From positions 1 to 64,000 of the forward strand of contig DWWS01000050.1 in the NCBI GenBank assembly GCA_019119595.1: 64,000 nucleotides of DNA, in the 5' to 3' direction. Origin of the DNA: Candidatus Eisenbergiella merdavium. Lineage in GTDB: Bacteria > Bacillota > Clostridia > Lachnospirales > Lachnospiraceae. Shown piece by piece: positions 1-64,000 of the stretch. Each line of letters opens with the position of its first letter. The stretch's first letter is position 1. The notes beneath the pieces were generated by a model. The model saw only the letters and a program-made list of their open reading frames with translations. It had not been told where the DNA came from and made no database searches. The position numbers and the translations under genes were made by a program.

Positions 1-36
1 AATAATCTGTCGAATCTGTTCCTTGGCTACCGGCAT
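1..36 (-). CDS. IS256-family transposase, N-terminal fragment cut by window edge
   Basis: Only about 12 codons are visible, reading MPVAKEQIRQII. This matches from memory the start of mutator-type (IS256) transposases, which commonly open with KEQIRQII followed by a coiled helix. An AAGGAG ribosome binding site lies at a normal distance before the ATG. The catalytic DDE domain is outside the window, so whether the gene is intact cannot be judged. The family call rests on a very short stretch and is therefore moderate. Confidence 0.5.
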   Translation of the reverse strand, partial: MPVAKEQIRQII

Positions 37-42
37 AAAAAT

Positions 43-92
43 ACTCCTTTTCGATAAGAATTTTCATATCGTAATTCTTACCCAAAAGGAGT
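43..92 (-). promoter_or_regulatory. Inverted repeat covering the transposase ribosome binding site
   Basis: Arms 43-62 and 73-92 pair as ACTCCTTTT/AAAAGGAGT and AAGAATT/AATTCTT, interrupted by short internal loops. The downstream arm in transcript sense contains the AAGGAG site of the transposase. A transcript entering from outside would therefore fold its own ribosome binding site into a stem. This resembles the read-through protection known for other insertion sequences. The function is inferred. Confidence 0.55.
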
Positions 93-204
93 TATTTTCT
101 TCCAAAGACACAAATTTTTTTACACTACCTCGTAAAACGAGCATATAACTCGCAAGTGTTAGCAGAGTCGGAAACAAGCCCCGCCTCACGTAAACCGTTC
201 TACT

Positions 205-258
205 ATTTTTAAAAAACCATCCCCGCCGCCCCAATCACGAGCGGCTGGATGGTTTTCC
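205..258 (-). terminator. Rho-independent terminator of leuS
   Basis: Arms AAAACCATCC (213-222) and GGATGGTTTT (247-256), with an inner GCCGC/GCGGC pair, form a strong stem. On the minus strand it is followed by a T-rich run (A-rich on plus at 205-216). It lies just past the leuS stop codon. Confidence 0.85.
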
Positions 259-267
259 CCTTCGTTC

Positions 268-2685
268 TTATTTACACACGATGTTGATGATCTTCCCGGG
301 CACGTAAATCTCCTTCACGATGTTTCCGGTAAGCCTGTCGGCAACCGCCTCTTTTCCGGCGGCGATGGCTGTATCCTTATCCACGTCGGCGGGAAGCTTT
401 ACGGTGGCGCGCAGCTTTCCGTTCACCTGTACGGCGACCTCGATCACGGCCTCGACGGTCCTGGCTTCGTCCCAGACCGGCCATGCGGCCTGATAAAGTC
501 TTCCGTCGTATCCCTGCAGCTCCCACAGCTCCTCGGTGATGTGGGGAGCCACCGGATTGAGCAGGATGAGGAAGGTCTTAAATTCCTCCTTCGTTACCTG
601 ACCGGCCTTATAGAAATCGTTGATCAGGGACATCAGGGCCGCAATGCCGGTGTTGTACTTCAGGTTTTCGTAATCCGTGGAAACCTTCTTGATGGTCTGG
701 TGCATCTTCGTTTCCAGCTCTTTGGAATAGCTGTCTTGGTCCGTCACCAGCTCCTGCAGCTTCCAGACACGGTCCAGGAAACGGCGGCAGCCCTTCACGC
801 CCTCCTGGCTCCAGGCGGCGCTCAGGTCAAAGGCTCCGATGAACATCTCATAGGTGCGCAGGGTATCCGCGCCGAAGTCGTTCACGATATCGTCCGGATT
901 CACCACGTTTCCGCGGGATTTGCTCATCTTCTCCCCGTTTTCGCCCAGGATCATGCCGTGGGAGGTTCTCTTCTGATAGGGTTCCGGGCAGGGCACCACG
1001 CCCTGGTCATACAGGAAACGGTGCCAGAAGCGGGAATAGAGCAGATGCAGAGTAGTATGCTCCATTCCGCCGTTGTACCAGTCAACGGGCATCCAGTATT
1101 TCAAGGCCTCCGGGCTTGCCAGAGCCTCGTCGTTGTGCGGATCCGTATAGCGAAGGAAGTACCAGGAGGAACCGGCCCACTGGGGCATGGTATCCGTTTC
1201 TCTCTCCGCAGGGCCTCCGCAGCAGGGGCAGGTGGTCTCCACCCAGCTTCTCATCGCAGCAAGGGGAGATTCTCCATTATCGGTGGGCATGTAGCTTTCC
1301 ACTTCGGGAAGCTCCAGCGGAAGCTGATCCTCCGGCACGGGCACATAGCCGCACTTCTCGCAATGCACGATCGGGATGGGCTCGCCCCAGTAACGCTGTC
1401 TGGAAAATACCCAGTCTCTCAGCTTGTAATTTTTCTTCGGCACGCCGATGCCGTTCTTTTCCAGATATTCGGTGATGGCCTTTTTTGCCTCCGTCACCTC
1501 CATGCCGTTTAAGAAGCCGGAATTGACCAGTTTTCCGGTGGCCACGTCCGTAAAGGCCGCTTCGTTCACATCCACCGGACCCGAGCTGCTCTCCACCACC
1601 TGGATGATGGGCATGTTGAATTTTTTGGCGAACTCCCAGTCTCTTTCATCATGGGCGGGAACCGCCATGATGGCGCCCGTTCCATAGCTCATCAGCACGT
1701 AATCGGAAACCCAGATGGGAATCTCCCCGTTGTTCACCGGATTGACGGCAGTCAGCCCGTCAATCAGCACGCCGGTCTTATCCTTTGCCAGCTCAGAGCG
1801 TTCAAAATCGGATTTCCTCGCCGCCTGCTCCTGATAGGCCCGGATCTCGTCCATGTTCTTGATCTCATCCGCGAATTTCTCAATATAAGGATGCTCCGGA
1901 GAAATGACCATATAGGTCACGCCGAACAGAGTATCCGGTCTTGTGGTATAGATGCGGAGCTTTTCTTCCTTCCCTTTAATGGAAAAATCCACCTCCGCGC
2001 CCTGGGAACGGCCGATCCAGTTCTTCTGGGAGACCTTGACGCGCTCGATGTAGTCCACGCCGTCCAGGCCGTCGATGAGCTTGTCCGCATATTCCGTGAT
2101 CTTTAACATCCACTGGCTCTTCACCTTGCGGACGACCTCGCTTCCGCAGCGCTCGCAGACTCCGTTCACCACCTCTTCGTTGGCAAGGCCCACCTTGCAG
2201 GATGTACACCAGTTGATCGGCATTTCCGCCTTATAGGCCAGTCCGGCCTTGAACAGCTTCAAAAAGATCCACTGCGTCCATTTATAATAGTTGGGATCTG
2301 TGGTATTGATCTCCCTGTCCCAGTCAAAGGAATAGCCAAGGGACTGAAGCTGCGTCTTAAAACGATGCACGTTGTTCTTCGTTACGATCCTGGGATGGAT
2401 ATGATTCTTGATCGCGTAGTTTTCCGTAGGCAGGCCGAACGCGTCCCAGCCCATAGGATACAGCACGTTGTAGCCCTCCATCCTTCTCTTTCTCGCGACG
2501 ATATCCAGCGCCGTATACGGTCTGGGATGTCCCACATGCAGCCCCTGGCCTGACGGGTAGGGGAACTCCACCAGCGCGTAATACTTGGGCTTGCTGTAAT
2601 CGTCAACAGCGGCAAAAGCCTTCTCGTCCTCCCAGCGCTTCTGCCATTTTCTCTCGATCTCTTTCGGGTTGTAAACCTTTTCCAT
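268..2685 (-). CDS. leuS: Leucyl-tRNA synthetase
   Basis: Class I aminoacyl-tRNA synthetase that attaches leucine to tRNA-Leu in the cytoplasm. The 805-residue length is normal for bacterial LeuRS. The HIGH signature appears as HVGHP about 50 residues from the start and KMSKS as KMSKSRGN in the C-terminal half. The editing insert is present, with [10 protein letters not shown] and [15 protein letters not shown], and cysteine pairs CTSC and CERCG mark the zinc-binding region. The start at 2685 ([11 protein letters not shown]) was chosen because the upstream in-frame extension is the T-box terminator region, not protein. The gene is monocistronic, with its own T-box leader and terminator. Confidence 0.97.
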
Positions 2686-2757
2686 TTTCTGCAACCAGCC
2701 TTTCTTCCAAATGAAAATCCAGAAACAAAAGCGGACGGATCCGCATCTGCCTCTGAC

Positions 2758-3017
2758 GTAAAAAACCCCTCCGTCTCCGTTTATCAGAGACGGAAGGGAA
2801 TCTTCCGCGGTACCACTCTGCTTCATGAGCCGCTTACCCTGCGTCTCATGCACTCATCCTCGTCTGTAACGGGACTTCCCGCCCTTCACTACTCGACCCG
2901 CTTTGGCAAAGGGAGCTCAGAGGCCAGTTCAAAGCTGGGCGCTGCCGCCTCGCACCATCCGGCGGTTCTCTGAAACGCTTGCCTTCTACTCTTCCTCGTC
3001 GTCGCTTCATATTGACC
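2758..3017 (-). promoter_or_regulatory. T-box leader of leuS, leucine specifier CTG
   Basis: The minus strand carries the conserved T-box AGAGTGGTACCGCGGAAG at about 2802-2819. It is followed by a terminator stem (CCCTTCCGTCTC...GAGACGGAGGGG, 2767-2797) and a T-run. Upstream, the stem I context GAACTGGCC places codon CTG at 2925-2927 (CAG on plus), a leucine codon matching the downstream gene. Uncharged tRNA-Leu would pair with the specifier and the T-box bulge and stabilise the antiterminator. Specifier placement is from visual alignment. Confidence 0.93.
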
Positions 3018-3023
3018 TTCCCT

Positions 3024-3053
3024 ATTTTAAGGGCAGAGCACCTGTTTTGTCAA
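3024..3053 (-). promoter_or_regulatory. Promoter of the leuS leader
   Basis: On the minus strand TTGACA (3048-3053) and TAAAAT (3024-3029) are separated by 18 bases. This puts the transcript start near 3017, just before stem I of the T-box, and only a few bases past the stop codon of the upstream gene. Confidence 0.7.
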
Positions 3054-3061
3054 GTGTTACG

Positions 3062-4696
3062 TCACTCCTTTATCTCCGACACCGGGTTCAGCCCGTAATT
3101 TTCCTCATACACCAGGCTGATCCGGTCGCCTTCCTTATAGCGCACGATTTCATACAGGCCCTCGTCGGAAACCTCCACGTCAAACAGCTCGTCGCTTCCC
3201 GTGATGCCGATATAATAATGGGTGCTTCCCTCAATGACCACGGGCGCGATCAGCTCGATGATGCCGGAGATCTCATGCTTTTCTCCCGCGCTGGGACTCA
3301 CGATGCCGTTGGTGGAAAGCAGATCCTTATAATCCTTCTCGCATTCCTCGATGGTATCCCCGATGGCGACCCACTGATACTTCTGTACGTTGACCATGGC
3401 GTATTTTTTCACCAGTCCGGCGTCGTCCTTGAGCGCCATAAAATAGGTGGGCTCATCTGCGATGTTCAGAAGCAAAGGGAAGCTTGCCCGATAGCCCAGG
3501 TTCTGCACCTGGCCCTGCGCGGAGGACATGGCGGACAGCTCCGTGGCTCCCTCCACCTCATAATAGCGGGTTTCCATGGTTCGCTGGTTCATGAGCACAA
3601 AACCCACGTTGGACTGGTCCCCGTTGACGGAGGTGATTCCCGTATAAACCCAGACATCGTCGTCGATCGCCAGATAATTGTAGCCGTCTGTGGTGACAAG
3701 GCAGTCCCTCTGGCCCAGGATGCTGTTGAAAAAGCCGTGCTGATACATGCCGTGATAGTCGTAAAGCTGCATCAGAAGCTCGGCGGAATAGACCTTATCG
3801 ATCCAGGTGGGAACATCCTCCACCGCATAGTCCGTGCATTCCCCGGTCACGGCGTTGACCAGCACCACCCGGCCCACCGTTTCACCGCCGAACAGGCCGA
3901 TGTTGAATTTTTTCACCGGGCAGACCCAGTAGGGCACGCCGTCGTCGTCGATCTCAAAGAAAAGCTGATCCCCGAAAATATAGGTAGGGAAATGAAAGCG
4001 CAGGTGCCGGTACAGGTTCCGGTTGAAATACTCGGATTTGGAATACCGGATCCCCTCCTCCAGCATCACGCACTCCGTGTCCTGGGTGGTCATGTCGATG
4101 CGGATATAGGCAGGGATCCCGTTTCTCTGGTTCGTCAGCCACTTGACGGGGCTTGCGTAGACCAGCGGCGTAACGCGCACCGCCACGTTATTGTAGTTGA
4201 TCTGGGTGTAATCGTCCGCCACCTCAAACTGAGAAACCATGTCCACCAGGCTTCCCATCTTCCGGTCTCCCAGAAGAGCCGCGGAATCCTTATCCAGAAG
4301 GGGGATGGAACGGTAATCCGCCTCCGCGATATCCTCCGCGAAATTCCGCGCCTCCACGGTCATGAGCTGCTGGTATTTTTTCGCATTGATGACCGGGGAG
4401 GAAAGCAGCGTTCCGATCCCGTAAGCGGCAAGCAGCACCAGGAACAGAATGCCCAGCCATTTCACCGCTGGGAAATCCTTCAGGGAAAACTGCATGGACG
4501 TCACCCCGGAGGTAAAGATCTCCTTTCCCGCCCTGCGCAGCAGGCAGATCACCATCACGACCACGATCGCTCCCAGCAGGAAAAACCAGAAGCCGCTGGA
4601 ATGGATGTTAATGGCCGGAAGCGTGACATAATAGTAAATGAAGGCCGCAATCAGGGCGGCCAGGCCGACAACCGGATACAATATACTTTTTTTCAT
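3062..4696 (-). CDS. Conserved membrane protein of unknown function with large C-terminal domain
   Basis: The function is not recognised. The start at 4696 (MKKSILYPVV) is preceded by GAGGAG, while the alternative ATG 12 codons upstream has no clear ribosome binding site. Three hydrophobic segments lie at roughly residues 5-27, 34-54 and 80-100. They are followed by about 440 mostly polar residues rich in beta-type sequence, such as NGIPAYIRID and YWVCPVKKFNIG. Transcription is probably independent, since an extended -10 lies upstream. From memory such proteins occur as unnamed families in Lachnospiraceae. No catalytic motif is visible. An envelope-facing sensor or scaffold role would be a guess. 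Confidence 0.75.
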   Translation of the reverse strand: MKKSILYPVVGLAALIAAFIYYYVTLPAINIHSSGFWFFLLGAIVVVMVICLLRRAGKEIFTSGVTSMQFSLKDFPAVKWLGILFLVLLAAYGIGTLLSSPVINAKKYQQLMTVEARNFAEDIAEADYRSIPLLDKDSAALLGDRKMGSLVDMVSQFEVADDYTQINYNNVAVRVTPLVYASPVKWLTNQRNGIPAYIRIDMTTQDTECVMLEEGIRYSKSEYFNRNLYRHLRFHFPTYIFGDQLFFEIDDDGVPYWVCPVKKFNIGLFGGETVGRVVLVNAVTGECTDYAVEDVPTWIDKVYSAELLMQLYDYHGMYQHGFFNSILGQRDCLVTTDGYNYLAIDDDVWVYTGITSVNGDQSNVGFVLMNQRTMETRYYEVEGATELSAMSSAQGQVQNLGYRASFPLLLNIADEPTYFMALKDDAGLVKKYAMVNVQKYQWVAIGDTIEECEKDYKDLLSTNGIVSPSAGEKHEISGIIELIAPVVIEGSTHYYIGITGSDELFDVEVSDEGLYEIVRYKEGDRISLVYEENYGLNPVSEIKE

Positions 4697-4770
4697 CTTC
4701 TCCTCATCTTCTGCCGGGCACGACCGGCGCATGTATTTCGGTCCCTTTACAGGGTATCCGCTTTTGGCCC

Positions 4771-4780
4771 ATTATATCAC
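4771..4780 (-). promoter_or_regulatory. Extended -10 promoter of the membrane protein gene
   Basis: The minus strand reads TGATATAAT, an extended -10 (TGnTATAAT) with TATAAT at 4771-4776. No good -35 box sits at 16-18 bases, which is tolerated with an extended -10. Confidence 0.5.
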
Positions 4781-4786
4781 GAAGAA

Positions 4787-4833
4787 TCCGGCCGCGCCAG
4801 ACAAACGGATAAATTTGTCAGGCTTCGGCCGGA
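4787..4833. repeat. Imperfect inverted repeat after rhaD
   Basis: Outer arms TCCGGCCG (4787-4794) and CGGCCGGA (4826-4833) enclose inner arms ACAAA/TTTGT. The hairpin lies between rhaD and the next minus-strand gene. It could be the rhaD terminator, but no T-run follows, so the role is uncertain. Confidence 0.4.
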
Positions 4834-4848
4834 TCCGGCTGCAGCTAA

Positions 4849-4889
4849 GCAGTTTTATTTTTGATAAAAGCAGTTTTATTTTTCATAAA
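4849..4889. repeat. 20-base tandem duplication at the 3' end of rhaD
   Basis: AGCAGTTTTATTTTTGATAAA (4849-4869) and a copy differing at one base (4869-4889) are adjacent. The second copy overlaps the last rhaD codons and stop. It appears to be a local slippage duplication with no effect on the reading frame. Confidence 0.7.
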
Positions 4890-5703
4890 GGAAGCGTTCC
4901 GGAAGCACAAGGCGGAAGGATTCGGCAAGATCACGGAAATTCTCGGGGGTGATGGTCTGCAGCTTGTCCGGCTTCATGGAAAGCACCTTGATCAGGATCT
5001 CGGCGGATTTCTCGATGGTGTGCATCAGTCCGAAGGTGAGATCGAAGCTTTCTCCGGAGCAGAACATGCCGTGATGGGCCCAGATCACCGCATCGTATTT
5101 TTCCATCAGCTTTCCTGTCTCGATGGCGATCTCCCTTCCGCCGGGAACCATCCAGCCGATCACACCCACGCCGTCCGGGAACACAACGGGACATTCCGTC
5201 GCCATCTCCCACAGCTCTCTGGTGAAGATTTCGTCCTTCAGAGGAAGCACGAAGGTCAGGGCGATCACATTCGTGGTATGGGCATGATAGATGACCCTGT
5301 GCTTTCCGCCGCTGACGCGCTTCTTTACCTCATGATTCATCAGGTGCGTGGGAAGCTCGCTGGTGGGTCCGCCGCCCTCCACAAGTCCCCAGCGCTTCCT
5401 GTAATTTTCTCCCTTTTCATCGATCTCAATGATGGTCAGGCAGGCCTCCGGATCCACAATGATATTTCTGAAATATTTTCCGGTTCCCGTTACCATGAAA
5501 AATTCTCCGGCCAGATCCGGCACGCTGACGCCGATGGGGATCCATTCTCCCTTTTCATCCAGGCGGTTCCGGATGATCTCGACCTCTTCCGGCTTGATCC
5601 GGTAGGAAAGGTTTCCGCCGTTCCTCTCATGCCACCCCTGCTGGTAGCCGTCGTCTGCCATCTTGATAAAGTCCTGTACAAATTTCGCATCCAAGATTTT
5701 CAT
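4876..5703 (-). CDS. rhaD: Rhamnulose-1-phosphate aldolase
   Basis: Class II zinc aldolase that cleaves L-rhamnulose 1-phosphate to dihydroxyacetone phosphate and L-lactaldehyde, the last step of rhamnose breakdown. The 275-residue length equals the E. coli RhaD length class. Recognisable family segments are GWHERNGGNLSYR near residue 23, TGTGKYFRN, and the zinc-ligand histidines in YHAHTTN and WAHHGMF. The start is supported by GAGAGGAG upstream. The usual partners rhaA and rhaB are absent here. The GH78 alpha-L-rhamnosidase at 11874-14618 would supply the sugar. It has its own promoter, so control separate from the hydrolase operon is likely. Confidence 0.93.
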   Translation of the reverse strand: MKILDAKFVQDFIKMADDGYQQGWHERNGGNLSYRIKPEEVEIIRNRLDEKGEWIPIGVSVPDLAGEFFMVTGTGKYFRNIIVDPEACLTIIEIDEKGENYRKRWGLVEGGGPTSELPTHLMNHEVKKRVSGGKHRVIYHAHTTNVIALTFVLPLKDEIFTRELWEMATECPVVFPDGVGVIGWMVPGGREIAIETGKLMEKYDAVIWAHHGMFCSGESFDLTFGLMHTIEKSAEILIKVLSMKPDKLQTITPENFRDLAESFRLVLPERFLYEK

Positions 5704-5787
5704 TTCGCTTCTCCTCTCTCACAGTTCAACGCTGTATATCAAATTGGTTTTATGTCTGTTTTTACCCTGATGTCCTTTACAAGTCCT

Positions 5788-5816
5788 ATCATACACCTTG
5801 TTCAGTCATAAATCAA
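5788..5816 (-). promoter_or_regulatory. Promoter of rhaD
   Basis: On the minus strand TTGATT (5811-5816), a 17-base spacer and TATGAT (5788-5793) lie about 85 bases before the rhaD start. No clear operator was identified. Confidence 0.6.
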
Positions 5817-5884
5817 CACTGTTTTTGTGGTTTTTATTTGTTTTTATACAAATACAAAGCAGCAGGCAGGCGATCGAACAGGGA

Positions 5885-5914
5885 AACGGCGTGCATCCCC
5901 CAACGCACGCCGCT
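5885..5914 (-). terminator. Probable terminator of the EF-G-like gene
   Basis: Arms CGGCGTGC (5887-5894) and GCACGCCG (5905-5912) form an 8-pair stem shortly after the stop codon. On the minus strand only a short T-stretch follows, so termination may be partial. Confidence 0.55.
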
Positions 5915-5947
5915 TCCATCCCAATTTATCCTTCTCTAAAAAAGTCC

Positions 5948-8038
5948 TTACTCGTCGCTTCCGTCTTCTACCTTGGACGCTCTTGCCGCGACCTCCTTCT
6001 CCTGAATGTCCGAAGGAGCCTGCTCATAACGGGCAAATTCATAGGAATAATCCCCTCTGCCGCCGGTCATGGAACGCAGATCCGTGCAGTAGCCGTACAG
6101 CTCCATCATGGGAACGTCCGCTTCTACCACCTGCTTGCCGCCCGCGATCGGGTTCATGCCAAGCACCCTTCCGCGGCGCTTGTTCAGATCGCCCATCACG
6201 TCGCCGGTGTACTGATCAGGCACCGTCACTTTCATGGAGGCGATGGGCTCAAGCAGAACCGGTCCCGCTTCCATGAAGCCCTTCTTGAAGGCCTGGATCG
6301 TTGCCATCTTGAAGGCCATTTCGGAGGAATCCACCGGATGATAGGAGCCGTCATACAGGACAGCCTTCACGCCGACCACAGGATAGGCCGCCATCGGACC
6401 CTTCTGGACGGATTCCTGAAGTCCCTTTTCCACTGCGGGGAAATAGTTCTTCGGGATCGCTCCGCCCACAACCTCCTGGTCGAACACGTAGGGGGTCTCC
6501 AGATCTCCGGAGGGCTCGAAGCGCATCTTCACGTGACCGTACTGGCCATGTCCGCCCGTCTGCTTCTTATACTTGTATTCCACGTCTGATTTCTTGCGGA
6601 TGGTCTCGCGGAAGGCCACCTTGGGCTTGCTCAGCTCGATCTCCACCTTATATTCGTTGATCAGACGGCTGACCACAACATCCAGATGCTGATCGCCCAT
6701 ACCGTAAAGGAGCGTCTGATGATTCTCGGAATCATTTACCACCTTCAGAGTGGGATCCTCATGCATCATCTTGGTCAGGGACTGGGAAATCTTATCGATA
6801 TCCGCCTTGTTCTTCGCTTTATATCTCTTATATGTATAAGGAACGGAGATTTCCGTCTTACCGTATTCAATGGGCGTATTCTTCGTGGAAAGGGTATTGC
6901 CCGTCCTTGCTCCCGTAAGCTTGGCGAGGGCGCCGATGTCGCCCGCGTGCAGCTCGCTGACCTCCTGAGGCTTATTTCCCTGCAGCACGTACAGCTTTCC
7001 GATCTTTTCCTCCACATCCTTATCATAGTTGAAGAGCTGATCGTCCGGCTTCAGAACGCCGGAGCAGACCTTAACCAGAGAATACTTTCCGATAAAGGGA
7101 TCCACGATCGTCTTGAAGATATATGCGCTCTTGGCCTTGGAAAAATCGTAGTTTGCCTGATAGATCTCCTTCGTCTTCATATTGATGCCGGCGATCTTAC
7201 GCCCCTCCGGGCTGGGCAGGTACTTCACGATATCGTCAAGCAGGGTGTAAATGCCCTGGCAGAGCACGTTGGAGCCCATGGACATGGGAACGATGCTTCC
7301 GTCGTCCACGTTCGTCCTCATGGCCGCGCGGATCTCCGCCTCGGAAAAGCTCTCTCCGCCGAAGTAGCGCTCCATGAATTCCTCGCTGGTCTCCGCAACC
7401 GCCTCGAGCAGCGTATCCCGGCAGATCTGCAGGTTGGACTTGCTGTATTCGGGAATCTCGCACTCCACAACCTCCTTGCCCTGCCAGCGGTAGGCCTTCT
7501 CGGAAACCACGTTGATGTAGCCTACAAACTTCTCATTCTCACGGATGGGCAGATGGAAAGGCGCGATCTTCTTGCCGTAAAGAGCCGTCATATCCTCTAC
7601 CACCTGACGGTAGGACGCATTGTCGATATCCATATCCGTTACGAATACCATACGGGGCAGCTTATACTTGTCGCACAGCTCCCACGCCTTCTGCGTGCCT
7701 ACCTCAACGCCGGCCTTTCCGGAGACCACGATGATGGCTGCGTCGGCAGCCCCAGCCGCTTCCTCCACCTCGCCTACGAAATCAAAGAAACCAGGTGTAT
7801 CAAGTATATTAATCTTCACGCCTTCCCATTCGATCGGAACCACAGACGTGCTGATTGAAAATTTCCTCTTCTGCTCTTCCTTGCCGAAATCGCTGACCGT
7901 ATTTCCGTCGCTGACTTTACCCATTCTGGATGTGATACCGGACAGATACGCCATTGCCTCCACCAAACTAGTCTTGCCTGATCCGCCATGGCCCATAAGC
8001 ACGACGTTGCGGATCCTGTCGGTTGTGTAAATGTTCAT
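5948..8038 (-). CDS. Elongation factor G-like translational GTPase
   Basis: A 696-residue EF-G paralogue with the full domain order: GTPase domain (G1 GHGGSGKTSL at residues 16-25, G3 DTPGF), beta-barrel domain II, and domains III-V ending in a GDVMGDLNKRRGRV segment. The G4 motif, normally NKxD, reads TDMD (VFVTDMDIDN). This, with overall divergence, indicates the EF-G-like/FusA2-type group and not the housekeeping factor encoded with the str operon. The function of this group is not settled; ribosome-associated stress or recycling roles are possible. It is monocistronic with its own promoter and terminator, divergent from the aromatic genes. Confidence 0.9.
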   Translation of the reverse strand: MNIYTTDRIRNVVLMGHGGSGKTSLVEAMAYLSGITSRMGKVSDGNTVSDFGKEEQKRKFSISTSVVPIEWEGVKINILDTPGFFDFVGEVEEAAGAADAAIIVVSGKAGVEVGTQKAWELCDKYKLPRMVFVTDMDIDNASYRQVVEDMTALYGKKIAPFHLPIRENEKFVGYINVVSEKAYRWQGKEVVECEIPEYSKSNLQICRDTLLEAVAETSEEFMERYFGGESFSEAEIRAAMRTNVDDGSIVPMSMGSNVLCQGIYTLLDDIVKYLPSPEGRKIAGINMKTKEIYQANYDFSKAKSAYIFKTIVDPFIGKYSLVKVCSGVLKPDDQLFNYDKDVEEKIGKLYVLQGNKPQEVSELHAGDIGALAKLTGARTGNTLSTKNTPIEYGKTEISVPYTYKRYKAKNKADIDKISQSLTKMMHEDPTLKVVNDSENHQTLLYGMGDQHLDVVVSRLINEYKVEIELSKPKVAFRETIRKKSDVEYKYKKQTGGHGQYGHVKMRFEPSGDLETPYVFDQEVVGGAIPKNYFPAVEKGLQESVQKGPMAAYPVVGVKAVLYDGSYHPVDSSEMAFKMATIQAFKKGFMEAGPVLLEPIASMKVTVPDQYTGDVMGDLNKRRGRVLGMNPIAGGKQVVEADVPMMELYGYCTDLRSMTGGRGDYSYEFARYEQAPSDIQEKEVAARASKVEDGSDE

Positions 8039-8146
8039 AGTGCATTCCTCCGTATTATGCAGTTTACGGGTTTTCTGTCAAAGTCCCCAATCCCATTCAG
8101 GCTGATTCCCAGACTGTATTTTTCTCTTCCAGAACCCCATGGGTAC

Positions 8147-8175
8147 ATTTTACTAAATGTCCAGAAATATTACAA
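8147..8175 (-). promoter_or_regulatory. Promoter of the EF-G-like gene
   Basis: On the minus strand TTGTAA (8170-8175), 17 bases, then TAAAAT (8147-8152). It lies within the 317-base divergent intergenic region 8039-8355, which otherwise contains only the opposing aromatic promoter and no small gene that I can support. Confidence 0.6.
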
Positions 8176-8257
8176 GCAATTTTCGTAAGGTTATACAACT
8201 TATTTTTTCCTGTTTTTTTTCGGCGGATTTTAACCGTTTTTCCTGCGGAGAACGCGG

Positions 8258-8286
8258 TTGACTTTCGCGCTTTAACGTGCTATATT
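8258..8286 (+). promoter_or_regulatory. Promoter of the aromatic biosynthesis pair
   Basis: TTGACT (8258-8263), an exact 17-base spacer and TATATT (8281-8286), about 70 bases before the DAHP synthase start. No attenuator or T-box is visible in the short leader. Confidence 0.7.
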
Positions 8287-8355
8287 ACTTTCGACAGCAA
8301 CAGGCAGCGGCTCTGCCGCCGTATGCCGCAGGACTCAGAAAGGAAGACAGAGATT

Positions 8356-9381
8356 ATGATCATCGTCATGAAGCCGCACGCGGCTCAAAGCAGTATAAAA
8401 GCAATTTCCGATTACATTCAGGGCAGCGGACTGAACGTCCATTTATCAGAGGGCACGGAGGTCACCATCATCGGCGTGGTCGGCGACAAGAACCGGCTTT
8501 CCACGGAAAATCTGATCAGCTTTAAGGACGTGGACCGCATCGTTCCGGTCACAGAGCCCTACAAGCTCGCCAACAAAAAATTTCATCCCGAGCCCTCCTC
8601 CGTCCGGGTGGGCGGCACCGTCATCGGCCCCGGCACGCTCACCGTCATGGCGGGCCCCTGCGCGGTGGAAGGCGAGGAACAGCTCCTTGGCGTCGCCCGG
8701 GCGGTAAAGGCGGCGGGAGCTACCATCCTGAGAGGCGGCGCCTACAAGCCGCGCACCTCTCCCTACTCTTTCCAGGGCCTTGAGGAGGAAGGGCTTCGCT
8801 ACATGCAGCTTGCCGGAAAGGAAACAGGGCTCGCCACCGTCTGCGAGGTGGTCAGCCACGAATCCCTGGAGGCGGCCGTCAAATATGTGGATATGATCCA
8901 GATCGGCGCGCGCAATATGCAGAATTTCATCCTTTTAAAGGAAGCCGGACGTTCCGGCCTGCCCGTCCTTCTGAAGCGGGGCTTAAGCGCCACCATCGAG
9001 GAATGGCTCAACGCGGCGGAATACATCATCGCGGAGGGCAATCCCAACGTGGTTCTCTGCGAGCGCGGCATCCGTACCTTTGAGACCGCGACACGAAATA
9101 CGCTGGATATCAGCGCCGTGCCGGTTCTGAAGGAAAAGACCCATCTTCCGGTCATTGTGGATCCTTCCCACGCATCCGGCGTATACAAATATGTCGCCCC
9201 TCTGGCAAAGGCGGCTGTCGCCTGCGGTGCGGACGGCCTGATGGTGGAGGTTCACGGCGATCCCGCCCACGCGCTCTCGGACGGCCCGCAGTCCCTCACC
9301 TTTGAAAAATTCGACGCGCTGATGAAGCAGCTGGCCCCCTATGCCGGGCTGGAGGGCAGAACCCTTCCGAAGGGAGAATGA
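8356..9381 (+). CDS. aroF: 3-deoxy-7-phosphoheptulonate synthase with N-terminal regulatory domain
   Basis: Condenses phosphoenolpyruvate and erythrose 4-phosphate to DAHP, the first shikimate-pathway step. The start at 8356 (MIIVMKPHA) follows AGGAAG; an upstream in-frame ATG lacks a good site. The first ~70 residues form a ferredoxin-like domain as in Thermotoga-type enzymes, where tyrosine or phenylalanine binding controls activity. The catalytic barrel follows, with AGPCAVE, LRGGAYKPRTSPYSFQG, IGARNMQN, KRG and a C-terminal DPSHASG metal/substrate segment. The next gene, prephenate dehydrogenase, starts 4 bases after the stop, indicating one operon for tyrosine supply. It is a type I-beta enzyme. 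Confidence 0.95.
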   Translation: MIIVMKPHAAQSSIKAISDYIQGSGLNVHLSEGTEVTIIGVVGDKNRLSTENLISFKDVDRIVPVTEPYKLANKKFHPEPSSVRVGGTVIGPGTLTVMAGPCAVEGEEQLLGVARAVKAAGATILRGGAYKPRTSPYSFQGLEEEGLRYMQLAGKETGLATVCEVVSHESLEAAVKYVDMIQIGARNMQNFILLKEAGRSGLPVLLKRGLSATIEEWLNAAEYIIAEGNPNVVLCERGIRTFETATRNTLDISAVPVLKEKTHLPVIVDPSHASGVYKYVAPLAKAAVACGADGLMVEVHGDPAHALSDGPQSLTFEKFDALMKQLAPYAGLEGRTLPKGE

Positions 9382-9385
9382 TGTC

Positions 9386-10498
9386 ATGAAGCCTTTAACC
9401 TGTTCCTTTTTCGGTCTTGGCCTGATCGGAGGCTCCATCGCGAGAGCCCTGCGGGAAGCCAGGCCAGACGCGCGCATCCTCGCCTGCGATATCCAGGAAA
9501 GCGCCCTTGCTCAGGCAAGGGCGGAGGGCGTCGCGGATGAGATCTTTCCCCGGCTCAACGATTCCAACGCTTCCGCCTTCTGCTCCGGCGACTATATCTT
9601 TCTCTGCGCGCCGGTTTCATACAACAACGAAAATCTCCGGTTCCTGAAAAAATATCTGCAGCCGGGAAGCATACTCACGGATGTGGGAAGCGTCAAGACC
9701 CCCATCCATGAGCTGGCAGAGCGGGAAGGCCTTTTGGGACAATTTATCGGCGGTCATCCCATGGTGGGAAGCGAGCGGGTGGGCTTCGCCAATTCCCGCG
9801 CCTCCCTTTTGGAAAACGCCTACTACATCCTCACTCCATCCGAAAGGGTGCCTGAGGAACGGGTCGGTGAATTTTCGGAGCTGATTCGCTCGCTCGGCGC
9901 AATTCCGCTGGTTTTTGACTGCAGGCAGCATGATTACATCACTGCCGCGGTAAGCCATCTGCCCCATGTGGTCGCTTCCTCCCTGGTCAATCTGGTCCGG
10001 GACAGCGACAGCGCGGACGGCCTTATGAAAATGATAGCGGCGGGAGGCTTTAAGGATATCACGCGGATCGCCTCCTCCTCCACCGTCATGTGGCAGCAGA
10101 TCTGCCTGACCAATTCGGTCAATATATCAGACCTGCTCGGTCAATATATTGAAAGCCTGCAGAAGGTAAAGGCGGAGATCGATGCAGGAGATGAAAAGGA
10201 GCTGTATTCCTTCTTCGACGGCGCAAGGCGCTACCGGGATTCCTTCATAGAGGCCCCCAGCGGCCCCATCAAGAAGGTGTATACCATCAATGTGGAAATC
10301 CCGGACGAGGCCGGCTCTCTCGCCTCTGTTGCCACCCTGCTGGCCTTAAACGGCATCAGCATCAAGAACATCGGGATCACCCATAACCGGGAAGTTGAGG
10401 AAGGCGTGCTTCGCATCGAATTTTATGAGCCGGAGGCCATTGAAAAGGCCGCTTCTCTTCTCACCGCCAGAGGATACGTGGTCTTTCTGAAAAAATGA
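9386..10498 (+). CDS. tyrA: Prephenate dehydrogenase with C-terminal ACT domain
   Basis: Oxidatively decarboxylates prephenate to 4-hydroxyphenylpyruvate in tyrosine synthesis, using NAD(P)+. The start at 9386 (MKPLTCSF) is preceded by AGGGAG inside the upstream gene's tail. An N-terminal Rossmann motif GLGLIGGSIA lies near residues 8-17. Family motifs DVGSVK, GGHPMVGSE and HLPHVVASSL follow. The last ~75 residues form an ACT domain (INVEIPDEAGSLASVATLL), probably the tyrosine-binding feedback module. At 370 residues it fits the ACT-containing class. It is co-transcribed with the DAHP synthase. Confidence 0.94.
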   Translation: MKPLTCSFFGLGLIGGSIARALREARPDARILACDIQESALAQARAEGVADEIFPRLNDSNASAFCSGDYIFLCAPVSYNNENLRFLKKYLQPGSILTDVGSVKTPIHELAEREGLLGQFIGGHPMVGSERVGFANSRASLLENAYYILTPSERVPEERVGEFSELIRSLGAIPLVFDCRQHDYITAAVSHLPHVVASSLVNLVRDSDSADGLMKMIAAGGFKDITRIASSSTVMWQQICLTNSVNISDLLGQYIESLQKVKAEIDAGDEKELYSFFDGARRYRDSFIEAPSGPIKKVYTINVEIPDEAGSLASVATLLALNGISIKNIGITHNREVEEGVLRIEFYEPEAIEKAASLLTARGYVVFLKK

Positions 10499-10513
10499 AC
10501 TTCTGCTCCATCC

Positions 10514-10555
10514 CAGCCGCCGCCCGGAGGGGAAGCCCTTAGGGGGCAGCGGCTG
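10514..10555 (+). terminator. Possible terminator hairpin after tyrA
   Basis: Arms CAGCCGC (10514-10520) and GCGGCTG (10549-10555) flank a GC-rich loop with further pairing. No U-tract follows, so it may act weakly or only protect the 3' end. Confidence 0.35.
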
Positions 10556-10625
10556 AGAGACTGCGGCATGGTCTGTATTTCCTGCTTCTCCTGCTGCGCA
10601 TGAAAAGCGCGATATTTTGGTGCTG

Positions 10626-11753
10626 TCAGCAGCCTTTCAGCCATCGGTTTATTAAGAACGCACAGAAATACGGAAATGTATGCACATCTTCACTGTACCC
10701 GATATTTCCTGCGCACAGCTTGATCCCCCATCGGATATCGCTGTATTTTTCACTGTCAATCAGTGTCCGCAGCGATTTAGACCGTCCGTTTGCCGCTTTG
10801 ACTTCCACAGGCACAAGACTTTCCTTTGTTCTTACAAAGAAATCCTCTTCCAGCGTAGAGTTTTCTTTCTTATAGTAGTATAATGCATATCCTGATTTGG
10901 CGAGCGCGTCGCCCACGATTTAAGGGCAATTCAGGAAATGACATACAGTAGCAGATATTGATCAGCCCTGCGTCCTGCAGCCACTCAATACAGCCTCTGT
11001 AATCCTTAAACCGGGCTCCATGAGCAACTTTTGATATCTGAAACTTCTTATTGTCTTTGGCAAGCTGCGGCGGGATCTGATTGAAAACATTTAATGTCCT
11101 CGTCTGATCCGGTCCCTGCGCATACTTTCTGATATCCTCCCGATAATCATTGATGAGCTGCCTCTGAATATCCAATGTCCCTTCGAAGGTTCCCTTGGCG
11201 ATATATTCCCGCACAACAGCCGGCATCCCGCCGAGAATACAGTAGTCAAGGAACAGCTCGCTACACATCGTCATCATGACAGAGCTGAGCGGCTTTTTCT
11301 CTGTCATGTGTGATAAAAGCTCCTCCGTGAAATCATCCCCGTATCCCTTCGCCCTCAGGAACTCCTCAAAGTCCATGGAATTCATCTCATATTCTTCTTT
11401 ATATCCCACGCTGTTGCTCTCAATCTGTTTATAATTGATCCCCAGAAGAGAACCGCTGCAGATCACATCATACCTGCCGTCTATGCGGAAAAATTTCAGA
11501 GCTGTTGCAATATCCGGGAAATCCTGTATTTCATCAAAAATAAAAATGCTGTCATTCTCTGTAAAACGCTTTGACGAATCAATGCGGGAAATATTTTTAA
11601 TAATATCATCCGTTTTGTATCCGTCCTCGAGTATCATTTTATATTTGGGTTCCTCAACAAAATTGATATAAATAACCTGTGCATAATTCGTATACCCGAA
11701 ACGGCAGACCGATTCCGTCTTGCCGACCTGCCTTGCCCCGTTTACTGCGTTCC
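10626..11753 (-). pseudogene. Decayed AAA ATPase/DUF4143 protein
   Basis: Fragments of the ATP-binding protein family with a C-terminal DUF4143 domain. The ATPase part has a Walker A GARQVGKT near 11712-11735 and a DEIQDFPDIA Walker B/sensor segment. An in-frame stop (11754-11756) precedes the Walker A, so the true N-terminus of about 25 residues is missing. Near 10914-10922 the reading frame jumps from PELPLN directly into IVGDALAKSG of the nuclease-like C-terminal part. Relatives have several dozen residues between these points, so an internal deletion with frameshift is likely. The C-terminal piece continues cleanly to 10626. No promoter was found. The family is often horizontally acquired and frequently decays. 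Confidence 0.85.
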
Positions 11754-11791
11754 ATCAACATTTTCGCAAAAAATGAGCGAGTTTTCTTTCG

Positions 11792-11840
11792 TTTTTACAT
11801 TTTCATGAGCGAATTATTAATATCTTTTTACATTTTCATG
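11792..11840. repeat. Short direct repeat between pseudogene and GH78 gene
   Basis: TTTTTACATTTTCATG occurs at 11792-11807 and 11825-11840 in an AT-rich intergenic stretch with related ATGAGCGA words. It lies at the truncated 5' edge of the pseudogene and may mark the deletion scar. Confidence 0.5.
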
Positions 11841-11873
11841 GGCATTTTACTTTAATATCATCTTTCCAGCTTT

Positions 11874-14618
11874 TCAGCACTCCTTCAGCATCCGCTCCAG
11901 CTTTTCCAGCAGCGCTTCTGCCTTCTCCCCGCCCAGCCGGGATGCGGCGGCTCTCAGCGGAATCCCCTTCAAACGTTCCGGAAGCTGAGTGATCTGCGGC
12001 ATCATGCGCACCAGAACCGCTTTTGCTTTCGGATTTGCCAGCAGTCCGGCAAGCGTATCGTCGATTGACACCCTCTGATGCATCGGTTTCGCGGTCCGGT
12101 AAGAAAACTCATAGGATCCGGTCTGCAGCTCCAGCTCCTCCTCTTCGCAGAAGGGCAGGCTCAGCAGGGCGCTGCATCCAAACGGAACCGTGACCTCCAG
12201 ATGCAGATGCTCGTCGTCCACGATATCCCAGTGTATTTTCCACAGGCCCGCCGCACTGTGGTAGCTGCAGTCCAGGTTTTTCAGCTCCCATACAGGAGAC
12301 GGCGCGAGGCGGGCTTTTGTAAATCCCGGCTCCAAAGGCTGGAGCCCGGCCAGATGGCGGAACAGCCACTCCGCGACGGATCCGTAGGCATAGTGGTTCA
12401 GGCTGTTCATGCCCGTAGAGCTGAAATGTCCGTTCTCATCCAGGCTGTCCCAGCGCTCCCAGATCGTAGTAGCCCCCATCCTCACTTCATGCAGCCATCC
12501 AGGATATTCCTCATTGAGAAAAAGCGTCTCCGCCAGATCAGACATCCCGTGTTCTGAAAGCACATTGCACAGAAGCGGCGTTCCCACGAAGCCTGTGTCC
12601 AGCTTATTGTCATTTGAGGCAAGCTTTTTCCTGAGATCCGCGGCTGTCCTTGCCGGGTCCGCCAGACCATGGCGCAGCGCGAGGAGAAGCCCTGTCTGGG
12701 TCGGCACTGCACATCTTTCGGTCGGCGTAAAATATTCATCCCTGATCCGCTTTTCCAGAGCATCCGCCAGCGTCCCGTATTTCACGGCTTCCTCAGAATT
12801 CCCCAGCACCTCTGCCGTCCGGGACAGGATCTGCGCGCTGTAACGGTAGTAGATATCAGCGATGAAGCCTTCGTCCGTGGCTCCTCTGCACTCCCCCGAT
12901 TCTCTCCTTATCCTGTCCAGCGCCAGCCAGTCGCCGTAGTGGAAGGCCTTCCGCCAGCCGCAGGCATTCCCGTCCACCTCCGTAATATAGTCCACCCAGG
13001 CTTTCATAGAGGCAAACTGCTCCTCCAGAATCGTTTTATCCCCGGTAAACAGGTACAGCGTCCAGGGAATGATCGTGGCAGCGTCTCCCCACGCAGAGGA
13101 GGTTCCCTGTATGCCGCAGCTCGGCACCACATTCGGCACCTGTCCGCCCCTCTCCTGCTGTTCCGTATCGATATCATGCAGATACTTGCGGTAGAAGACA
13201 TATGTATCCGCAAGAAAACAGGCCGTGGGCGCAAAGACCTCCGCGTCTCCCGTCCATCCCATTCGTTCATCCCTCTGGGGACAATCCGTCGGTACATCGA
13301 TAAAGTTATCCAGCCTGCTCCATTCAATATTGGAGATCAGCCTGTTCACCAGCTCATTTCCCGTCTCCAGATATCCGATGCGCTCCATCCGGCTTGTATA
13401 GCAAAGCGCGGTAAAGTCTTCGGGATCCGGATTTCCGACTCCCTCCACCAACACATAACGTCCTCCGAAACAGGTAAACCGGGGACGAAGGACGACAGGT
13501 TCTCCATCGGAAATGTATACGAATTCCTCTTTTGCCGTACGCAGGTTTTCCCGGCAGAAACATCCGTCCTGAAGCTGCTCTCCAAACCGCAGCCTGAGCG
13601 TTCTGCCTTCCGGGATCTGTACCCGGTAAGCAAAGCTCCCTGCCATATTCTGTCCCAGATCAAACACCGTCTCGCCCGCAGGCGTATGTAAGAGTACAGG
13701 CCTGAGCGTCTTATGGACGATGACCGGAGGGCTGTAGCGTCCCGTCAGAGGGGCTTTCGGGCAGTCCTCCTCCGGGCACAGGAGCGCCGGGACCGCGGCT
13801 GTTTCCGGCAGAGTGGCATCCCATTTTTCCCCGTCATAGATGTTGGAAAAGACGATCCGGCTGCGCCTCACCGTCCAGCTCTCATCTGTCCCGATCACCG
13901 ATTCCGTTCCGTCCTCATAGCAAAGGCGCACCTCAGCGATCAGTTTGAAGTCATCGCCGTAAAAACCTTTTTCAGACTTCTCGAATCCGAAACGCCCTTT
14001 GTACCAGCCGTTTCCCAGAGTTACCGCAAGAAGACCGCCCTCCCGAAGCAGCTCCGTGACATCATAGGTCTGGTACTGCAGCCATCCGTTGTAATTATTA
14101 CAGCCGGGGGAAAGATACTCCTCCCCGACCTTCACCCCGTCTATCTCAGCTTCATACAGTCCGAGCCCGCAGATATAAAGCCTCGCGGCCCTGAGCTTCT
14201 TTTCAGGCAGGATCATTTTTTCAAAAACGGGATGTCGTTCCTCGCCGCCGTCCGTATTCCGGCAGGACGGACAGGTGATCCACCTGCCCTCCCACGGCTC
14301 CTCCAGCTTTCCCGTCTCAAACCACTGAATGGGGCTTACCGCCTCTTCTCCGGCATCCGATCTCACCGCAACAGTCCAGTAATATCTCGTTCGGGGCGTC
14401 ATCATAATATCCGGCGTATACCCCAGGGCCGTAATATCCCCGTCAAATCCGCTGTCCCACAGGGGCTCTTTCATATCTTCCCGGAGAGAGACGGCCACCC
14501 GGCTTTCCGCCGCTCTTTTTCCCCGGCTTTCCTCCACGCACCAGGTAAAGACAGGCTTTGGGATACTGTATCCCAGGGGGGTGAAAATATGATTCGTCTT
14601 ACCGTTTGTTATTCTCAT
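11874..14618 (-). CDS. GH78 alpha-L-rhamnosidase with C-terminal helical module
   Basis: Releases terminal alpha-L-rhamnose from glycosides. It has 914 residues and no signal peptide, so it acts in the cytoplasm. N-terminal beta-sandwich domains (to ~residue 410) carry VFDLGQNMAG (318-327). The (alpha/alpha)6 barrel follows, with the GH78 acidic cluster DCPQRDERMGWTGD (445-458, likely acid D450 or E451) and TIWERWDS, whose E721 is the likely base. A C-terminal beta domain ends near 845. Residues ~851-914 are an extra helical tail (DTLAGLLANPKAKAV...RMMP) resembling modules in the GH3 and GH2-GH43 proteins upstream. It is the last gene of the operon, 12 bases after the GH3 stop, with AAGGGG before the ATG. 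Confidence 0.93.
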   Translation of the reverse strand: MRITNGKTNHIFTPLGYSIPKPVFTWCVEESRGKRAAESRVAVSLREDMKEPLWDSGFDGDITALGYTPDIMMTPRTRYYWTVAVRSDAGEEAVSPIQWFETGKLEEPWEGRWITCPSCRNTDGGEERHPVFEKMILPEKKLRAARLYICGLGLYEAEIDGVKVGEEYLSPGCNNYNGWLQYQTYDVTELLREGGLLAVTLGNGWYKGRFGFEKSEKGFYGDDFKLIAEVRLCYEDGTESVIGTDESWTVRRSRIVFSNIYDGEKWDATLPETAAVPALLCPEEDCPKAPLTGRYSPPVIVHKTLRPVLLHTPAGETVFDLGQNMAGSFAYRVQIPEGRTLRLRFGEQLQDGCFCRENLRTAKEEFVYISDGEPVVLRPRFTCFGGRYVLVEGVGNPDPEDFTALCYTSRMERIGYLETGNELVNRLISNIEWSRLDNFIDVPTDCPQRDERMGWTGDAEVFAPTACFLADTYVFYRKYLHDIDTEQQERGGQVPNVVPSCGIQGTSSAWGDAATIIPWTLYLFTGDKTILEEQFASMKAWVDYITEVDGNACGWRKAFHYGDWLALDRIRRESGECRGATDEGFIADIYYRYSAQILSRTAEVLGNSEEAVKYGTLADALEKRIRDEYFTPTERCAVPTQTGLLLALRHGLADPARTAADLRKKLASNDNKLDTGFVGTPLLCNVLSEHGMSDLAETLFLNEEYPGWLHEVRMGATTIWERWDSLDENGHFSSTGMNSLNHYAYGSVAEWLFRHLAGLQPLEPGFTKARLAPSPVWELKNLDCSYHSAAGLWKIHWDIVDDEHLHLEVTVPFGCSALLSLPFCEEEELELQTGSYEFSYRTAKPMHQRVSIDDTLAGLLANPKAKAVLVRMMPQITQLPERLKGIPLRAAASRLGGEKAEALLEKLERMLKEC

Positions 14619-14630
14619 GAGATGCCCCTT

Positions 14631-16976
14631 TCACTCTGCTTTACCCTTGCCGTTCATTCGTTCAAACAGCGCCTTCCACTCTGACTCCGGCACATCGGAC
14701 GCCATGCGCATCACCGTCTGCAGGGGTTCCGCCATCAGCCCCATATTTTTTGGCATCAGCTCCTTATACGGCATGGTTTCCTGCGCTTTGTCCATCCCCA
14801 TGCGGCTGATGACCGCATTTACCCGAGGCATCAGCTTTTCCAGAAACGCTTTCCCTTCCGGGTGCTCCAGCGCGTCACAGACAGGCGTCATGATATCGTA
14901 CTGTCTGCCGTCCGGCAGATACTCAGCCTCTGCCTCCACGGCTCTGCGCAACACAATATCTTCCGCCGATCTCCCGATCTGTATCTCGTAGCTTCCGCCG
15001 GCCACTCGCCAGCCGTGAGCCTCCTTATCCCAATAGGAAAACGCTCTCCTGTCAAGCTGAAATTCCACCTTCTTACTCTCTCCCGGCTCAAGAAATATCT
15101 TTTCAAATGCGCGTAGCTCACGTATCGGCCGGCGCACTCCCGTATCGCCGAGGGAAGTCCCCACATAGAGCTGTACCAGCGCCCTGCCGGCGCGCTCCCC
15201 CGTATTTTTCACATTTACTGAGACTTTCAGCTTTTCTCCCGCCTTATAGGTATTCCGGCTTACCGTAAGATCGCTGTATGCAAAGGAAGTATAGCTTAAG
15301 CCGTGGCCGAACGGAAACAGCACCTCCGCCTTTTTAGAGGTATAATAGCGGTATCCTACAAAAACACCTTCCGGATATTCCACACGGTCTCCCTCTCCGG
15401 GCCAGAACAGGTAGCTCGGATTATCCTCGAGCCGAAGCGGAAAGGTTTCCGCCAAATGCCCGGACGGATTTATCCTGCCCGTCAGCACATCCCATATGGC
15501 TTCATTGACCGCCTCGCCGCCAAGATAGGCCTCCAGGATGGCCGCCGGGCGGTTCGCCCATGGCATCTCCACGGCTCCGCCGTTTTCCAGTACCACCACC
15601 GTTTTCGGCTGCACCGCGCATACCGCCTCGATCAGCTCATTCCAGCATTCCGGCAGCTTCATCGTCCAGCGGTCGAACCCTTCCGACTCCATCACGGAAG
15701 GCACTCCGGCAAGAATCACAGCAACGTCCGCATCCTTTGCGGCGGCGACGGCCTCTTTCCGCTTCTCTTTATCTTCCTGCACATCGGAAAGCGTTCCGTC
15801 ATAATAACGGACGTTCTCCATGCCCGCCGTCACCTCCGGAAGAGACGGAACCCGCCATGCGTTCACCCGCGAGGAACCGCTGCCCTGATAGCGGGGCTCT
15901 TTTGCAAAGGTTCCGATCACAGCGATTCTGGCCCGGGGTGAGAGCGGGAGGATATTTCCCTCATTTTTCAGAAGGACCATGGACTCCGCCGCCGCCCGCC
16001 TTGCCAGCGCATGACCTCTTTCAAAAATTTCATCCTCGCATTCCGGCGCGCTTTTCTCCAGACAGTCCCCGGCGCATTCCTTCGCATCGCTTCCGGCGCA
16101 TCGGAAGATCAGGCCAAGCAGTTCTTCACAGCGCGCGTCCAGCTCCTTCTCGTCAAGCCGTCCTTCCCGCACTGCCTCCACGATCTCATTATCATGGGCC
16201 GCATCTCCCGGCATGGTCAGGGCGCAGCCGCTCCTCACGGCCGCCGTCCTGTCATGGACCGCCGCCCAGTCGCTGACGACAGCCCCGTCAAAGCCCCATT
16301 CATCCCTTAAAAGCGTCTTCAGATAATCCGCGTTCTCCGTGGCATATACGCCGTTGATCCTGTTGTAGGAGGCCATAACAGACCAGGGCTTCGCCTCCTT
16401 CACCACTTTTTCAAAAGCGGACGCATAGATTTCCCGCATGGTGCGTTCATCCGGCTGAGAGTTCTCCGTCCGCCTGCGGCATTCCTGATTATTCGCTGCG
16501 AAATGCTTCAGACACACACCGATGCCTTTTTCCTGGGCCGCCTTAACAAAGGCCGCGCCAAGCGTTCCCGAAACGAGCGGGTCTTCGCTGTAATATTCAA
16601 AATTGCGTCCGCAGAGCGGGCTTCTTTTGATGTTGATCCCGGGGCCAAGGATGACCTGTACCCCCGCCGCCTTCCACTGTTCGGCCATAGTTTCTGCCAC
16701 CTCCGCAGCCAGAGCTTTGTCAAAGCTGCTTCCGAGGGCACACTCCGCGGGAAAACAGGTGGCGGGAATACTCTCGTTTTTCCCCATGAAATCCTGAGCT
16801 CCCACCTGTCTGCGCAGGCCGTGCGGGCCGTCCGCCAGCTCGATGGACGCGATGCCAAGCCGCTCCACCGCCTTGGTGCGAAAGGTGGTTTCTCCGGAGC
16901 ATAAAGAAGCTTTCTCCTCCAGAGTCATCTGCGCAGTCAGTTCCTTTATCCTTTCCCGATCTGTATGATCACTCAT
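14631..16976 (-). CDS. GH3 family glycosidase with C-terminal helical module
   Basis: Retaining exo-glycosidase, most likely a beta-glucosidase or related activity, 781 residues and cytoplasmic (no signal peptide). The N-terminal barrel contains RSPLCGRNFEYYSEDP, KHFAANNQE and the nucleophile D236 in VVSDWAAVH. The alpha/beta sandwich has MVLLKNEG and the likely acid/base glutamate in ESEGFDRW. FPFGHGLSYTSF and a fibronectin III-like domain follow. Residues ~693-781 are an additional helical tail (LEHPEGKAFLEKLMPRV) matching the operon's shared module. The start at 16976 overlaps the GH2-GH43 stop by 8 bases (ATGAGTGA), with GGAGG upstream, indicating translational coupling. Confidence 0.93.
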   Translation of the reverse strand: MSDHTDRERIKELTAQMTLEEKASLCSGETTFRTKAVERLGIASIELADGPHGLRRQVGAQDFMGKNESIPATCFPAECALGSSFDKALAAEVAETMAEQWKAAGVQVILGPGINIKRSPLCGRNFEYYSEDPLVSGTLGAAFVKAAQEKGIGVCLKHFAANNQECRRRTENSQPDERTMREIYASAFEKVVKEAKPWSVMASYNRINGVYATENADYLKTLLRDEWGFDGAVVSDWAAVHDRTAAVRSGCALTMPGDAAHDNEIVEAVREGRLDEKELDARCEELLGLIFRCAGSDAKECAGDCLEKSAPECEDEIFERGHALARRAAAESMVLLKNEGNILPLSPRARIAVIGTFAKEPRYQGSGSSRVNAWRVPSLPEVTAGMENVRYYDGTLSDVQEDKEKRKEAVAAAKDADVAVILAGVPSVMESEGFDRWTMKLPECWNELIEAVCAVQPKTVVVLENGGAVEMPWANRPAAILEAYLGGEAVNEAIWDVLTGRINPSGHLAETFPLRLEDNPSYLFWPGEGDRVEYPEGVFVGYRYYTSKKAEVLFPFGHGLSYTSFAYSDLTVSRNTYKAGEKLKVSVNVKNTGERAGRALVQLYVGTSLGDTGVRRPIRELRAFEKIFLEPGESKKVEFQLDRRAFSYWDKEAHGWRVAGGSYEIQIGRSAEDIVLRRAVEAEAEYLPDGRQYDIMTPVCDALEHPEGKAFLEKLMPRVNAVISRMGMDKAQETMPYKELMPKNMGLMAEPLQTVMRMASDVPESEWKALFERMNGKGKAE

Positions 16977-19900
16977 AATCCTCCATCCTCCACTCATCCT
17001 GCCATCTGATCCTCACTTTTTCCCCGTCGAATTCCAGCGGAAGCCACACATAATCCGCCGCGGAGGTATCGGCGCTTTCCAGCATGGGACTTTCCACCAC
17101 GATACTGCGCTCCTTTGGAGCGACAGGGTATTTGTCCGGCTCATACCTCGATGCGATGACCCGCTCGATGGTATCCGCCCGTTTTGCGTCCACATGGTAT
17201 CCCGGCACCCAGCGGTCCGCGATGGCAACATACAGCTCCTTTTTGCCCGGCACCCGGAACACCTGGGAGATCTGGCTGTTAAAGGAGGCGTTTGTCCCAT
17301 CGTCCACATGCGGATTTCCCTGGCTGACAAAAGGCTCCGTCCAGGCATCCGACACGGCGGAATCACTTTTGTTGGGAATGTATCCCGTCATGCCCGAGGT
17401 CAGCATATATTTTCTGCCGCCTCGCTCAAAAAGCGTGATGCCCTCCCGGCAGAACGGCGGGTGCAGATTCTCATACTGTTTTGAAATCACGCCCACGGCC
17501 TCCAGATAGTCAGCGCTCAGCTCCATTCCCACAACGCCCGCATGATCCGCATCCATAAACAGGAAGCATTTCCCACCTTCCTCCTTTACCATGTCGAAGT
17601 CTCCCACCTTCATGCCGAAGGGACGGTAAGCTTCCTTCACCACTCTGTAGGGCCCTGCAAAGGCGTCCGCCTCCAGAATCAGGAAGCATGCCTCATCGCC
17701 GGACTGCTTGATCCAGCATACATATTTTCCGGTGGCATCGCATTTTACAATATGGGGACGATCCACATGCTTTTCCGGATAGAGCCCTGCCTTCTGATTC
17801 TCCAGGTCGGGTCTGATGATCAGCCCCATATCCTCCCAGTTGTACAGATCCGTGGATCTGTAGGCACGGATTCCCCATGTCCAGACCGGCGATTTTCCGT
17901 CCGTACGATCCTTATTCTCCCCGTACCAGTAATAGACGCCGTCCTCGTAAAGCACCGCTCCCGCGTGAGCCTGGATCCGCTTCCCTTCCGTGTCGCGCCA
18001 CACCCGTCCCGGATAAACGGCATTTCTTTTCTCTCCGCGGACAATCTTTGCCGCCTCAGGGGTCAGCGGCTGTTCCTCCGTGTAGCCTTCCTCCTGCTCC
18101 GCATAGATTTCCAGAGCCTGAAGCGCTTTGTCCAGCTCTTCCGCCGTCTTCTTTGGCACCGCCCCTTTGGAAAATGCGACGAGCTGGCCGAGAGAAAATC
18201 CGAGTATGGAGGACTGACCCTCTACTTTGGAACGCATTCCCGGCAGATAACGGTCAAACAGTCCGCGGCTCTCCTCATGTGCGAAAATCTGACTCAGACG
18301 GGATTCCATGGAAAGCTCAAGCTTACGGTAAGCCTTCTCCTTCTTTGGCTTCTCGAATTTCTGCAGCGCAGCGTTTAACGCTTTTATCTGCTCAGGCAGG
18401 AGCGCGTCGCCCGCCTGCTTCAGCAGGCTCTCCAGAGACATCCCCGCCATCATCTTCTGCAGGGCCGCATTCTGATTTGCCGCCTTCGCCACATCTCCCC
18501 GGCTTGCGGCAACCTTCTCCATCATCCTGTTGATGATGGCTCCTGTTCCGGGATGGGCAGTCAGCTCTCCCAGGGTATCCTTAATGGAGTAATATCCCTC
18601 TTTCAAATCCTCTTTGTCAAACCAGTTCGCAACGTCGCCTTTCCTGCCAAGGCTGTAGGCAGGATCCGCCTCTGACACCCTCCGGATCACGATCTTATCT
18701 GTGCACACACCGTCCGCTGTCCTGGCAGAGCAGCTGCCGCAGCCTTCCCCTGCCTGTGCGGTGATCTCATGACTGCCTGTAAGCGGAATCTCAAACCGGA
18801 AAATCTTATCTCCCGTCTTTGTCTCAGCTTCCGCTCCGTCCACTGTCAGAGTGACAGTGGGCTGGTTAGAATACACCCTGATCTCAGCCCTTTCTCCGAC
18901 CCGGTTCTCATATCTCCTGCCGCAGATATGGACAAAGGGCTCCCTGCTCCAATACGCCTTATACAGATAGAATGCGTCCTTCTTCAGTTTCCGGTCAAAG
19001 CTTACCAGACCTTTCTGGTTGACTCCTCTCCTTCCTCCTTCGTCACGTCCGTCCGCCGCGAAATCAAACATGTTCCAGACATGGGACGCCCAGATATAAG
19101 GTCTTTCTGTGAGCATCTTCAGGATATGCTCGTGATAAACGCACTGATAGCTCTCCGTATAATCGCCCTTTTCGGGAGCAGCGCTCTGAAACCGGGGATT
19201 TGCGTCCGCTCCGTATTCGGAGAAACCGATCGCCCTGTCAGGATATGCGGCATGATATCTGTCGAAGAATTCCTCATTCTGCCCAAGCTCTCCCAGATAC
19301 CATCCATAATACAGATTGTAGCTGTTGATATCCGGAATGGCGAGTATCTCATCCTCCGGCTCCAGCATGAATACATTTGCCATTGCCGTCGGCCGGGTTT
19401 TATCCAGACTGTGGCACAGCTCATTCAGCAGGCGATGATTTTCGAGCAGATCCTCCTTATCCTCAACCGGGCTTGCCGTGATTTCATTGGAAAGCCCCCA
19501 GCACACGATAGAGGGATGGTTATAATTCTGGATCACAAGCTCTTTCATCTGGGAGAGCGTGTTCTCCCTGCCCTGCGGCATATGCTGCGTGATGTACGGG
19601 ATCTCCGCCCATACGATCATCCCCGTCTCATCGCACAGATCATAGAATTCCTGCGCGTGCTGATAATGAGCCAGGCGGATGGTGTTTGCCCCCATCTCCC
19701 GGATGATCGCCATATCTTCCTCGTGTTCCTTTCCTGTCAGGGCATTTCCCAGCCCCTCTCTGTCCTGATGGCGGCTCACCCCCCGCAGGGGATATGGCTT
19801 CCCGTTCAGAAGGAAGCCCTTTTGAGGGTCTATCTCAAAGCTGCGGCAGCCAAAACGCGTCTCCACTCTGTCGCCGCTCTCCAGAACTGCCGATGCCGTA

Positions 19901-20601
19901 TAAAGATAGGGATCCTCCAGGCCGTTCCATAAATGCACATGCGGAATGGATATGACCACATCAGCACAGCCATCCTTTATGACAGCCGTTTTCTCCGCGC
20001 CTTCCATGCCTTTTGTGCCTTCTGCGCTTCCCGCGACGCGGACAGCGACAGCGCAGCCCTCCGCGTCCTCCGCATAAACGGTGATCTCCACTTCCGCGCT
20101 TTCTGATCCTTCTGCCACATGCGGGGTCACCCTGATCCCCTCTGAGCCCCAATATCCAAGGGCAAAATGTGCCGCGGGAACAATGACCAACCGCACCTCA
20201 CGGTAAAGTCCTCCGTAGAAGGTAAAATCTGCCTTCTGCGGATATACCCTGGTATTCTCGCTGTTATCCACCGTGATCCGAAGCGTATCCTTTCCGGTCA
20301 GATGATCCGTCAGATCGGCACGGAAGGCGGAGTAGCCTCCCTCATGCCGTGTGATCTCCTCCCCGTTCAGATACACAGCGGCGCTCATGGCCGCTCCGGT
20401 GATCTCCAGCCATACACGTTTTCCGTCCTCCGGCTTTGGAAGCTCAAGCTCGCGGGTATAGGTACACATCCCTCTGTAATAGTCATTGCCGCCGTCCTGC
20501 CCGTCCACATTGTTCCACGTATGAGGCAGGGAGACGATCTTCTCAGCTTCCCCGGGCTTCTCAAATTTCCAGTTTTCGTTCAGGGATATTATATTTCTCA
20601 T
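16969..20601 (-). CDS. GH2-GH43 fusion glycosidase with two internal helical modules
   Basis: A 1210-residue cytoplasmic fusion. The start at 20601 (MRNIISLNENWKF) is preceded by GAAGGA; a 7-codon longer start is less likely. Residues ~1-555 form a GH2 enzyme: sugar-binding, sandwich and TIM-barrel domains, acid/base E373 in GLSNE and nucleophile E462 in GFSEYGAD, as in beta-galactosidases and beta-glucuronidases. After a beta domain (to ~650), two tandem helical modules occupy ~673-750 (DTLGELTAHPGTGAI..RMM) and ~761-835 (RLSQIFAHEESRGLF..YLP). Residues ~860-1193 form a GH43-like propeller, with HAGAVLYEDGVYYWYGEN and CREGITLFE; this most resembles the exo-beta-1,3-galactanase-like GH43 group. 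Substrate is inferred only. Confidence 0.9.
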   Translation of the reverse strand: MRNIISLNENWKFEKPGEAEKIVSLPHTWNNVDGQDGGNDYYRGMCTYTRELELPKPEDGKRVWLEITGAAMSAAVYLNGEEITRHEGGYSAFRADLTDHLTGKDTLRITVDNSENTRVYPQKADFTFYGGLYREVRLVIVPAAHFALGYWGSEGIRVTPHVAEGSESAEVEITVYAEDAEGCAVAVRVAGSAEGTKGMEGAEKTAVIKDGCADVVISIPHVHLWNGLEDPYLYTASAVLESGDRVETRFGCRSFEIDPQKGFLLNGKPYPLRGVSRHQDREGLGNALTGKEHEEDMAIIREMGANTIRLAHYQHAQEFYDLCDETGMIVWAEIPYITQHMPQGRENTLSQMKELVIQNYNHPSIVCWGLSNEITASPVEDKEDLLENHRLLNELCHSLDKTRPTAMANVFMLEPEDEILAIPDINSYNLYYGWYLGELGQNEEFFDRYHAAYPDRAIGFSEYGADANPRFQSAAPEKGDYTESYQCVYHEHILKMLTERPYIWASHVWNMFDFAADGRDEGGRRGVNQKGLVSFDRKLKKDAFYLYKAYWSREPFVHICGRRYENRVGERAEIRVYSNQPTVTLTVDGAEAETKTGDKIFRFEIPLTGSHEITAQAGEGCGSCSARTADGVCTDKIVIRRVSEADPAYSLGRKGDVANWFDKEDLKEGYYSIKDTLGELTAHPGTGAIINRMMEKVAASRGDVAKAANQNAALQKMMAGMSLESLLKQAGDALLPEQIKALNAALQKFEKPKKEKAYRKLELSMESRLSQIFAHEESRGLFDRYLPGMRSKVEGQSSILGFSLGQLVAFSKGAVPKKTAEELDKALQALEIYAEQEEGYTEEQPLTPEAAKIVRGEKRNAVYPGRVWRDTEGKRIQAHAGAVLYEDGVYYWYGENKDRTDGKSPVWTWGIRAYRSTDLYNWEDMGLIIRPDLENQKAGLYPEKHVDRPHIVKCDATGKYVCWIKQSGDEACFLILEADAFAGPYRVVKEAYRPFGMKVGDFDMVKEEGGKCFLFMDADHAGVVGMELSADYLEAVGVISKQYENLHPPFCREGITLFERGGRKYMLTSGMTGYIPNKSDSAVSDAWTEPFVSQGNPHVDDGTNASFNSQISQVFRVPGKKELYVAIADRWVPGYHVDAKRADTIERVIASRYEPDKYPVAPKERSIVVESPMLESADTSAADYVWLPLEFDGEKVRIRWQDEWRMEDYE

Positions 20602-20641
20602 GATCTTTTTTCCTTCTTTCATAAGCTGCAGCCATACGGCA

Positions 20642-23116
20642 TCACAGAATCACTTCCGTTTTTGCCATTAACATGACCCGAAGCACCCTGGCAGCGCTCC
20701 TCCTTATGCATTCCTGCGATATGAGCCCCTCATGCATGGCTTTCCTGATCGCCTCCGCCTCCTCCGCCGAGCCCGGCATCACGATATCATTTCCTGCCGG
20801 AGCGCATTTCACAGCGTCTGCCGCAGAAGCGTTACAGCTCCCCCAGTCCGTCATCACAAGTCCCTGATAGCCCCATTCGCACCGCAGGATGTCCGTGAGC
20901 AGGTCGTGACTGTTCGGCGCATAGACATGGTTGATCCTGTTGTATGAGCTCATCAGGCCATGGGGCTGCGCCTCCTTCACCGCATATTCGAATCCCCGCA
21001 GATGAATCTCCCGCAGGGCACGCTCGCTTACATTGCTGCTGCTGTGGTTTCTGTTATCCTCCGCATCGTTGCAGGCAAAATGCTTGACAACCGTGCAGAG
21101 TCCCTCCGTCTCCTGGACACCCCGGGTAACGGCGGCAGCGCATTTTCCTGACAAAAAGGGATCCTCGCTGTAATACTCAAAGTTTCTGCCGCCCAGAGGA
21201 TTCCTGTGGATATTCATGCCCGGCGCGAGCCAGAGGGTAATGCCGAACGTCTCCATCTCCCTGGCTGCGGCTCTGCCGATCTCCTCCAGCAGCTTCAGAT
21301 TCCAGGACTGGGCAAGCAGCATCTCCACCGGCCATGCCGTGGCATAGCGGTACACGATCCGGCCTCCCTCCGGAATCATTCTGGCCGCATAGGCCCTCAT
21401 CATCCCCCAGTTGTAACGCTCGGGAATGACCGCGACGGCAAACCTTCCGTCGCCCATGTATTTTACCTTATTGGCAATGTTGATCCCCGCAGGGCCGTCG
21501 GACATGACCACATTCCGTATGCCGTCCTGAAGGAGGGCCGTTGTCGTCTTGCCCCCGGCGCCGGATATCTCAAGAGCGCCCTCCGGCGGTCTCTGGAGAT
21601 CGCCGCCCCGAAGGAATTCCACCCATTTGTCCGGGCCGAGCCTGTCCAGGATCACCCTCTCTTCCTCCGTCTCAATAAACTGCGGTTCGCTGTAGTCCGC
21701 CTGTTCTACGGGAACCGACTCCGCGTCCAGCAGAAGAATCGGAATATCTCTGAGATCCTCCGCACAGTCTGCCCGTACATTCTCCGGCACGAAATCCTCA
21801 AGCACGTCTGTCGGCGTACACTTGTTCGCGCACTGCATGGTGATGATGTCCTGCTTCACTCTTACGACAGCAGCGGGAGACGTATTCCTCGAGGAATTGC
21901 CCGTTCTTATGATATAGTCTCCCCGCTCCAGCACCCAGGCGGCTCTCTCCTCGTCATAGGATGCCATCTGTCTGACATCAATGGAAATCTCCGCCTCTTC
22001 ACTTTCCCCCGGCGCAAGCGTTCCAGTCTTGGCGAATCCCGCCAGGCTCTGATATTCTTTGGCAAGCTTCCCCTGCGGTGCAGACACATATGCCTGCACC
22101 ACCTCTTTGCCCGCATATTGCCGCCCCGTGTTCGTCACGCGCACGGCAAGCCTGATCCTGTCAGTGTCCAGCGCCGCCTCCCGGCACTCCAGAGCAAATG
22201 ATGTATAGGACAATCCATATCCGAAGGGATAACGGACTTCCTTTTGAAAGCTGTCGTAATAGCGGTATCCCACATAGATGCCCTCATGGTACTCCTCGTT
22301 GTCCGGATCGCCGTTCAAATAGGAGAATCCATCCCCGAACGGCACATCCTGATAGTCCCGCATCAGGGTGGAGGCGAGCTTTCCGGAAAAATTCACTTTT
22401 CCGGAGATCAGCTCTGCCAGGGCGTTTCCGCCCTCTTCCCCGCCCTGCACAAAATATACCACCGCGTTGATCCCCGGAATCTCCTCCGCAAAGCTCAGAT
22501 CCATACCGCCGCCTACATTAATGATCACGATCGTATGTCTGTAAGCGCTTCCCACCTTCTTAAGATGCTCCCGCTCCGTATCGGTGAGAAGATAATCTCC
22601 CGGCTCAAGCCTGCGGTCATTCCCTTCTCCTGCCTGCCGCGTCAGGACATAGATGCAGGTATCCGTATCGCTTTTTCTGATATCCTCATCCGTAATGGCC
22701 CTTCCGCTGGGATAACGGTACACATAGGAGTGGGCCTTTGGTATGATCTCCATGGGATTCGTCATACCTTTGATCTCTTCTTCCACCATGCTCACATAGG
22801 CCTGATACGTTTCCTCATACTCTTTGTCGTAGTCGTCCAGCCACAGCTGACTTGTGATCTCATATCCCGCGTTCTTCAGCCCTTCCTCGATGGTCACGGA
22901 ATAGCGCTCTTCCACACTCCCGCTTCCAAGGCCTCCCTTTACCGTTCTGCGCGCGCCCATACCGTAAAGCGCGATCTTTCCGGAAGCGAGCGGAAGGGCG
23001 CCGTCATTTTTCAGAAGGACGATGGATTCCTCCGCCGCCCACCGCGCAAGCTCCCGGTTCGCAAGCTCAGCTGCCGTTTCTTTTTCATCGAAATATCCGT
23101 ATATTTTTTCTTCCAC
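20642..23116 (-). CDS. GH3 glycosidase with swapped domain order
   Basis: An 824-residue GH3 enzyme in which the alpha/beta sandwich precedes the barrel. Residues ~25-310 form the usual C-terminal domain, with SIVLLKNDGALPL, GEGNDRR (163-169, likely acid/base E164) and YPFGYGLSYTSF. A fibronectin III-like domain follows (~320-410). The barrel is last (~500-810), with AGMSDGPAG-type sequence SDGPAGIN, GGRNFEYYSEDP, KHFACND and the nucleophile D757 in VMTDWGSCN. Such inverted GH3 enzymes are known from rumen Butyrivibrio and Ruminococcus. It starts with GTG, 17 bases after the importer stop. Unlike its neighbours it carries no helical tail. Probable beta-glucosidase. Confidence 0.92.
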   Translation of the reverse strand: MEEKIYGYFDEKETAAELANRELARWAAEESIVLLKNDGALPLASGKIALYGMGARRTVKGGLGSGSVEERYSVTIEEGLKNAGYEITSQLWLDDYDKEYEETYQAYVSMVEEEIKGMTNPMEIIPKAHSYVYRYPSGRAITDEDIRKSDTDTCIYVLTRQAGEGNDRRLEPGDYLLTDTEREHLKKVGSAYRHTIVIINVGGGMDLSFAEEIPGINAVVYFVQGGEEGGNALAELISGKVNFSGKLASTLMRDYQDVPFGDGFSYLNGDPDNEEYHEGIYVGYRYYDSFQKEVRYPFGYGLSYTSFALECREAALDTDRIRLAVRVTNTGRQYAGKEVVQAYVSAPQGKLAKEYQSLAGFAKTGTLAPGESEEAEISIDVRQMASYDEERAAWVLERGDYIIRTGNSSRNTSPAAVVRVKQDIITMQCANKCTPTDVLEDFVPENVRADCAEDLRDIPILLLDAESVPVEQADYSEPQFIETEEERVILDRLGPDKWVEFLRGGDLQRPPEGALEISGAGGKTTTALLQDGIRNVVMSDGPAGINIANKVKYMGDGRFAVAVIPERYNWGMMRAYAARMIPEGGRIVYRYATAWPVEMLLAQSWNLKLLEEIGRAAAREMETFGITLWLAPGMNIHRNPLGGRNFEYYSEDPFLSGKCAAAVTRGVQETEGLCTVVKHFACNDAEDNRNHSSSNVSERALREIHLRGFEYAVKEAQPHGLMSSYNRINHVYAPNSHDLLTDILRCEWGYQGLVMTDWGSCNASAADAVKCAPAGNDIVMPGSAEEAEAIRKAMHEGLISQECIRRSAARVLRVMLMAKTEVIL

Positions 23117-23133
23117 CGTCCTTCACCTTTCCT

Positions 23134-24906
23134 TTACATTTTTCTCTTTGCCGCCTTTGCCTCCGCTTTGGACTTCTTCGCGGCACGCTTTTCCAGAACC
23201 TTTTTATTCTCTGTCTCGAAATCCAGGCCCTTTTTCGCACAGGTTTCCTTAAGCTCTCTGATACGGATCTCCTCGGCAATCTTCTCCTGCTCTTCGATCT
23301 CTCTGCGCTCCAGCTCTTCTGCCGGTATGTACTCGATCCCCTTTGCCGCACATTCCGCGACCTTGCGCTCCTGAAGCTCCCTTGACACTTCCGGCAGATG
23401 CCGTTCAAGGTCAAACAGGAAGCAGAATACCGCAAATATGACAATTCCGATCATGATATAGGTTCCCTGATAGGCGAAGTTGATCCAGCCCGATGCCGCA
23501 GCCGGCTGATCCGCATAGAGCGCGATCCCGGACGCATCGGTGCCGATCTGAACCGGCTGAAGATAGCCGGTGGCCATGAGCCCCAGATTGAACAGCCCCT
23601 GCGCGATTCCTACGGCAAACATCATGCCGGCGCTGTATATACCGCCGGAAAGTCCGTCACAGCGTACCTTTGACTTCCACTCCACATGGTCGATCACATC
23701 TCCCAGGAAGCTTGGCATGGTGTAGTTGAAGAACAGGGAGCCGATGCCTCCCAGCGCCGTACCGATATAGATCATCATCCTGCTGCCCGGGTTGAGAAAA
23801 GCGACCACTGAACCGACTGCCGTCAGCGTTCCGCCCACCCAGATACAGCGGGTACGTCCCCATTTTTTCACAAGAGGCAGCAGAAGCAGGATGCCCGGGC
23901 CCATGGGCGAAAGGGCGATCATCTGGAATGCCGCCTGAAGCGACGCCGCCTGTCCGTAGGCGTTCCCCTGAAGGACCCATCCTGAATAGTAAATCAGAGA
24001 AATGTTGCGCATATTGGACAGGATATTGGTGATGAAAATAACCAGAATGAAAAAGATCCAGTACTTATCGGCCAGACACGCCTTCGCCTGCTTTAAAAGG
24101 GACGCCTCCTCATGGATCTCCGCTTTCTCACTGCCGCCAACGATACCCGTCTGACCGCGGCGTTCCTCCGTCACACGCTCGCGGGTATAAAAGTACTGAA
24201 CAAAGGTACAGCATAATCCCAGGATCCCGAATATCGTCATACTGACGAGGTATCCCTTTGCGTTGTCCCCATTGAACGCGGCACAGACAGATGCAAGAAT
24301 CGTGGGGAACAGGATCGAAACCAGCCCGGTGCCCGCCTGGCCTACGATGGTAGCCGCAAGAGACAGGTTCTTGCGCTGGCGGACATTGCGGGTCGATACG
24401 GCCGGCATCAGCTCCTTGCTCACATTCCACATGGTGTATGCCACGGAATAGTAGAGATTAAACATGATCACGATCCATAACGCCTGATACAGCGGCCTCT
24501 GGAAGGGCATCCAGAACAAAAGGATGATACACATCACGATAAGCGGTGCGGAAATGATCAGCCACGGTCTCACCTTTCCCTGTTTACATACTGTGGAATC
24601 AATGACCTTGCTCATGATCAGATTCGTTACCGCATCGATCATCTTCGATGCCAGCGGAAATGTGACCATAAAAAGTCCCATCCACGCGATCTTGTCAGAT
24701 GTGAAGCCAAGCACGTCGGTAAGGTACTGATTAAAATAGCTGTTGACGATGGAGCTTGTCATCATCATCCCCCACACGCCCAGAACATAGCCAAGCCACA
24801 TTTCCTTACGCGTGGTATTGGCGGATCTGATACGGGTATCCCACCGCGAGCCGGTGAGAGCGTTTGCCAGCAGCCCCTTCTTTTTGGAGACCGTATTTGT
24901 TTCCAT
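23134..24906 (-). CDS. GPH-family sugar:cation symporter with charged cytoplasmic tail
   Basis: Membrane importer of the glycoside-pentoside-hexuronide family (LacS/MelB type), 590 residues. About 12 membrane segments span residues ~40-500, with family features such as SKVIDSTVCKQGKVRPW after the second helix pair and KWGRTRC. It probably brings in the glycoside that the four downstream enzymes digest. After the last helix (~505) come about 85 highly charged residues containing two related copies of an (E/T)(C)AxKGh(E/D)(Y/F) motif: ECAAKGIEY and TCAKKGLDF. The tail ends in a lysine/alanine-rich stretch, and its role is unknown. First gene of the operon; AGGAGG precedes the ATG. Confidence 0.9.
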   Translation of the reverse strand: METNTVSKKKGLLANALTGSRWDTRIRSANTTRKEMWLGYVLGVWGMMMTSSIVNSYFNQYLTDVLGFTSDKIAWMGLFMVTFPLASKMIDAVTNLIMSKVIDSTVCKQGKVRPWLIISAPLIVMCIILLFWMPFQRPLYQALWIVIMFNLYYSVAYTMWNVSKELMPAVSTRNVRQRKNLSLAATIVGQAGTGLVSILFPTILASVCAAFNGDNAKGYLVSMTIFGILGLCCTFVQYFYTRERVTEERRGQTGIVGGSEKAEIHEEASLLKQAKACLADKYWIFFILVIFITNILSNMRNISLIYYSGWVLQGNAYGQAASLQAAFQMIALSPMGPGILLLLPLVKKWGRTRCIWVGGTLTAVGSVVAFLNPGSRMMIYIGTALGGIGSLFFNYTMPSFLGDVIDHVEWKSKVRCDGLSGGIYSAGMMFAVGIAQGLFNLGLMATGYLQPVQIGTDASGIALYADQPAAASGWINFAYQGTYIMIGIVIFAVFCFLFDLERHLPEVSRELQERKVAECAAKGIEYIPAEELERREIEEQEKIAEEIRIRELKETCAKKGLDFETENKKVLEKRAAKKSKAEAKAAKRKM

Positions 24907-24978
24907 GATCTTCCTCCTCTTTTCTGAAAATTACTTTCGGCTCAGCCCGCGCGCGATATGATGAGCCGTTAGCCAAAT

Positions 24979-25006
24979 TGTATAAAAGAAATACCTGGTG
25001 AAGCAA
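24979..25006 (-). promoter_or_regulatory. Candidate promoter of the glycoside-use operon
   Basis: On the minus strand TTGCTT (25001-25006), 16 bases, then TATACA (24979-24984), about 75 bases before the importer start. The spacing is slightly short, which fits a promoter needing an activator such as the adjacent AraC-type protein. Confidence 0.45.
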
Positions 25007-25040
25007 TTGTGTCAGAAATAAGACGAGTTGTACAGCTACA

Positions 25041-25111
25041 AATCAGCAAAAACGGATACAAAACTGCTGAGTTTGACAAAGAGAACAGTTTTATATCCGT
25101 TTTTGCTGATT
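25041..25111. repeat. 26-base near-perfect inverted repeat between the AraC gene and the operon
   Basis: Arms 25041-25066 and 25086-25111 (beginning AATCAGCAAAAACGGATA) pair over 26 bases with a single G-U-type mismatch and a 19-base loop. The right arm ends 2 bases before the AraC-family stop codon. It can act as the terminator of the regulator gene, although no separate T-run follows. It may also insulate or control entry into the operon. Confidence 0.75.
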
Positions 25112-25112
25112 A

Positions 25113-26345
25113 TTATTCATTTTTGCCGGCGCCGTTTTTTGCCCTGTATTCCAAAGGCCCCATCCCCACCAGCTCCTGAAACGCTCTGGCCAGATGGCTC
25201 CGCCCGTAAAAACCGACTCTTACGGCGATATCCTGAACCGAGTCCTTTGTTGTTTCCAGAAGAAGCCTGGCCTTTTCAATCCGTACCGTTTTGATATACG
25301 CATTGATGCTCATCCCTGTCTCCTGCTTAAACTTGTGGCTCAATGAGGACTCGCTGTATCCTGCATGAGCCGCAAGCTCCGCAACCGTCAGTTTTTCTCC
25401 CGCATGGTTTTCAATATAATCCATAATGTCCCGTATCTTCCGGGATTTGACAGGGCTGTGCTTCTGATTATGAACCCGCCGGATAAATTCTTCGTACATC
25501 GTATGGGTGATGTGAGGTATCTCAGACAGATGTCTGCTGTCTTCGATCTGCCGGATATAGGAATCCCCCACCGTATATGCCAGCTCCGGCGTCAGCCCGC
25601 CCTCGATCGCTGCCCGGGTACACAGAGAAACAAATGTCTGTCCCGAAATTTTTGCCTGCCGCAGATGATCTCCGCCCTGGATCGGCACTCCCCTGCTCAC
25701 CACCGCCGCCTGATCCAGAGCGGACTTGTAATTCATATCCCCGTTGCGCACCATTCCCAGAAGAGACTGTTCCGCCATCCATGTACGGTGCCTGTCCTTT
25801 GGCCTGCCTTCCTCTGAACGTATGGTACCCTGCATGATCTGATAGGTAATGTCGCTCGTATGGATCTCCTGCAGAGTGACGCAATAGTAAAGCATGGCAA
25901 GGTCCTTACAGAATTCGATGATGGGAATCGTTGGCAGGGTATGTAAATGCTCCGAAACCATCCTCGGATACACAAGCGCCCATTCCCTGTCCGTCGTGCG
26001 GAATGTAGTATAATAGATCTCCTGTACCAGATCGTTCAATTCCCTGCGCGAGCATTCCACACTCATGACCGGCCCCATCACGTAAAAATGTCCGTTCTGT
26101 CTTTCCGGAACAATGCCCCACAGGATCCCGGCATCCGCACCGGCCAAAAGCGCCTTGCATCCCCTCTCCAAACTTTCCTGAATCATTGGCATATAATCAT
26201 TTTTTGTCAGGAGGACATCATAAAACCGCTGCTCCGGGCAGCTGCTTCCGACCACCTCCCACTGCGCGTCATACTCCCAGCAGAAAACAGAATATTTACA
26301 GCTTATCATACCCTGAAACAGCTCCAGACGCTGATAAAGCTCCAT
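25113..26345 (-). CDS. AraC-family transcriptional regulator
   Basis: A 410-residue regulator. The C-terminal ~105 residues carry two helix-turn-helix motifs typical of AraC/XylS proteins: LTVAELAAHAGYSESSLSHKFK and VQDIAVRVGFYGRSHLARAFQ, with the latter's PLEYRAK end. The ~300-residue N-terminal region is not a cupin and shows no recognised ligand motif; it resembles the long sensory regions of Lachnospiraceae AraC regulators beside sugar operons. The start at 26345 (MELYQRLEL) follows GGGGGG, 16 bases after the TetR stop, so the two regulators are probably co-transcribed. Likely the activator of the downstream glycoside operon, by position. Confidence 0.88.
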   Translation of the reverse strand: MELYQRLELFQGMISCKYSVFCWEYDAQWEVVGSSCPEQRFYDVLLTKNDYMPMIQESLERGCKALLAGADAGILWGIVPERQNGHFYVMGPVMSVECSRRELNDLVQEIYYTTFRTTDREWALVYPRMVSEHLHTLPTIPIIEFCKDLAMLYYCVTLQEIHTSDITYQIMQGTIRSEEGRPKDRHRTWMAEQSLLGMVRNGDMNYKSALDQAAVVSRGVPIQGGDHLRQAKISGQTFVSLCTRAAIEGGLTPELAYTVGDSYIRQIEDSRHLSEIPHITHTMYEEFIRRVHNQKHSPVKSRKIRDIMDYIENHAGEKLTVAELAAHAGYSESSLSHKFKQETGMSINAYIKTVRIEKARLLLETTKDSVQDIAVRVGFYGRSHLARAFQELVGMGPLEYRAKNGAGKNE

Positions 26346-26361
26346 TCCCGCATCCCCCCTG

Positions 26362-26916
26362 TCATTGTAATAAGGATACTGCTCCTCCATTCAGACGGAG
26401 CAGCAGGTCGATCACTTTTTCCTTCGGCTCCTGCATGCCGTCCCTGATCCATCCAGACAGTATGCCTCCGCTCCCCTGCGCCAGAAAACGATACACCATA
26501 TCCCTCTGAGCATCCGTCAGATACGGAAACTTTCTTTCAAACTGCGGATACACCGCCCTGTAGCAGCACCAGAAAATTTTTGCAGGAAAATCCGGATCCG
26601 CATTCTCTGATGCCAGAATCAGATAAATGTCCCCCCTGGCCTTCATTTCTGTCATCACCATATCCAGATAGCTTTCCATCCGTGGGAGAGTGGGTTTAAG
26701 GTTCTCCGTCAGCCCGCTCAATATCTCTTCTTCCATCTTCTCCAACACATCCGGAATATCCCGGTAATGCTTATAAAAGGTAGAGCGATTGATCCGGCTC
26801 ATTTCACAAATCTCCCTGACTGTAATCCGGTTTACCGTTTTATTCCGCAAAAGCTCAAGGAAGCTTTTGCGAATCGCATTTCTTGTCCCGATCACACGGG
26901 CGTCTGCAACATTCAT
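26362..26916 (-). CDS. TetR/AcrR-family transcriptional regulator
   Basis: A 184-residue TetR-type regulator. The N-terminal helix-turn-helix runs from about residue 8 to 58, with ITVREICEMSRINRSTFYKHYRD. The C-terminal helical region is typical of the TetR_C-type ligand or dimerisation domain. It is transcribed divergently from the GPH importer at 27078 and upstream of the AraC-type gene. It therefore probably represses the importer, or its own two-gene unit, from the 160-base shared region. The ribosome binding site GAGGAG supports the start. Its ligand is unknown. Confidence 0.88.
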   Translation of the reverse strand: MNVADARVIGTRNAIRKSFLELLRNKTVNRITVREICEMSRINRSTFYKHYRDIPDVLEKMEEEILSGLTENLKPTLPRMESYLDMVMTEMKARGDIYLILASENADPDFPAKIFWCCYRAVYPQFERKFPYLTDAQRDMVYRFLAQGSGGILSGWIRDGMQEPKEKVIDLLLRLNGGAVSLLQ

Positions 26917-26984
26917 ACCCTTCTCCTCAAACGCCTGCTGCCCGCAGTCACCGTCCGTCAGATGTCAAAGCTGTAACTTAAGAT

Positions 26985-27018
26985 AAGCAACACTTGCGGC
27001 TTCATTGATGGTTGCCGC
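26985..27018. promoter_or_regulatory. Candidate operator in the TetR/importer divergent region
   Basis: GCAAC and GTTGC arms occur around 26987-27016 with related TTGCGGCT and TTGCCGCT words, overlapping the -35 box of the importer promoter. This is a plausible TetR-type site. It is imperfect and unproven. Confidence 0.35.
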
Positions 27019-27040
27019 TCTGTTATGCTTTCATTATAAT
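27012..27040 (+). promoter_or_regulatory. Promoter of the second GPH importer
   Basis: TTGCCG (27012-27017), an exact 17-base spacer and TATAAT (27035-27040), 37 bases before the ATG. Confidence 0.7.
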
Positions 27041-27077
27041 TAATCCCGAAAGACAGTCAACCCTACAGGAGGCAATT

Positions 27078-28469
27078 ATGAAGCGAGATATACTGGATCA
27101 CAAAATATTTCATTCCCTGATCCGCTCCGATAAGGTCACTCCTGCGGAGCGCTGGCTCGGCTATTTCCTCGGGCCTTTCAGCGTCGTCCTCTTAAACAGC
27201 ATCCTAAACAACTATCTCAATGTCTACTACACGGATGTCGCCGGTCTGGGCGGACTCTGGGGCGGCTGGTTTCTAAGCGTATTCCCGATCGTGGTAAAAA
27301 TGCTTGACGCAATGACTTTCATTCTGATGGGCCTGCTCGTGGACCGATTTCATTCCCGGCAGGGAAAAGCGCGCCCGTGGATTCTGTTTTCAGCCCCGCT
27401 GCTTGTGGCCAGCATGATTCTGCTCTTTACCATTCCCACCGGTAACTCGTTTGCAACGGCTCTGTGGATCTTTATAAGCTACAACCTTTTCTACTCCGTC
27501 GCCTATACCGCTTACAATACCTGCCACACCCTGATGGTTCCTCTTTCCACAAAGGATATGCAGGAGCGCGGCCGTCTGTCCGTATTGACGAATTCTCAGG
27601 GCATGCTCTCAGGCATGATCGTGGCGGTCATGTTCCCGACTTTTATCGTCCCTGCCATGGGAATCGTCCGCGGCAGATGGATTGCCGTTATGACCTTTAT
27701 CGCCCTTACGGCGTTTCCTTTTATCCTGATGGAATACTACTTTACCAGAGAACGCGTCACGGAGCATGCTCATGAGGAAGGGAGCCGTTCCCTGCGCAGA
27801 CAGCTTTGCCTGTGCCTGAAAAGCAGACGGTGGAAGACATTCATGATCTATCTGATCCTGATCCATCTGACCTCATGTCTCTCACAGAGCGCCACTTTTT
27901 ATTACTGCAACTGGGTGCTTGGCTCCTACAATGACGGCTATACACAGGCGCTTTTTTTTGCCGTCGGCAACGCGGCCTTGGGGCCGGGAGTATTTCTCTG
28001 CCGTCCCGTCTGCAAGAAGCTGGGCCGTGAAAACGCCATGGCAGGAGGCTTTCTTCTGGCGGCCGCCGGTACTGCCGTCTGCCTGCTCAATCCTCACAGC
28101 CTGATACAGGTTCTCATCGGCCAGATCATCAAATCTATCGGACTGATCCCTTCAACCTATATGGTAACTGCCATGCTGGGGGATGCGCTGGATGACGTAG
28201 AGAACCACACCGGAACACGCTGTGATGGTTTTTCATCTTCGGTGTATAATGTAATCTATACCCTCGCAACCGGCGCTGCACTGTGCATACTCAACTTCGG
28301 TCTGATGCAGTGCGGATATTCGGCTCCTTCTGCCAGGATCGTTCCGGTTCAGAACGATACTGTGCAGGCCTTTCTTACCTTTTCCGCCATCGGATGCCAG
28401 ACACTCGTATATCCGTTTGCAGCCCTTCTGTTGAAACTCGGAGGAACACATACCGAAAAGCGCATCTGA
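27078..28469 (+). CDS. Second GPH/MFS-type sugar importer
   Basis: A 463-residue polytopic membrane protein of the GPH group. The start at 27078 (MKRDILDHK) follows a perfect AGGAGG at 6 bases, so the longer in-frame reading is rejected. About 12 membrane segments are visible. The DRFHSRQGKARPW loop after helix 2 is typical of sodium/proton-coupled glycoside symporters, and YYFTRERV also occurs in the first importer. Unlike that protein it lacks the long charged tail. Divergent from the TetR gene and presumably under its control. The substrate is unknown but probably related to the glycoside operon. Confidence 0.87.
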   Translation: MKRDILDHKIFHSLIRSDKVTPAERWLGYFLGPFSVVLLNSILNNYLNVYYTDVAGLGGLWGGWFLSVFPIVVKMLDAMTFILMGLLVDRFHSRQGKARPWILFSAPLLVASMILLFTIPTGNSFATALWIFISYNLFYSVAYTAYNTCHTLMVPLSTKDMQERGRLSVLTNSQGMLSGMIVAVMFPTFIVPAMGIVRGRWIAVMTFIALTAFPFILMEYYFTRERVTEHAHEEGSRSLRRQLCLCLKSRRWKTFMIYLILIHLTSCLSQSATFYYCNWVLGSYNDGYTQALFFAVGNAALGPGVFLCRPVCKKLGRENAMAGGFLLAAAGTAVCLLNPHSLIQVLIGQIIKSIGLIPSTYMVTAMLGDALDDVENHTGTRCDGFSSSVYNVIYTLATGAALCILNFGLMQCGYSAPSARIVPVQNDTVQAFLTFSAIGCQTLVYPFAALLLKLGGTHTEKRI

Positions 28470-28470
28470 T

Positions 28471-28510
28471 CAAAAAGCGGCGGGCTGCCCGAAAGGCAGT
28501 CCGCCGCTTG
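28471..28510. terminator. Bidirectional terminator between the importer and XRE genes
   Basis: Stem AAGCGGCGGGCTGCC (28475-28489) pairs with GGCAGTCCGCCGCTT (28495-28509). On the minus strand it is followed by TTTTT, so it best serves the converging XRE gene. On plus the tail is weaker. Confidence 0.85.
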
Positions 28511-28540
28511 CGCCTTCTTTGGAAGGCATTTTCTTTTTAT

Positions 28541-28819
28541 TCACTTTTTCCTGTCATTTGCCGTTCTTTTCGTACTTCCGAGCTTTCTGTTTTTGTCAGC
28601 TCCCGGATAATCCTTTTCTTTCGTCCGTCCCAGCAGATAATCGGCTGATACATTGTAGTAATCACACAGAAGAGGGATAAAACGGACCGGCATCGCATTC
28701 TGTCCGCGTTCATATCGGGAATATACTCTTTGGTCGATATTCAGATAGTCAGCAACCTCTCTCTGCTTTACATCATTATCTTCCCTCAGACCGCGCATAA
28801 TCGCAATATAATCCAACAT
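28541..28819 (-). CDS. XRE-family transcriptional regulator
   Basis: A 92-residue DNA-binding protein with one Cro/CI-type helix-turn-helix: VKQREVADYLNIDQRVYSRYERG at about residues 17-39, then IPLLCDYYNVSADYLLGR. The C-terminal ~25 residues are basic and probably disordered. The ATG at 28819 (MLDYIAIM) is preceded by AAGG at 9 bases; a GTG three codons upstream is possible. It converges on the importer. A perfect 20-base palindrome lies about 155 bases upstream and could be its operator. The target genes are unknown. Confidence 0.85.
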   Translation of the reverse strand: MLDYIAIMRGLREDNDVKQREVADYLNIDQRVYSRYERGQNAMPVRFIPLLCDYYNVSADYLLGRTKEKDYPGADKNRKLGSTKRTANDRKK

Positions 28820-28973
28820 CTTCAGCACACCTTACTTCTAAGATTTACCAGGCCCGGTACGTGTTTAGTTTACCATATTCCCAAAGTAAGAATTGCTTTT
28901 TCCACTGAACTGTAGTAGTATTTTATCGTAAATTCTGTCACTTTTCCATAAACGCTGAGCTTCCCTTTTATAT

Positions 28974-28993
28974 ATGTGCCATATATGGCACAT
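28974..28993. promoter_or_regulatory. Perfect 20-base palindrome upstream of the XRE gene
   Basis: ATGTGCCATATATGGCACAT is a perfect palindrome in the 402-base stretch 28820-29221, which has no supportable gene. The stretch holds this site and the terminator of the glycosyl-phosphate transferase. Size and symmetry suit a dimeric repressor operator, possibly for the XRE protein. Confidence 0.5.
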
Positions 28994-29103
28994 CAGACAC
29001 TTTTTCTCCCTTCTCTTCTGCTATTCTGCATAAAAAATTTGAATTGTCATTTGTTTATGAAGCTTATAAAGTTTATTCCGACATTTTTCGCTGACTTTTT
29101 TCA

Positions 29104-29141
29104 GTCAAAAAAAGAGCGTCATCTCAAAGATGCCGCTCTTT
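29104..29141 (-). terminator. Terminator of the sugar phosphate transferase gene
   Basis: On the minus strand AAAGAGCGGCATCT and AGATGACGCTCTTT form a stem with a 3-base loop, followed by a run of T residues (A-run at 29107-29113 on plus). Confidence 0.9.
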
Positions 29142-29221
29142 GCGTATCGCTGTCATGCACGAAATAACATATATTTCGCATTCCGCAATCCATTCAGTTA
29201 TGAACTGGATTTTATCATTTT

Positions 29222-30637
29222 TTATTTCGCTCCGCTCTCCGTGAAAACTGCAAGGACAGTCTTGATCAGAATTTTGATATCCAGGCTCACAGACCAGCTG
29301 TTGATATATTCCACATCCAGCCGGACGATCTCCTCGAAATCCGTGATATCGCTCCTGCCGCTCACCTGCCACATGCCTGTCAGGCCGGGGCGGAAGCTCA
29401 GCCTTTTTTTATGGTAGGTCTTATACTGCTCAAATTCATCCAGCGTGGGCGGCCGTGTCCCTACCAGGCTCATGTCGCCCTTCAGGATATTGATGAACTG
29501 CGGGAACTCGTCCAGACTGGTCTTTCTCAGGAATTTCCCAACCTTTGTAATACGGGGATCATCCTCCATCTTAAACATCAGTCCATTCATCTCATTTTGA
29601 GCCATAAGCTCCTTTTTGCGCTCTTCCGCGTCAATGTACATGGAACGGAATTTATACATTTTAAAAATGCGCCCGTTCCGGCCCACTCTTTTCTGGGCAA
29701 AAAACACCGGTCCCGGAGAGTCCAGCTTGATAATGGGCGTCAGCACCACCGTCAGGACCGCAAGGATCATGGTTCCCGCCAGAGCGCCCAGAATATCCAG
29801 AAGCCGCTTCAGCATGAGCTGGCCAAACGGCGCCACTTTATTGGCATAGGTGATCATATGGAACCTTCCGAACTGGGACAGCATCCGCTGCGGCGCTTCC
29901 TTCAGCTCAAGCACAGGGATCTGCAGGTGAATGGTCAGACCCATGGCCGCGATATTTTCCATTTCCTCCCTGAGCCCTTCCTCTGTTTCCCTGTTTCCGC
30001 TCACGATCACCTCATCCAGCGAGGCGCCAAGGCAATACTCCACAAGATCCTCTTTCGTGCCGACCACAGGAACGCCGTCCACTTCGGCGCTGTCGGCGCC
30101 GTCAAGGACGACAATCCCCTTGATCTCGTAGCTGCAGTCGCGGATGGAACGCACCTCCTCTATCAGACGGGGAGCCATGTCCTTCGCCGCGACCAGAAGA
30201 AGCTGCCTCGCCGTACCGCTCATACGGTAGAATACGGGCAGATATCTTTTATAGATCTGATGAACGATGAACATCAGAACAACGTCGATGGGAATGAAAA
30301 GGAACAGCACGGTTCTGGAATAATCATCAATGATCCTGGTGATATAAAGTGCGAAGGAAGCGCCGGCCAGCGTGACCAGGTTCATCTTGGTGATCTCAAG
30401 CAGCTCCTGAAACGGTCCGCGCAGAAGCATCTGCTTATAGAAATTTTTATAAAGATTGACCACCAGAAAGACCACCAGAAAAACAAAGATCAGGACCTTC
30501 ATATCCGAGGGATTGTTCAGTCCCCGGAAAAATTTCTGATGTCTGATGTAGTTTGCAATGCCAAGGCTGAGCACCAGCACGATACAGTCAATCGTGATGA
30601 TGATCAGATTCTGTAGATTTGATTTCTTCTGGTACAT
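29222..30637 (-). CDS. Polyprenyl glycosyl-1-phosphate transferase (exopolysaccharide initiation)
   Basis: Transfers a sugar 1-phosphate to undecaprenyl phosphate at the membrane, the first step of exopolysaccharide or capsule assembly. A 471-residue protein of the WbaP/WcaJ/CpsE type: four N-terminal membrane helices (~residues 10-125), a Rossmann-like CoA-binding-type domain (~135-260), one more membrane segment, and the catalytic C-terminal domain with KRLLDILGA, DSPGPVFFAQKRVGRNG, KFRSM, KVGKFLRKTSLDEFPQFIN and LVGTRPP. The start at 30637 (MYQKKSN) uses GAGG at 6 bases. It overlaps the end of the VanZ-like gene by 50 bases and is followed by a strong terminator. No other capsule genes are in the window. 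Confidence 0.93.
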   Translation of the reverse strand: MYQKKSNLQNLIIITIDCIVLVLSLGIANYIRHQKFFRGLNNPSDMKVLIFVFLVVFLVVNLYKNFYKQMLLRGPFQELLEITKMNLVTLAGASFALYITRIIDDYSRTVLFLFIPIDVVLMFIVHQIYKRYLPVFYRMSGTARQLLLVAAKDMAPRLIEEVRSIRDCSYEIKGIVVLDGADSAEVDGVPVVGTKEDLVEYCLGASLDEVIVSGNRETEEGLREEMENIAAMGLTIHLQIPVLELKEAPQRMLSQFGRFHMITYANKVAPFGQLMLKRLLDILGALAGTMILAVLTVVLTPIIKLDSPGPVFFAQKRVGRNGRIFKMYKFRSMYIDAEERKKELMAQNEMNGLMFKMEDDPRITKVGKFLRKTSLDEFPQFINILKGDMSLVGTRPPTLDEFEQYKTYHKKRLSFRPGLTGMWQVSGRSDITDFEEIVRLDVEYINSWSVSLDIKILIKTVLAVFTESGAK

Positions 30638-31148
30638 AACAATCCTCATCCCGGAGCGCCCAACCGCGTTCCGGCTCCCTCAAAGCTTTTTTTTTGCGTC
30701 GTATGGATAAAAATACCGCAACGCAGAGATATCCAAGCAGCGCAAAGACAAATCCCTCCAGACACTCCACGAATGAATAGTGCCTGCCCTCAATGAATAT
30801 TTTCATTTTTTCCGTAAAATAGGAAAGGCCGAACAGCACCGTTCCCGCCCCTGCTCCAAGCGCGAGCTGATTCCTCCTGCCAAAGCAAAGCAGCGTTCCG
30901 CAGGCTCCGCAGAAGCCGAGAGCATAAAAGAGGACGGCCCGGCCCGCCTGACGGATATAAAAGGTTATCGTAAGTATTGCTTCCCTTGACAGCTGACGGT
31001 CAGCCGTTCCTGTTACGCCTTCCACAAGCGGCTTTTCCAGCGCTTTTGTCGCATCTCCGCTCTGAAAGGACAGCACACAGATCACTGCGAAGATCAAAAA
31101 AAACATCGTCCAGGCGGCTGTCGCCGCCCGTTTTTCTATTTTGCTCAT
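30588..31148 (-). CDS. VanZ-like membrane protein
   Basis: A 186-residue protein with about four membrane segments and the VanZ-family layout: SFQSGDATK after the first helix, a central pair of helices, and SFVECLEGFVFALLGYL near the C-terminus. VanZ-like proteins are linked to teicoplanin resistance in one case, but most are of unknown envelope function. The C-terminal ~35 residues are charged and overlap the start of the glycosyl-phosphate transferase by 50 bases, suggesting tight co-expression. A GGGAT sequence before the ATG is the only ribosome-site candidate. Confidence 0.8.
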   Translation of the reverse strand: MSKIEKRAATAAWTMFFLIFAVICVLSFQSGDATKALEKPLVEGVTGTADRQLSREAILTITFYIRQAGRAVLFYALGFCGACGTLLCFGRRNQLALGAGAGTVLFGLSYFTEKMKIFIEGRHYSFVECLEGFVFALLGYLCVAVFLSIRRKKKALREPERGWALRDEDCYVPEEIKSTESDHHHD

Positions 31149-31296
31149 AAAATCCCAACCCGCGGCACCTGATTTTTGTATACAGCCGCTTTATCCTGTG
31201 ACCAGTATATGCCGCTGTCCGCCGCCCTGTCAACTGATTTTAGCCGCAGCGCGATCCGCCGGATTTTTTTAACGGCTGGGGACGAACCTTCCTTTC

Positions 31297-31352
31297 ATAC
31301 AAAAAAGCATTCCAAAGGCCGATCCCGAAATCAAGGCTTTTGGAATGCTTCT
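31297..31352 (-). terminator. Terminator after tRNA-Thr
   Basis: AAGCATTCCAAAGGCC (31305-31320) pairs with GGCTTTTGGAATGCTT (31335-31350). In minus-strand sense it is followed by a T-run (A-run on plus at 31301-31306), 20 bases past the tRNA 3' end. Confidence 0.85.
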
Positions 31353-31371
31353 TTTGTAAAAGTTCTGTCAA

Positions 31372-31444
31372 AGCTGGAAAAGGGACTCGAACCCTCGACC
31401 TACTGATTACGAATCAGTTGCGCTACCGACTGCGCTATTCCAGC
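31372..31444 (-). tRNA. tRNA-Thr (anticodon CGT)
   Basis: The minus strand folds into a cloverleaf. The acceptor stem is GCTGGAA/TTCCAGC, the D arm contains AGTCGGTAGC, the anticodon stem ACTGA/TCAGT encloses loop TTCGTAA giving anticodon CGT, and the T arm contains GGTTCGAGTCC. The discriminator base is T and CCA is not encoded. It has its own promoter and terminator. Confidence 0.96.
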
Positions 31445-31460
31445 ATTTGCGACAGGAACT

Positions 31461-31489
31461 ATTATAACGTCTCTTTTCATAATTTGCAA
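31461..31489 (-). promoter_or_regulatory. Promoter of tRNA-Thr
   Basis: On the minus strand TTGCAA (31484-31489), 17 bases, then TATAAT (31461-31466), 17 bases before the tRNA 5' end. Confidence 0.75.
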
Positions 31490-31552
31490 GACATTTTTTC
31501 TTTTTCCTGAGCTATTACACGCGCAGCGGCCGAGGCCCCTATTTATCCCTGT

Positions 31553-31849
31553 TTACCCCTTTTTCCTCCGGTTCTTTCCAGCATTATGCTTCACCTCGCG
31601 GATCGGGATATTGGCGAACAGCACGGGGCCGGTCGCGGCTCCCGCATCCGCATCCGACTCGGAGATCTGAATATCCAGTCCCTGAGCGTCGATATCCATA
31701 TATTTGGAAATCACTTCGATGATATCGTTTTTGATCATCTCCATCACCTCCGGCGAACAGCTTACGCGGTCCGATACCAGAAGCAGCTTCAAACGGTCCT
31801 TTGCAACCTCGCTGGAGCTTTTTCTGTTAAAAAAATCCAGAAGTCCCAT
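31553..31849 (-). CDS. minE: Cell division topological specificity factor MinE
   Basis: A 98-residue protein that drives MinCD off the membrane and sets pole-to-pole patterning. The N-terminal amphipathic membrane-targeting segment MGLLDFF is present, followed by the anti-MinCD region AKDRLKLLLVSDR and the topological domain through ISKYMDID and a beta-type C-terminus. Last gene of minC-minD-minE, 20 bases after minD. AGGAAGG precedes the ATG. The C-terminal KNRRKKG tail is basic. Confidence 0.95.
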   Translation of the reverse strand: MGLLDFFNRKSSSEVAKDRLKLLLVSDRVSCSPEVMEMIKNDIIEVISKYMDIDAQGLDIQISESDADAGAATGPVLFANIPIREVKHNAGKNRRKKG

Positions 31850-31869
31850 AACTACCTTCCTCCTCCCCT

Positions 31870-32661
31870 TCAGTTCTTTCCAAACAGTCCCCTGATCACG
31901 CTGAGCATGCCTTTTCTGGCATCCAGATCCATGAAAGGAACCTCCTCACCGCCAATCCTGCGGCAGATATTCGAATACGCCTTTCCTGCCGGGCTGTTGC
32001 CTCCTACCAGAGGATCGCCGTTGTTCGTGGAAACGACGATCTGCTCATCATCGGGAATGATGCCGATGAGAGGAACCGACAGGATATCACAGACATCCTC
32101 CACCTTGAGCATGTCTCCCCGCCTTACCATATCCATGCGGATGCGGTTGATGATGAGATCGATGCGCTTCATCTCATTCGCCTCAAGGAGGCCCACGATC
32201 CGGTCCGCATCGCGGATGGCGGAAACCTCCGGCGTTGTCACGACCAGAGCCCTGTCCGCTCCGGCAATGGCGTTCTTAAAGCCCTGCTCGATTCCCGCCG
32301 GGCAGTCCAGAAGGATGTAATCAAACTCCTGACGAAGCTCTTCCACCAGCTCCTTCATCTGCTCCGGCGTCACCGAATCCTTGTCCCTCGTCTGCGCGGA
32401 GGGGATCAGGCACAGCTCCGGATATTTCTTGTGCTTGATCATCGCCTGCTTCAGGCGGCATTTTCCTTCCACCACATCCACCAGATTGTATACGATCCGG
32501 TTTTCCAGACCGAGCACCACGTCCAGGTTGCGCAGTCCGATATCCGTATCGATCATGACAACCTTCTTATTCAGCATCGCAAGGCCGCATCCCACGTTGG
32601 CTGTGGTAGTGGTTTTTCCCACGCCGCCCTTTCCCGATGTAATTACGATCACTTCACTCAT
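31870..32661 (-). CDS. minD: Septum site-determining ATPase MinD
   Basis: A 263-residue ParA/MinD ATPase that binds the membrane as an ATP dimer and recruits MinC to block polar division. The deviant Walker A SGKGGVGKTTTT lies at residues 8-19, with switch motifs DTDIGLRNLD and LLDCPAGIEQG. A C-terminal amphipathic membrane-targeting helix (MLSVIRGLFGKN) ends the protein. GGAGGAAG precedes the ATG. It lies 74 bases after the annotated minC stop, but that interval stays open in another frame and ends in an ATGAGTGA overlap with the minD start. Confidence 0.96.
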   Translation of the reverse strand: MSEVIVITSGKGGVGKTTTTANVGCGLAMLNKKVVMIDTDIGLRNLDVVLGLENRIVYNLVDVVEGKCRLKQAMIKHKKYPELCLIPSAQTRDKDSVTPEQMKELVEELRQEFDYILLDCPAGIEQGFKNAIAGADRALVVTTPEVSAIRDADRIVGLLEANEMKRIDLIINRIRMDMVRRGDMLKVEDVCDILSVPLIGIIPDDEQIVVSTNNGDPLVGGNSPAGKAYSNICRRIGGEEVPFMDLDARKGMLSVIRGLFGKN

Positions 32662-32663
32662 TT

Positions 32664-32735
32664 TCCGCTTCCTCCTGCTGTTCCTTATCTTCGGCAGGTT
32701 CAGGCTCCTCGCCCTCTGCCTTTTTCTTACAGTTT
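32664..32735 (-). other. Open acidic coding-like stretch between minC and minD
   Basis: In the frame shifted relative to the minC stop, the minus strand reads about 24 codons beginning NCKKKAEGEEPEPAEDK and ending AENE, then TGA overlapping the minD ATG as ATGAGTGA. Composition and the coupling overlap look like a genuine C-terminal tail. A single-base change near a GGG at the end of minC may have displaced it, or a sequencing error may be involved. See the minC entry. Confidence 0.45.
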
Positions 32736-33470
32736 TCAGTTCTGATCCAGACAGCCCTTCGTCATGGGCTCAATGCAGATATTTCCGTCTCTGATCAGCG
32801 CTACCCTCGGAATATCCGCTTCCTCTAATTTTCCCTTCCTCAGAAGCCGCTTCTTTTCCTTTTCCCGGTCGGGGCTTTTGGCTATATAATCCCCGATCTG
32901 AAGCTGAATGGGCTTCATGTCCAGAGCGAAAATGAAGCAGCTGCTGTCTCCGCCCGCACCGGCCCAGGCATTCCCCCTCAGAGATCCCAGAATAACGATG
33001 TTGCCCTGGGAAACGATCCTTGCGCCCGGGTTCACATCCCCGATCAGGGTCACATTGGAAACGCTCTCCAGAATCTGTCCGGAGCGCAGATTTCCCTTGT
33101 AAAAATCGGATTCCGGCCCGGCTTCGGCCTGCTGCGAGGGTCTTCCCGCATCCGGGCCGCCTCTCTTTCCCTCCGCCGACGCCTGCTCCACACGCTGCCG
33201 CATCTGTTCCTCCATCTGCGTATCATGATCCATGATGCAGACGATCTGTATGGAGGAATTTTCCTCGATGGCAGCGAGAATTTCCTTCTCCTCCTTCTCA
33301 GAAAGCTTCCTTCCCTCAAAGGAAACAGCCATCTTCGCATTTCCGAAAAACTTTTCCGTCCCCTTGAATTTTTCCCCCACCTGCTTCACCAGCTCAGGGA
33401 ACGGAACCTTGTCGTTCAGAATCAGATTTACGCCATATCTGTTGCTCTTAAGTACAATATCGTTTGCCAT
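32736..33470 (-). CDS. minC: Septum site-determining protein MinC
   Basis: A 244-residue inhibitor of FtsZ assembly. The start at 33470 (MANDIVLKSN) follows GGAGGAG; a longer in-frame start is rejected. The N-terminal FtsZ-inhibiting domain spans ~1-95, a polar linker with EGKRGGPDAGRPSQQ follows, and the C-terminal beta-helix domain (~135-235) contains GDVNPGARIVSQGNIVILGSLRG, a MinC signature. The end, EPMTKGCLDQN, is short and unusual; a -1 shift there would continue into the acidic stretch described separately. First gene of the min operon. Confidence 0.93.
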   Translation of the reverse strand: MANDIVLKSNRYGVNLILNDKVPFPELVKQVGEKFKGTEKFFGNAKMAVSFEGRKLSEKEEKEILAAIEENSSIQIVCIMDHDTQMEEQMRQRVEQASAEGKRGGPDAGRPSQQAEAGPESDFYKGNLRSGQILESVSNVTLIGDVNPGARIVSQGNIVILGSLRGNAWAGAGGDSSCFIFALDMKPIQLQIGDYIAKSPDREKEKKRLLRKGKLEEADIPRVALIRDGNICIEPMTKGCLDQN

Positions 33471-33523
33471 ATCTCCTCCAGCCAAAACCGGCATTCTCTC
33501 AAACTGATCTGCCGTACCAAGCA

Positions 33524-33552
33524 ATTATACCTTTTCTGAGCCAATCTGCAAA
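33524..33552 (-). promoter_or_regulatory. Promoter of the min operon
   Basis: On the minus strand TTTGCA (33547-33552), 17 bases, then TATAAT (33524-33529), about 55 bases before the minC ATG. TTGCAG with a 16-base spacer is an equivalent reading. Confidence 0.6.
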
Positions 33553-33588
33553 CCCCTTTGTCGAATTTTGTTTCAAAAACCGCCATGC

Positions 33589-33650
33589 GCCCGTCCGGCC
33601 AGAGCATACGGCGCAAGCTTGCTTGCAAAGGATGCTCTGACCGGACGGGC
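33589..33650. repeat. Large inverted repeat at the edge of the repeat cluster
   Basis: Arms 33589-33607 (GCCCGTCCGGCCAGAGCAT) and 33632-33650 pair over 19 bases with one mismatch around a 24-base loop containing GCAAGCTTGCTTGC, itself nearly palindromic. Confidence 0.8.
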
Positions 33651-33915
33651 ATACGGCGGTCAGCCGCAAGCGGGATGCAGCGCAAGTGCGCGGAATCCCG
33701 CTTGGCATGGCGTACTTCCGCGTAGGCGGCGCAGCGGCGCAAGCTTGCTTGCAAAGGATGCTCTGACCAGACGGGCATACGGCGGTCAGCCGCAAGCGGG
33801 ATGCAGCGCAAGTGCGCGGAATCCCGCTTGGCATGGCGTACTTCCGCGTGGGCGGCGCAAGCTTGCTTGCAAAGGATGCTCTGACTCGTTGGGCATACGG
33901 CGGTCAGCCGCAAGC
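33611..33915. repeat. Tandem intergenic repeat, 2.5 copies of a ~120-base unit
   Basis: Copies begin with GCGCAAGCTTGCTTGC at 33611, 33737 and 33855 (units of 126 and 118 bases, then a partial copy). Each contains ATGCTCTGAC, GGCATACGGCGGTCAGCCGCAAGC, and in the full copies CGGGATGCAGCGCAAGTGCGCGGAATCCCG, which is internally palindromic. Bases differ slightly between copies. It fills most of the 451-base stretch between minC and the NERD gene. The open frames through it are repeat artefacts. It resembles REP/BIME-like dispersed structured repeats. Confidence 0.85.
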
Positions 33916-33921
33916 GAAGCT

Positions 33922-34551
33922 TCATCCCTTTTCCTTCAGCCTTTCATAGATCAGCTCCACCTGCTCCGGCCTGAGATATCGTCTGTTATGGCGCATGATG
34001 TCCGCCAACAGGGCGGGGAAATCCGCCAGGGTCACTGCCCAGCGGTTTTCCCCCAGATTTCCGGCGGTCAGAAGGATGCCCTTTGGGCCGAACACCGCAA
34101 AGGAATAGCAGGGAAGCGCCGGCATATCCCTGCACTCCCACTGCAAACGATCAAGACTCCTCTTATTTGTCAGAAACGGGCTGTAAATATAATTCCGGCA
34201 GAAGGGGAAACGGTCCCGGAAAGACTGGATCCAGTAACGGCCGGAGGGATTTCCGGAAATGGCTCCCGAAAGATCGGCGGATGTTACCGCGTAAATGCCT
34301 GATTCATGGATCACAAGCAGGTCGGCTCCTGTCCGGCCTCCCTCTCCGGCCATACGGGCGGCGGGCAGCAGACGGCAGCAGCCTGCCGTCTGACGGATGA
34401 CGGAGAGGATCCTCTCCGTGCATTTCTCCGGTCCGGAATAGGTACAGTCATAATAGGAGCTGTGACTGTATCTTTCATCGTAGGGATTATAGGAGCTCCG
34501 CTTCCGGTATAGCCATATAAAAAGAAATAACAGGATCACCGCTGTCAGCAT
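33922..34551 (-). CDS. NERD-domain membrane-anchored protein
   Basis: A 209-residue protein with one N-terminal membrane segment (MLTAVILLFLFIWLYRKR), followed by a short linker and a nuclease-related (NERD) domain. The visible core is GRTGADLLVIHESGIYAVTSADLSGAISG, the beta-hairpin that carries the restriction-endonuclease-like acid residues, and a later WIQSF. NERD proteins are thought to be nucleases or DNA-associated processing factors; the role here is unknown. It lies 54 bases after the Lhr helicase gene on the same strand, a context compatible with nucleic-acid processing. Confidence 0.7.
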   Translation of the reverse strand: MLTAVILLFLFIWLYRKRSSYNPYDERYSHSSYYDCTYSGPEKCTERILSVIRQTAGCCRLLPAARMAGEGGRTGADLLVIHESGIYAVTSADLSGAISGNPSGRYWIQSFRDRFPFCRNYIYSPFLTNKRSLDRLQWECRDMPALPCYSFAVFGPKGILLTAGNLGENRWAVTLADFPALLADIMRHNRRYLRPEQVELIYERLKEKG

Positions 34552-34605
34552 TTTTCGTTTTCCTCGTTTCCAGATGAAAATAAACAGGCTGCGGAAAAAG
34601 CCGTT

Positions 34606-37600
34606 TTACCGGTACAGGACATAATCCTGCATCTCCCGCAGGAAGCCCGCCGCCTGCAGAGCGTCGCGGCAGCTCTGGGGGTACTCCTTCACCACCACCC
34701 GCTTCAGGCCGGGATACAGTCTGCCGGACGCAAACAGGGAGGCGAACAGAAGCAGGCCCTCCGCAGCCGCATCCTCCTCCCAAACCCGGAGGCCGCGGCC
34801 CTGGCGCTCCAGGAGCATCACAGGGCGGCCCGATCTCAGAGCGACCAGTGTTCCCGGCACATTGGCAAAGCTTCTTCCCTCCCGGTGGGGAATCGCCTTA
34901 CCCCAGACCTGCGCCGGATCAGCCGCATTCACCCAGATGATCTGCCGCGAGGGCCGCCTCAGGGCGCGGAGCTGCCCGGCAAAGGCAGCCGAATCCATGA
35001 ACTGCGCGCCGGACATACCTTCCACAAAATAGCCCCGCCGGGCCTGTCCCGTGTACTCCCGGATGCTCAGAGCACGGAGGGCGTCTTTCCAGAGGACGTC
35101 TTTCCCGGGAAGCCACATCCCCGCCGTCTCCCGACAGAGGATCACGTTCTGCCGGAATCCCTGATCCAGAAGCGCGTCCATGGAAGGCGCAAGACAGGGA
35201 CGGACCACGTCCCATCTGCCCGCCTGCATGGCCTTTACCCGGATGCCAGCCCGCTGCCGCGCAGTCCGCCCCGCGGTCTTTTTCCTCTCCAGCCACTGAC
35301 GGACGGGAACGAAGCTGTCCGCATATACCAGTCCCTTTTCCATCAGGGATAAAAGCGGATCATAGGCGGACTCGCCCTTCAGCACACTGTTCAGCGCCTG
35401 CATGAAGCTTGCCCCGCGCTTTAGGAGGGCTTCATAAACCAGTCTTTCGTTCCCGGAAAGAGTCTCCGGTACGCCGGACAGATCCGCCTCCCAATCAATT
35501 TCTTCCTGCAGCGAAAAGCAAAGCTCTCCGTTTCCGTCCATGTGCCAGAACAGCTCTCCCTCCGCCAGGTACCGGTCCAGCAGATTCTCCCGGTATCCGG
35601 CCGCCCTGCGGGGCAGGATGAGCCCTTCCCAGGCGGCGGCCGGAAAAAACCTTCCGGCATACAGCCGCAGCGTGTTCTCCACCGCCTCCCCGGCGGGAAG
35701 GCTGGTCTCAAGCCGCTGCGCAAGAATCGCCGCATAGCTCTCCGCAGGGCTGGTATCGATCTCTTCCCTTCGGTTTTGAAGGGTTCTGCGAATGGCCCGC
35801 TGATAGAGCTTGGCATGAAAATAGAGGATATTTTCCGGATCCATGCGGGATATGTCTCCGGCTGCCCTGTCTCCGTAGCCCTCCTGCCTTACCGCTTCCT
35901 TTCTTTCCAAAAGAAGCGCAAGCACATCTTCCGCCCGTTCCGCGCCGATCCCATAGCGCTCCGCCGTCTGCCGCGCGGTCGCGGCCCCACGGTAGCGAAG
36001 CATCCGCCTTACGATATGCGCCATTTCCTCTCTGTCCCCGTCTTCCAGAGCAAGACGGTACTGCTCCTCCTGCTCCGCCGCGATCCAAAGCCCCTGCTCC
36101 AGACAGAGCACCCGGCCCTGTCCGGCCAGGCTTTCCAGCCAACTCGCCGGGATTTCAAGCTCTCCTGCCGCAAGGTCTCCTTCCGTCATGAGCAGGGCAT
36201 GGAGCTGGTTTTCATTTTCCGGAAGACGCCTGTGCTCCTGTACGGAAAGGAGCTCTTTTCCGCCGGGAAGAATGCCGTCAGAAAGAATATCTCCGGGAAG
36301 AATACCGCCGGAAAAAGCGCTTCCGGGAAGCGCGCCCAGAGAGACCGCGCCTATTTTCCCCTCCGCCGTTTCTGCCCGCAGGAGGTCCTCTGCTGCCGCC
36401 CTCTGGATCCCGCCTGTGGAAGGCGCGTAATCATACATCACCGCAGCCTCCTGGGCCCAGCGCAAAGGAAGGGACATAGGAGACGGGATCCCCGTATGAA
36501 TCTCCTGCACCGTTATCACGCCCGCGCGGATATCCTCCAGAAGCTCCTCAAGCCCTTTGATATCCCAAAGATCCTCCAGGCATTCCCGCATGGTTTCCCG
36601 CATCAGAGGATGCCGCCTTTCCAAAACTGCCCGGTCAAGAAGCTCCGCTCCCTTCAGCCGCTGCAGCCAGAGCGGCTGCCTTCCCTTTTTTCTGATTCCC
36701 ATCATCAGCGCCCTGCCGCTGTTGTAGCGGAAGGCCATATTGAAAAGAGGTGTGGCCGGAAGCAGGGCGGAAAGGATATCCCGGCAGGAGGACGGATCGA
36801 TCTGCCACAGAAGCCCCTCCGGGATTTCTCCGGAGCGCTCCGCTTCCGCATAGGCGTACAGCAGGATCCCCTCCTCCTCATCCACGCTTCCTACCACGCT
36901 TTTCATCTCTCGCTGCGCGGCCCGCTGCAGAAGCAGGGAAAGGGGCGTATTGATCCTCCTTCCAAACACGGAATGGATCATGGCCTGGGCGTTTCCGGAG
37001 CTGTCCCGGAAATGCTCGATCAGAATGGTTTTGTCATCCGGAAGGCTTCCGACTGCCGTGATCTGCCGCTTCAGATAGCCTGCGGCCAGGTCCGCGGCTT
37101 CCGCGGAAAGCCCCAGCTTTCCCAGCGCCTCTTCCAGCCGGTTTTCCTCCTGCGCCCGGTTCAGGCTGCCAAGCATCCTTCCGAAGGCCTCCCCCGTCTG
37201 TTTGTCACGGCCCCGGATCTCGCCCTTCCAGAAGGGCAGCCGTGCCCCCTGGGCCTCTGTGCGCGTCACAGTCACCCGGTCCCTTTCAATGCGGACGATC
37301 TTCCAGCCGAAGGAGCCCAGCAGAAAACGGTCCCCCTCCCTGGACTCAAAGACGAATTCCTCATCCACCTCTCCCAGCTTCACACCCTCCTCGGTCTGCA
37401 CCGCATACAGCCCCCGGTCGGGGATGGTGCCTCCCGCCGTCACCGCAAGGAGGCGGCTGTAGCCGTCTCCCTCCACCCGCTCATGGATGCGGTCGTACAG
37501 AACCCTGGGCCGGACGGGGATATCCCGGTCATGCTCATAATCTCCCGCCAGCATGGCAAGCACCGCCTTCACATCCTCCTTCGTCACGTCCCGGAACGGC

Positions 37601-38877
37601 CAGGCACGGGAAAGGATCAGCATCACCTCGTCCAGGGTGTAGCCTCCCCCCGCCGCCATGGAAACCAGATGCTGGGCCAGCACGTCCAGACAGCCGGAGG
37701 GCGGCTTCACCCGCTCGATCCCGCCCTCCCTGGCAAGCTGTGCCGTCATGCCGCAGGTCACGCATTCCGCCGCCGTTCTGGGAAACAGGTACATCACGCT
37801 GACCCGTCCGGGATTATGCCCCGCCCGTCCAAGCCGCTGCATGGTTCCCGAAACGGTGCGGGGACAGCCCACCTGGAGCACCTGGTCGATCTGCCCCACG
37901 TCGATGCCAAGCTCCATGGAGGAGGTTGCGCACAGAAGCCTGAGCCTTCCCGCCCGCAGATCCGCCTCCGCCTCCTCTCTCTGTTCCTTTGACAGGCTGC
38001 CGTGATGCACTCTGGCAAAATCCTCTCCTCCAAGCCGGTTCACATAAAAGGCCAGCTTCTCCGCATATCTTCTCCCCTCCACAAAGGCGAGGGTGCTCCT
38101 GTTTTCCTGACAATGGCGGTAAACCAAGCCCGCAAGCTCCTCCCACACCGGATCCCTGTGCCTTTTGTCCGCGTCCGTAAAGGGACTTTCCACCACAAGC
38201 TTCACCATTTTTTTCATGGGCGGAGCCGCGATCTCCACACACTCCGGCGCCAGATAGCGGGCCGCGGCATCCAGCGGCTCGATGGTGGCGGAAAGGCCGA
38301 TCCGCTGAAGCGGCTGCTGACACAGGGCGTCCAGCCTGGCCAGAGAAAGCATCAGGTGGGCGCCGCGCTTCGTATCGATCAGGGCATGCAGCTCGTCCAG
38401 TATGACCGCCTTCGCCGTGTGCAGAAGCTTTTTGCCTCCCGCGGAGGTCAGCATCAGATACAGGGACTCCGGCGTGGTGATGAGAATATGCGGAGGCCGC
38501 TTCAGCATCCGCTGCCGCTCCTTCTGCGGCGTGTCGCCCGTGCGCACCACCGCCCGGATCTTCTCCTGCCCCGAAAGCCCCTCCAGAGGCCGCTTCAGAT
38601 TCTCCCGGATGTCCGAGGCCAGGGATTTCAGGGGAGAAATATAGATCACCTGCAGCTCGTCGGGAAGCGCGTCCTCCTGCGCCAGCCCCATGAGCCGGTC
38701 CAGAAAGACCAGAAACGCCGCCAGGGTTTTTCCCGTTCCGGTGGGCGCGCTCACCAGCGTATGCCTGCCCGCTGCGATGAACGGCCAGGCCTCCTCCTGC
38801 ACCCTGGTGGGCTGCCCGATCTCCCTTGCAAACCACTGTCTCGTTTCTTTCCGGAAAATTTCTCCTGTTCCTTCCAT
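34606..38877 (-). CDS. lhr: Lhr-type DEAD/DEAH-box helicase
   Basis: A 1423-residue superfamily 2 helicase of the Lhr (large helicase-related) group, implicated in DNA repair. Walker A PTGTGKT is at residues 45-51, the DELH box at 161-164, then LSATIEP and the helicase C-terminal motif GRAGHNPG. The winged-helix and Lhr-specific domains follow, and the long C-terminal half matches the extended Lhr-CTD seen in bacterial Lhr. Around residues 850-870 a glycine/leucine/proline-rich repeat (GGILPG, DGILPGG) interrupts the domain and looks like a local expansion. It lies 26 bases after the dus gene, on the same strand. Confidence 0.92.
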   Translation of the reverse strand: MEGTGEIFRKETRQWFAREIGQPTRVQEEAWPFIAAGRHTLVSAPTGTGKTLAAFLVFLDRLMGLAQEDALPDELQVIYISPLKSLASDIRENLKRPLEGLSGQEKIRAVVRTGDTPQKERQRMLKRPPHILITTPESLYLMLTSAGGKKLLHTAKAVILDELHALIDTKRGAHLMLSLARLDALCQQPLQRIGLSATIEPLDAAARYLAPECVEIAAPPMKKMVKLVVESPFTDADKRHRDPVWEELAGLVYRHCQENRSTLAFVEGRRYAEKLAFYVNRLGGEDFARVHHGSLSKEQREEAEADLRAGRLRLLCATSSMELGIDVGQIDQVLQVGCPRTVSGTMQRLGRAGHNPGRVSVMYLFPRTAAECVTCGMTAQLAREGGIERVKPPSGCLDVLAQHLVSMAAGGGYTLDEVMLILSRAWPFRDVTKEDVKAVLAMLAGDYEHDRDIPVRPRVLYDRIHERVEGDGYSRLLAVTAGGTIPDRGLYAVQTEEGVKLGEVDEEFVFESREGDRFLLGSFGWKIVRIERDRVTVTRTEAQGARLPFWKGEIRGRDKQTGEAFGRMLGSLNRAQEENRLEEALGKLGLSAEAADLAAGYLKRQITAVGSLPDDKTILIEHFRDSSGNAQAMIHSVFGRRINTPLSLLLQRAAQREMKSVVGSVDEEEGILLYAYAEAERSGEIPEGLLWQIDPSSCRDILSALLPATPLFNMAFRYNSGRALMMGIRKKGRQPLWLQRLKGAELLDRAVLERRHPLMRETMRECLEDLWDIKGLEELLEDIRAGVITVQEIHTGIPSPMSLPLRWAQEAAVMYDYAPSTGGIQRAAAEDLLRAETAEGKIGAVSLGALPGSAFSGGILPGDILSDGILPGGKELLSVQEHRRLPENENQLHALLMTEGDLAAGELEIPASWLESLAGQGRVLCLEQGLWIAAEQEEQYRLALEDGDREEMAHIVRRMLRYRGAATARQTAERYGIGAERAEDVLALLLERKEAVRQEGYGDRAAGDISRMDPENILYFHAKLYQRAIRRTLQNRREEIDTSPAESYAAILAQRLETSLPAGEAVENTLRLYAGRFFPAAAWEGLILPRRAAGYRENLLDRYLAEGELFWHMDGNGELCFSLQEEIDWEADLSGVPETLSGNERLVYEALLKRGASFMQALNSVLKGESAYDPLLSLMEKGLVYADSFVPVRQWLERKKTAGRTARQRAGIRVKAMQAGRWDVVRPCLAPSMDALLDQGFRQNVILCRETAGMWLPGKDVLWKDALRALSIREYTGQARRGYFVEGMSGAQFMDSAAFAGQLRALRRPSRQIIWVNAADPAQVWGKAIPHREGRSFANVPGTLVALRSGRPVMLLERQGRGLRVWEEDAAAEGLLLFASLFASGRLYPGLKRVVVKEYPQSCRDALQAAGFLREMQDYVLYR

Positions 38878-38903
38878 TGCCAGCCTCCCCTTTTCGGCCC
38901 TTC

Positions 38904-39857
38904 TCAGGCAAGCGTCCTTACAAGGCTTCTCACCGCCGCCCGGTATTCCGCAAAATGCTGCGCCTTCCGGATTTTTTTCAGCTCTGCGCCTCCATCAGGA
39001 AACAGCCGTCCCAGATAAAACCACAGCTCCTTCAGTTTAAACAGCACGTCCCGTTCCCCTGACAATACCGTTTCATAGTCTGCGGCGAGCCTGTCCAGAA
39101 AGCATGCAAGCTCTTTCCCGGAAAGGGCCGCGCCGCCCTTCATCTGGCGAAGCAGGGACGGATCCGCCACCGCGCCGCGCCCAAGCATCACCCCGTCCAC
39201 CTGCGGAAAACGGGCTCGGAAACGGTTCAGATCCCCGACAGTAAACAGATCTCCATTATACACCACCGGAAAGGGCGTATCGGCAAGCGCCCTTTCAAAG
39301 GCGCCCCAATCCGGCCGGTTTTCATAATAATCCTCCCTTACCCGTGGATGAATGATCAGCTCCTTTAAGGGATATTTCCGGTACAGCTCCATAAGCCCCA
39401 AAAACTCCTCTGCCTCCTCCATGCCCAGACGGGTTTTTATGGAAATGTCCAGCCTGTCCGCTCCGTTGACGGATGCGGGAAAGGCGGAAAAAACCTCATC
39501 CAGAAAGGCCTCCAGAAGCTTTGGCTGTTCCAGGAAGCCGGCGCCCTTCCCCTTGGAAACCACCGTGCCGGAGGGGCAGCCCAGATTCAAGTTCACCTCA
39601 TGATAGCCATACTCCATCAGCTTTTCGGCTGCCCGGATAAAATCCTCCGCCCGGTTGGTAAGGAGCTGGGGCACCAGAACCATTCCTTCATTGTTTTCCG
39701 GAAGGATATCCTTTGTCTCCCTGGAATTGAACGCCTTCTTCTGCCGCGGGGCAAGGAAGGGTGAAAAATATTTGTCAAAGGCCGGAAACAGCGCATGCTG
39801 GGCCCGTCTGTAAATATAGCCTGTGATCCCCTCCATCGGGGCCAGATAATATCGCAT
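38904..39857 (-). CDS. dus: tRNA-dihydrouridine synthase
   Basis: FMN-dependent reductase that converts uridine to dihydrouridine in tRNA. It is 317 residues with a TIM barrel: YLAPMEGITG at the N-terminus, NLNLGCPSGTVVSKGKGAG (catalytic cysteine in GCPS), IKTRLG, and the FMN-binding VVYNGDL and VMLGRGA segments. The start at 39857 (MRYYLAPM) follows GGAGG at 5 bases. It is at the shorter end of the DUS family and may be a DusB/DusC-like type; the tRNA position cannot be told from sequence. Probably co-transcribed with the lhr gene. Confidence 0.9.
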   Translation of the reverse strand: MRYYLAPMEGITGYIYRRAQHALFPAFDKYFSPFLAPRQKKAFNSRETKDILPENNEGMVLVPQLLTNRAEDFIRAAEKLMEYGYHEVNLNLGCPSGTVVSKGKGAGFLEQPKLLEAFLDEVFSAFPASVNGADRLDISIKTRLGMEEAEEFLGLMELYRKYPLKELIIHPRVREDYYENRPDWGAFERALADTPFPVVYNGDLFTVGDLNRFRARFPQVDGVMLGRGAVADPSLLRQMKGGAALSGKELACFLDRLAADYETVLSGERDVLFKLKELWFYLGRLFPDGGAELKKIRKAQHFAEYRAAVRSLVRTLA

Positions 39858-39935
39858 CTTTACCTCCATGCCGAAGCGTCGTAAAACGCGGCTTTCCTGT
39901 GCGGGGCACGCGCGGCTGTGACCTCCGCGCGCGTG

Positions 39936-41042
39936 TCATTTTTCCGCCGCGGCCTGATCCGCCGCTTTGTCCTCCTGATCCGTTAAAACTATGATCTCTT
40001 CTTTCCGTCCCTCGCCGAGCGTAAAACGTTCGTCCGCGCCCTCCGTGATCAGAAGCCTGCCGTCCTCTGTAACCAGGATCATCTCAAAGCCCCCGTTTTT
40101 CTCCCAGTATTCTATGGCCTTCTCTCTTCCCATCACGAAAAGCGCCGTGGAAAGGGCGTCTCCCATGCGTCCCTGCGGGCAGATGATCGTTACGGAAAGC
40201 AGTCCGTTCTCTGCCGGGTATCCGGTCTTTGGATCCAAAATATGCCAATAAGCGTTCCCTTCCTCATCCTCAAAATAATTTTCATAGCCGCCGGAGGTGA
40301 TCACGGCGGCATCTCTGATCCGCAGGATACCAAGCGTGCCGTCATTCCAGGGGCTCCTCAGGCCGACCCTCCAGTCGCTTCCGTCCGGCCTGCTTCCTAT
40401 CGTCTGGATATCTCCTCCCAGCCTGAGGATGGCGCAGCCAATTCCCTGCGCCCGGATCGCCTCCTCCGCAAGATCTCCCGCATATCCCTTGCCTACAGCG
40501 CCAAGATCCAGCTCCATTCCCTCCGGCACCGTGAGAGAGCTTCCTTCCAGCATGATCTTTTCATAATCCACTTCAGAAAGCAGGGCATGTATCTCTTCCT
40601 GAGAGGGCACCTGCTTTGAATCCGTGGTAAAGCCCCATGCCCGGAGAACCGGATAGATGGTTGGCTCCAGCGCCCCGTCCGTTTTTTCCGCCATTTCCAG
40701 AGCAAAGGAAACCAGCTCCGCCGTTTCCTCACTGACGTTCACCGGTTTCCCCTCACTGTGATTGGCCTGATAGATCTCGCTGTTTTCATTTGTAACGGAC
40801 CAAAGCGCGTCCAACTCCTCAACCCGCTGTCTGGCATCCTCAACCGCCTCCTGAGCCCGCTTCCCATAGGCGGTGAACGCCATATAGGTATTCAGGGAAA
40901 GGAAAGCGCTTTCCGCCTCCTGCGCCTCCAGGCTTATCCGTCCGCACCCGGAAAGCATCATAAGGCCGATCAAAAGCGCCGCCCCTGTCCGTCTCCTCCA
41001 TGCGAAACGCCGTTTTCTCATTCTGCCTTTCCCATCTGCCAT
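39936..41042 (-). CDS. apbE: FAD:protein FMN transferase lipoprotein (ApbE)
   Basis: Attaches FMN covalently to threonine residues of exported redox proteins, such as Rnf/Nqr subunits. It is 368 residues with a lipoprotein signal peptide (lipobox LSGC around residue 33), so it is membrane-anchored outside the cell. Family motifs are MAFTAYG, EPTIYPVLRAWGF, DLGAVGKGYAGD, LRLGGDIQTIG, and the magnesium-binding region with DPKTGYPAENG and GDALSTALFVMG. The start at 41042 has GGAGG 10 bases upstream; an ATG seven codons later is possible. No Rnf operon is in the window. Confidence 0.92.
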   Translation of the reverse strand: MADGKGRMRKRRFAWRRRTGAALLIGLMMLSGCGRISLEAQEAESAFLSLNTYMAFTAYGKRAQEAVEDARQRVEELDALWSVTNENSEIYQANHSEGKPVNVSEETAELVSFALEMAEKTDGALEPTIYPVLRAWGFTTDSKQVPSQEEIHALLSEVDYEKIMLEGSSLTVPEGMELDLGAVGKGYAGDLAEEAIRAQGIGCAILRLGGDIQTIGSRPDGSDWRVGLRSPWNDGTLGILRIRDAAVITSGGYENYFEDEEGNAYWHILDPKTGYPAENGLLSVTIICPQGRMGDALSTALFVMGREKAIEYWEKNGGFEMILVTEDGRLLITEGADERFTLGEGRKEEIIVLTDQEDKAADQAAAEK

Positions 41043-41074
41043 AACCGCTTCGCCTCCACAGCCCTTTTCCTGTC

Positions 41075-42484
41075 TCAATTTCGTTTCTCCGCTTTTCTAT
41101 CCTGAAAACGGTAGCCGAATACAAACTGGTCCTTTCCCTTTTTCTTCGCTTCATAGAGCAGACGGTCAGCGTTGCGGTACAGTCCGTCAATGGTATACTC
41201 CGGCTCTGCGGGAATCACACCGATGCTGCAGGTTATGCTTTCTCCCTCCACCCGGATCTCTCTCAGCCTCTCCTTCAGGGTATACAGCAGCTTTTCCACT
41301 TCCCTCTCCGTCATTGGCTCATGCAGCAGCGCAACGAACTCGTCGCCGCCAAGCCTTCCCAAAATCCCCTTCCCGCCAAAGACTGCCTGAAGTCTCTCCG
41401 CCACCTCCTTCAGGATCCTGTCTCCCTCCGGATGACCGCAACGGTCGTTGATGCTTTTAAAATGATCCACATCCAAAATGATAAAGCAGCCTGTCTTTTC
41501 CGGCTCCTCACTCGTCATGGAATTTAACAGCACCTCGCCTGTCTGAAAAAACTGATTTCTTCCCAAAAGGCCAGTCAGCCCGTCCAACCTGGCCGTATAA
41601 TAAAGATAGTTAAAATTTTTTTGATACAGGATGATCACGATAATGACCATCACAGCCAGCGAGATCATCCCCAGCAGAAACTGAATCTGCAGATGCATCA
41701 CATCATAGGAGGCTTTCTCAGACAGCTCTACCCCATGACGGGACATGACCGCTCCCATCCGGTTTATAAAATACAGAGCCACACTGAAGGACGCCACCAG
41801 GACCAGTCCAAAAAGCCCGGCCATGATCCCCATATTTTTCCGGTTATCATTTGCCTCAGAATTCTCCTGCTGTATGACCCGGACATGATGAAGCAGCCGC
41901 TGAAGGAAATCGGAGCGGCAGAACAGATAGCACAGGATGATGATCCCGTCCGCAGCGAGAGTAAAGGGCAGAAAATCCCACTGGCATATAGTATCCAGCG
42001 TATTGACAGCACTAAACCCTCTTTCCGGAAAAAGCAACCCCATACAGGCATAAATGAGGAAGCTGTGCAGCGGTCTTCCCAGGGTGGATACCACAATAAC
42101 GCCGACAAGAGGATGCCTGCCCTTTTCCGCCTGCCGATACAGAAGCCCGGAGATCAGACCGAACAGAATGCGCGTCCCCACGCTGAGGATCACGCTTTCC
42201 AGCGGTTTTCCGCTCATTGCGGGTGAGAAAACCGAATCCCCTCCGGACACATAAAAGGCGGTCGCCTTCCACATGGACGCAAGACCGAACACCGCTCCCA
42301 CAGCGGCCGCCTCCTTCGCCCCGAGCACACATCCGGCCACCAGCACAGGAAGATATACGAACGTAAGTGAAATCGGTTCAATATGGACATATCCGAAAAA
42401 GGAAAAGGACATGAAAAGCTCTATGGCAACCAGTCCCCAGAACAGATATCCGCCGCTTTTGGCCGTTTCTCTCTCTTTTCCCAA
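41075..42484 (-). CDS. Membrane diguanylate cyclase (GGDEF)
   Basis: A 469-residue protein. Roughly residues 12-215 contain six or more membrane helices in an arrangement resembling ECF-transporter substrate-binding subunits, followed by another membrane pair (~222-300). The C-terminal ~165 residues form a GGDEF domain with DGLTGLLGRNQF, DVDHFKSINDRCGH and the intact active site RLGGDEF. It should therefore make cyclic di-GMP. The RxxD inhibitory site just before GGDEF is absent. Transcribed just ahead of apbE with a 32-base gap. The signal sensed is unknown, possibly a small hydrophobic vitamin-like ligand by analogy. Confidence 0.88.
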   Translation of the reverse strand: MGKERETAKSGGYLFWGLVAIELFMSFSFFGYVHIEPISLTFVYLPVLVAGCVLGAKEAAAVGAVFGLASMWKATAFYVSGGDSVFSPAMSGKPLESVILSVGTRILFGLISGLLYRQAEKGRHPLVGVIVVSTLGRPLHSFLIYACMGLLFPERGFSAVNTLDTICQWDFLPFTLAADGIIILCYLFCRSDFLQRLLHHVRVIQQENSEANDNRKNMGIMAGLFGLVLVASFSVALYFINRMGAVMSRHGVELSEKASYDVMHLQIQFLLGMISLAVMVIIVIILYQKNFNYLYYTARLDGLTGLLGRNQFFQTGEVLLNSMTSEEPEKTGCFIILDVDHFKSINDRCGHPEGDRILKEVAERLQAVFGGKGILGRLGGDEFVALLHEPMTEREVEKLLYTLKERLREIRVEGESITCSIGVIPAEPEYTIDGLYRNADRLLYEAKKKGKDQFVFGYRFQDRKAEKRN

Positions 42485-42578
42485 TTTAACCGCCCCTTTT
42501 TCCGCCAGATTTTGTTTTCCTTATGATATCCTACTCGCGTTCTGCTGTCAATCGATAAACCGTTTTCCCTCTATCTTG

Positions 42579-43205
42579 TTATCCCCTGTTAAGAAGCCAG
42601 TTTCTCAGCTCACGGTGTTCCCGCTCCGGCCTGCTTTCAAACAGGTTGACATATTCCCTGTCGCCCCAGCGGTTTTTAAAGGCGGGATAAAGGAAGCCGA
42701 ATTCCGGACTGCCCGGCTCATATTCTCCGGACAGCGGACTGAGCATGCAGATCATATATTCATAAACCTCCTCCGAGCCCTCAAGCCATTCCCCGTCCGT
42801 CCCCTTCACCGGCACGTCATAGCGTCCGTGAAAGAAAAAACAGGCGTACGGGTAACCTGGATTATGCCTTTCCCCCAGCAGCTCGTAGAAAATATCCAGA
42901 AGCGCATCATTTTTAAGCCCGGATTCCAGAATTCCGTCCAGGAGCTGCCAGACGCCTCCGGGCCTGCCTGCCCCTTCCGGGATCCGGTACTCCTTAAGCT
43001 GATCATTGGTACGGGAGATCAGGATCTCCTTTGCAAGCCCCAGATTTTTGGACCGTTCCGAAGCGGACAGCCTAAGGAAATTCTTATTGAACGTGCCGTC
43101 AACATAGCCCTCCTCGTCCAGATAGGCCCCCGCGATCTGTCCGACGGAAGATCTTGCGGGCGTCATGCGCCTGGTCAGCTCCAGCATATCTTCTCTATTT
43201 ATCAT
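42579..43205 (-). CDS. DUF4317-like protein of unknown function
   Basis: A 208-residue soluble protein. The segments MLELTRRMTPARSSVGQIAGAYLDEEG and FLRLSASERSKNLGLAKEIL recall DUF4317-type proteins found in Clostridia, which are often longer. The start at 43205 (MINREDM) was preferred to an upstream ATG; neither has a strong ribosome binding site. No membrane segment or catalytic motif is visible. The 94-base gap to the GGDEF gene holds no strong terminator, so the genes may be co-transcribed. The function is unknown. Confidence 0.6.
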   Translation of the reverse strand: MINREDMLELTRRMTPARSSVGQIAGAYLDEEGYVDGTFNKNFLRLSASERSKNLGLAKEILISRTNDQLKEYRIPEGAGRPGGVWQLLDGILESGLKNDALLDIFYELLGERHNPGYPYACFFFHGRYDVPVKGTDGEWLEGSEEVYEYMICMLSPLSGEYEPGSPEFGFLYPAFKNRWGDREYVNLFESRPEREHRELRNWLLNRG

Positions 43206-43395
43206 ACATTTTCCGGCGGAGCAGGCGTTCCGCACTTCCTTTCTTTTTTGGGTTCAACATTTTCTGCAGAGTATTTCCACCGGGATATTTCCCGGCGCGA
43301 AAGTATCCCGCTCCCCCAATTATACAGAAGAAGCGGGCAAACGTAAAGAGCGGGTAAAGCCTGGAAAATCTCTGGCGATCTCAGCCTTTTTACAG

Positions 43396-43401
43396 TATAA
43401 T
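43396..43401 (+). promoter_or_regulatory. Candidate -10 box of the SDR gene
   Basis: A perfect TATAAT about 80 bases before the SDR start, with only a poor -35 (TGGCGA) at 17 bases. Weak or activator-dependent if real. Confidence 0.35.
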
Positions 43402-43435
43402 GATGGAAAGGAACTTTCCTGTTGTATAAAAATGT

Positions 43436-43451
43436 GTGCGCCCTGGCGCAC
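43436..43451. promoter_or_regulatory. Small palindrome in the SDR leader
   Basis: GTGCGCC-CT-GGCGCAC lies about 30 bases before the SDR start and downstream of the candidate -10. It may be an operator or a hairpin near the ribosome binding site. Confidence 0.35.
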
Positions 43452-43481
43452 GATCTGCCGCCGAAAAAAGGAGAATGATTT

Positions 43482-44276
43482 ATGGAGAGAAAACTGGAAG
43501 GAAAGGTTGCCGTCATCACGGGAGCCTCCAAGGGAATCGGAGAAGGAATCGCCAAAACCTTTGTCCGCCATGGAGCGAGGGTGGTTCTTGCCGCCCGGGG
43601 CGAACAGGTGCTCGCGCTTGCCGAACAGCTTCGTTCGGAAGGCTATGAGGCCGCAGGCGTTCAGACAGATGTGTCCGACGAGGCGAGCGTGGAAAAGCTC
43701 ATACAAACCGCTGTATCAACCTATGGAACGGTGGATATTCTCGTCAATAACGCGGGAATCTGCACGCTGGAGGATTTTGGCGCTCCCTCCAACGAGATCC
43801 GGGACCGCCACATCGATATCAACATCAAGGGCGTCTGGAACGCGACCAGGGCTGTGCTGCCCATTATGAAGGAAAAAAGGGATGGAAGGATCGTGGTCAT
43901 GAGCTCTGTCACCGGATACATGGTGGCGGATCCGGGTGAGGCGGCTTATGCGATGACCAAAGCCGCCCTGATCGGCTTTACCCGCGCCATGGCAAGGGAA
44001 ACCGCCGATTACAATATCCGCGTCAACGCCATCTGTCCGGGCTATGTGCGTACGCCCCTCGTGGAGGGGATGGCCCGGCAGTCCGATCCGGAATGTCCGG
44101 AGCGGGCGATCCAGGCCATTGCGGATGCGGTTCCCTTAAAGCGCCTTGCCAGGCCGGAGGAGGTTGGGGAGCTTGCCGCATTCCTCGCAAGCGACGAGTC
44201 CAGCTACATCACCGGAACTCAGATCGTCATCGACGGCGGAAGCACGCTGCCGGAGACCTCTTCCATGGGGCAGTAG
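43482..44276 (+). CDS. Short-chain dehydrogenase/reductase
   Basis: A 264-residue classical SDR that oxidises or reduces an alcohol/ketone with NAD(P)(H). The Rossmann motif TGASKGIG is at residues 14-21, NNAG in the middle, a catalytic serine in SSVTGY and the YxxxK pair in AAYAMTKAAL. The C-terminal end TGTQIVIDGG is typical. Overall the sequence resembles UcpA-like or 3-oxoacyl-reductase-like SDRs, but the substrate cannot be assigned. An AAGGAG site lies just before the ATG. It is alone on the plus strand between minus-strand genes. Confidence 0.9.
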   Translation: MERKLEGKVAVITGASKGIGEGIAKTFVRHGARVVLAARGEQVLALAEQLRSEGYEAAGVQTDVSDEASVEKLIQTAVSTYGTVDILVNNAGICTLEDFGAPSNEIRDRHIDINIKGVWNATRAVLPIMKEKRDGRIVVMSSVTGYMVADPGEAAYAMTKAALIGFTRAMARETADYNIRVNAICPGYVRTPLVEGMARQSDPECPERAIQAIADAVPLKRLARPEEVGELAAFLASDESSYITGTQIVIDGGSTLPETSSMGQ

Positions 44277-44404
44277 CCCAAGAAACGGCTGCCCTGAGCG
44301 GCTCAGCACAGGAAGCCGGAAGAGCCCCCAAAAAGCCGGAAGGAAGCGCCGGAGCATCTCCATGCTCAAACGGGCGTATCCTCCCGGCTTTCGATATGAT
44401 ATCT

Positions 44405-45028
44405 TCAGCTTTCCGCCGTCACTTCCCTGCAGAGGATGTCTGCGATGGTTTCCAGCTTCAGAGAAGAGCTGTTGAACATCAGGTCATACCTGCTGCAGTC
44501 GTCCCATTCCCTGCCCGTATAATATTTGCAGTAGCTGCGTCTTTCCCGGTCTATGCGCCGCATCCTCCTCACCGCCTCGTCCCGGGACATGCCTTCCTGC
44601 CGCATCAGGCGCAGGACGCGCCAGTCCTTCGGGGCATACAGGAAAACGGCAAACACATCGTCTCTCTGTCTGAGCGCATGATCCGCCAGCCGTCCCACAA
44701 AAACGCAGGGGCCCTTTTCCGCCAGTCCCCGTATGGTGTTTTCCTGAATCGTATACAGGGTTTTCCGGTCAAAGACCGTATCCGCCTCCAGTGCGCCGCG
44801 TTCCTCTCTTGGCAGGAATTCCATCAGCCTGTTCGACTGAAAATTGTCCATCCGTTCATCCGCGGCCCTGAGGATATTTTCCCGTATCCCCGTTCCCCGG
44901 GACATCTCGGACAGGATCTGATGATTATACAGCGGAATTCCCAGCCTTTCGGAAAGCAGGGAGCCGAGCTGGGCGCCTCCCGCTCCATACTGGCGGCTGA
45001 TCGTTATCACATGGATCCTCTTTCCCAT
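44405..45028 (-). CDS. Cytidylate-kinase-like P-loop protein
   Basis: A 207-residue protein of the cytidylate-kinase-like family common in Clostridia. The N-terminus reads HVITISRQYGAGGAQLGSLLSERLGIP. This resembles the nucleotide-binding part of bacterial CMP kinase but has an altered P-loop (GAGGAQLG, no GKS/T). Later segments include CVFVGRLADHAL and AVFLYAPKDWRVLRL. The reaction and substrate of this family are not known to me; kinase activity should not be assumed. It lies 28 bases after the FAD oxidoreductase stop region on the same strand. Confidence 0.8.
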   Translation of the reverse strand: MGKRIHVITISRQYGAGGAQLGSLLSERLGIPLYNHQILSEMSRGTGIRENILRAADERMDNFQSNRLMEFLPREERGALEADTVFDRKTLYTIQENTIRGLAEKGPCVFVGRLADHALRQRDDVFAVFLYAPKDWRVLRLMRQEGMSRDEAVRRMRRIDRERRSYCKYYTGREWDDCSRYDLMFNSSSLKLETIADILCREVTAES

Positions 45029-45056
45029 TTGGCTCCTTTCCGGGCCCTTCGGCCGC

Positions 45057-46331
45057 TCAGCGCACAGCGTCGAATACGCCTGTCATACCGGCCTGCTCCA
45101 CCCAGTCCCGGATCTCCTCCGTATCCGTGCTGTAACGGCCGATCTCCTTCATACGCTCAAAGTACACGGAACCGGAGAAGGTATATTTGCGGCTCCTTCC
45201 TTCCTCGGTCTCCATCTCCTTTTTCACATAAGCGACGGCATCGCCGATCAGCGTGCTTTCCGGCAGCGTCAGGGGTTCCTTCCCCTCCGCGTAAAGAACG
45301 GCGTTATAGCCTGCAAGAACGCCTGTCACGATGGCCTCCGTATGCCCCACCAGCAGGCCCGCCTTCTCTCCTGCGCAGAACAGATTTGCGACGCCCTCCA
45401 CCTGAAGCGCGTTGCTTCTGGGCGCCATGGCAAAGTAGCGCATGGAATTTCCCTTTCCGCCCGCGTAAGGATCCTCGTAGCGCGCATTTTCAAAGCCGGG
45501 GATCTGGTGCAGGGTTTCCAGGCTGTAGAAAGGCGTCATCAGCTTGGCATGACCGGTATCCAGCAGAACGATATTGTCACGAAACTGGGGCAGCGCATAC
45601 TGCTGGCAGCATTTCAGGCTCAAATGATCCTCTCTCAGCTCCTGTGGGATCGGGTAGACCACGACGCCCTTTTCATCCAGCTCCTCCACGATCTCCGGAG
45701 CCAGGGATTCCTTCAGAAGCTTACAGGAGCCGCTCATGGAGCCCACGCTTCCGTCCGCCTTCTTTCCCTGCATCTCCTCCACCCCGGCAAGACCCGCAAC
45801 CGATACGCGGCCGCCGAAGCTGGGGCATCTCAGCACGCACATGGCACAGCCGTTGCCGTATTTGGCACAGTTGTTCATGGGGCCGGCCGTCCCGGTGGTG
45901 TCGATGAAAACATCGCCCTCATAAACATTTCCGTCCGCATCCTCCACGCTTACGATCCTGTCGTCTTCCTTCTGAAGCTTTGTGATCCGCGTCTGCAGGC
46001 AGACCTGAACGCCGATGGAAAGGAGATATCTGGTAACCGCCCCGGAAATAGTCGCAACATCGTACAAATCCGCGTGGGCATGTCCCGGAAATGAAATGTT
46101 TTTATGACGCAGATTCTGCTCAATAACGCCGAACAGCTCGCCGCCTCCCATTGCGATCATTTCCTCCGTCGCGGTATATCTTCCGTTGTTTCTCATGATG
46201 CCGCCAACCAGGCCGGTGCCCAGGAGCATATCCGTCCTCTCCAGCAGCGTTACCTGTGCGCCAAGCTTCCTCGCTTCAATCGCAGCGGCACAGCCGGACC
46301 AGCCGCCGCCCGCAATCACAACCTTTTTCAT
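45057..46331 (-). CDS. FAD-dependent oxidoreductase
   Basis: A 424-residue flavoprotein. The start at 46331 (MKKVVIAGGGWSG) follows AAGGAG; the in-frame extension further upstream is rejected. The FAD-binding GGGWSG motif is at residues 8-13, an LLERT acidic end of the second strand follows, and DTTGTAG is a later flavin-binding segment. A cysteine-rich stretch NNCAKYGNGCAMCVLRCP suggests a redox-active or metal-binding site. It looks like the FAD_oxidored family, whose substrates are mostly unknown. Transcribed divergently from an anion-type transporter, with overlapping control regions, suggesting a shared substrate. Confidence 0.85.
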   Translation of the reverse strand: MKKVVIAGGGWSGCAAAIEARKLGAQVTLLERTDMLLGTGLVGGIMRNNGRYTATEEMIAMGGGELFGVIEQNLRHKNISFPGHAHADLYDVATISGAVTRYLLSIGVQVCLQTRITKLQKEDDRIVSVEDADGNVYEGDVFIDTTGTAGPMNNCAKYGNGCAMCVLRCPSFGGRVSVAGLAGVEEMQGKKADGSVGSMSGSCKLLKESLAPEIVEELDEKGVVVYPIPQELREDHLSLKCCQQYALPQFRDNIVLLDTGHAKLMTPFYSLETLHQIPGFENARYEDPYAGGKGNSMRYFAMAPRSNALQVEGVANLFCAGEKAGLLVGHTEAIVTGVLAGYNAVLYAEGKEPLTLPESTLIGDAVAYVKKEMETEEGRSRKYTFSGSVYFERMKEIGRYSTDTEEIRDWVEQAGMTGVFDAVR

Positions 46332-46413
46332 GACTGTTTTCTCCTTTTTCTCTTTCTTTGCTTCTTCTCCCGCACGCTTGTCCGGGCGGGGAAAAGTATT
46401 CCCATTTGAAACC

Positions 46414-46442
46414 ACCATAATTTTTTTCTGTTCTTTTGTCAA
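46414..46442 (-). promoter_or_regulatory. Promoter of the FAD oxidoreductase
   Basis: On the minus strand TTGACA (46437-46442), 17 bases, then TATGGT (46414-46419), in the 304-base divergent region 46332-46635. Confidence 0.7.
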
Positions 46443-46526
46443 TACCCCTGGCAAAAATCGCAGCAGTTCCTTTTGTTCCTTCCGTAAAATCCGTTGCCGG
46501 AAATAATCTGTTTTCCGTCGCAATTC

Positions 46527-46555
46527 TTGACTTTCCTTCTGTCCTGTGCTACCTT
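46527..46555 (+). promoter_or_regulatory. Promoter of the transporter
   Basis: TTGACT (46527-46532), 17 bases, then TACCTT (46550-46555), about 80 bases before the ATG. The rest of the 304-base intergenic stretch shows no small gene. Confidence 0.45.
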
Positions 46556-46635
46556 TTACTTTAATGGAGCAGAGTATCGGCGGTATTGCCGCGGTGTGTT
46601 CTGCGCCGCATCCTACATATTAAAGGAGATCTCTC

Positions 46636-48009
46636 ATGGTTACTCTGTCTCTGGTGCACTATATTTTCATCGTCATGACCGTGCTCATCCTGGTTTTTCT
46701 CATTTTTAAAAAGGAAATCGTCATTCCCTGCGTGCTCGGCATCCTGCTGATCGGTCTCGCCTACACGGGAAACGTGGTATCCTCGGTCCAGATCCTGAAC
46801 AATGCCATCATAACCTCTAACGGAGAGCTGTTCGGTATCATGCTGGTCATCGCTCTGGTTACCGCTCTGTCCAAGGCCATGCACACCGTCGGCATCGACG
46901 AGCTCATGATCCGTCCCGTCAGGAAGATCATCAAAAAGCCCACCGGCGCCTTCTGGGGCATCGGCCTGTGTATGCTCATCGTTTCCTGGCTGATCTGGCC
47001 TTCCCCGGCTGTGGTGCTGATCGGCGCGCTTCTTCTGCCGGTGGCCGGCCGGGTGGGGCTTCCCGCCATCTGGGCCGCCGTTGCGATGAATATTTTCGGT
47101 CATGGCATGGGATTGTCCTCTGACTTCTTCATTCAGGGCGCGCCGGCCATCACGGCGGCAAGCGCGGATATTCCGGTAACCTCCGTCATCTCCGCCTCCT
47201 TTCCGCTCTGGCTGGTCATGTCGGTCACGGTTGCCGCCGTATCCTTTTTCATGATGCGGCGCGATATGAAAAAGAACCGTCCCTCCGGTGAAACGGAGAT
47301 CACCTCCGATTACGCAGCTTCGGAGATCAGGCAGCCGCTTCTCTCCCGCGTCCTTGCGGTGGTGGTCACCGCCACCTTCGCCGCCATCATCATCGCCATG
47401 GTGACCCTGGATATCCAGGGCGGAGACGCGACGGCTCTGGTGGCAGGAGCGGCTCTGCTTCTGACCTGCGTCATCACGATCGCCGGCTCCGGATTTCAGG
47501 CGGCTCTGAGCGATGCCGTGGATTATCTGAAGGAGGGCTTCGTTTTCTCCGTCCGCATTTTCGCGCCCGTTCTGGTCATCGCCGCCTTTTTCTTCCTGGG
47601 AAGCGAGGACTATGCCGTTGCGATCCTGGGCGAGGGCGCGCCCGCCATTCTGAGCGATATCAGCTATTTCATCTCCGCGCATGTGCCGGTGAACAACGTC
47701 TTCTGCGTGATCATCGAGATTCTGGTGGGCATCATCACAGGGCTTGACGGCTCCGGCTTCTCCGGTCTGCCTCTGGTCGGCTCCATCGCAGGAACCTTTT
47801 CCGCCACGGCCGGTCTTGATACCGCGCCTCTGGCGGCCCTGGGGCAGCTCACTACCGTCTGGGTCGGAGGCGGCACCATCATCCCCTGGGGGGTGGTTCC
47901 CGTCGCGGCGATCTGCGGCATCTCGCCGGCAGAGCTTGCCCGAAAAAATATGATCCCTGTCCTGACGGGAATCGTTGTGACCGGGATCGCCGCTCTGTTT
48001 TTGATCTGA
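46636..48009 (+). CDS. Ion-transporter-superfamily membrane transporter (GntP/CitM-like)
   Basis: A 457-residue polytopic transporter with about 11-12 membrane helices in two similar halves. The features fit the ion transporter superfamily: the re-entrant-type segments WPSPAVVLIG in the first half and GLDGSGFSGLPLVG with GGGTIIPWG in the second. These resemble carboxylate/gluconate symporters (GntP, CitMHS) or NhaC-like carriers. A good AAGGAG site supports the start. Divergent from the FAD oxidoreductase, so a shared organic-acid substrate is likely, though not identifiable here. Confidence 0.75.
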   Translation: MVTLSLVHYIFIVMTVLILVFLIFKKEIVIPCVLGILLIGLAYTGNVVSSVQILNNAIITSNGELFGIMLVIALVTALSKAMHTVGIDELMIRPVRKIIKKPTGAFWGIGLCMLIVSWLIWPSPAVVLIGALLLPVAGRVGLPAIWAAVAMNIFGHGMGLSSDFFIQGAPAITAASADIPVTSVISASFPLWLVMSVTVAAVSFFMMRRDMKKNRPSGETEITSDYAASEIRQPLLSRVLAVVVTATFAAIIIAMVTLDIQGGDATALVAGAALLLTCVITIAGSGFQAALSDAVDYLKEGFVFSVRIFAPVLVIAAFFFLGSEDYAVAILGEGAPAILSDISYFISAHVPVNNVFCVIIEILVGIITGLDGSGFSGLPLVGSIAGTFSATAGLDTAPLAALGQLTTVWVGGGTIIPWGVVPVAAICGISPAELARKNMIPVLTGIVVTGIAALFLI

Positions 48010-48045
48010 TCCCCGCGCGGAAAACAGAGCTTCGCTCCAATAAAC

Positions 48046-48090
48046 AAGCGTGCTGCCTTTTTGTGAAAAGAAAAGGGCGGCACGCTTTTT
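48046..48090. terminator. Terminator between the transporter and spoIVA
   Basis: AAGCGTGCTGCC (48046-48057) pairs with GGCGGCACGCTT region ending at 48087, followed by TTTTT on plus. It serves the transporter and may also stop the converging spoIVA transcript. Confidence 0.85.
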
Positions 48091-48142
48091 CGCTTTCATG
48101 ATTCTTTTGTCCTCAGCGCTTAACGAGCAGCTCATCTGGTTT

Positions 48143-49627
48143 TCAGATGATAATGCAGACCATTCCTCCGTTGCTGTCGTTGACGATCTTCTGCATGGTT
48201 TCCTGGAGCTTCACCTGGCATTCGTCTCCGATCATGGAAATCTTGTTTGTGATCCCGTCGTTGACCAGCTGCTCCACGGTTTTACCGAAAATATTCGTCT
48301 CCCATATCCCATCTTCATCATTCTTCGCGTCAGAAATGTATCCGATCAGATCCTCGGCCTGCTGCTGGGTTCCCACGATAGGGGCGATCTCGGTGATCAC
48401 GTTGGCCCTGATCATGTGGATAGAGGGGCTTTCCGCCTTGATCTTCACGCCGAATTTGTTGCCGTGGCGGATGATCTCCGGCCTCTCCAGGCTGATCTCC
48501 TCCCGCTCCGGCATGACCACGCCGTAGCCCTTCAGGCGGACGGATTCCATGGCATGAAGCACCTTGGTGTATTCCCGGCGCATGGCTGCCATTTCCTTCA
48601 GCACGGAAATGAGCTGATATTCGCCGCCGATGGTCTCTCCGATCAGGTCGCTGAGCATCTCGTAATAATATTTATCATCCACGTCCAGCACCACCCGGAT
48701 GCTGCCGTCCGCCATGCTGATGTTCTCCACGATACAGCGCTTTATGTAGACGCTTTCCACAAAGATCTGTTTCTGTATCACATCGCGGATGGTGTCGATG
48801 CCGCTCATCATGGCGCGTATTTTCTCGATCAGGTCCGCCTTCAGCTTATGGGTGTTGGGAAGCATTTCCACCCATTTTGGCATGTAAAATTCGATCATGG
48901 TGACCGGAAATTCATAGAGCACACTTTCCAGGATCTGATTGATATCGTCCCGCTTGAGCTGCTCGCAGTTGACCGGAAGCGCCGTCACATGATATTTTTC
49001 GCTGATCCAGGAGGCAACCCGCACCGCTTCCTCTCCATGGGGACGTTCGGAATTGACCAGCACCAGAAACGGCTTATGCAGCTTTTTCAATTCCAGAATG
49101 GTCTTTTCCTCCGGAGCCAGATAGGCCTCCCGCTTCAGATCTCCGAAGCTTCCGTCCGTAGTCACCACGATGCCGATGGTGGAATGGTCGGTGATCACCT
49201 TTTTGGTGCCGATCTCCGCCGCCTGGGTGAACGGGATCTCCACATCGGACCAGGGGGTTTTCACCAGCCGCTCCGCATCGTCCTCCATGTGGCCCGCCGC
49301 GCCCTCCACCATGAAGCCCACGCAGTCCACAAGCCGGACGTTCACATTCACATCCCCGCCGAGCGTGATCTGCGCCGCCTCCTGGGGGATGAATTTGGGT
49401 TCCGTTGTGGTGATCGTCCTTCCGCCCGAACTTTGGGGCAGCTCATCCTGCGCCCGCGTCCGTTCCGCCTCATCCGTCAGAAACGGCAGCACGAGCAGAT
49501 CCATAAACCGCTTGATAAAGGTGGATTTTCCTGTGCGTACCGGGCCCACAACGCCGATATAGATCTCGCCCCCGGTCCTTTTCTGAATGTCTCTGTATAG
49601 ATTCTGAGTATGCAAAGTATCCATCAT
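48143..49627 (-). CDS. spoIVA: Stage IV sporulation protein A
   Basis: A 494-residue ATPase that polymerises on the forespore surface and forms the base of the spore coat. The N-terminus is highly characteristic: RTGGEIYIGVVGPVRTGKSTFIKRFM (P-loop GPVRTGKST at residues 28-36), RAQDELPQSSGGRTI and TTEPKFIP. The C-terminal MVCIII ends the membrane-attachment region. The first or second ATG could be used. A sigma-E-like promoter lies upstream, fitting mother-cell expression. This is strong evidence that the organism forms endospores. Confidence 0.97.
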   Translation of the reverse strand: MMDTLHTQNLYRDIQKRTGGEIYIGVVGPVRTGKSTFIKRFMDLLVLPFLTDEAERTRAQDELPQSSGGRTITTTEPKFIPQEAAQITLGGDVNVNVRLVDCVGFMVEGAAGHMEDDAERLVKTPWSDVEIPFTQAAEIGTKKVITDHSTIGIVVTTDGSFGDLKREAYLAPEEKTILELKKLHKPFLVLVNSERPHGEEAVRVASWISEKYHVTALPVNCEQLKRDDINQILESVLYEFPVTMIEFYMPKWVEMLPNTHKLKADLIEKIRAMMSGIDTIRDVIQKQIFVESVYIKRCIVENISMADGSIRVVLDVDDKYYYEMLSDLIGETIGGEYQLISVLKEMAAMRREYTKVLHAMESVRLKGYGVVMPEREEISLERPEIIRHGNKFGVKIKAESPSIHMIRANVITEIAPIVGTQQQAEDLIGYISDAKNDEDGIWETNIFGKTVEQLVNDGITNKISMIGDECQVKLQETMQKIVNDSNGGMVCIII

Positions 49628-49657
49628 CCGATCCCCTTCCGCCTGTCTGGTGATACC

Positions 49658-49687
49658 AGTATATGCGGACCAGAGGTGAGGTTATGA
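49658..49687 (-). promoter_or_regulatory. Candidate sigma-E promoter of spoIVA
   Basis: On the minus strand TCATAAC (49681-49687), 14 bases, then GCATATACT (49658-49666), close to the sigma-E consensus (KMATAWW, ~14, GCATACAHT). It lies 31 bases before the spoIVA start. Confidence 0.55.
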
Positions 49688-49689
49688 CG

Positions 49690-49776
49690 AAAAAAAGCGC
49701 TGAAATGCGAAGCTTCCAGACCAATGGCCGGGGCCATGTACCAGAAAACAGGTACAAAAGCCCCGGCTATTTCAGT
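49690..49776 (-). terminator. Terminator of the tyrS-GNAT-CPBP operon
   Basis: A long hairpin combines CTGAAAT/ATTTCAG, GGCCGGGGC/GCCCCGGCT and GTACC/GGTAC pairs. On the minus strand it is followed by CGCTTTTTTT (A-run 49690-49696 on plus). It sits just past the CPBP stop. Confidence 0.8.
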
Positions 49777-49783
49777 CCGCCTC

Positions 49784-50419
49784 TCATCCAAAGGCCACCA
49801 GCATGGAGGCCAGAAAATTCCCCGCTCCGTGGAGCAGGATTCCCGGTATGATGGAGCCGTTGAACAGCTTCTCATTCAGCAGGCCCAGAAGCAGCGCCCC
49901 CATTCCGGTAAACACGAACATCAGCGTATGATACCACAGTCCCACATCCACTCCGGCGATCAGAAAGAGCGCGTTGTGCATCAGCCCGAACAGAACCGCC
50001 TGCAGAACAATGCCCCGAAGGCTGCCGAGCCTGCCGCAGAAGCGCTTGCACAGAAAGCCCCGGTAGAGGATTTCCTCCGCCACGCCGTTCGCGATGAAAT
50101 TCTGGATCAGCGCCGGAAGGATCGCGGCCGCCCCAAGTCCGGCAAAGGCATTTGCGGATACGGCTTCGCTGCTCTCCAGCGAGGCCAGGGTTTCGGCGGG
50201 GATCAGCCGCGTATAATCAAAATTGTAGAAAAAGTAATAGCCAACCGCGAATACCAAAAGAAGCTGCCAGCCGCTTCTTCGCTTCGGCTTATAGAGGCCG
50301 ATCCATTTGAAAAAGCCGGTCTCCTTCCTGTGGCGGAAAAACCACCAGACAAACGGAATCAAAGAAAATAAGATCAGATTCACGATTGCTGTCGTTATGC
50401 TCGATAAAATAAGCTGCAT
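49784..50419 (-). CDS. CPBP-family intramembrane metalloprotease
   Basis: A 211-residue membrane protein with about six hydrophobic segments and all CPBP (Abi) motifs: EEILYRGFL, the FGLMHN pair and HGAGNFLAS. These supply the metal-binding glutamates and histidines of the Rce1-like membrane protease fold. Roles include processing of peptides and self-immunity to bacteriocins, and none can be assigned here. Its ATG shares an A with the stop of the GNAT gene (TAATG), so it is translationally coupled as the third gene of the tyrS operon. Confidence 0.85.
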   Translation of the reverse strand: MQLILSSITTAIVNLILFSLIPFVWWFFRHRKETGFFKWIGLYKPKRRSGWQLLLVFAVGYYFFYNFDYTRLIPAETLASLESSEAVSANAFAGLGAAAILPALIQNFIANGVAEEILYRGFLCKRFCGRLGSLRGIVLQAVLFGLMHNALFLIAGVDVGLWYHTLMFVFTGMGALLLGLLNEKLFNGSIIPGILLHGAGNFLASMLVAFG

Positions 50420-50919
50420 TACCTTTTCCCTTCTTTTACTATCTGCTTTTCGAAAAAGACCAGATCCATACCGTCCTTTATCCGCTCTGTTTTCCCTGTC
50501 CTGCGATATCCCAGCTTTTCATAAAGATAACAGAGCTTTTCTTCCTGAAGGATGGTGTCCAGCTCCCACAGGGCCGCATCCGGATACCTGGCCTCTGCCT
50601 GGCGGACCGCCTCCTGGGCGTATCCCCGCCCCTGATACTCAGGCAGGAGAAAAATCGGGCCAAGCCGACATCTTTCCTCCAGATGCCTGACTCTCAACGC
50701 GCCGATCTTCCGATCTCCAAGCAAAATAAAATAGAAATCCGTAAACGGCTCCCGCAGCCTCATCAGCGTCTTTTCCGGCTTTTCCGCAGCCGGACTGACC
50801 TCGTGATCCTGATATTTTTCCAGAAGCGGCCGGAAACAGACAACCTGCATTTCATAAAGCGTCCTTCCGTCAGACAGCTCTGCCCGCATCAGGCGGACGC
50901 TGTCCTTTACAGCCGTCAT
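50419..50919 (-). CDS. GNAT-family N-acetyltransferase
   Basis: A 166-residue acetyltransferase with the acetyl-CoA-binding motif [16 protein letters not shown] (pattern Q/RxxGxG/A) near residues 92-107 and a C-terminal [11 protein letters not shown] segment. The substrate is unknown. Its ATG overlaps the tyrS stop by four bases (ATGA) and its stop overlaps the CPBP start, so it is the middle gene of a tightly coupled operon expressed under the tyrosine T-box. Why an acetyltransferase and a membrane protease follow tyrS is not evident. Confidence 0.87.
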
Positions 50920-52139
50920 TCCACGATCACTCTCTTAAAGTTTTTCTTGCCGCGCTTCAATACCTTTCCTTCCCCGTGGAAATCCTCTCCGGCAAAGGCG
51001 GCTCTGAAATCCGTCACCTTTTCTCCATCCATGGACACGCCGCCCTGCTCCACCGCACGGCGTCCCTCCGAACGGGAGCTCACCAGGCCGGACTTCACCA
51101 GAAGATCCAGGATGTCAATGCTTCCCTCCTTCAGATCCGCTTCCGTCAGCCTTGCCGTGGGCATTTCCGCCGCGGTTCCGCTTCCGAACAGCGCCCGCGC
51201 GCTCTCCTGCGCCTTCTGCGCTTCCTCCTCATCATGTACAAGCTTCGTCAGCTCGAAGGCCAGGATCTCCTTCGCCGTGTTCAGCTGGCTTCCCTCCCAT
51301 TTATCCATCTCATCGATCTGCTCGATGGGAAGGAAGGTGAGCATCCGCAGGCACTTGAGCACATCCGCGTCGGAAACGTTTCTCCAGTACTGGTAAAATT
51401 CAAAGGGAGAGGTCTTATTAGGATCAAGCCATACCGCGCCCTTCTGGGTCTTGCCCATCTTCTTGCCCTCAGAATTTAAGAGCAGGGTGATGGTCATGGC
51501 ATAGGCGTTCTTTCCCAGCTTCCTTCTGATCAGCTCCGTGCCGCCCAGCATGTTGCTCCACTGGTCGTCCCCGCCAAACTGCATGTTGCAGCCGTATTTC
51601 TGGTAGAGCATCAGGAAATCGTAGCTCTGCATGATCATGTAGTTGAATTCCAGGAAGCTTAAGCCCTTCTCCATCCTCTGCTTGTAGCACTCCGCGCGCA
51701 GCATGTTGTTGACGGAGAAGCAGGCTCCCACATCACGCAGAAGCTCGATGTAATTCAGGTTCAGAAGCCAGTCCGCATTGTTCGCAAGGATAGCCTTTCC
51801 GTCCGAAAAATCAATGAATTTGCTCATCTGCTTTTTAAAGCAGTCGCAGTTGTGATCGATGGTTTCCTTCGTCATCATGGTGCGCATATCGCTTCTGCCG
51901 GAGGGATCTCCGATCATTCCCGTGCCGCCGCCCAGCAGCGCGATGGGCTTATTTCCAGCCATCTGCAGCCGCTTCATCAGGCACAGCGCCATGAAGTGTC
52001 CCACATGGAGGCTGTCCGCCGTGGGATCAAAGCCAATATAAAACGTTGCCTTCCCCGCGTTCACCATCTCCCGGATCTCTTCCTCGTCCGTCAGCTGCGC
52101 CAACAGCCCTCTTGCCCTCAGTTCTTCAAATACCTGCAT
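50916..52139 (-). CDS. tyrS: Tyrosyl-tRNA synthetase
   Basis: Class I synthetase that attaches tyrosine to tRNA-Tyr, 407 residues. The HIGH-type motif is [11 protein letters not shown] (near residue 45), the tyrosine pocket has [12 protein letters not shown], and the KMSKS position reads KMGKTQKG. The C-terminal ~65 residues form an S4 RNA-binding domain ([23 protein letters not shown]). GAGAGG precedes the ATG, immediately downstream of the 90-base repeat array. Controlled by a tyrosine T-box. Confidence 0.97.
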
Positions 52140-52154
52140 GGTTTCCTCTCTTTC

Positions 52155-52350
52155 TGCCGCTTCAGCGGCATTTTAATTAGGAGGAATTGGCTGTAAAGCC
52201 AATTCCCAGGATGAAATCCATCGGATTTCATCCGCCTCTTTCCCTGCCGCTTTCAGCGGCATTTTAATCAGAGGAATTGGCCACAAAGCCAATTCACAGG
52301 ATGAAATCCAACGGATTTCATCCGCCTCTCTTTCTGCCGCGCCAGCGGCA
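52155..52350. repeat. Tandem 90-base hairpin repeat in the tyrS leader
   Basis: About 2.2 copies with a 90-base period begin TGCCGC at 52155, 52245 and 52335. Each full copy holds three hairpins: TGCCGCTTCAGCGGCA (52155-52170), GAATTGGC...GCCAATTC (52184-52205), and GATGAAATCC...GGATTTCATC (52210-52232). Copies differ at a few bases, partly compensating. The array lies between the T-box terminator and the tyrS ribosome binding site, and is part of the leader transcript. Confidence 0.88.
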
Positions 52351-52365
52351 TTTCCTTTTACGGTA

Positions 52366-52688
52366 TAAAAAAAGCCCCTCCTCCCACTCGGGAGAAAGGA
52401 CGATTTCAAACCGTGTTACCACCTTTCTTCACAGACGGCTCGCGCAGTCTGTCTCATCAAGTACGGCTCCTCCGACGGCTGCAGTCCGAACGGCCTCGCG
52501 ATACTCCTGCACGATAACGGGTGCCTCCGTTGCAGCCTACTCCCTTCCGGTTTGGGTGCAAAACTCCGGGATGTATTCGGATCGGCTTTTCCCGCGCCTC
52601 TCATCAGCCGGCTGCTTTCTGTGGGCCTGCGCCTTCACCTACTTCTTCCCTTCCCAGTTTTTGGAAAATGATTCATTTCTTTCAAACT
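52366..52688 (-). promoter_or_regulatory. T-box leader of tyrS, tyrosine specifier TAC
   Basis: The minus strand has the T-box variant AAGGTGGTAACACGG (about 52410-52424). Before it comes stem I with CGAATACATCCC, placing TAC at 52573-52575 (GTA on plus), a tyrosine codon. After it is a terminator stem (CTTTCTCCCGAGTGGGAGGAGGGG) and a T7 run at 52367-52374. Confidence 0.92.
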
Positions 52689-52693
52689 ATCGT

Positions 52694-52722
52694 TACTGTA
52701 ACACACTCCCGCAGACTTGTCA
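52694..52722 (-). promoter_or_regulatory. Promoter of the tyrS leader
   Basis: On the minus strand TTGACA (52717-52722), 17 bases, then TACAGT (52694-52699), placing the start just before T-box stem I. The 636-base stretch 52140-52775 is accounted for by this promoter, the T-box and the repeat array. Confidence 0.75.
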
Positions 52723-52775
52723 AACCAAAATTCCGTGATAATTCCGTGATCACAAGATTATAAAAATGACGTCCG

Positions 52776-53279
52776 CTATAATCTTTTTCCATAATACTCC
52801 ACATCTATCGTAGTTCCGTCCGGATAGGTTTCCTGCGCTTTTTTTATGAATTCGTCGAAACCAAAATGCTTATAAATCTGTTTATTTTCCAGTTCGTCCG
52901 GTTCAACGCCCAAAGTAATCCTGACATACCCTCTTTTCTTCAGATCACGGAGCATATAATGAAACAGCTTGGAAAAATATCCTTTTCCCTGATACTCCGG
53001 AATGGTGCGGAATGCGGCAAGATAAGCCGTAGAGGAATCAACCAGTCCATCACTGTTCTGCACCTTATCCGGGTTAAGCATAGCAGTTGCTTCACAGATG
53101 ATCTCCCCGTTTAATAAGCCATAATAGGGAAGGGTGTGGCCCTCCATAAAATTTTCCAGGGCATGCCTTTTCCATATTACCCAGTTTTCCCTATTGTCTT
53201 CATTTCGGGATATCTCATAATCCCATTTTCGGTTCATCTCTTCGATCGTAGGAATTTTACAGATAAAACCCTGCTCCAT
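52776..53279 (-). CDS. GNAT-family N-acetyltransferase
   Basis: A 167-residue acetyltransferase. The start at 53279 (MEQGFICKIP) has GAGGA 9 bases upstream; the longer in-frame reading is unlikely. The acetyl-CoA motif PEYQGKGYFSKLFHY (QxxGxG) is near residues 89-103, followed by ITLGVEPDELENKQIYKHFGF, typical of the GNAT core. The substrate is unknown. It stands alone upstream of the tyrS promoter on the same strand. Confidence 0.85.
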   Translation of the reverse strand: MEQGFICKIPTIEEMNRKWDYEISRNEDNRENWVIWKRHALENFMEGHTLPYYGLLNGEIICEATAMLNPDKVQNSDGLVDSSTAYLAAFRTIPEYQGKGYFSKLFHYMLRDLKKRGYVRITLGVEPDELENKQIYKHFGFDEFIKKAQETYPDGTTIDVEYYGKRL

Positions 53280-53414
53280 CGTATGTTCCTCGCTTTCCAT
53301 TCTTCTGCATTTGCCATTTGATAAAGTTTTAAGAAAAATTTTAAGAAAAATTTTCTTACACACCATCTGATTTATGATGCACAGGCTGTTTTTTTACAGA
53401 CGAGGCACACAGGA

Positions 53415-54287
53415 TCATCCCTGTCGGTTCCTTCCTCCAAAGCCGTTCCTTCTGCGGATCGTCCTCTGCTTTTCCCGCACTTTTCTAAACGGGGTGAGAA
53501 AGCGGTTGATATGCGCCCCGATCAGGAACAGGTAAAAGCAGAAATACAGCCATAGCATCAGGATCACAATGGTGGTCAGGCTCCCATACATGTCAAAGCC
53601 GCCGGAATGCCTGACATAGATGGAAAATCCCCAGGAAAACACGTTCCAGCTGACGGCGGAAAATGCCGCTCCGGGAATCTGCCAGGCAAACCGGAGCCTG
53701 CAGTTGGGGATGAAGGTATACATCACCGCAAACAGCAGGGTCAGCATGAGCCAGGTAAAAATCCCCCTGAAATGCAGCAGCAGCTCGAACAGATTCTCCA
53801 TCCCCGGCACATGATTGACGATCACGGAAGCAAGCAGGTTTCCAAAAACCATGACTACCAGGGAAAACACCACCATCACCAGAAACACGACCAGATAAAA
53901 GGAAGCGATCAGCCTCTGAAACACATAATTCCGGTCCTCCACCACACCGTTCATGGCATTCAGCCCGCGCATCAGCGCCAGGATTCCCTTACCGGCCGAC
54001 CAGATCGTCACAATGGCCGATACGCTGATCATTCCGAAGGTGCTGTCATAAATGCTTTCGATCAGCCCCACGAGGAAGGGCGTGATGGAGGGCGGAAAAA
54101 TGGTGGCCGCCGTCAAAAGGTCCGATTTCTGCAAAAGCGGCGTAACGGCAAGCACGGAGCAGATCAGCATGATCATGGGGATCAGGGAAAGGAAAATGAA
54201 GAAGGCGGTGCTCGCCGCATAAGCGTTTACATTCGCCCGGCTCATCTGTCTCGCGAAGCCTCTCACCAACCGGTATATTTTCATCAT
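53415..54287 (-). CDS. YihY/virulence factor BrkB family membrane protein
   Basis: A 290-residue membrane protein with about six helices and the YihY signature regions AASTAFFIFLSLIPM, WSAGKGILALMRGLN, and GSLTTIVILMLWLYFCFYLFLIGAHIN. The biochemical role of the family is unsettled; a transport or envelope function is generally assumed. The C-terminal ~25 residues are strongly basic. Its ATG overlaps the SpoIID-domain gene stop (ATGATG/TGA), so it is translationally coupled to it. Confidence 0.9.
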   Translation of the reverse strand: MMKIYRLVRGFARQMSRANVNAYAASTAFFIFLSLIPMIMLICSVLAVTPLLQKSDLLTAATIFPPSITPFLVGLIESIYDSTFGMISVSAIVTIWSAGKGILALMRGLNAMNGVVEDRNYVFQRLIASFYLVVFLVMVVFSLVVMVFGNLLASVIVNHVPGMENLFELLLHFRGIFTWLMLTLLFAVMYTFIPNCRLRFAWQIPGAAFSAVSWNVFSWGFSIYVRHSGGFDMYGSLTTIVILMLWLYFCFYLFLIGAHINRFLTPFRKVREKQRTIRRRNGFGGRNRQG

Positions 54288-56956
54288 AACGCATTTCCTT
54301 TCTTCAGGCTGATTCCTTCATAAAAATAGCTCAGGATCGTCTCCCAGTCACAGCCGCTCTCCGCCATGCTCCTGGCCCCGTTCTGACTCATTCCCACGCC
54401 GTGGCCGAAGCCTCCGCCATACAGGGTATAGCCCGTCACGCAGCCGTCCTCTTTTACCGTCTCCGCCACGAAAAAGGCGCTGGGAAGCAGGGTGGAGGGC
54501 TGCCAGGAGCTTCCGTCCTGACGGATCACCGGATATGCGGCATTGCAGAGCACGTATCGGATGCTGTGCTCCGTTTTCACCAGGATCTCCGCGTTCTCTC
54601 CCACGATCCGAAGCGTCTGCGCCACGCCCCCGGCGCTTCTTTCCGTGATGGAAAGCTCCAGGATCCTTCCCGGCTCCGGCGGAGTCTGGTTTACATATTC
54701 CCCGTTTTCCTGCAGGATGAGCACGGTGGAGGGCGCCGCCGCGCTGCGCTTACAGATATTTTCATAAAGCAGCGCTTCATCCAGCGCCTCCGCGTGATAG
54801 CTCCAGCGGTACCAGGCCTCTTCGCTCTCAAAATCAGACGGGCGCACATTTTTGATGAAGGCGGCAAAGCTTTCCTCCTGCATCATCCTGTCCGCTGCCG
54901 CGATATCCGCTTCACTCACCGTCTCATCCACTGCGTCTCCCTGCGCGTCCACAACGCCCGCCGCGTTCACGGCTCTGCCCTGAAGATAAGGGAATCGCTC
55001 CGGATCCGAGCCCGACCAGATCCCCGTATCCGTCCCATAGCCGCAGGAGGTGGAATAATAATAGGTATCCGCCAGCTCATCCCCATAATAAAGGAGCTCT
55101 CCCTTCGTTTCCCGGACAGCCTTGGTAGTCTGCGCATTCTCCAGAATATTATTATAAACCTGAAAGCTGGTGCTGTCATCCACATGTGCGCCATATTCCG
55201 GAAGGCCTGCATGGAGGATCCTCGCATAGGCATAGGTTCTCGCGCATACCGCCTGGGCCTTCAGGGCCTCCAGCGGATAGGAGGAGGGCATTTCGCTGGG
55301 CACCACAGCATAGAGATATTCTTCCAGAAGAAGCTCATTGATCACCACGATGCCCTCCTCCTGTCTGCGAAGCTCCAGGCTTCCCCGGTAGGAAGGCGTC
55401 CCCTGGCTCCTCTGCACGCCGAGCAGACTGATTCTCCCCGTCAGAACCGAAGGCTCGATACGGACGATGCCGGAGGAGCCGTCCGCATGATCCGCAGGAA
55501 ACAGGCCGCTTTCCCTGTCGATCACCAGTGTTTCCCCCGCCGGGATCACCGTCGTCTCCTGCTCCCCATAAGCTCCTGAAATGACGGAAAGGTCGCAGTC
55601 CGCCGCAAGCGATACCGTTTCATGATATATGCCGGAAAAACCCGTTGTCCGTACCAACACCCGGATATTCTCCATGGTTTCTTCCTTCACCACAAGGGCC
55701 GCCTGTACACAGCCGTCCTCGATCACAAAATCCGTAAAATCATATCCGATCCTGAGCTCCTGTACATCATAGGACTGCAGCCTCCCATAAAGGCGGTAGA
55801 TCCGAAGGGTATCGGAAAACGGAAGAAAGCCGCTTCCCTCCACCTCCACGCCGTCATTCTCCACGCGGAGAATCTTTCCGGACACCTTCTGCGTCTTTGT
55901 CCGCACCTCCCGCAGTGATCCGTCCGCAAAATGCAGATCAGCCACCTGCTCTCTGGCCGCGCCGTACTGCCCATCCCCTCCTGATGCTTCCGTTCCTCCG
56001 GCTTCTCCTGCCCCTCCGACTTCTCCTGCCCCTCCGGGCTGTCCCTCGCTTCCGGATGCAGCGGCTGCGGAAAAGGAAAAACGGATCTCAAGATCATTCC
56101 AGAAGCCAAGGAGGGCATCCTCCTGCACCTCCATGATCCAGATATTGGGAAGAAGACTTTCCCGCCCGTCCACACTCCTTACCGCATACAAAACGCCGTC
56201 CTTACAGACCGCGGTCACGGGCCTGTACAGACAGTCTCTCATCCGGTCCGTCAGGAAGGTATAGGCGCTGTTTTCGGAAATCAGTCCGTTCGCCGCAAGC
56301 GCCTTTCCTTCCGCATCCGTCACCGCCTCACCGATCCCGATAGGCGTCAGGCTGACATACTGAACCTGACCCTGTGTGTCTAAGACGGCAAGCGCCGCAT
56401 CAAAAAAATCATACCAGTCCGAAAGGAGCACCTGATCCTTTTTCCGGTATCCGTCCGGAAGCTCGTATCCGCACTCCGGAAAAAGGGCCGCGATCCGTTC
56501 CCAGGCTTCAAAGGTCAGACATCCGTCCTCAGAAGCTGCCTCCTTGGTAAAAATATCCGCCAGAGGATCCGGCTGCTCTGTCCGTGCCGCCTTCCCGTTT
56601 TCCGTCTCCGCTCCCGTCTGTCCGAAGGCATCCGAAAGGGACAGCTCCAAAAGCAGGCGGGTCAGATTTTCCGCCTCCTGTATGGCGAGATATTCTCCCT
56701 CCGGTCCGGGTGTGAGTATTTCACGGGCGGTTGCAAACAGCAGAAGGATAAGGAGTGCGGCTCCGGCAAGAATTACCAGGAGCTTCCCCCCTCTGTTTGA
56801 ACCTCCCCTCCTGTTCAGGCCCGTTCCTCTCCCGCCTCTTTTTCTGCCATAGCCGGTCATTCGGGCGCGGGAGACGGCCGCCCTGTTCCTTTTATGATAT
56901 GCTGCGGACGTCCTGTATGTACGTCTGTATCCGTCCGGCCTTCCCTTTCCTTCCAT
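54284..56956 (-). CDS. SpoIID/LytB-domain protein with long N-terminal extension
   Basis: An 890-residue protein. The start at 56956 (MEGKGRPDGY) follows GGGGG. A basic N-terminus is followed by one membrane helix (LLVILAGAALLILLLFA, ~residues 60-76). The outer part has an acidic/serine-rich region, a glycine/glutamate-rich linker with repeated GGAGE units, and a C-terminal SpoIID domain (from ~560) with INELLLEEYLYAVVPSEMPSSYPLEALKAQA, and CARTYA and STSCGYGT. SpoIID enzymes cleave the glycan strands of peptidoglycan during engulfment. The length, about two to three times normal, suggests a vegetative or specialised paralogue. Coupled to a YihY gene. Confidence 0.85.
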   Translation of the reverse strand: MEGKGRPDGYRRTYRTSAAYHKRNRAAVSRARMTGYGRKRGGRGTGLNRRGGSNRGGKLLVILAGAALLILLLFATAREILTPGPEGEYLAIQEAENLTRLLLELSLSDAFGQTGAETENGKAARTEQPDPLADIFTKEAASEDGCLTFEAWERIAALFPECGYELPDGYRKKDQVLLSDWYDFFDAALAVLDTQGQVQYVSLTPIGIGEAVTDAEGKALAANGLISENSAYTFLTDRMRDCLYRPVTAVCKDGVLYAVRSVDGRESLLPNIWIMEVQEDALLGFWNDLEIRFSFSAAAASGSEGQPGGAGEVGGAGEAGGTEASGGDGQYGAAREQVADLHFADGSLREVRTKTQKVSGKILRVENDGVEVEGSGFLPFSDTLRIYRLYGRLQSYDVQELRIGYDFTDFVIEDGCVQAALVVKEETMENIRVLVRTTGFSGIYHETVSLAADCDLSVISGAYGEQETTVIPAGETLVIDRESGLFPADHADGSSGIVRIEPSVLTGRISLLGVQRSQGTPSYRGSLELRRQEEGIVVINELLLEEYLYAVVPSEMPSSYPLEALKAQAVCARTYAYARILHAGLPEYGAHVDDSTSFQVYNNILENAQTTKAVRETKGELLYYGDELADTYYYSTSCGYGTDTGIWSGSDPERFPYLQGRAVNAAGVVDAQGDAVDETVSEADIAAADRMMQEESFAAFIKNVRPSDFESEEAWYRWSYHAEALDEALLYENICKRSAAAPSTVLILQENGEYVNQTPPEPGRILELSITERSAGGVAQTLRIVGENAEILVKTEHSIRYVLCNAAYPVIRQDGSSWQPSTLLPSAFFVAETVKEDGCVTGYTLYGGGFGHGVGMSQNGARSMAESGCDWETILSYFYEGISLKKGNAL

Positions 56957-57024
56957 ACATTCCCCCTGCCGCGAAAATCTGCCGATCAAACATAATACCA
57001 TATTGGATAAGCTCTCAGGAACCG

Positions 57025-57052
57025 AAAAAAGCAGCCGAAACGGCTGCTTTTT
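57025..57052 (-). terminator. Terminator of the 6S RNA gene
   Basis: AAAAAGCAGCCG (57026-57037) pairs with CGGCTGCTTTTT (57041-57052) around an AAA loop. On the minus strand the stem is followed by a T-run. Confidence 0.85.
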
Positions 57053-57061
57053 CTCTTTTGT

Positions 57062-57241
57062 ATCCCCAAAATGCCGCCTCCTGTCTTCTGACTCCTAGCT
57101 GACAGCCAGGTGGGTTACCGCAGCCGAACGCTTCTGCCTTCCCCTGCGCAATGGGGGCCTGACATCCACGCGGCAATATAGGAGTCCCGTTTAAAGTAAA
57201 TGTAGGTTCAAAACAACAGGAGTTATCGAACATTTCAGGTT
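57062..57241 (-). ncRNA. ssrS: 6S RNA
   Basis: A regulator RNA that binds RNA polymerase holoenzyme as an open-promoter mimic. The minus-strand transcript has a closing stem CCTGAAATG (57231-57239) with CATTTTGGG (57065-57073), and a GGCGGCA word next to it matching the E. coli 6S 3' region. The long central region includes CACCTGGCTG and GAACCTACATTTAC, which match Firmicute 6S sequences from memory. A good promoter and a strong terminator bracket a ~180-base transcript. A cobalamin riboswitch was considered and rejected. It accounts for most of the 407-base stretch 56957-57363. Confidence 0.85.
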
Positions 57242-57247
57242 ACATTT

Positions 57248-57276
57248 ATTATATCCTGAACCTATATAAAATACAA
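57248..57276 (-). promoter_or_regulatory. Promoter of 6S RNA
   Basis: On the minus strand TTGTAT (57271-57276), 17 bases, then TATAAT (57248-57253), placing the start near 57241, at the base of the 6S closing stem. Confidence 0.75.
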
Positions 57277-57363
57277 CAGTAAAATTTTCCGAAAGCGTTC
57301 GCGCGATCACGGGCGCGATCACGACACATTACGGTTCCCTGGCAAGCCGGCAAACTGTAATCC

Positions 57364-59163
57364 TCACTCCACCGGTCTGGTGGCCTCCTTCAGCCATTGC
57401 CGTTCCTCCTCGGAAAGCAGAGGAGCGATCTTTTCATAGACCTGGGCATGATAATCGTTGAGCCACGCGATCTCCCTCGGCTCCATATATTTCGTGTCGA
57501 TGGCATCCAGGTCGATGGGAACCCAGGTCAGAGTGTCAAAATACATGAACTGACCGTCGCCGTTTTTCACACCGTTCCTCGCTACCATCACGTTTTCCGT
57601 GCGGATGCCGTGGCTGCCCTCAATGTAGACGCCCGGCTCGTTGGTCACGTCCATGCCCGCCTCGATCACCGCCTCGGGCTGGCCCTCCGTATAGCGCCAG
57701 CGGATGCCCTGAGGCCCTTCATGCACGTTCAGGATGTAGCCCACGCCGTGACCTGTGCCGCACTTGTAGTCCATGTTTCTGTTCCAGAGGGGCCCTCTCG
57801 TCAGGATATCCAGATTCCGTCCCGTACAGCCGTAGAGGAACCTGGCGTTGGTAAGGGCGAGCATTCCCACCGCCACAGCGGTAAAGTGCTCCTTAATCTC
57901 ATCGGAAACAGGCCCAAGCACGATAGTCCTGGTCACGTCCGTGGTTCCGCCCATGTACTGTCCGCCGGAATCCACCAGCAGCATTCCCTCGGGCTGCAGC
58001 TCCTTACAGGTTTCCGGAACCGCTTCATAATGCATCATCGCGGCGTTTTCCTTGTAGCCGCTGATGGTGGGGAAGGAAAGATCCAGATAGCCGTCGATGC
58101 GGCTTCTCAGCCCGTCCAGATGCTGTGCGGCCGTCACCTCGGTGATCTTCATCTTTCCCACATTTTTCTTCAGCCAATAGATAAAGCTGCATACGGCGGC
58201 GCTGTCCTTCAGATAGACCTCCTCCATATGGGCAAGCTCCACCTCGTTCTTGATGGCCTTCATCAGCTCGGTGGGATTTTTTTTGTCAACGGTCTCTCCC
58301 TTTTCCTGCAGGGTGCGGTAAAGGGTGTAGCTGGTGTTGGAGCCGTCAAAAAGCACCGTTTCCTTCTCCGCTCTCTCCTGCAGGAAGGAAACCACCTGTC
58401 CGTAGGGAAGCAGCGTGACGCCGTATTTGTCCGCATGGGCCCTGAGCGCCTCCGTCACCTCGCCCTCCTGGATGAAAAGGAAGCATTCCTCCTTCGTCAG
58501 ATAGGCGTAAGAAAGCGCCACAGGGTTGCACTCCACATCCGCGCCCCTGATGTTCAGAAGCCACATCAGATCGTCCAGCTTGCTCAGCAGGAAAGCGTCC
58601 GCGCCAGCCTGTTCCATTTCCTTTCGCACGTCGGCAAGCTTTTCTCCCGCGCTTCTGCCGCAGATGGCCTCGTCCAGCACGTTTACCGGATGGCAGGGAA
58701 GCGCGGGCCTGTCGGTCCACACCTGATCTCCCAGATCCTTGTCAAAGGCAAAACGGATCTTTTTCTCCGCAAGCGCCTTTTCCAGCCTGCGGCCGAAGGC
58801 GGTGTCAACCACGCGGCCGTCGAAGCCGAGCGTCTGCCCCTCCTTCATGTTCTCCTTCAGATATTCCTGGATAGTGGGAACCCCCTCGTCCAGCATACGG
58901 AACAGCCTGATCCCCGTGCCGGAAAGCTCGTTTTCCGCCTGGATGAAATAGCGGCCGTCCGTCCACAGCCCGGCCTCCTCCTGACTGACCACCAACGTCC
59001 CGTTGGAGCCTGTAAAGCCGGAAAGATACTCCCTCATCTTAAAATACTGATCCACATATTCGGAATTGTGAAAATCCGCGGTGGGCACCATGTAATAATC
59101 CACGCCCTCCCGCTCCATTACTTTTTTAAGCGCCGCGATGCGCTCCTGAATTTTCTGATTCAT
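57364..59163 (-). CDS. Xaa-Pro aminopeptidase (M24B, aminopeptidase P type)
   Basis: A 599-residue cytoplasmic metalloprotease that removes N-terminal residues before proline. The three-domain eukaryote-like form has two creatinase N-domains (~1-300) and a pita-bread catalytic domain. Metal ligands are in LLVDSGGQYMGGTTDVTRT, GTGHGVG, NEPGVY and RTENVM. The start overlaps the deoC stop by four bases (ATGA), and a GGAGG at the deoC end serves as its ribosome binding site. Confidence 0.95.
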   Translation of the reverse strand: MNQKIQERIAALKKVMEREGVDYYMVPTADFHNSEYVDQYFKMREYLSGFTGSNGTLVVSQEEAGLWTDGRYFIQAENELSGTGIRLFRMLDEGVPTIQEYLKENMKEGQTLGFDGRVVDTAFGRRLEKALAEKKIRFAFDKDLGDQVWTDRPALPCHPVNVLDEAICGRSAGEKLADVRKEMEQAGADAFLLSKLDDLMWLLNIRGADVECNPVALSYAYLTKEECFLFIQEGEVTEALRAHADKYGVTLLPYGQVVSFLQERAEKETVLFDGSNTSYTLYRTLQEKGETVDKKNPTELMKAIKNEVELAHMEEVYLKDSAAVCSFIYWLKKNVGKMKITEVTAAQHLDGLRSRIDGYLDLSFPTISGYKENAAMMHYEAVPETCKELQPEGMLLVDSGGQYMGGTTDVTRTIVLGPVSDEIKEHFTAVAVGMLALTNARFLYGCTGRNLDILTRGPLWNRNMDYKCGTGHGVGYILNVHEGPQGIRWRYTEGQPEAVIEAGMDVTNEPGVYIEGSHGIRTENVMVARNGVKNGDGQFMYFDTLTWVPIDLDAIDTKYMEPREIAWLNDYHAQVYEKIAPLLSEEERQWLKEATRPVE

Positions 59164-59825
59164 GTTTTACCTCCATGCCGAAATGTTCTGAATAATTCCA
59201 CCGCGCAGGACGCTCCCACCCGGTCGCAGCCCTCCGCCAGAAAGGCCTCCAGCGCTTCCTTCGTCCGGATGCCTCCCGCCGCCTTGATCCTTACCTTTGG
59301 GCCGATATGCTCCCGGAACAGACGCACATCCTCGATAGTCGCCCCGGCCGTTCCGAAGCCCGTTGAGGTTTTGATATAATCCGCTCCCGCGTTCGTCACC
59401 GCCCGGCAGACTGCGATCTTTTCCTCCTCCGTCAGATAACAGGTTTCCGCGATCACCTTCAGGATCCGTCCCTGGCAGGCCTCCTTCACGGTCCGGATCT
59501 CGGCCTCCACCGCCTCATACCGGTGATCCTTCACATCCGTGATGTTCACCACCATGTCGATCTCGTCCGCTCCGTCCGAAACAGCCTGCGCCGCTTCCGC
59601 CGCCTTCACGGCTGTCACGCTGTAGCCCAGAGGAAAACCGATCACTGTGCAGATCACCAGACCTTCGAACCGTTCCCGCACCCGTTTCACAAAGCTGGGC
59701 GGAATGCAGACAGAAGCCGTGTGATATTCTTCCGCTTCCTCGCAAAGCCTGACGATGCTCTCCCAGGAGGCGTCCGGCTTCAGCAGGGTATGATCCACCC
59801 TTTGCAAAATCTCCTCGCTTCTCAT
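59160..59825 (-). CDS. deoC: Deoxyribose-phosphate aldolase
   Basis: Class I aldolase that splits 2-deoxyribose 5-phosphate to glyceraldehyde 3-phosphate and acetaldehyde in nucleoside salvage. It is 221 residues with DHTLLKPDAS at the N-terminus, VIGFPLGYS, EIDMVVN, the Schiff-base lysine in DYIKTSTGFG, and IKAAGGIRT. Co-transcribed with the aminopeptidase. No other deo genes are nearby. It is divergent from citrate synthase, and no strong operator palindrome is visible in the 290-base region. Confidence 0.95.
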   Translation of the reverse strand: MRSEEILQRVDHTLLKPDASWESIVRLCEEAEEYHTASVCIPPSFVKRVRERFEGLVICTVIGFPLGYSVTAVKAAEAAQAVSDGADEIDMVVNITDVKDHRYEAVEAEIRTVKEACQGRILKVIAETCYLTEEEKIAVCRAVTNAGADYIKTSTGFGTAGATIEDVRLFREHIGPKVRIKAAGGIRTKEALEAFLAEGCDRVGASCAVELFRTFRHGGKT

Positions 59826-59955
59826 AAATAAAGTCCCTTTCCCGGCTCAGTTTAATCTGCCGTTTTCGACATATTATTGTAATACAATGCGCACAAAAAA
59901 GCTATCCCGAATCATGAACAAAATGTTAAATGTTTCTAAATTAATACAATTTTTC

Positions 59956-59984
59956 TTGTAAGCATCTTCCATCCATGCTATTAT
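59956..59984 (+). promoter_or_regulatory. Promoter of citrate synthase
   Basis: TTGTAA (59956-59961), 17 bases, then TATTAT (59979-59984). The leader to the start codon is about 130 bases with no recognised riboswitch. Confidence 0.55.
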
Positions 59985-60115
59985 TTTAAGTATCTACTTT
60001 CCTTTTTTAACGTGCAAAATCAAAAAATGACGGATAAAAAGAAAAGCAGACAACCGATGAGCGCCTCGCTTCACAGGCGTTCTTTTGTAAAAAAGAAAGA
60101 AAGGTGGTTGATTTA

Positions 60116-61483
60116 ATGGAAGAACACAACAGCTATTCTGACATCACTCCAGAGATCATCCGGTTGGCGAGGATGAGTGAGGAAGCGGGTGTCATCGATA
60201 CCGAGCTTTTTACCAGATATGACGTCAAACGGGGACTGAGAGATTTGAACGGCAAGGGCGTGCTCGCCGGCCTGACCAACATTTCCGATGTGAGGGCCAC
60301 GCAAATGGTGGACGGAAAATCCGTTCCCTGCGACGGCCGGCTGTTTTACCGGGGCTATGAGGTAAACGACCTGGTAAGCGGCTTCCACAAGGACGGCAGG
60401 TTCGGTTATGAAGAGGTTACATATCTGCTCCTGTTCAACAAACTTCCCACCAAAGAGGAGCTGGCAGAGTTCGAGAAGCTGCTCATCTATTACCGGAGCC
60501 TTCCCACCAGCTTCGTGCGCGACATCATCATGAAGGCCCCCAGCAAGGATATGATGAATACACTGGCAAGAAGCATCCTGACGCTCTATTCCTACGACGA
60601 CAGGGCGGACGACGTATCCCTTCCGAACGTTCTCAGACAATGCCTGCAGCTCATCAGCCTCTGCCCGATGCTCACCATCTACGGCTATCAGGCCTACAGC
60701 CATTATCATGACGGCAACAGCCTTTACATCCATCAGCCGCTGACAGAGGGCTCCATGGCGGAAAATCTCCTCCACATCCTTCGTCCCGACAGCTCCTATA
60801 CGCCCCTTGAGGCAAGGATCCTGGATATCTGCATGATCCTTCACATGGAGCACGGCGGCGGAAACAATTCCTCCTTCACCACCCACGTGGTCACCTCCTC
60901 CCTGACGGATACCTATTCCGTTATGGCGGCTGCCATCGGCTCCCTGAAGGGCCCCCGTCACGGCGGCGCGAACATCAAGGTGATCCAGATGTTCGAGGAT
61001 ATGAAGTCCGAGGTGAAGGACTGGAAGGATGAGGATGAGGTCGCTCACTATCTGAACCGTCTTCTGAACAAGGATGCCTTCGACCATGCAGGCCTGATCT
61101 ACGGCGTGGGCCACGCGGTCTATTCCAAGTCCGATCCGAGAGCCATCGTCCTGAAGTCCTTCGTGGAAAAGCTCTCCGAGGAAAAAGGGCTTCACGATGA
61201 ATTCGAGCTTTACAACCTGGTGGAAAATCTGGCGCCGAGAGTCATTTCCGGCGAGCGCCAGATGTACAAGGGCGTAAGCGTCAACGTGGACTTCTATTCC
61301 GGCTTTGTTTACAAGATGCTCGGCCTTCCCACCGAGCTGTTCACCCCCATCTTCGCCATCGCAAGAATGGTGGGCTGGAGCGCGCACCGGCTGGAGGAGC
61401 TTGCAAACAACGGAAAGATCATCCGTCCTGCCTATAAGACCATCTGCGAGGACAGGGAATATATGCCGCTTTCTGACAGATAA
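60116..61483 (+). CDS. gltA: Citrate synthase
   Basis: Condenses acetyl-CoA and oxaloacetate to citrate, 455 residues of the Si-type citrate synthase fold. Motifs are CDGRLFYRGYEV, the catalytic histidine segments HMEHGGGNNSS and GPRHGGAN, and GVGHAVYSKSDPRA with the catalytic aspartate nearby. The start at 60116 (MEEHNSYSD) follows AAAGGTGG; an upstream GTG start is less likely. The N-terminal ~45 residues form an extra segment seen in the Clostridial form. It stands alone, with no aconitase or isocitrate dehydrogenase in the window; a biosynthetic role toward glutamate is likely in an anaerobe. Confidence 0.95.
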   Translation: MEEHNSYSDITPEIIRLARMSEEAGVIDTELFTRYDVKRGLRDLNGKGVLAGLTNISDVRATQMVDGKSVPCDGRLFYRGYEVNDLVSGFHKDGRFGYEEVTYLLLFNKLPTKEELAEFEKLLIYYRSLPTSFVRDIIMKAPSKDMMNTLARSILTLYSYDDRADDVSLPNVLRQCLQLISLCPMLTIYGYQAYSHYHDGNSLYIHQPLTEGSMAENLLHILRPDSSYTPLEARILDICMILHMEHGGGNNSSFTTHVVTSSLTDTYSVMAAAIGSLKGPRHGGANIKVIQMFEDMKSEVKDWKDEDEVAHYLNRLLNKDAFDHAGLIYGVGHAVYSKSDPRAIVLKSFVEKLSEEKGLHDEFELYNLVENLAPRVISGERQMYKGVSVNVDFYSGFVYKMLGLPTELFTPIFAIARMVGWSAHRLEELANNGKIIRPAYKTICEDREYMPLSDR

Positions 61484-61555
61484 GCCCGAAGAACGCCTTT
61501 TTCCGGTCATACTGATATATTAGATCATACGATGGATAACCCATGTTACGGACAG

Positions 61556-61581
61556 CGCCCGGTTTTGTGAAAAACCGGGCG
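61556..61581 (+). terminator. Hairpin after citrate synthase
   Basis: CGCCCGGTTTT (61556-61566) pairs perfectly with AAAACCGGGCG (61571-61581). No U-tract follows, so it may be a weak terminator or a 3'-stabilising hairpin. Confidence 0.5.
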
Positions 61582-61748
61582 TATCTGTTCATCAGGCAGG
61601 TATTTTGCTTCTGCATGAAAACAGCATATATCAGTTTGACTTTTCTTCAGCAGTATGGTCATCCAATTCCCTGCAGCAGATTTTCCATGCAAACAATGCA
61701 GGAAGATTTATCTGACTAATCCCGAAATTCTTTCACGGCTCCCGCCGC

Positions 61749-64000
61749 TTAAAACCTAAACAGCGCAAGCAGCCGTCTCCAGAAGCTCATCGGCTCCTCT
61801 TCCACCGGGATATCCGTCTCCTCCGGTATCCGGATCTCTTCCGTCTGCATCACAAACTGCACCAGCTCCACGTTGGTATTTTTATCAGACACGAAGGAAA
61901 CCGGTTCAAAATCATTGCCGGTCAGATCATTGATCACACCGTCCACCTCTTCATCGATCTGCGCGTCAATGTCTCCCGCCTTATCCTTAAACTCATCAGT
62001 TCCATCCTTCAGATCGGCCACGCCGTCCGCAAGCTCAGCGCTTCCGTCCAAAAGCTCTCCGGTTCCGTCCGCAAGCTGGGCCGAACCGTCAGAAAGCGCC
62101 TCCGCCGCGTCATTCAGCACCGTCACACCGTCGGAAAGATCGGATACGCCATCCGCGAGCTCCTTCGTTCCGTCCGCAAATTCGCTGCCGCCGTCCGCGA
62201 GCTCCGCCACGCCGTCCGCAAGCTGGCTGGTTCCGTCCGCAAGCTGCCCGATCCCGTCCGCAAGAGCGCCCGTCGCATCCGCAAGCGCACCGATTCCCGC
62301 ATCCAGCGCCGCCGCGCCCTCCTTCAGCTGAGCAAGCTGGTCCAGCGTTTCCGGGCTTGCGAGGCTGGCCGTTATGGTGCCAACCGCCTCATAAGCGCCG
62401 AGCAGCTGATCCGCGCCGGCCTTCAGGCTGATCAGATTCATGAAATCCTCTGCGGAAACAGACGGCAGCCCCATGCTCTGTCCTGATGAGGAAAGGGAAA
62501 GCACCTCTGCGCGCCCGCTTCTTCGCGAAAACGCAAGCTCCTGTACCGCTTTCCGGCCGCTCTGCCTGATAGAGGCGGACAGCTTTTCCACGGATTCCGG
62601 TTCAGTGCTCTCCTCTGCGGCCTTCCCTGACTCCGATTCAGCGTTCTCCACTGTTTTGGTTCCGTCCTCAGATTCTGTGCTTTCCCCCGTTTCCGTCCCG
62701 GCTTCTGATTCAGCATTCTCCTCCGCAGCCGTCCCGTCTTCCGATTCTGTGCTCGTCTCCGTCTCTGCCCTGGTTTCCGATTCCGTACCCTCCTCCGACT
62801 CTGCTTCAGTCTCTGATTCCAATTCAGTCTCAGTCTCCATTTCAGATTCTGTTTCCGTCTCAGTCTCCGTTTCAGATTCCGTTTCCGTCTCAGTCTCTGT
62901 CTCCGTTTCAGATTCTGTTTCCGTCTCAGTCTCTGTCTCCGTTTCAGATTCTGTCTCCGTTTCCATTTCCTCCATCATGCCGTTCCCCATATTTCCCGGC
63001 ATTCCTGAGAGCAGGAGGCCAATCATGCTTTCCAGGCGGTTGTAGATCATGGAAGAAAGGCTTTCCAGCTTCTCCTGGTTGGTATCTCCGTCCGGGGTCA
63101 TTCCAGCGGCTCCCGCCGCCATCAGCAGGCGTTCCGCCTGCGTATCCAGGCTTCCTGTTGACTCCTTTCCCATGCCGGAGATCATATCGATGAGCGTGCT
63201 GACACCGTCGCTTAGCTGGTGGGAACCAGCCTTCAGCTCCTTGACGCCGTCCGCCAGCTTGCGGGCCCCTGAGGCCGCGCCGTTTTCTCCGCTGTAGCCG
63301 TCTCTGATCCGGTTTGCCCCGTCCGCCAGGGAATAGATTCCGTCCACAAGCTCCTGCGCGCCGTCCGCCAGATCATTGGTCCCGTCCTGCAGGGTATTGA
63401 TCCCATCCCCCAGCGATCTCGCGCCGTCCGCGTAGCTGTCGATCCCTTCCTTCAGGCTCTCCGCGCCGCTCTTTAAGCCCTCTGCTCCCTCCTGCAGGGC
63501 GCTCACGCCGCTGGAAAGATCCTGCGCGCCGTCCGAGAATTCCTCCGCCGCATCGTTGATCTCCCCGGCCCTGTCATGCAGGTCGTCCAGAGAAAACCGT
63601 TCCCTGTCCACATCCAGATTCATGGGAAGCCCCTGAAAGCTGATGGCGTCCATCTCAAAATCCAGCACGTCCGCCGTCACCGTGATATCCTTCTCGCTTC
63701 CGGCCAGGATGCTGTAAACAAGCTGCTTATCCGTTCCCACATTGGCCGCGGTCGCGCCGGGCGCTTCCAGATTGCTGCATCGCTGCATATCCATGGTCAG
63801 CGTAACCTGAAGGAGATAATTTTCAAAAAAGGCGGCTTCCGCCTTATCATTCTGTCCCACGTGAACGGAGATCTTGAGCCTCCCGTTCCTTCCCGCAAGC
63901 TCGGAGGCGCTTATCTTTTTTCCGTCCAGCGTATAGCCGATGGAGATCTCCCAGGGGATCTCCTTTGACTGCAGATTCCCCTGATAGAAAAAATCTCCCG
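61749..64000 (-). CDS. xxxLxxG heptad-repeat surface protein (YhgE/Pip-like), 5' end outside window
   Basis: About 750 residues are visible and the frame stays open to the window edge. The first part resembles the YhgE/Pip-type domain (EIPWEISIGYTLDGKKISASEL). Two long blocks of LxxG heptads follow, such as LADGAQELVDGIYSLADGANRI, likely coiled helices. Between them sits a serine-glutamate-threonine repeat tract and a proline-poor linker. The C-terminus ends in an acidic stretch and an amphipathic FWRRLLALFRF, without the multiple membrane helices of full YhgE proteins. Related proteins act as phage receptors or export-linked factors, but the function here is unknown. Confidence 0.75.
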   Translation of the reverse strand, partial: GDFFYQGNLQSKEIPWEISIGYTLDGKKISASELAGRNGRLKISVHVGQNDKAEAAFFENYLLQVTLTMDMQRCSNLEAPGATAANVGTDKQLVYSILAGSEKDITVTADVLDFEMDAISFQGLPMNLDVDRERFSLDDLHDRAGEINDAAEEFSDGAQDLSSGVSALQEGAEGLKSGAESLKEGIDSYADGARSLGDGINTLQDGTNDLADGAQELVDGIYSLADGANRIRDGYSGENGAASGARKLADGVKELKAGSHQLSDGVSTLIDMISGMGKESTGSLDTQAERLLMAAGAAGMTPDGDTNQEKLESLSSMIYNRLESMIGLLLSGMPGNMGNGMMEEMETETESETETETETETESETETETETETESETETETETESEMETETELESETEAESEEGTESETRAETETSTESEDGTAAEENAESEAGTETGESTESEDGTKTVENAESESGKAAEESTEPESVEKLSASIRQSGRKAVQELAFSRRSGRAEVLSLSSSGQSMGLPSVSAEDFMNLISLKAGADQLLGAYEAVGTITASLASPETLDQLAQLKEGAAALDAGIGALADATGALADGIGQLADGTSQLADGVAELADGGSEFADGTKELADGVSDLSDGVTVLNDAAEALSDGSAQLADGTGELLDGSAELADGVADLKDGTDEFKDKAGDIDAQIDEEVDGVINDLTGNDFEPVSFVSDKNTNVELVQFVMQTEEIRIPEETDIPVEEEPMSFWRRLLALFRF
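62805..62970. repeat. Glu-Ser/Thr coding minisatellite inside the heptad-repeat gene
   Basis: Repeated TCTGTTTCCGTCTCAG-type units encode alternating TETESE stretches. The tract is near-identical over short units and is likely to vary in copy number by slippage without changing frame if gained or lost in multiples of three. Confidence 0.85.

What the first reader, a model, noticed from the sequence alone, without database searches (positions are those of the whole stretch)
11874..20601. A shared small helical module attached to three unrelated glycoside hydrolases of one operon
Four copies of a ~65-90 residue alpha-helical module occur in one operon: the C-terminus of the GH78 protein (residues ~851-914), the C-terminus of the GH3 protein (~693-781), and twice in tandem inside the GH2-GH43 protein (~673-750 and ~761-835). 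Each has a first part matching a pattern like L-x(2)-[LI]-x(2)-[HN]-[PE]-x(3)-[AG]-hydrophobic(2)-x-[RK]-hydrophobic(2)-P, for example DTLAGLLANPKAKAVLVRMM, LEHPEGKAFLEKLMP, DTLGELTAHPGTGAII and RLSQIFAHEESRGLFDRYLP. Most are followed by a second amphipathic stretch. The catalytic folds are unrelated, so the modules were added separately or spread by recombination. No enzyme has a signal peptide. They may therefore assemble into a cytoplasmic multi-enzyme particle, or dock to the importer's charged tail, to channel glycosides. Seen: the repeats. Inferred: the role.
Basis: partly seen in the sequence, partly recalled or inferred. Interest (0 to 1): 0.85.

Follow-up and report, generated by a model that had tools for sequence, protein, structure and literature searches.

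The report
Shared helical module on unrelated glycosidases
Several unrelated sugar-cutting enzymes of one bacterium carry the same small helical add-on domain; it belongs to a wider, uncatalogued domain family that also forms the tail of drug-reactivating gut enzymes, where cutting the tail off weakens the enzyme.

Summary
In detail: four copies of one homologous ~65-85-residue helical module sit in three glycosidases of one operon (GH78 C-terminus, GH3 C-terminus, two in tandem in GH2-GH43). A profile of GH2 tails from other species ranks exactly these four first among 615 window ORFs, two of them only weakly. Neither Pfam nor NCBIfam gave a consistent match. The module is not special to this operon: I found it on GH2, GH3, GH78, GH43 and GH13 enzymes, an esterase-like protein, an SDR and a STAS-APH protein, and as small free-standing ORFs. 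Copies resemble copies on the same enzyme family (89 of 92), so they travelled with their enzymes and did not spread inside the operon. The tandem is a fusion scar: relatives have a GH2-module gene followed by a module-GH43 gene. The GH2 copy lies in the C-terminal domain of FMN-binding beta-glucuronidases; removing that domain from one of them lowered activity eightfold (PMC9377255). I favour a lid or accessory role at the enzyme's own active site. A multi-enzyme assembly is possible but less likely: among neighbouring ORFs with intact C-ends, only 2 of 35 GH78 and 5 of 35 GH3 bear the module.

The parts
11877..12068 (-). Module copy at the C-terminus of the GH78 enzyme (residues 851-914)
   Evidence: HMM 1.8e-9, 9.4e-9; 1.9e-4 with a GH2-only profile without window rows
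14646..14897 (-). Module copy at the C-terminus of the GH3 enzyme (residues ~701-784)
   Evidence: HMM 2.9e-15; 4.5e-7 with a GH3-only profile without window rows; helices predicted at 706-710, 713-732, 734-740, 759-765, 771-782 in a poor model
18352..18588 (-). Module copy a of the GH2-GH43 protein (residues 679-757): C-terminal module of the GH2 half
   Evidence: HMM 1.6e-30; the family profile matches PDB 7kgz at 1.7e-27; AF2 mean pLDDT 77, pTM 0.65
18109..18312 (-). Module copy b of the GH2-GH43 protein (residues 771-838): N-terminal module of the GH43 half
   Evidence: HMM 8.1e-11; 3.4e-11 with a GH43-only profile without window rows
16969..20622 (-). GH2-module-module-GH43 fusion protein, 1217 aa; the GH2 half is closest to FMN-binding beta-glucuronidase 7kgz and has an N-x-K motif (NQK)
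   Evidence: Pfam; phmmer 1050 bits to 7kgz; motif
14631..16997 (-). GH3 enzyme, 788 aa (GH3 N, GH3 C, Fn3-like, module)
   Evidence: Pfam; best NCBIfam model exo-alpha-L-arabinopyranosidase, below its cut-off
11874..14618 (-). GH78 alpha-L-rhamnosidase, 914 aa, with C-terminal module
   Evidence: Pfam
20642..23116 (-). GH3 enzyme with inverted domain order, no module (same gene run)
   Evidence: Pfam (GH3_C at 32-304, before GH3_N at 583-814); no module hit
23134..24906 (-). GPH-type sugar symporter at the head of the gene run, no module
   Evidence: Pfam MFS_2; TIGR00792 below cut-off; no module hit

Best explanation
The four segments are copies of one homologous, uncatalogued helical domain that is attached, usually once per protein and at a terminus, to enzymes without signal peptides that act on small glycosides in Clostridia and related Firmicutes. 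Each enzyme family carries and inherits its own version. The tandem pair arose when two neighbouring genes, GH2-module and module-GH43, fused. Most likely the module works in cis: it packs loosely beside the mouth of the active site of its own enzyme and helps to hold or admit substrates with a bulky non-sugar part, a mobile lid or gate. Shown here: homology, distribution, inheritance with the enzyme, fusion. Shown in print for the GH2 version: removal of the C-terminal domain lowers activity. Inferred: that the versions on GH3, GH78 and GH43 do the same.
For: Homology tests. The window GH2 half is of the FMN-binding beta-glucuronidase type (1050 bits to 7kgz), and the module profile matches the C-termini of 7kgz, 8ges, 8get, 6mvh, 6mvg and of the GH3s 7ms2 and 8j9f (E 1.7e-27 to 3.4e-4), with 6mvf at 0.025. 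PMC9377255 (passages): a stop after residue 644 of Rh2 GUS (6MVH) cut specific activity on mycophenolate glucuronide eightfold, and AlphaFold models of related enzymes place this domain outside the active site, perhaps as a gate; the module spans ~663-754 of that protein by the numbering, so the cut removes linker plus module (my inference). PMC8748916 (passages): the same domain (~150 residues, so larger than the module) matters for triclosan glucuronide in Rh3 and is mobile in crystals. A module-bearing GH3 type, PSTG, is intracellular and splits a lignan triglucoside (PMC3622683, passages). No column is conserved at 90% in 41 diverse members, and 15 columns are at least 90% hydrophobic in 92 members, as in a packing domain rather than a catalytic one. 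Nearest module is on the same enzyme family in 89 of 92. mod-GH43 starts 6-19 nt after a GH2-mod stop in 11 of 14 named loci; fused in the window and L096.
Against: No coordinates were examined; the lid position rests on published models of one enzyme family. My full-length GH3 model was poor (mean pLDDT 62), so I could not see where the module sits. Free-standing ~70-residue modules and modules on an SDR and a STAS-APH protein are not explained by a glycosidase lid. The place differs (N-terminal on GH43 and GH13, C-terminal on GH2, GH3, GH78). Some polar residues do reach 60-75% in the 92-member set (P, R, G, D, E, N; 56 of the 92 are GH2). Module genes cluster more than at random (4 of 36 genomes, 0.52 expected), which also fits joint action. 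PMC8748916 says the critical motifs of this domain are undefined.
Confidence: 0.5

Rival explanations
1. The module is a docking or pairing domain: modules on different enzymes bind one another and hold the GH2, GH43, GH3 and GH78 enzymes together in the cytoplasm.
For: GH2-mod and mod-GH43 are neighbouring genes whose modules face each other across the gene boundary in 11 of 14 named loci, and they are fused in two genomes. 14 of 18 GH43 ORFs in the GH2-mod loci bear the module. 4 of 36 other genomes with two or more module ORFs have a pair within 10 kb, 0.52 expected at random placement; L080 has GH3-mod, esterase-mod and GH78-mod in a row. In the window's genome 3 of the 4 module-bearing GH2/GH3/GH78 proteins lie in this gene run (hypergeometric P 0.003, but the window was chosen for this). 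Small free-standing modules exist.
Against: In the 80 loci plus the window, GH78 and GH3 ORFs with intact C-ends bear the module in only 2 of 35 and 5 of 35 (one further GH78 tail seen by eye). In 32 of 36 genomes no two module ORFs lie within 10 kb (fragmented assemblies hide some). Genes for glycoside use cluster anyway. Rh3 GUS crystallised as a dimer with this domain unresolved; PSTG behaves as a homotetramer. No module on the symporter.
Confidence: 0.22
2. The module makes homo-oligomers: it contacts the same module or the active-site region of the neighbouring identical subunit.
For: PSTG, a module-bearing GH3 type, is estimated as a tetramer at 310 kDa by gel filtration (PMC3622683, passages); helical domains with a hydrophobic conserved core often do this (general knowledge).
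Against: Rh3 GUS forms its dimer in crystals while this domain is unresolved, so it does not hold that dimer together; many GH3 and GH2 enzymes without the module are oligomers too (general knowledge).
Confidence: 0.2
3. The resemblance is chance or convergence among amphipathic helices; the four segments are not homologous.
For: Two of six direct pairs are not significant; with a GH2-only profile the GH3 and GH43-side copies reach only 0.11 and 0.26; no column conserved at 90% in 41 diverse members; Foldseek gave no significant match.
Against: The GH2-only profile still ranks exactly the four segments first among 615 ORFs, and GH3-only and GH43-only profiles find theirs at 4.5e-7 and 3.4e-11; profile-profile 96.8-99.5% from GH2 to GH3, GH43 and GH78; reversed-ORF decoys give no hit; in the census of 167 copies every host matched one of five glycosidase families.
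Confidence: 0.03

Closest known systems
C-terminal domain (CTD) of FMN-binding gut beta-glucuronidases (PDB 7kgz, 6mvh, 6mvg, 6mvf)
   Same: Module copy a of the window belongs here: the GH2 half gives 1050 bits to 7kgz and the module profile 1.7e-27.
   Different: In the passages I saw it is described only for these GH2 enzymes, as large (~150 residues), variable and unresolved; here it is one member of a family also found on GH3, GH78, GH43, GH13 and other proteins. In the window it is internal, between GH2 and GH43.
C-terminal tail of GH3 beta-glucosidases 7ms2 (C. thermocellum) and 8j9f/9lql (PSTG1)
   Same: The module profile matches their last ~75 residues (9.8e-8 and 3.4e-4); five of the six best Foldseek rows are chains of these two, though none is significant (E 1.5-3.9; rank 2 is an unrelated ketopantoate reductase).
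   Different: The window GH3 copy has its own loop and motif. I found no paper that describes this tail as a domain.
DUF1858 (PF08984), a small domain with a conserved cysteine pair
   Same: Short-type module profile against 29 DUF1858 sequences: hhalign 64%, E 6e-5 over 59 columns; 20 column shuffles at most 1.6%, reversed 0.4%.
   Different: In global mode the same comparison gives 21.5%. GH2, GH43, GH78 and GH13 versions alone gave under 1%, GH3 12%. No cysteine pair in the module, no Pfam hit. A lead only.
Dockerin/cohesin-type enzyme-assembly modules (recalled)
   Same: Small helical domains repeated on unrelated glycosidases.
   Different: No signal peptides here; no Pfam dockerin match; no receptor domain was looked for beyond the gene run.

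Membership tests
C-terminal domain of FMN-binding beta-glucuronidases (for module copy a) | GH2 catalytic part of the FMN-GUS type | tested here: met
   phmmer 1050 bits to 7kgz over residues 8-758; N-x-K motif present (that this motif marks glucuronidases is recalled)
C-terminal domain of FMN-binding beta-glucuronidases (for module copy a) | Homologous C-terminal module after the GH2 core | tested here: met
   Module profile hits 7kgz 654-732, E 1.7e-27
C-terminal domain of FMN-binding beta-glucuronidases (for module copy a) | FMN bound by the enzyme | not tested
   FMN-site residues were not compared
Same domain family: GH3, GH78 and GH43-side copies | Significant sequence-profile similarity to the GH2 version | tested here: met
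   Profile-profile: GH2-GH3 99.5%, GH2-GH78 97.8%, GH2-GH43 96.8%. With a GH2-only profile on the window: GH78 1.9e-4, but GH3 0.11 and GH43-side 0.26, so those two rest on profile-profile evidence
Same domain family: GH3, GH78 and GH43-side copies | Same three-dimensional fold | tested here: inconclusive
   One fair model (GH2a), one poor (GH3) with a similar helix order; GH78 and GH43-side copies not modelled; Foldseek not significant
DUF1858 (PF08984) | Match to the Pfam model | tested here: not met
   DUF1858 is not among the 18 families matched by any of 28 modules at E up to 10 (HMMER filters drop most matches above 0.1)
DUF1858 (PF08984) | Conserved cysteine pair | tested here: not met
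   The DUF1858 rows shown carry CxxC; the module rows printed do not
Any Pfam or NCBIfam family | A model covering the module | tested here: not met
   28 modules: each of 18 Pfam and 15 NCBIfam families matched by 1 of 28 only, best E 0.009 and 0.013; no NCBIfam hit for 4 free-standing ORFs
Multi-enzyme scaffold or docking system | Module on most enzymes of the assembled pathway | tested here: not met
   GH78 2 of 35 and GH3 5 of 35 with intact C-ends, although GH43 14 of 18; in the window 3 of 4 enzymes have it
Multi-enzyme scaffold or docking system | Physical binding between module-bearing enzymes | not testable with these tools
   Needs co-purification or complex prediction

The most novel reading that the evidence does not exclude
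The module is a general plug-in adaptor of anaerobic Firmicutes, used both fused and free-standing, that joins at least eight unrelated protein types and pairs enzymes through module-module contact; the head-to-tail GH2-module / module-GH43 gene pair and its fusion in this genome are the fossil of such a contact, and the drug-reactivating FMN-glucuronidases work as part of small cytoplasmic enzyme assemblies.
Probability: 0.18. Interest if true: 0.85.

Novelty: new variant of a known kind. Interest (0 to 1): 0.6.

Why it matters
The C-terminal domain of FMN-binding gut beta-glucuronidases matters for drug reactivation but was described (PMC8748916, passages) as mobile, unresolved and structurally unknown. 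Linking it to a family that also sits on GH3 enzymes, one of which (7ms2) is probably resolved through that tail, gives a structural template and residues to test. A domain without a Pfam or NCBIfam model, shared by at least eight protein types and sometimes free-standing, is also a clear gap in annotation, and the GH2-module/module-GH43 junction lets the cis-lid and docking ideas be told apart by simple experiments.

Tried and rejected
Rejected: spread of modules by recombination within the operon (nearest neighbours follow the enzyme family). Rejected: internal tandem duplication (copies a and b belong to the GH2 and GH43 lineages; separate genes in relatives). Rejected: DUF1858 membership (no Pfam hit, no cysteine pair), kept as a distant-kinship lead.

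Led nowhere: Foldseek (14 matches, none with E<=0.001; where on the target they align is not shown); full-length GH3 model (mean pLDDT 62); papers on the structures 7ms2 and 8j9f/9lql (the one paper that names 7ms2 uses it only as a nearest-structure label, passages); a paper naming a shared helical domain of these enzymes (three papers listed, none opened; no paper).

Hits judged false and dropped: C1:76216 (E 0.67; by eye its frame ends like a signalling protein); L083 (an AMP-binding enzyme with the match inside the catalytic part); L068, L087, L091, L092 (by eye); L069 (not recovered); L216 and L217 (no hit with the refined profile).

The hypergeometric figure uses 33 proteins (18 GH2, 8 GH3, 7 GH78 over cut-off).
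Full report
WHAT IS THERE. On the minus strand, window 24906..11874 reads as one run of genes: GPH-type symporter, GH3 of inverted domain order, GH2-GH43, GH3, GH78; that it is one operon is inferred from spacing and strand. No Pfam or NCBIfam match covers them, and scanning 28 modules one by one gives only scattered single hits.

IS IT MORE THAN CHANCE. Direct pairwise similarity is clear for GH78-GH2a and GH78-GH3, modest for GH2a-GH2b and GH2a-GH3, and not convincing for GH78-GH2b and GH3-GH2b. A profile from 54 GH2 tails, without window or L096 rows, ranks exactly the four segments first among 615 window ORFs (1.6e-32, 1.9e-4, 0.11, 0.26; the next is 1.6), so the GH3 and GH43-side copies are weak in that test alone; a GH3-only profile gives 1.6e-12 for GH2a, 4.5e-7 for GH3 and 0.22 for GH78, and a GH43-only profile 3.4e-11 for GH2b. 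Profile-profile comparison of the five host-family versions gives 90-99.5% in 9 of 10 pairs, the exception being GH78-GH13 at 6.6%; column-shuffled controls stay at or below 4%. Those rows had been gathered and aligned with a common model, which favours agreement. Reversed ORFs gave no hit at E<1 against 107 real hits.

HOW WIDE. In its own genome profile A2 finds five copies in four proteins: the three of this gene run and a GH3 on another contig; among the GH2, GH3 and GH78 loci of the genome only these carry it (about 18 GH2, 8 GH3 and 7 GH78 proteins). Genomes with a match, the window's own counted in: 20 of 150 in the family with the first profile, 56 of 295 in the order, 9 of 299 and 15 of 398 across the phylum, 37 of 344 in the order with a short-type profile. 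Profiles and thresholds differ, so these are not comparable rates. 251 stretches in named genomes encode relatives of the GH2 version; the 80 kept come mostly from metagenome bins labelled Lachnospiraceae, Oscillospiraceae, Erysipelotrichaceae/Solobacterium and others. In a combined set of 167 copies, 117 are GH2-mod, 25 GH3-mod, 16 mod-GH43, 4 in the two fused proteins, 3 GH78-mod and 2 mod-GH13; GH2 dominates partly because the named loci were fetched with a GH2 query. Later hits add more GH78, an alpha/beta-hydrolase (BD-FAE-like) with a C-terminal module (L080), an SDR with an N-terminal module (L220/L254), a STAS-APH protein with a C-terminal module (L262), and four small ORFs of 72-78 residues that are little more than the module (L255, L258, L259, L260). 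L255 is the weakest of these: 0.007 with the profile that first found it, 0.004 with the refined one. In L259 the small ORF follows an SDR gene on the same strand; in L258 an SDR gene lies next to it on the other strand; L260 and L255 show no such neighbour.

HOW IT CAME ABOUT. In a set of 92 modules below 80% identity (window copies kept regardless), the nearest neighbour sits on the same enzyme family in 89 cases against 39.5 expected; one of the three exceptions is the window GH78 copy. So modules were mostly acquired per enzyme family and inherited with it. In 11 of 14 named loci with mod-GH43 (after removing duplicates) the GH43 module begins 6-19 nt after the stop of GH2-mod; in the other three they lie 8-9 kb apart. 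Of the 80 loci and the window, only the window and its close relative L096 have the two fused. The tandem pair is thus a fusion junction.

WHAT IT MAY DO. The window GH2 half matches 7kgz (Rh3 beta-glucuronidase) with 1050 bits, and the module matches the C-termini of 7kgz, 8ges, 8get, 6mvh, 6mvg, 7ms2 and 8j9f, with 6mvf at E 0.025. PMC8748916 (passages) reports a ~150-residue C-terminal domain of FMN-binding GUS enzymes as mobile and unresolved, important for triclosan-glucuronide cleavage by Rh3, and variable between Rh2 and Rh3 (27% identity). PMC9377255 (passages) reports an eightfold loss on mycophenolate glucuronide when Rh2 (6MVH) is stopped after residue 644, and AlphaFold models with the domain outside the active site, perhaps as a gate. 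By the numbering the module spans about 663-754 of that protein, so that truncation removes linker and module (my inference). A module-bearing GH3 type, PSTG, is intracellular, tetrameric and splits a lignan triglucoside (PMC3622683, passages); that it is the enzyme of 8j9f/9lql rests on the entry title. In 92 members 15 columns are at least 90% hydrophobic; polar residues reach 60-75% at a few columns, in a set where 56 of 92 are GH2, and no column reaches 90% in 41 diverse members; this argues against catalysis. The AF2 model of copy a is helical with fair confidence (pLDDT 77, pTM 0.65). Five of the six best Foldseek rows are chains of 7ms2 and 9lql, but at E 1.5-3.9, with an unrelated chain at rank 2, so this is not evidence on its own. 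7ms2 has 745-750 of 755 residues in its chains, so its module (680-754) must be largely visible. I therefore favour a cis-acting accessory or lid.

THE ASSEMBLY IDEA. For it: facing modules at the GH2/GH43 gene boundary, the fusion, the module on 14 of 18 GH43 ORFs near GH2-mod genes, clustering of module genes in 4 of 36 other genomes against 0.52 expected, three modules in a row in L080, and free-standing modules. Against it: of neighbouring GH78 and GH3 ORFs with intact C-ends only 2 of 35 and 5 of 35 have the module by profile (one more GH78 tail, in L096, by eye); these lie within about 10 kb and are not all proven operon partners. The best-studied members are a dimer (Rh3) and a homotetramer (PSTG). 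The symporter has no module. I give it about 0.2.

DISTANT KINSHIP. A short-type module profile aligns over most of its length with DUF1858 at 64% (E 6e-5; shuffles at most 1.6%), but at 21.5% in global mode; other versions gave 0.1-12%, and the cysteines are absent. A lead, not a membership.

LIMITS. No coordinates were examined; only one fair model was obtained; the paper library lacks the original FMN-GUS paper. That the shared family is unnamed in print rests only.

Noticed in passing
window 16969-20622: The GH2 half is of the FMN-binding beta-glucuronidase type and is fused to a GH43; in a number of named relatives a GH78 ORF begins within about 1 kb after the GH2 module, which suggests substrates carrying both glucuronic acid and rhamnose, such as saponins (inference).
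   Followed up: partly
window 20642-23116: GH3 enzyme with inverted domain order (GH3_C and Fn3-like before GH3_N), no module.
   Followed up: no
L258 10024-11271 and L259 4061-5284: A ~410-residue protein family with no Pfam or NCBIfam match near free-standing module ORFs and SDR genes, with a GcvT-like gene in L258.
   Followed up: partly
L262 5761-7287: STAS domain, APH-like domain and C-terminal module in one 509-residue ORF; small ORFs downstream look STAS-like by eye.
   Followed up: partly
L080 1-5518: Three consecutive ORFs (GH3 fragment at the contig edge, BD-FAE-like esterase, GH78), each ending in a module copy.
   Followed up: partly
module profile hits: Ketopantoate reductase turns up three times at insignificant scores: Pfam ApbA_C 0.024 and an NCBIfam model 0.033 for one module each, and Foldseek rank 2 (3hwr, E 2.7). 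Possibly a shared helical layout, possibly chance.
   Followed up: no
window 10870-11637: A 255-residue ORF that reads by eye like part of an ATPase of the AAA/DUF4143 kind, perhaps truncated (recalled resemblance, not tested).
   Followed up: no
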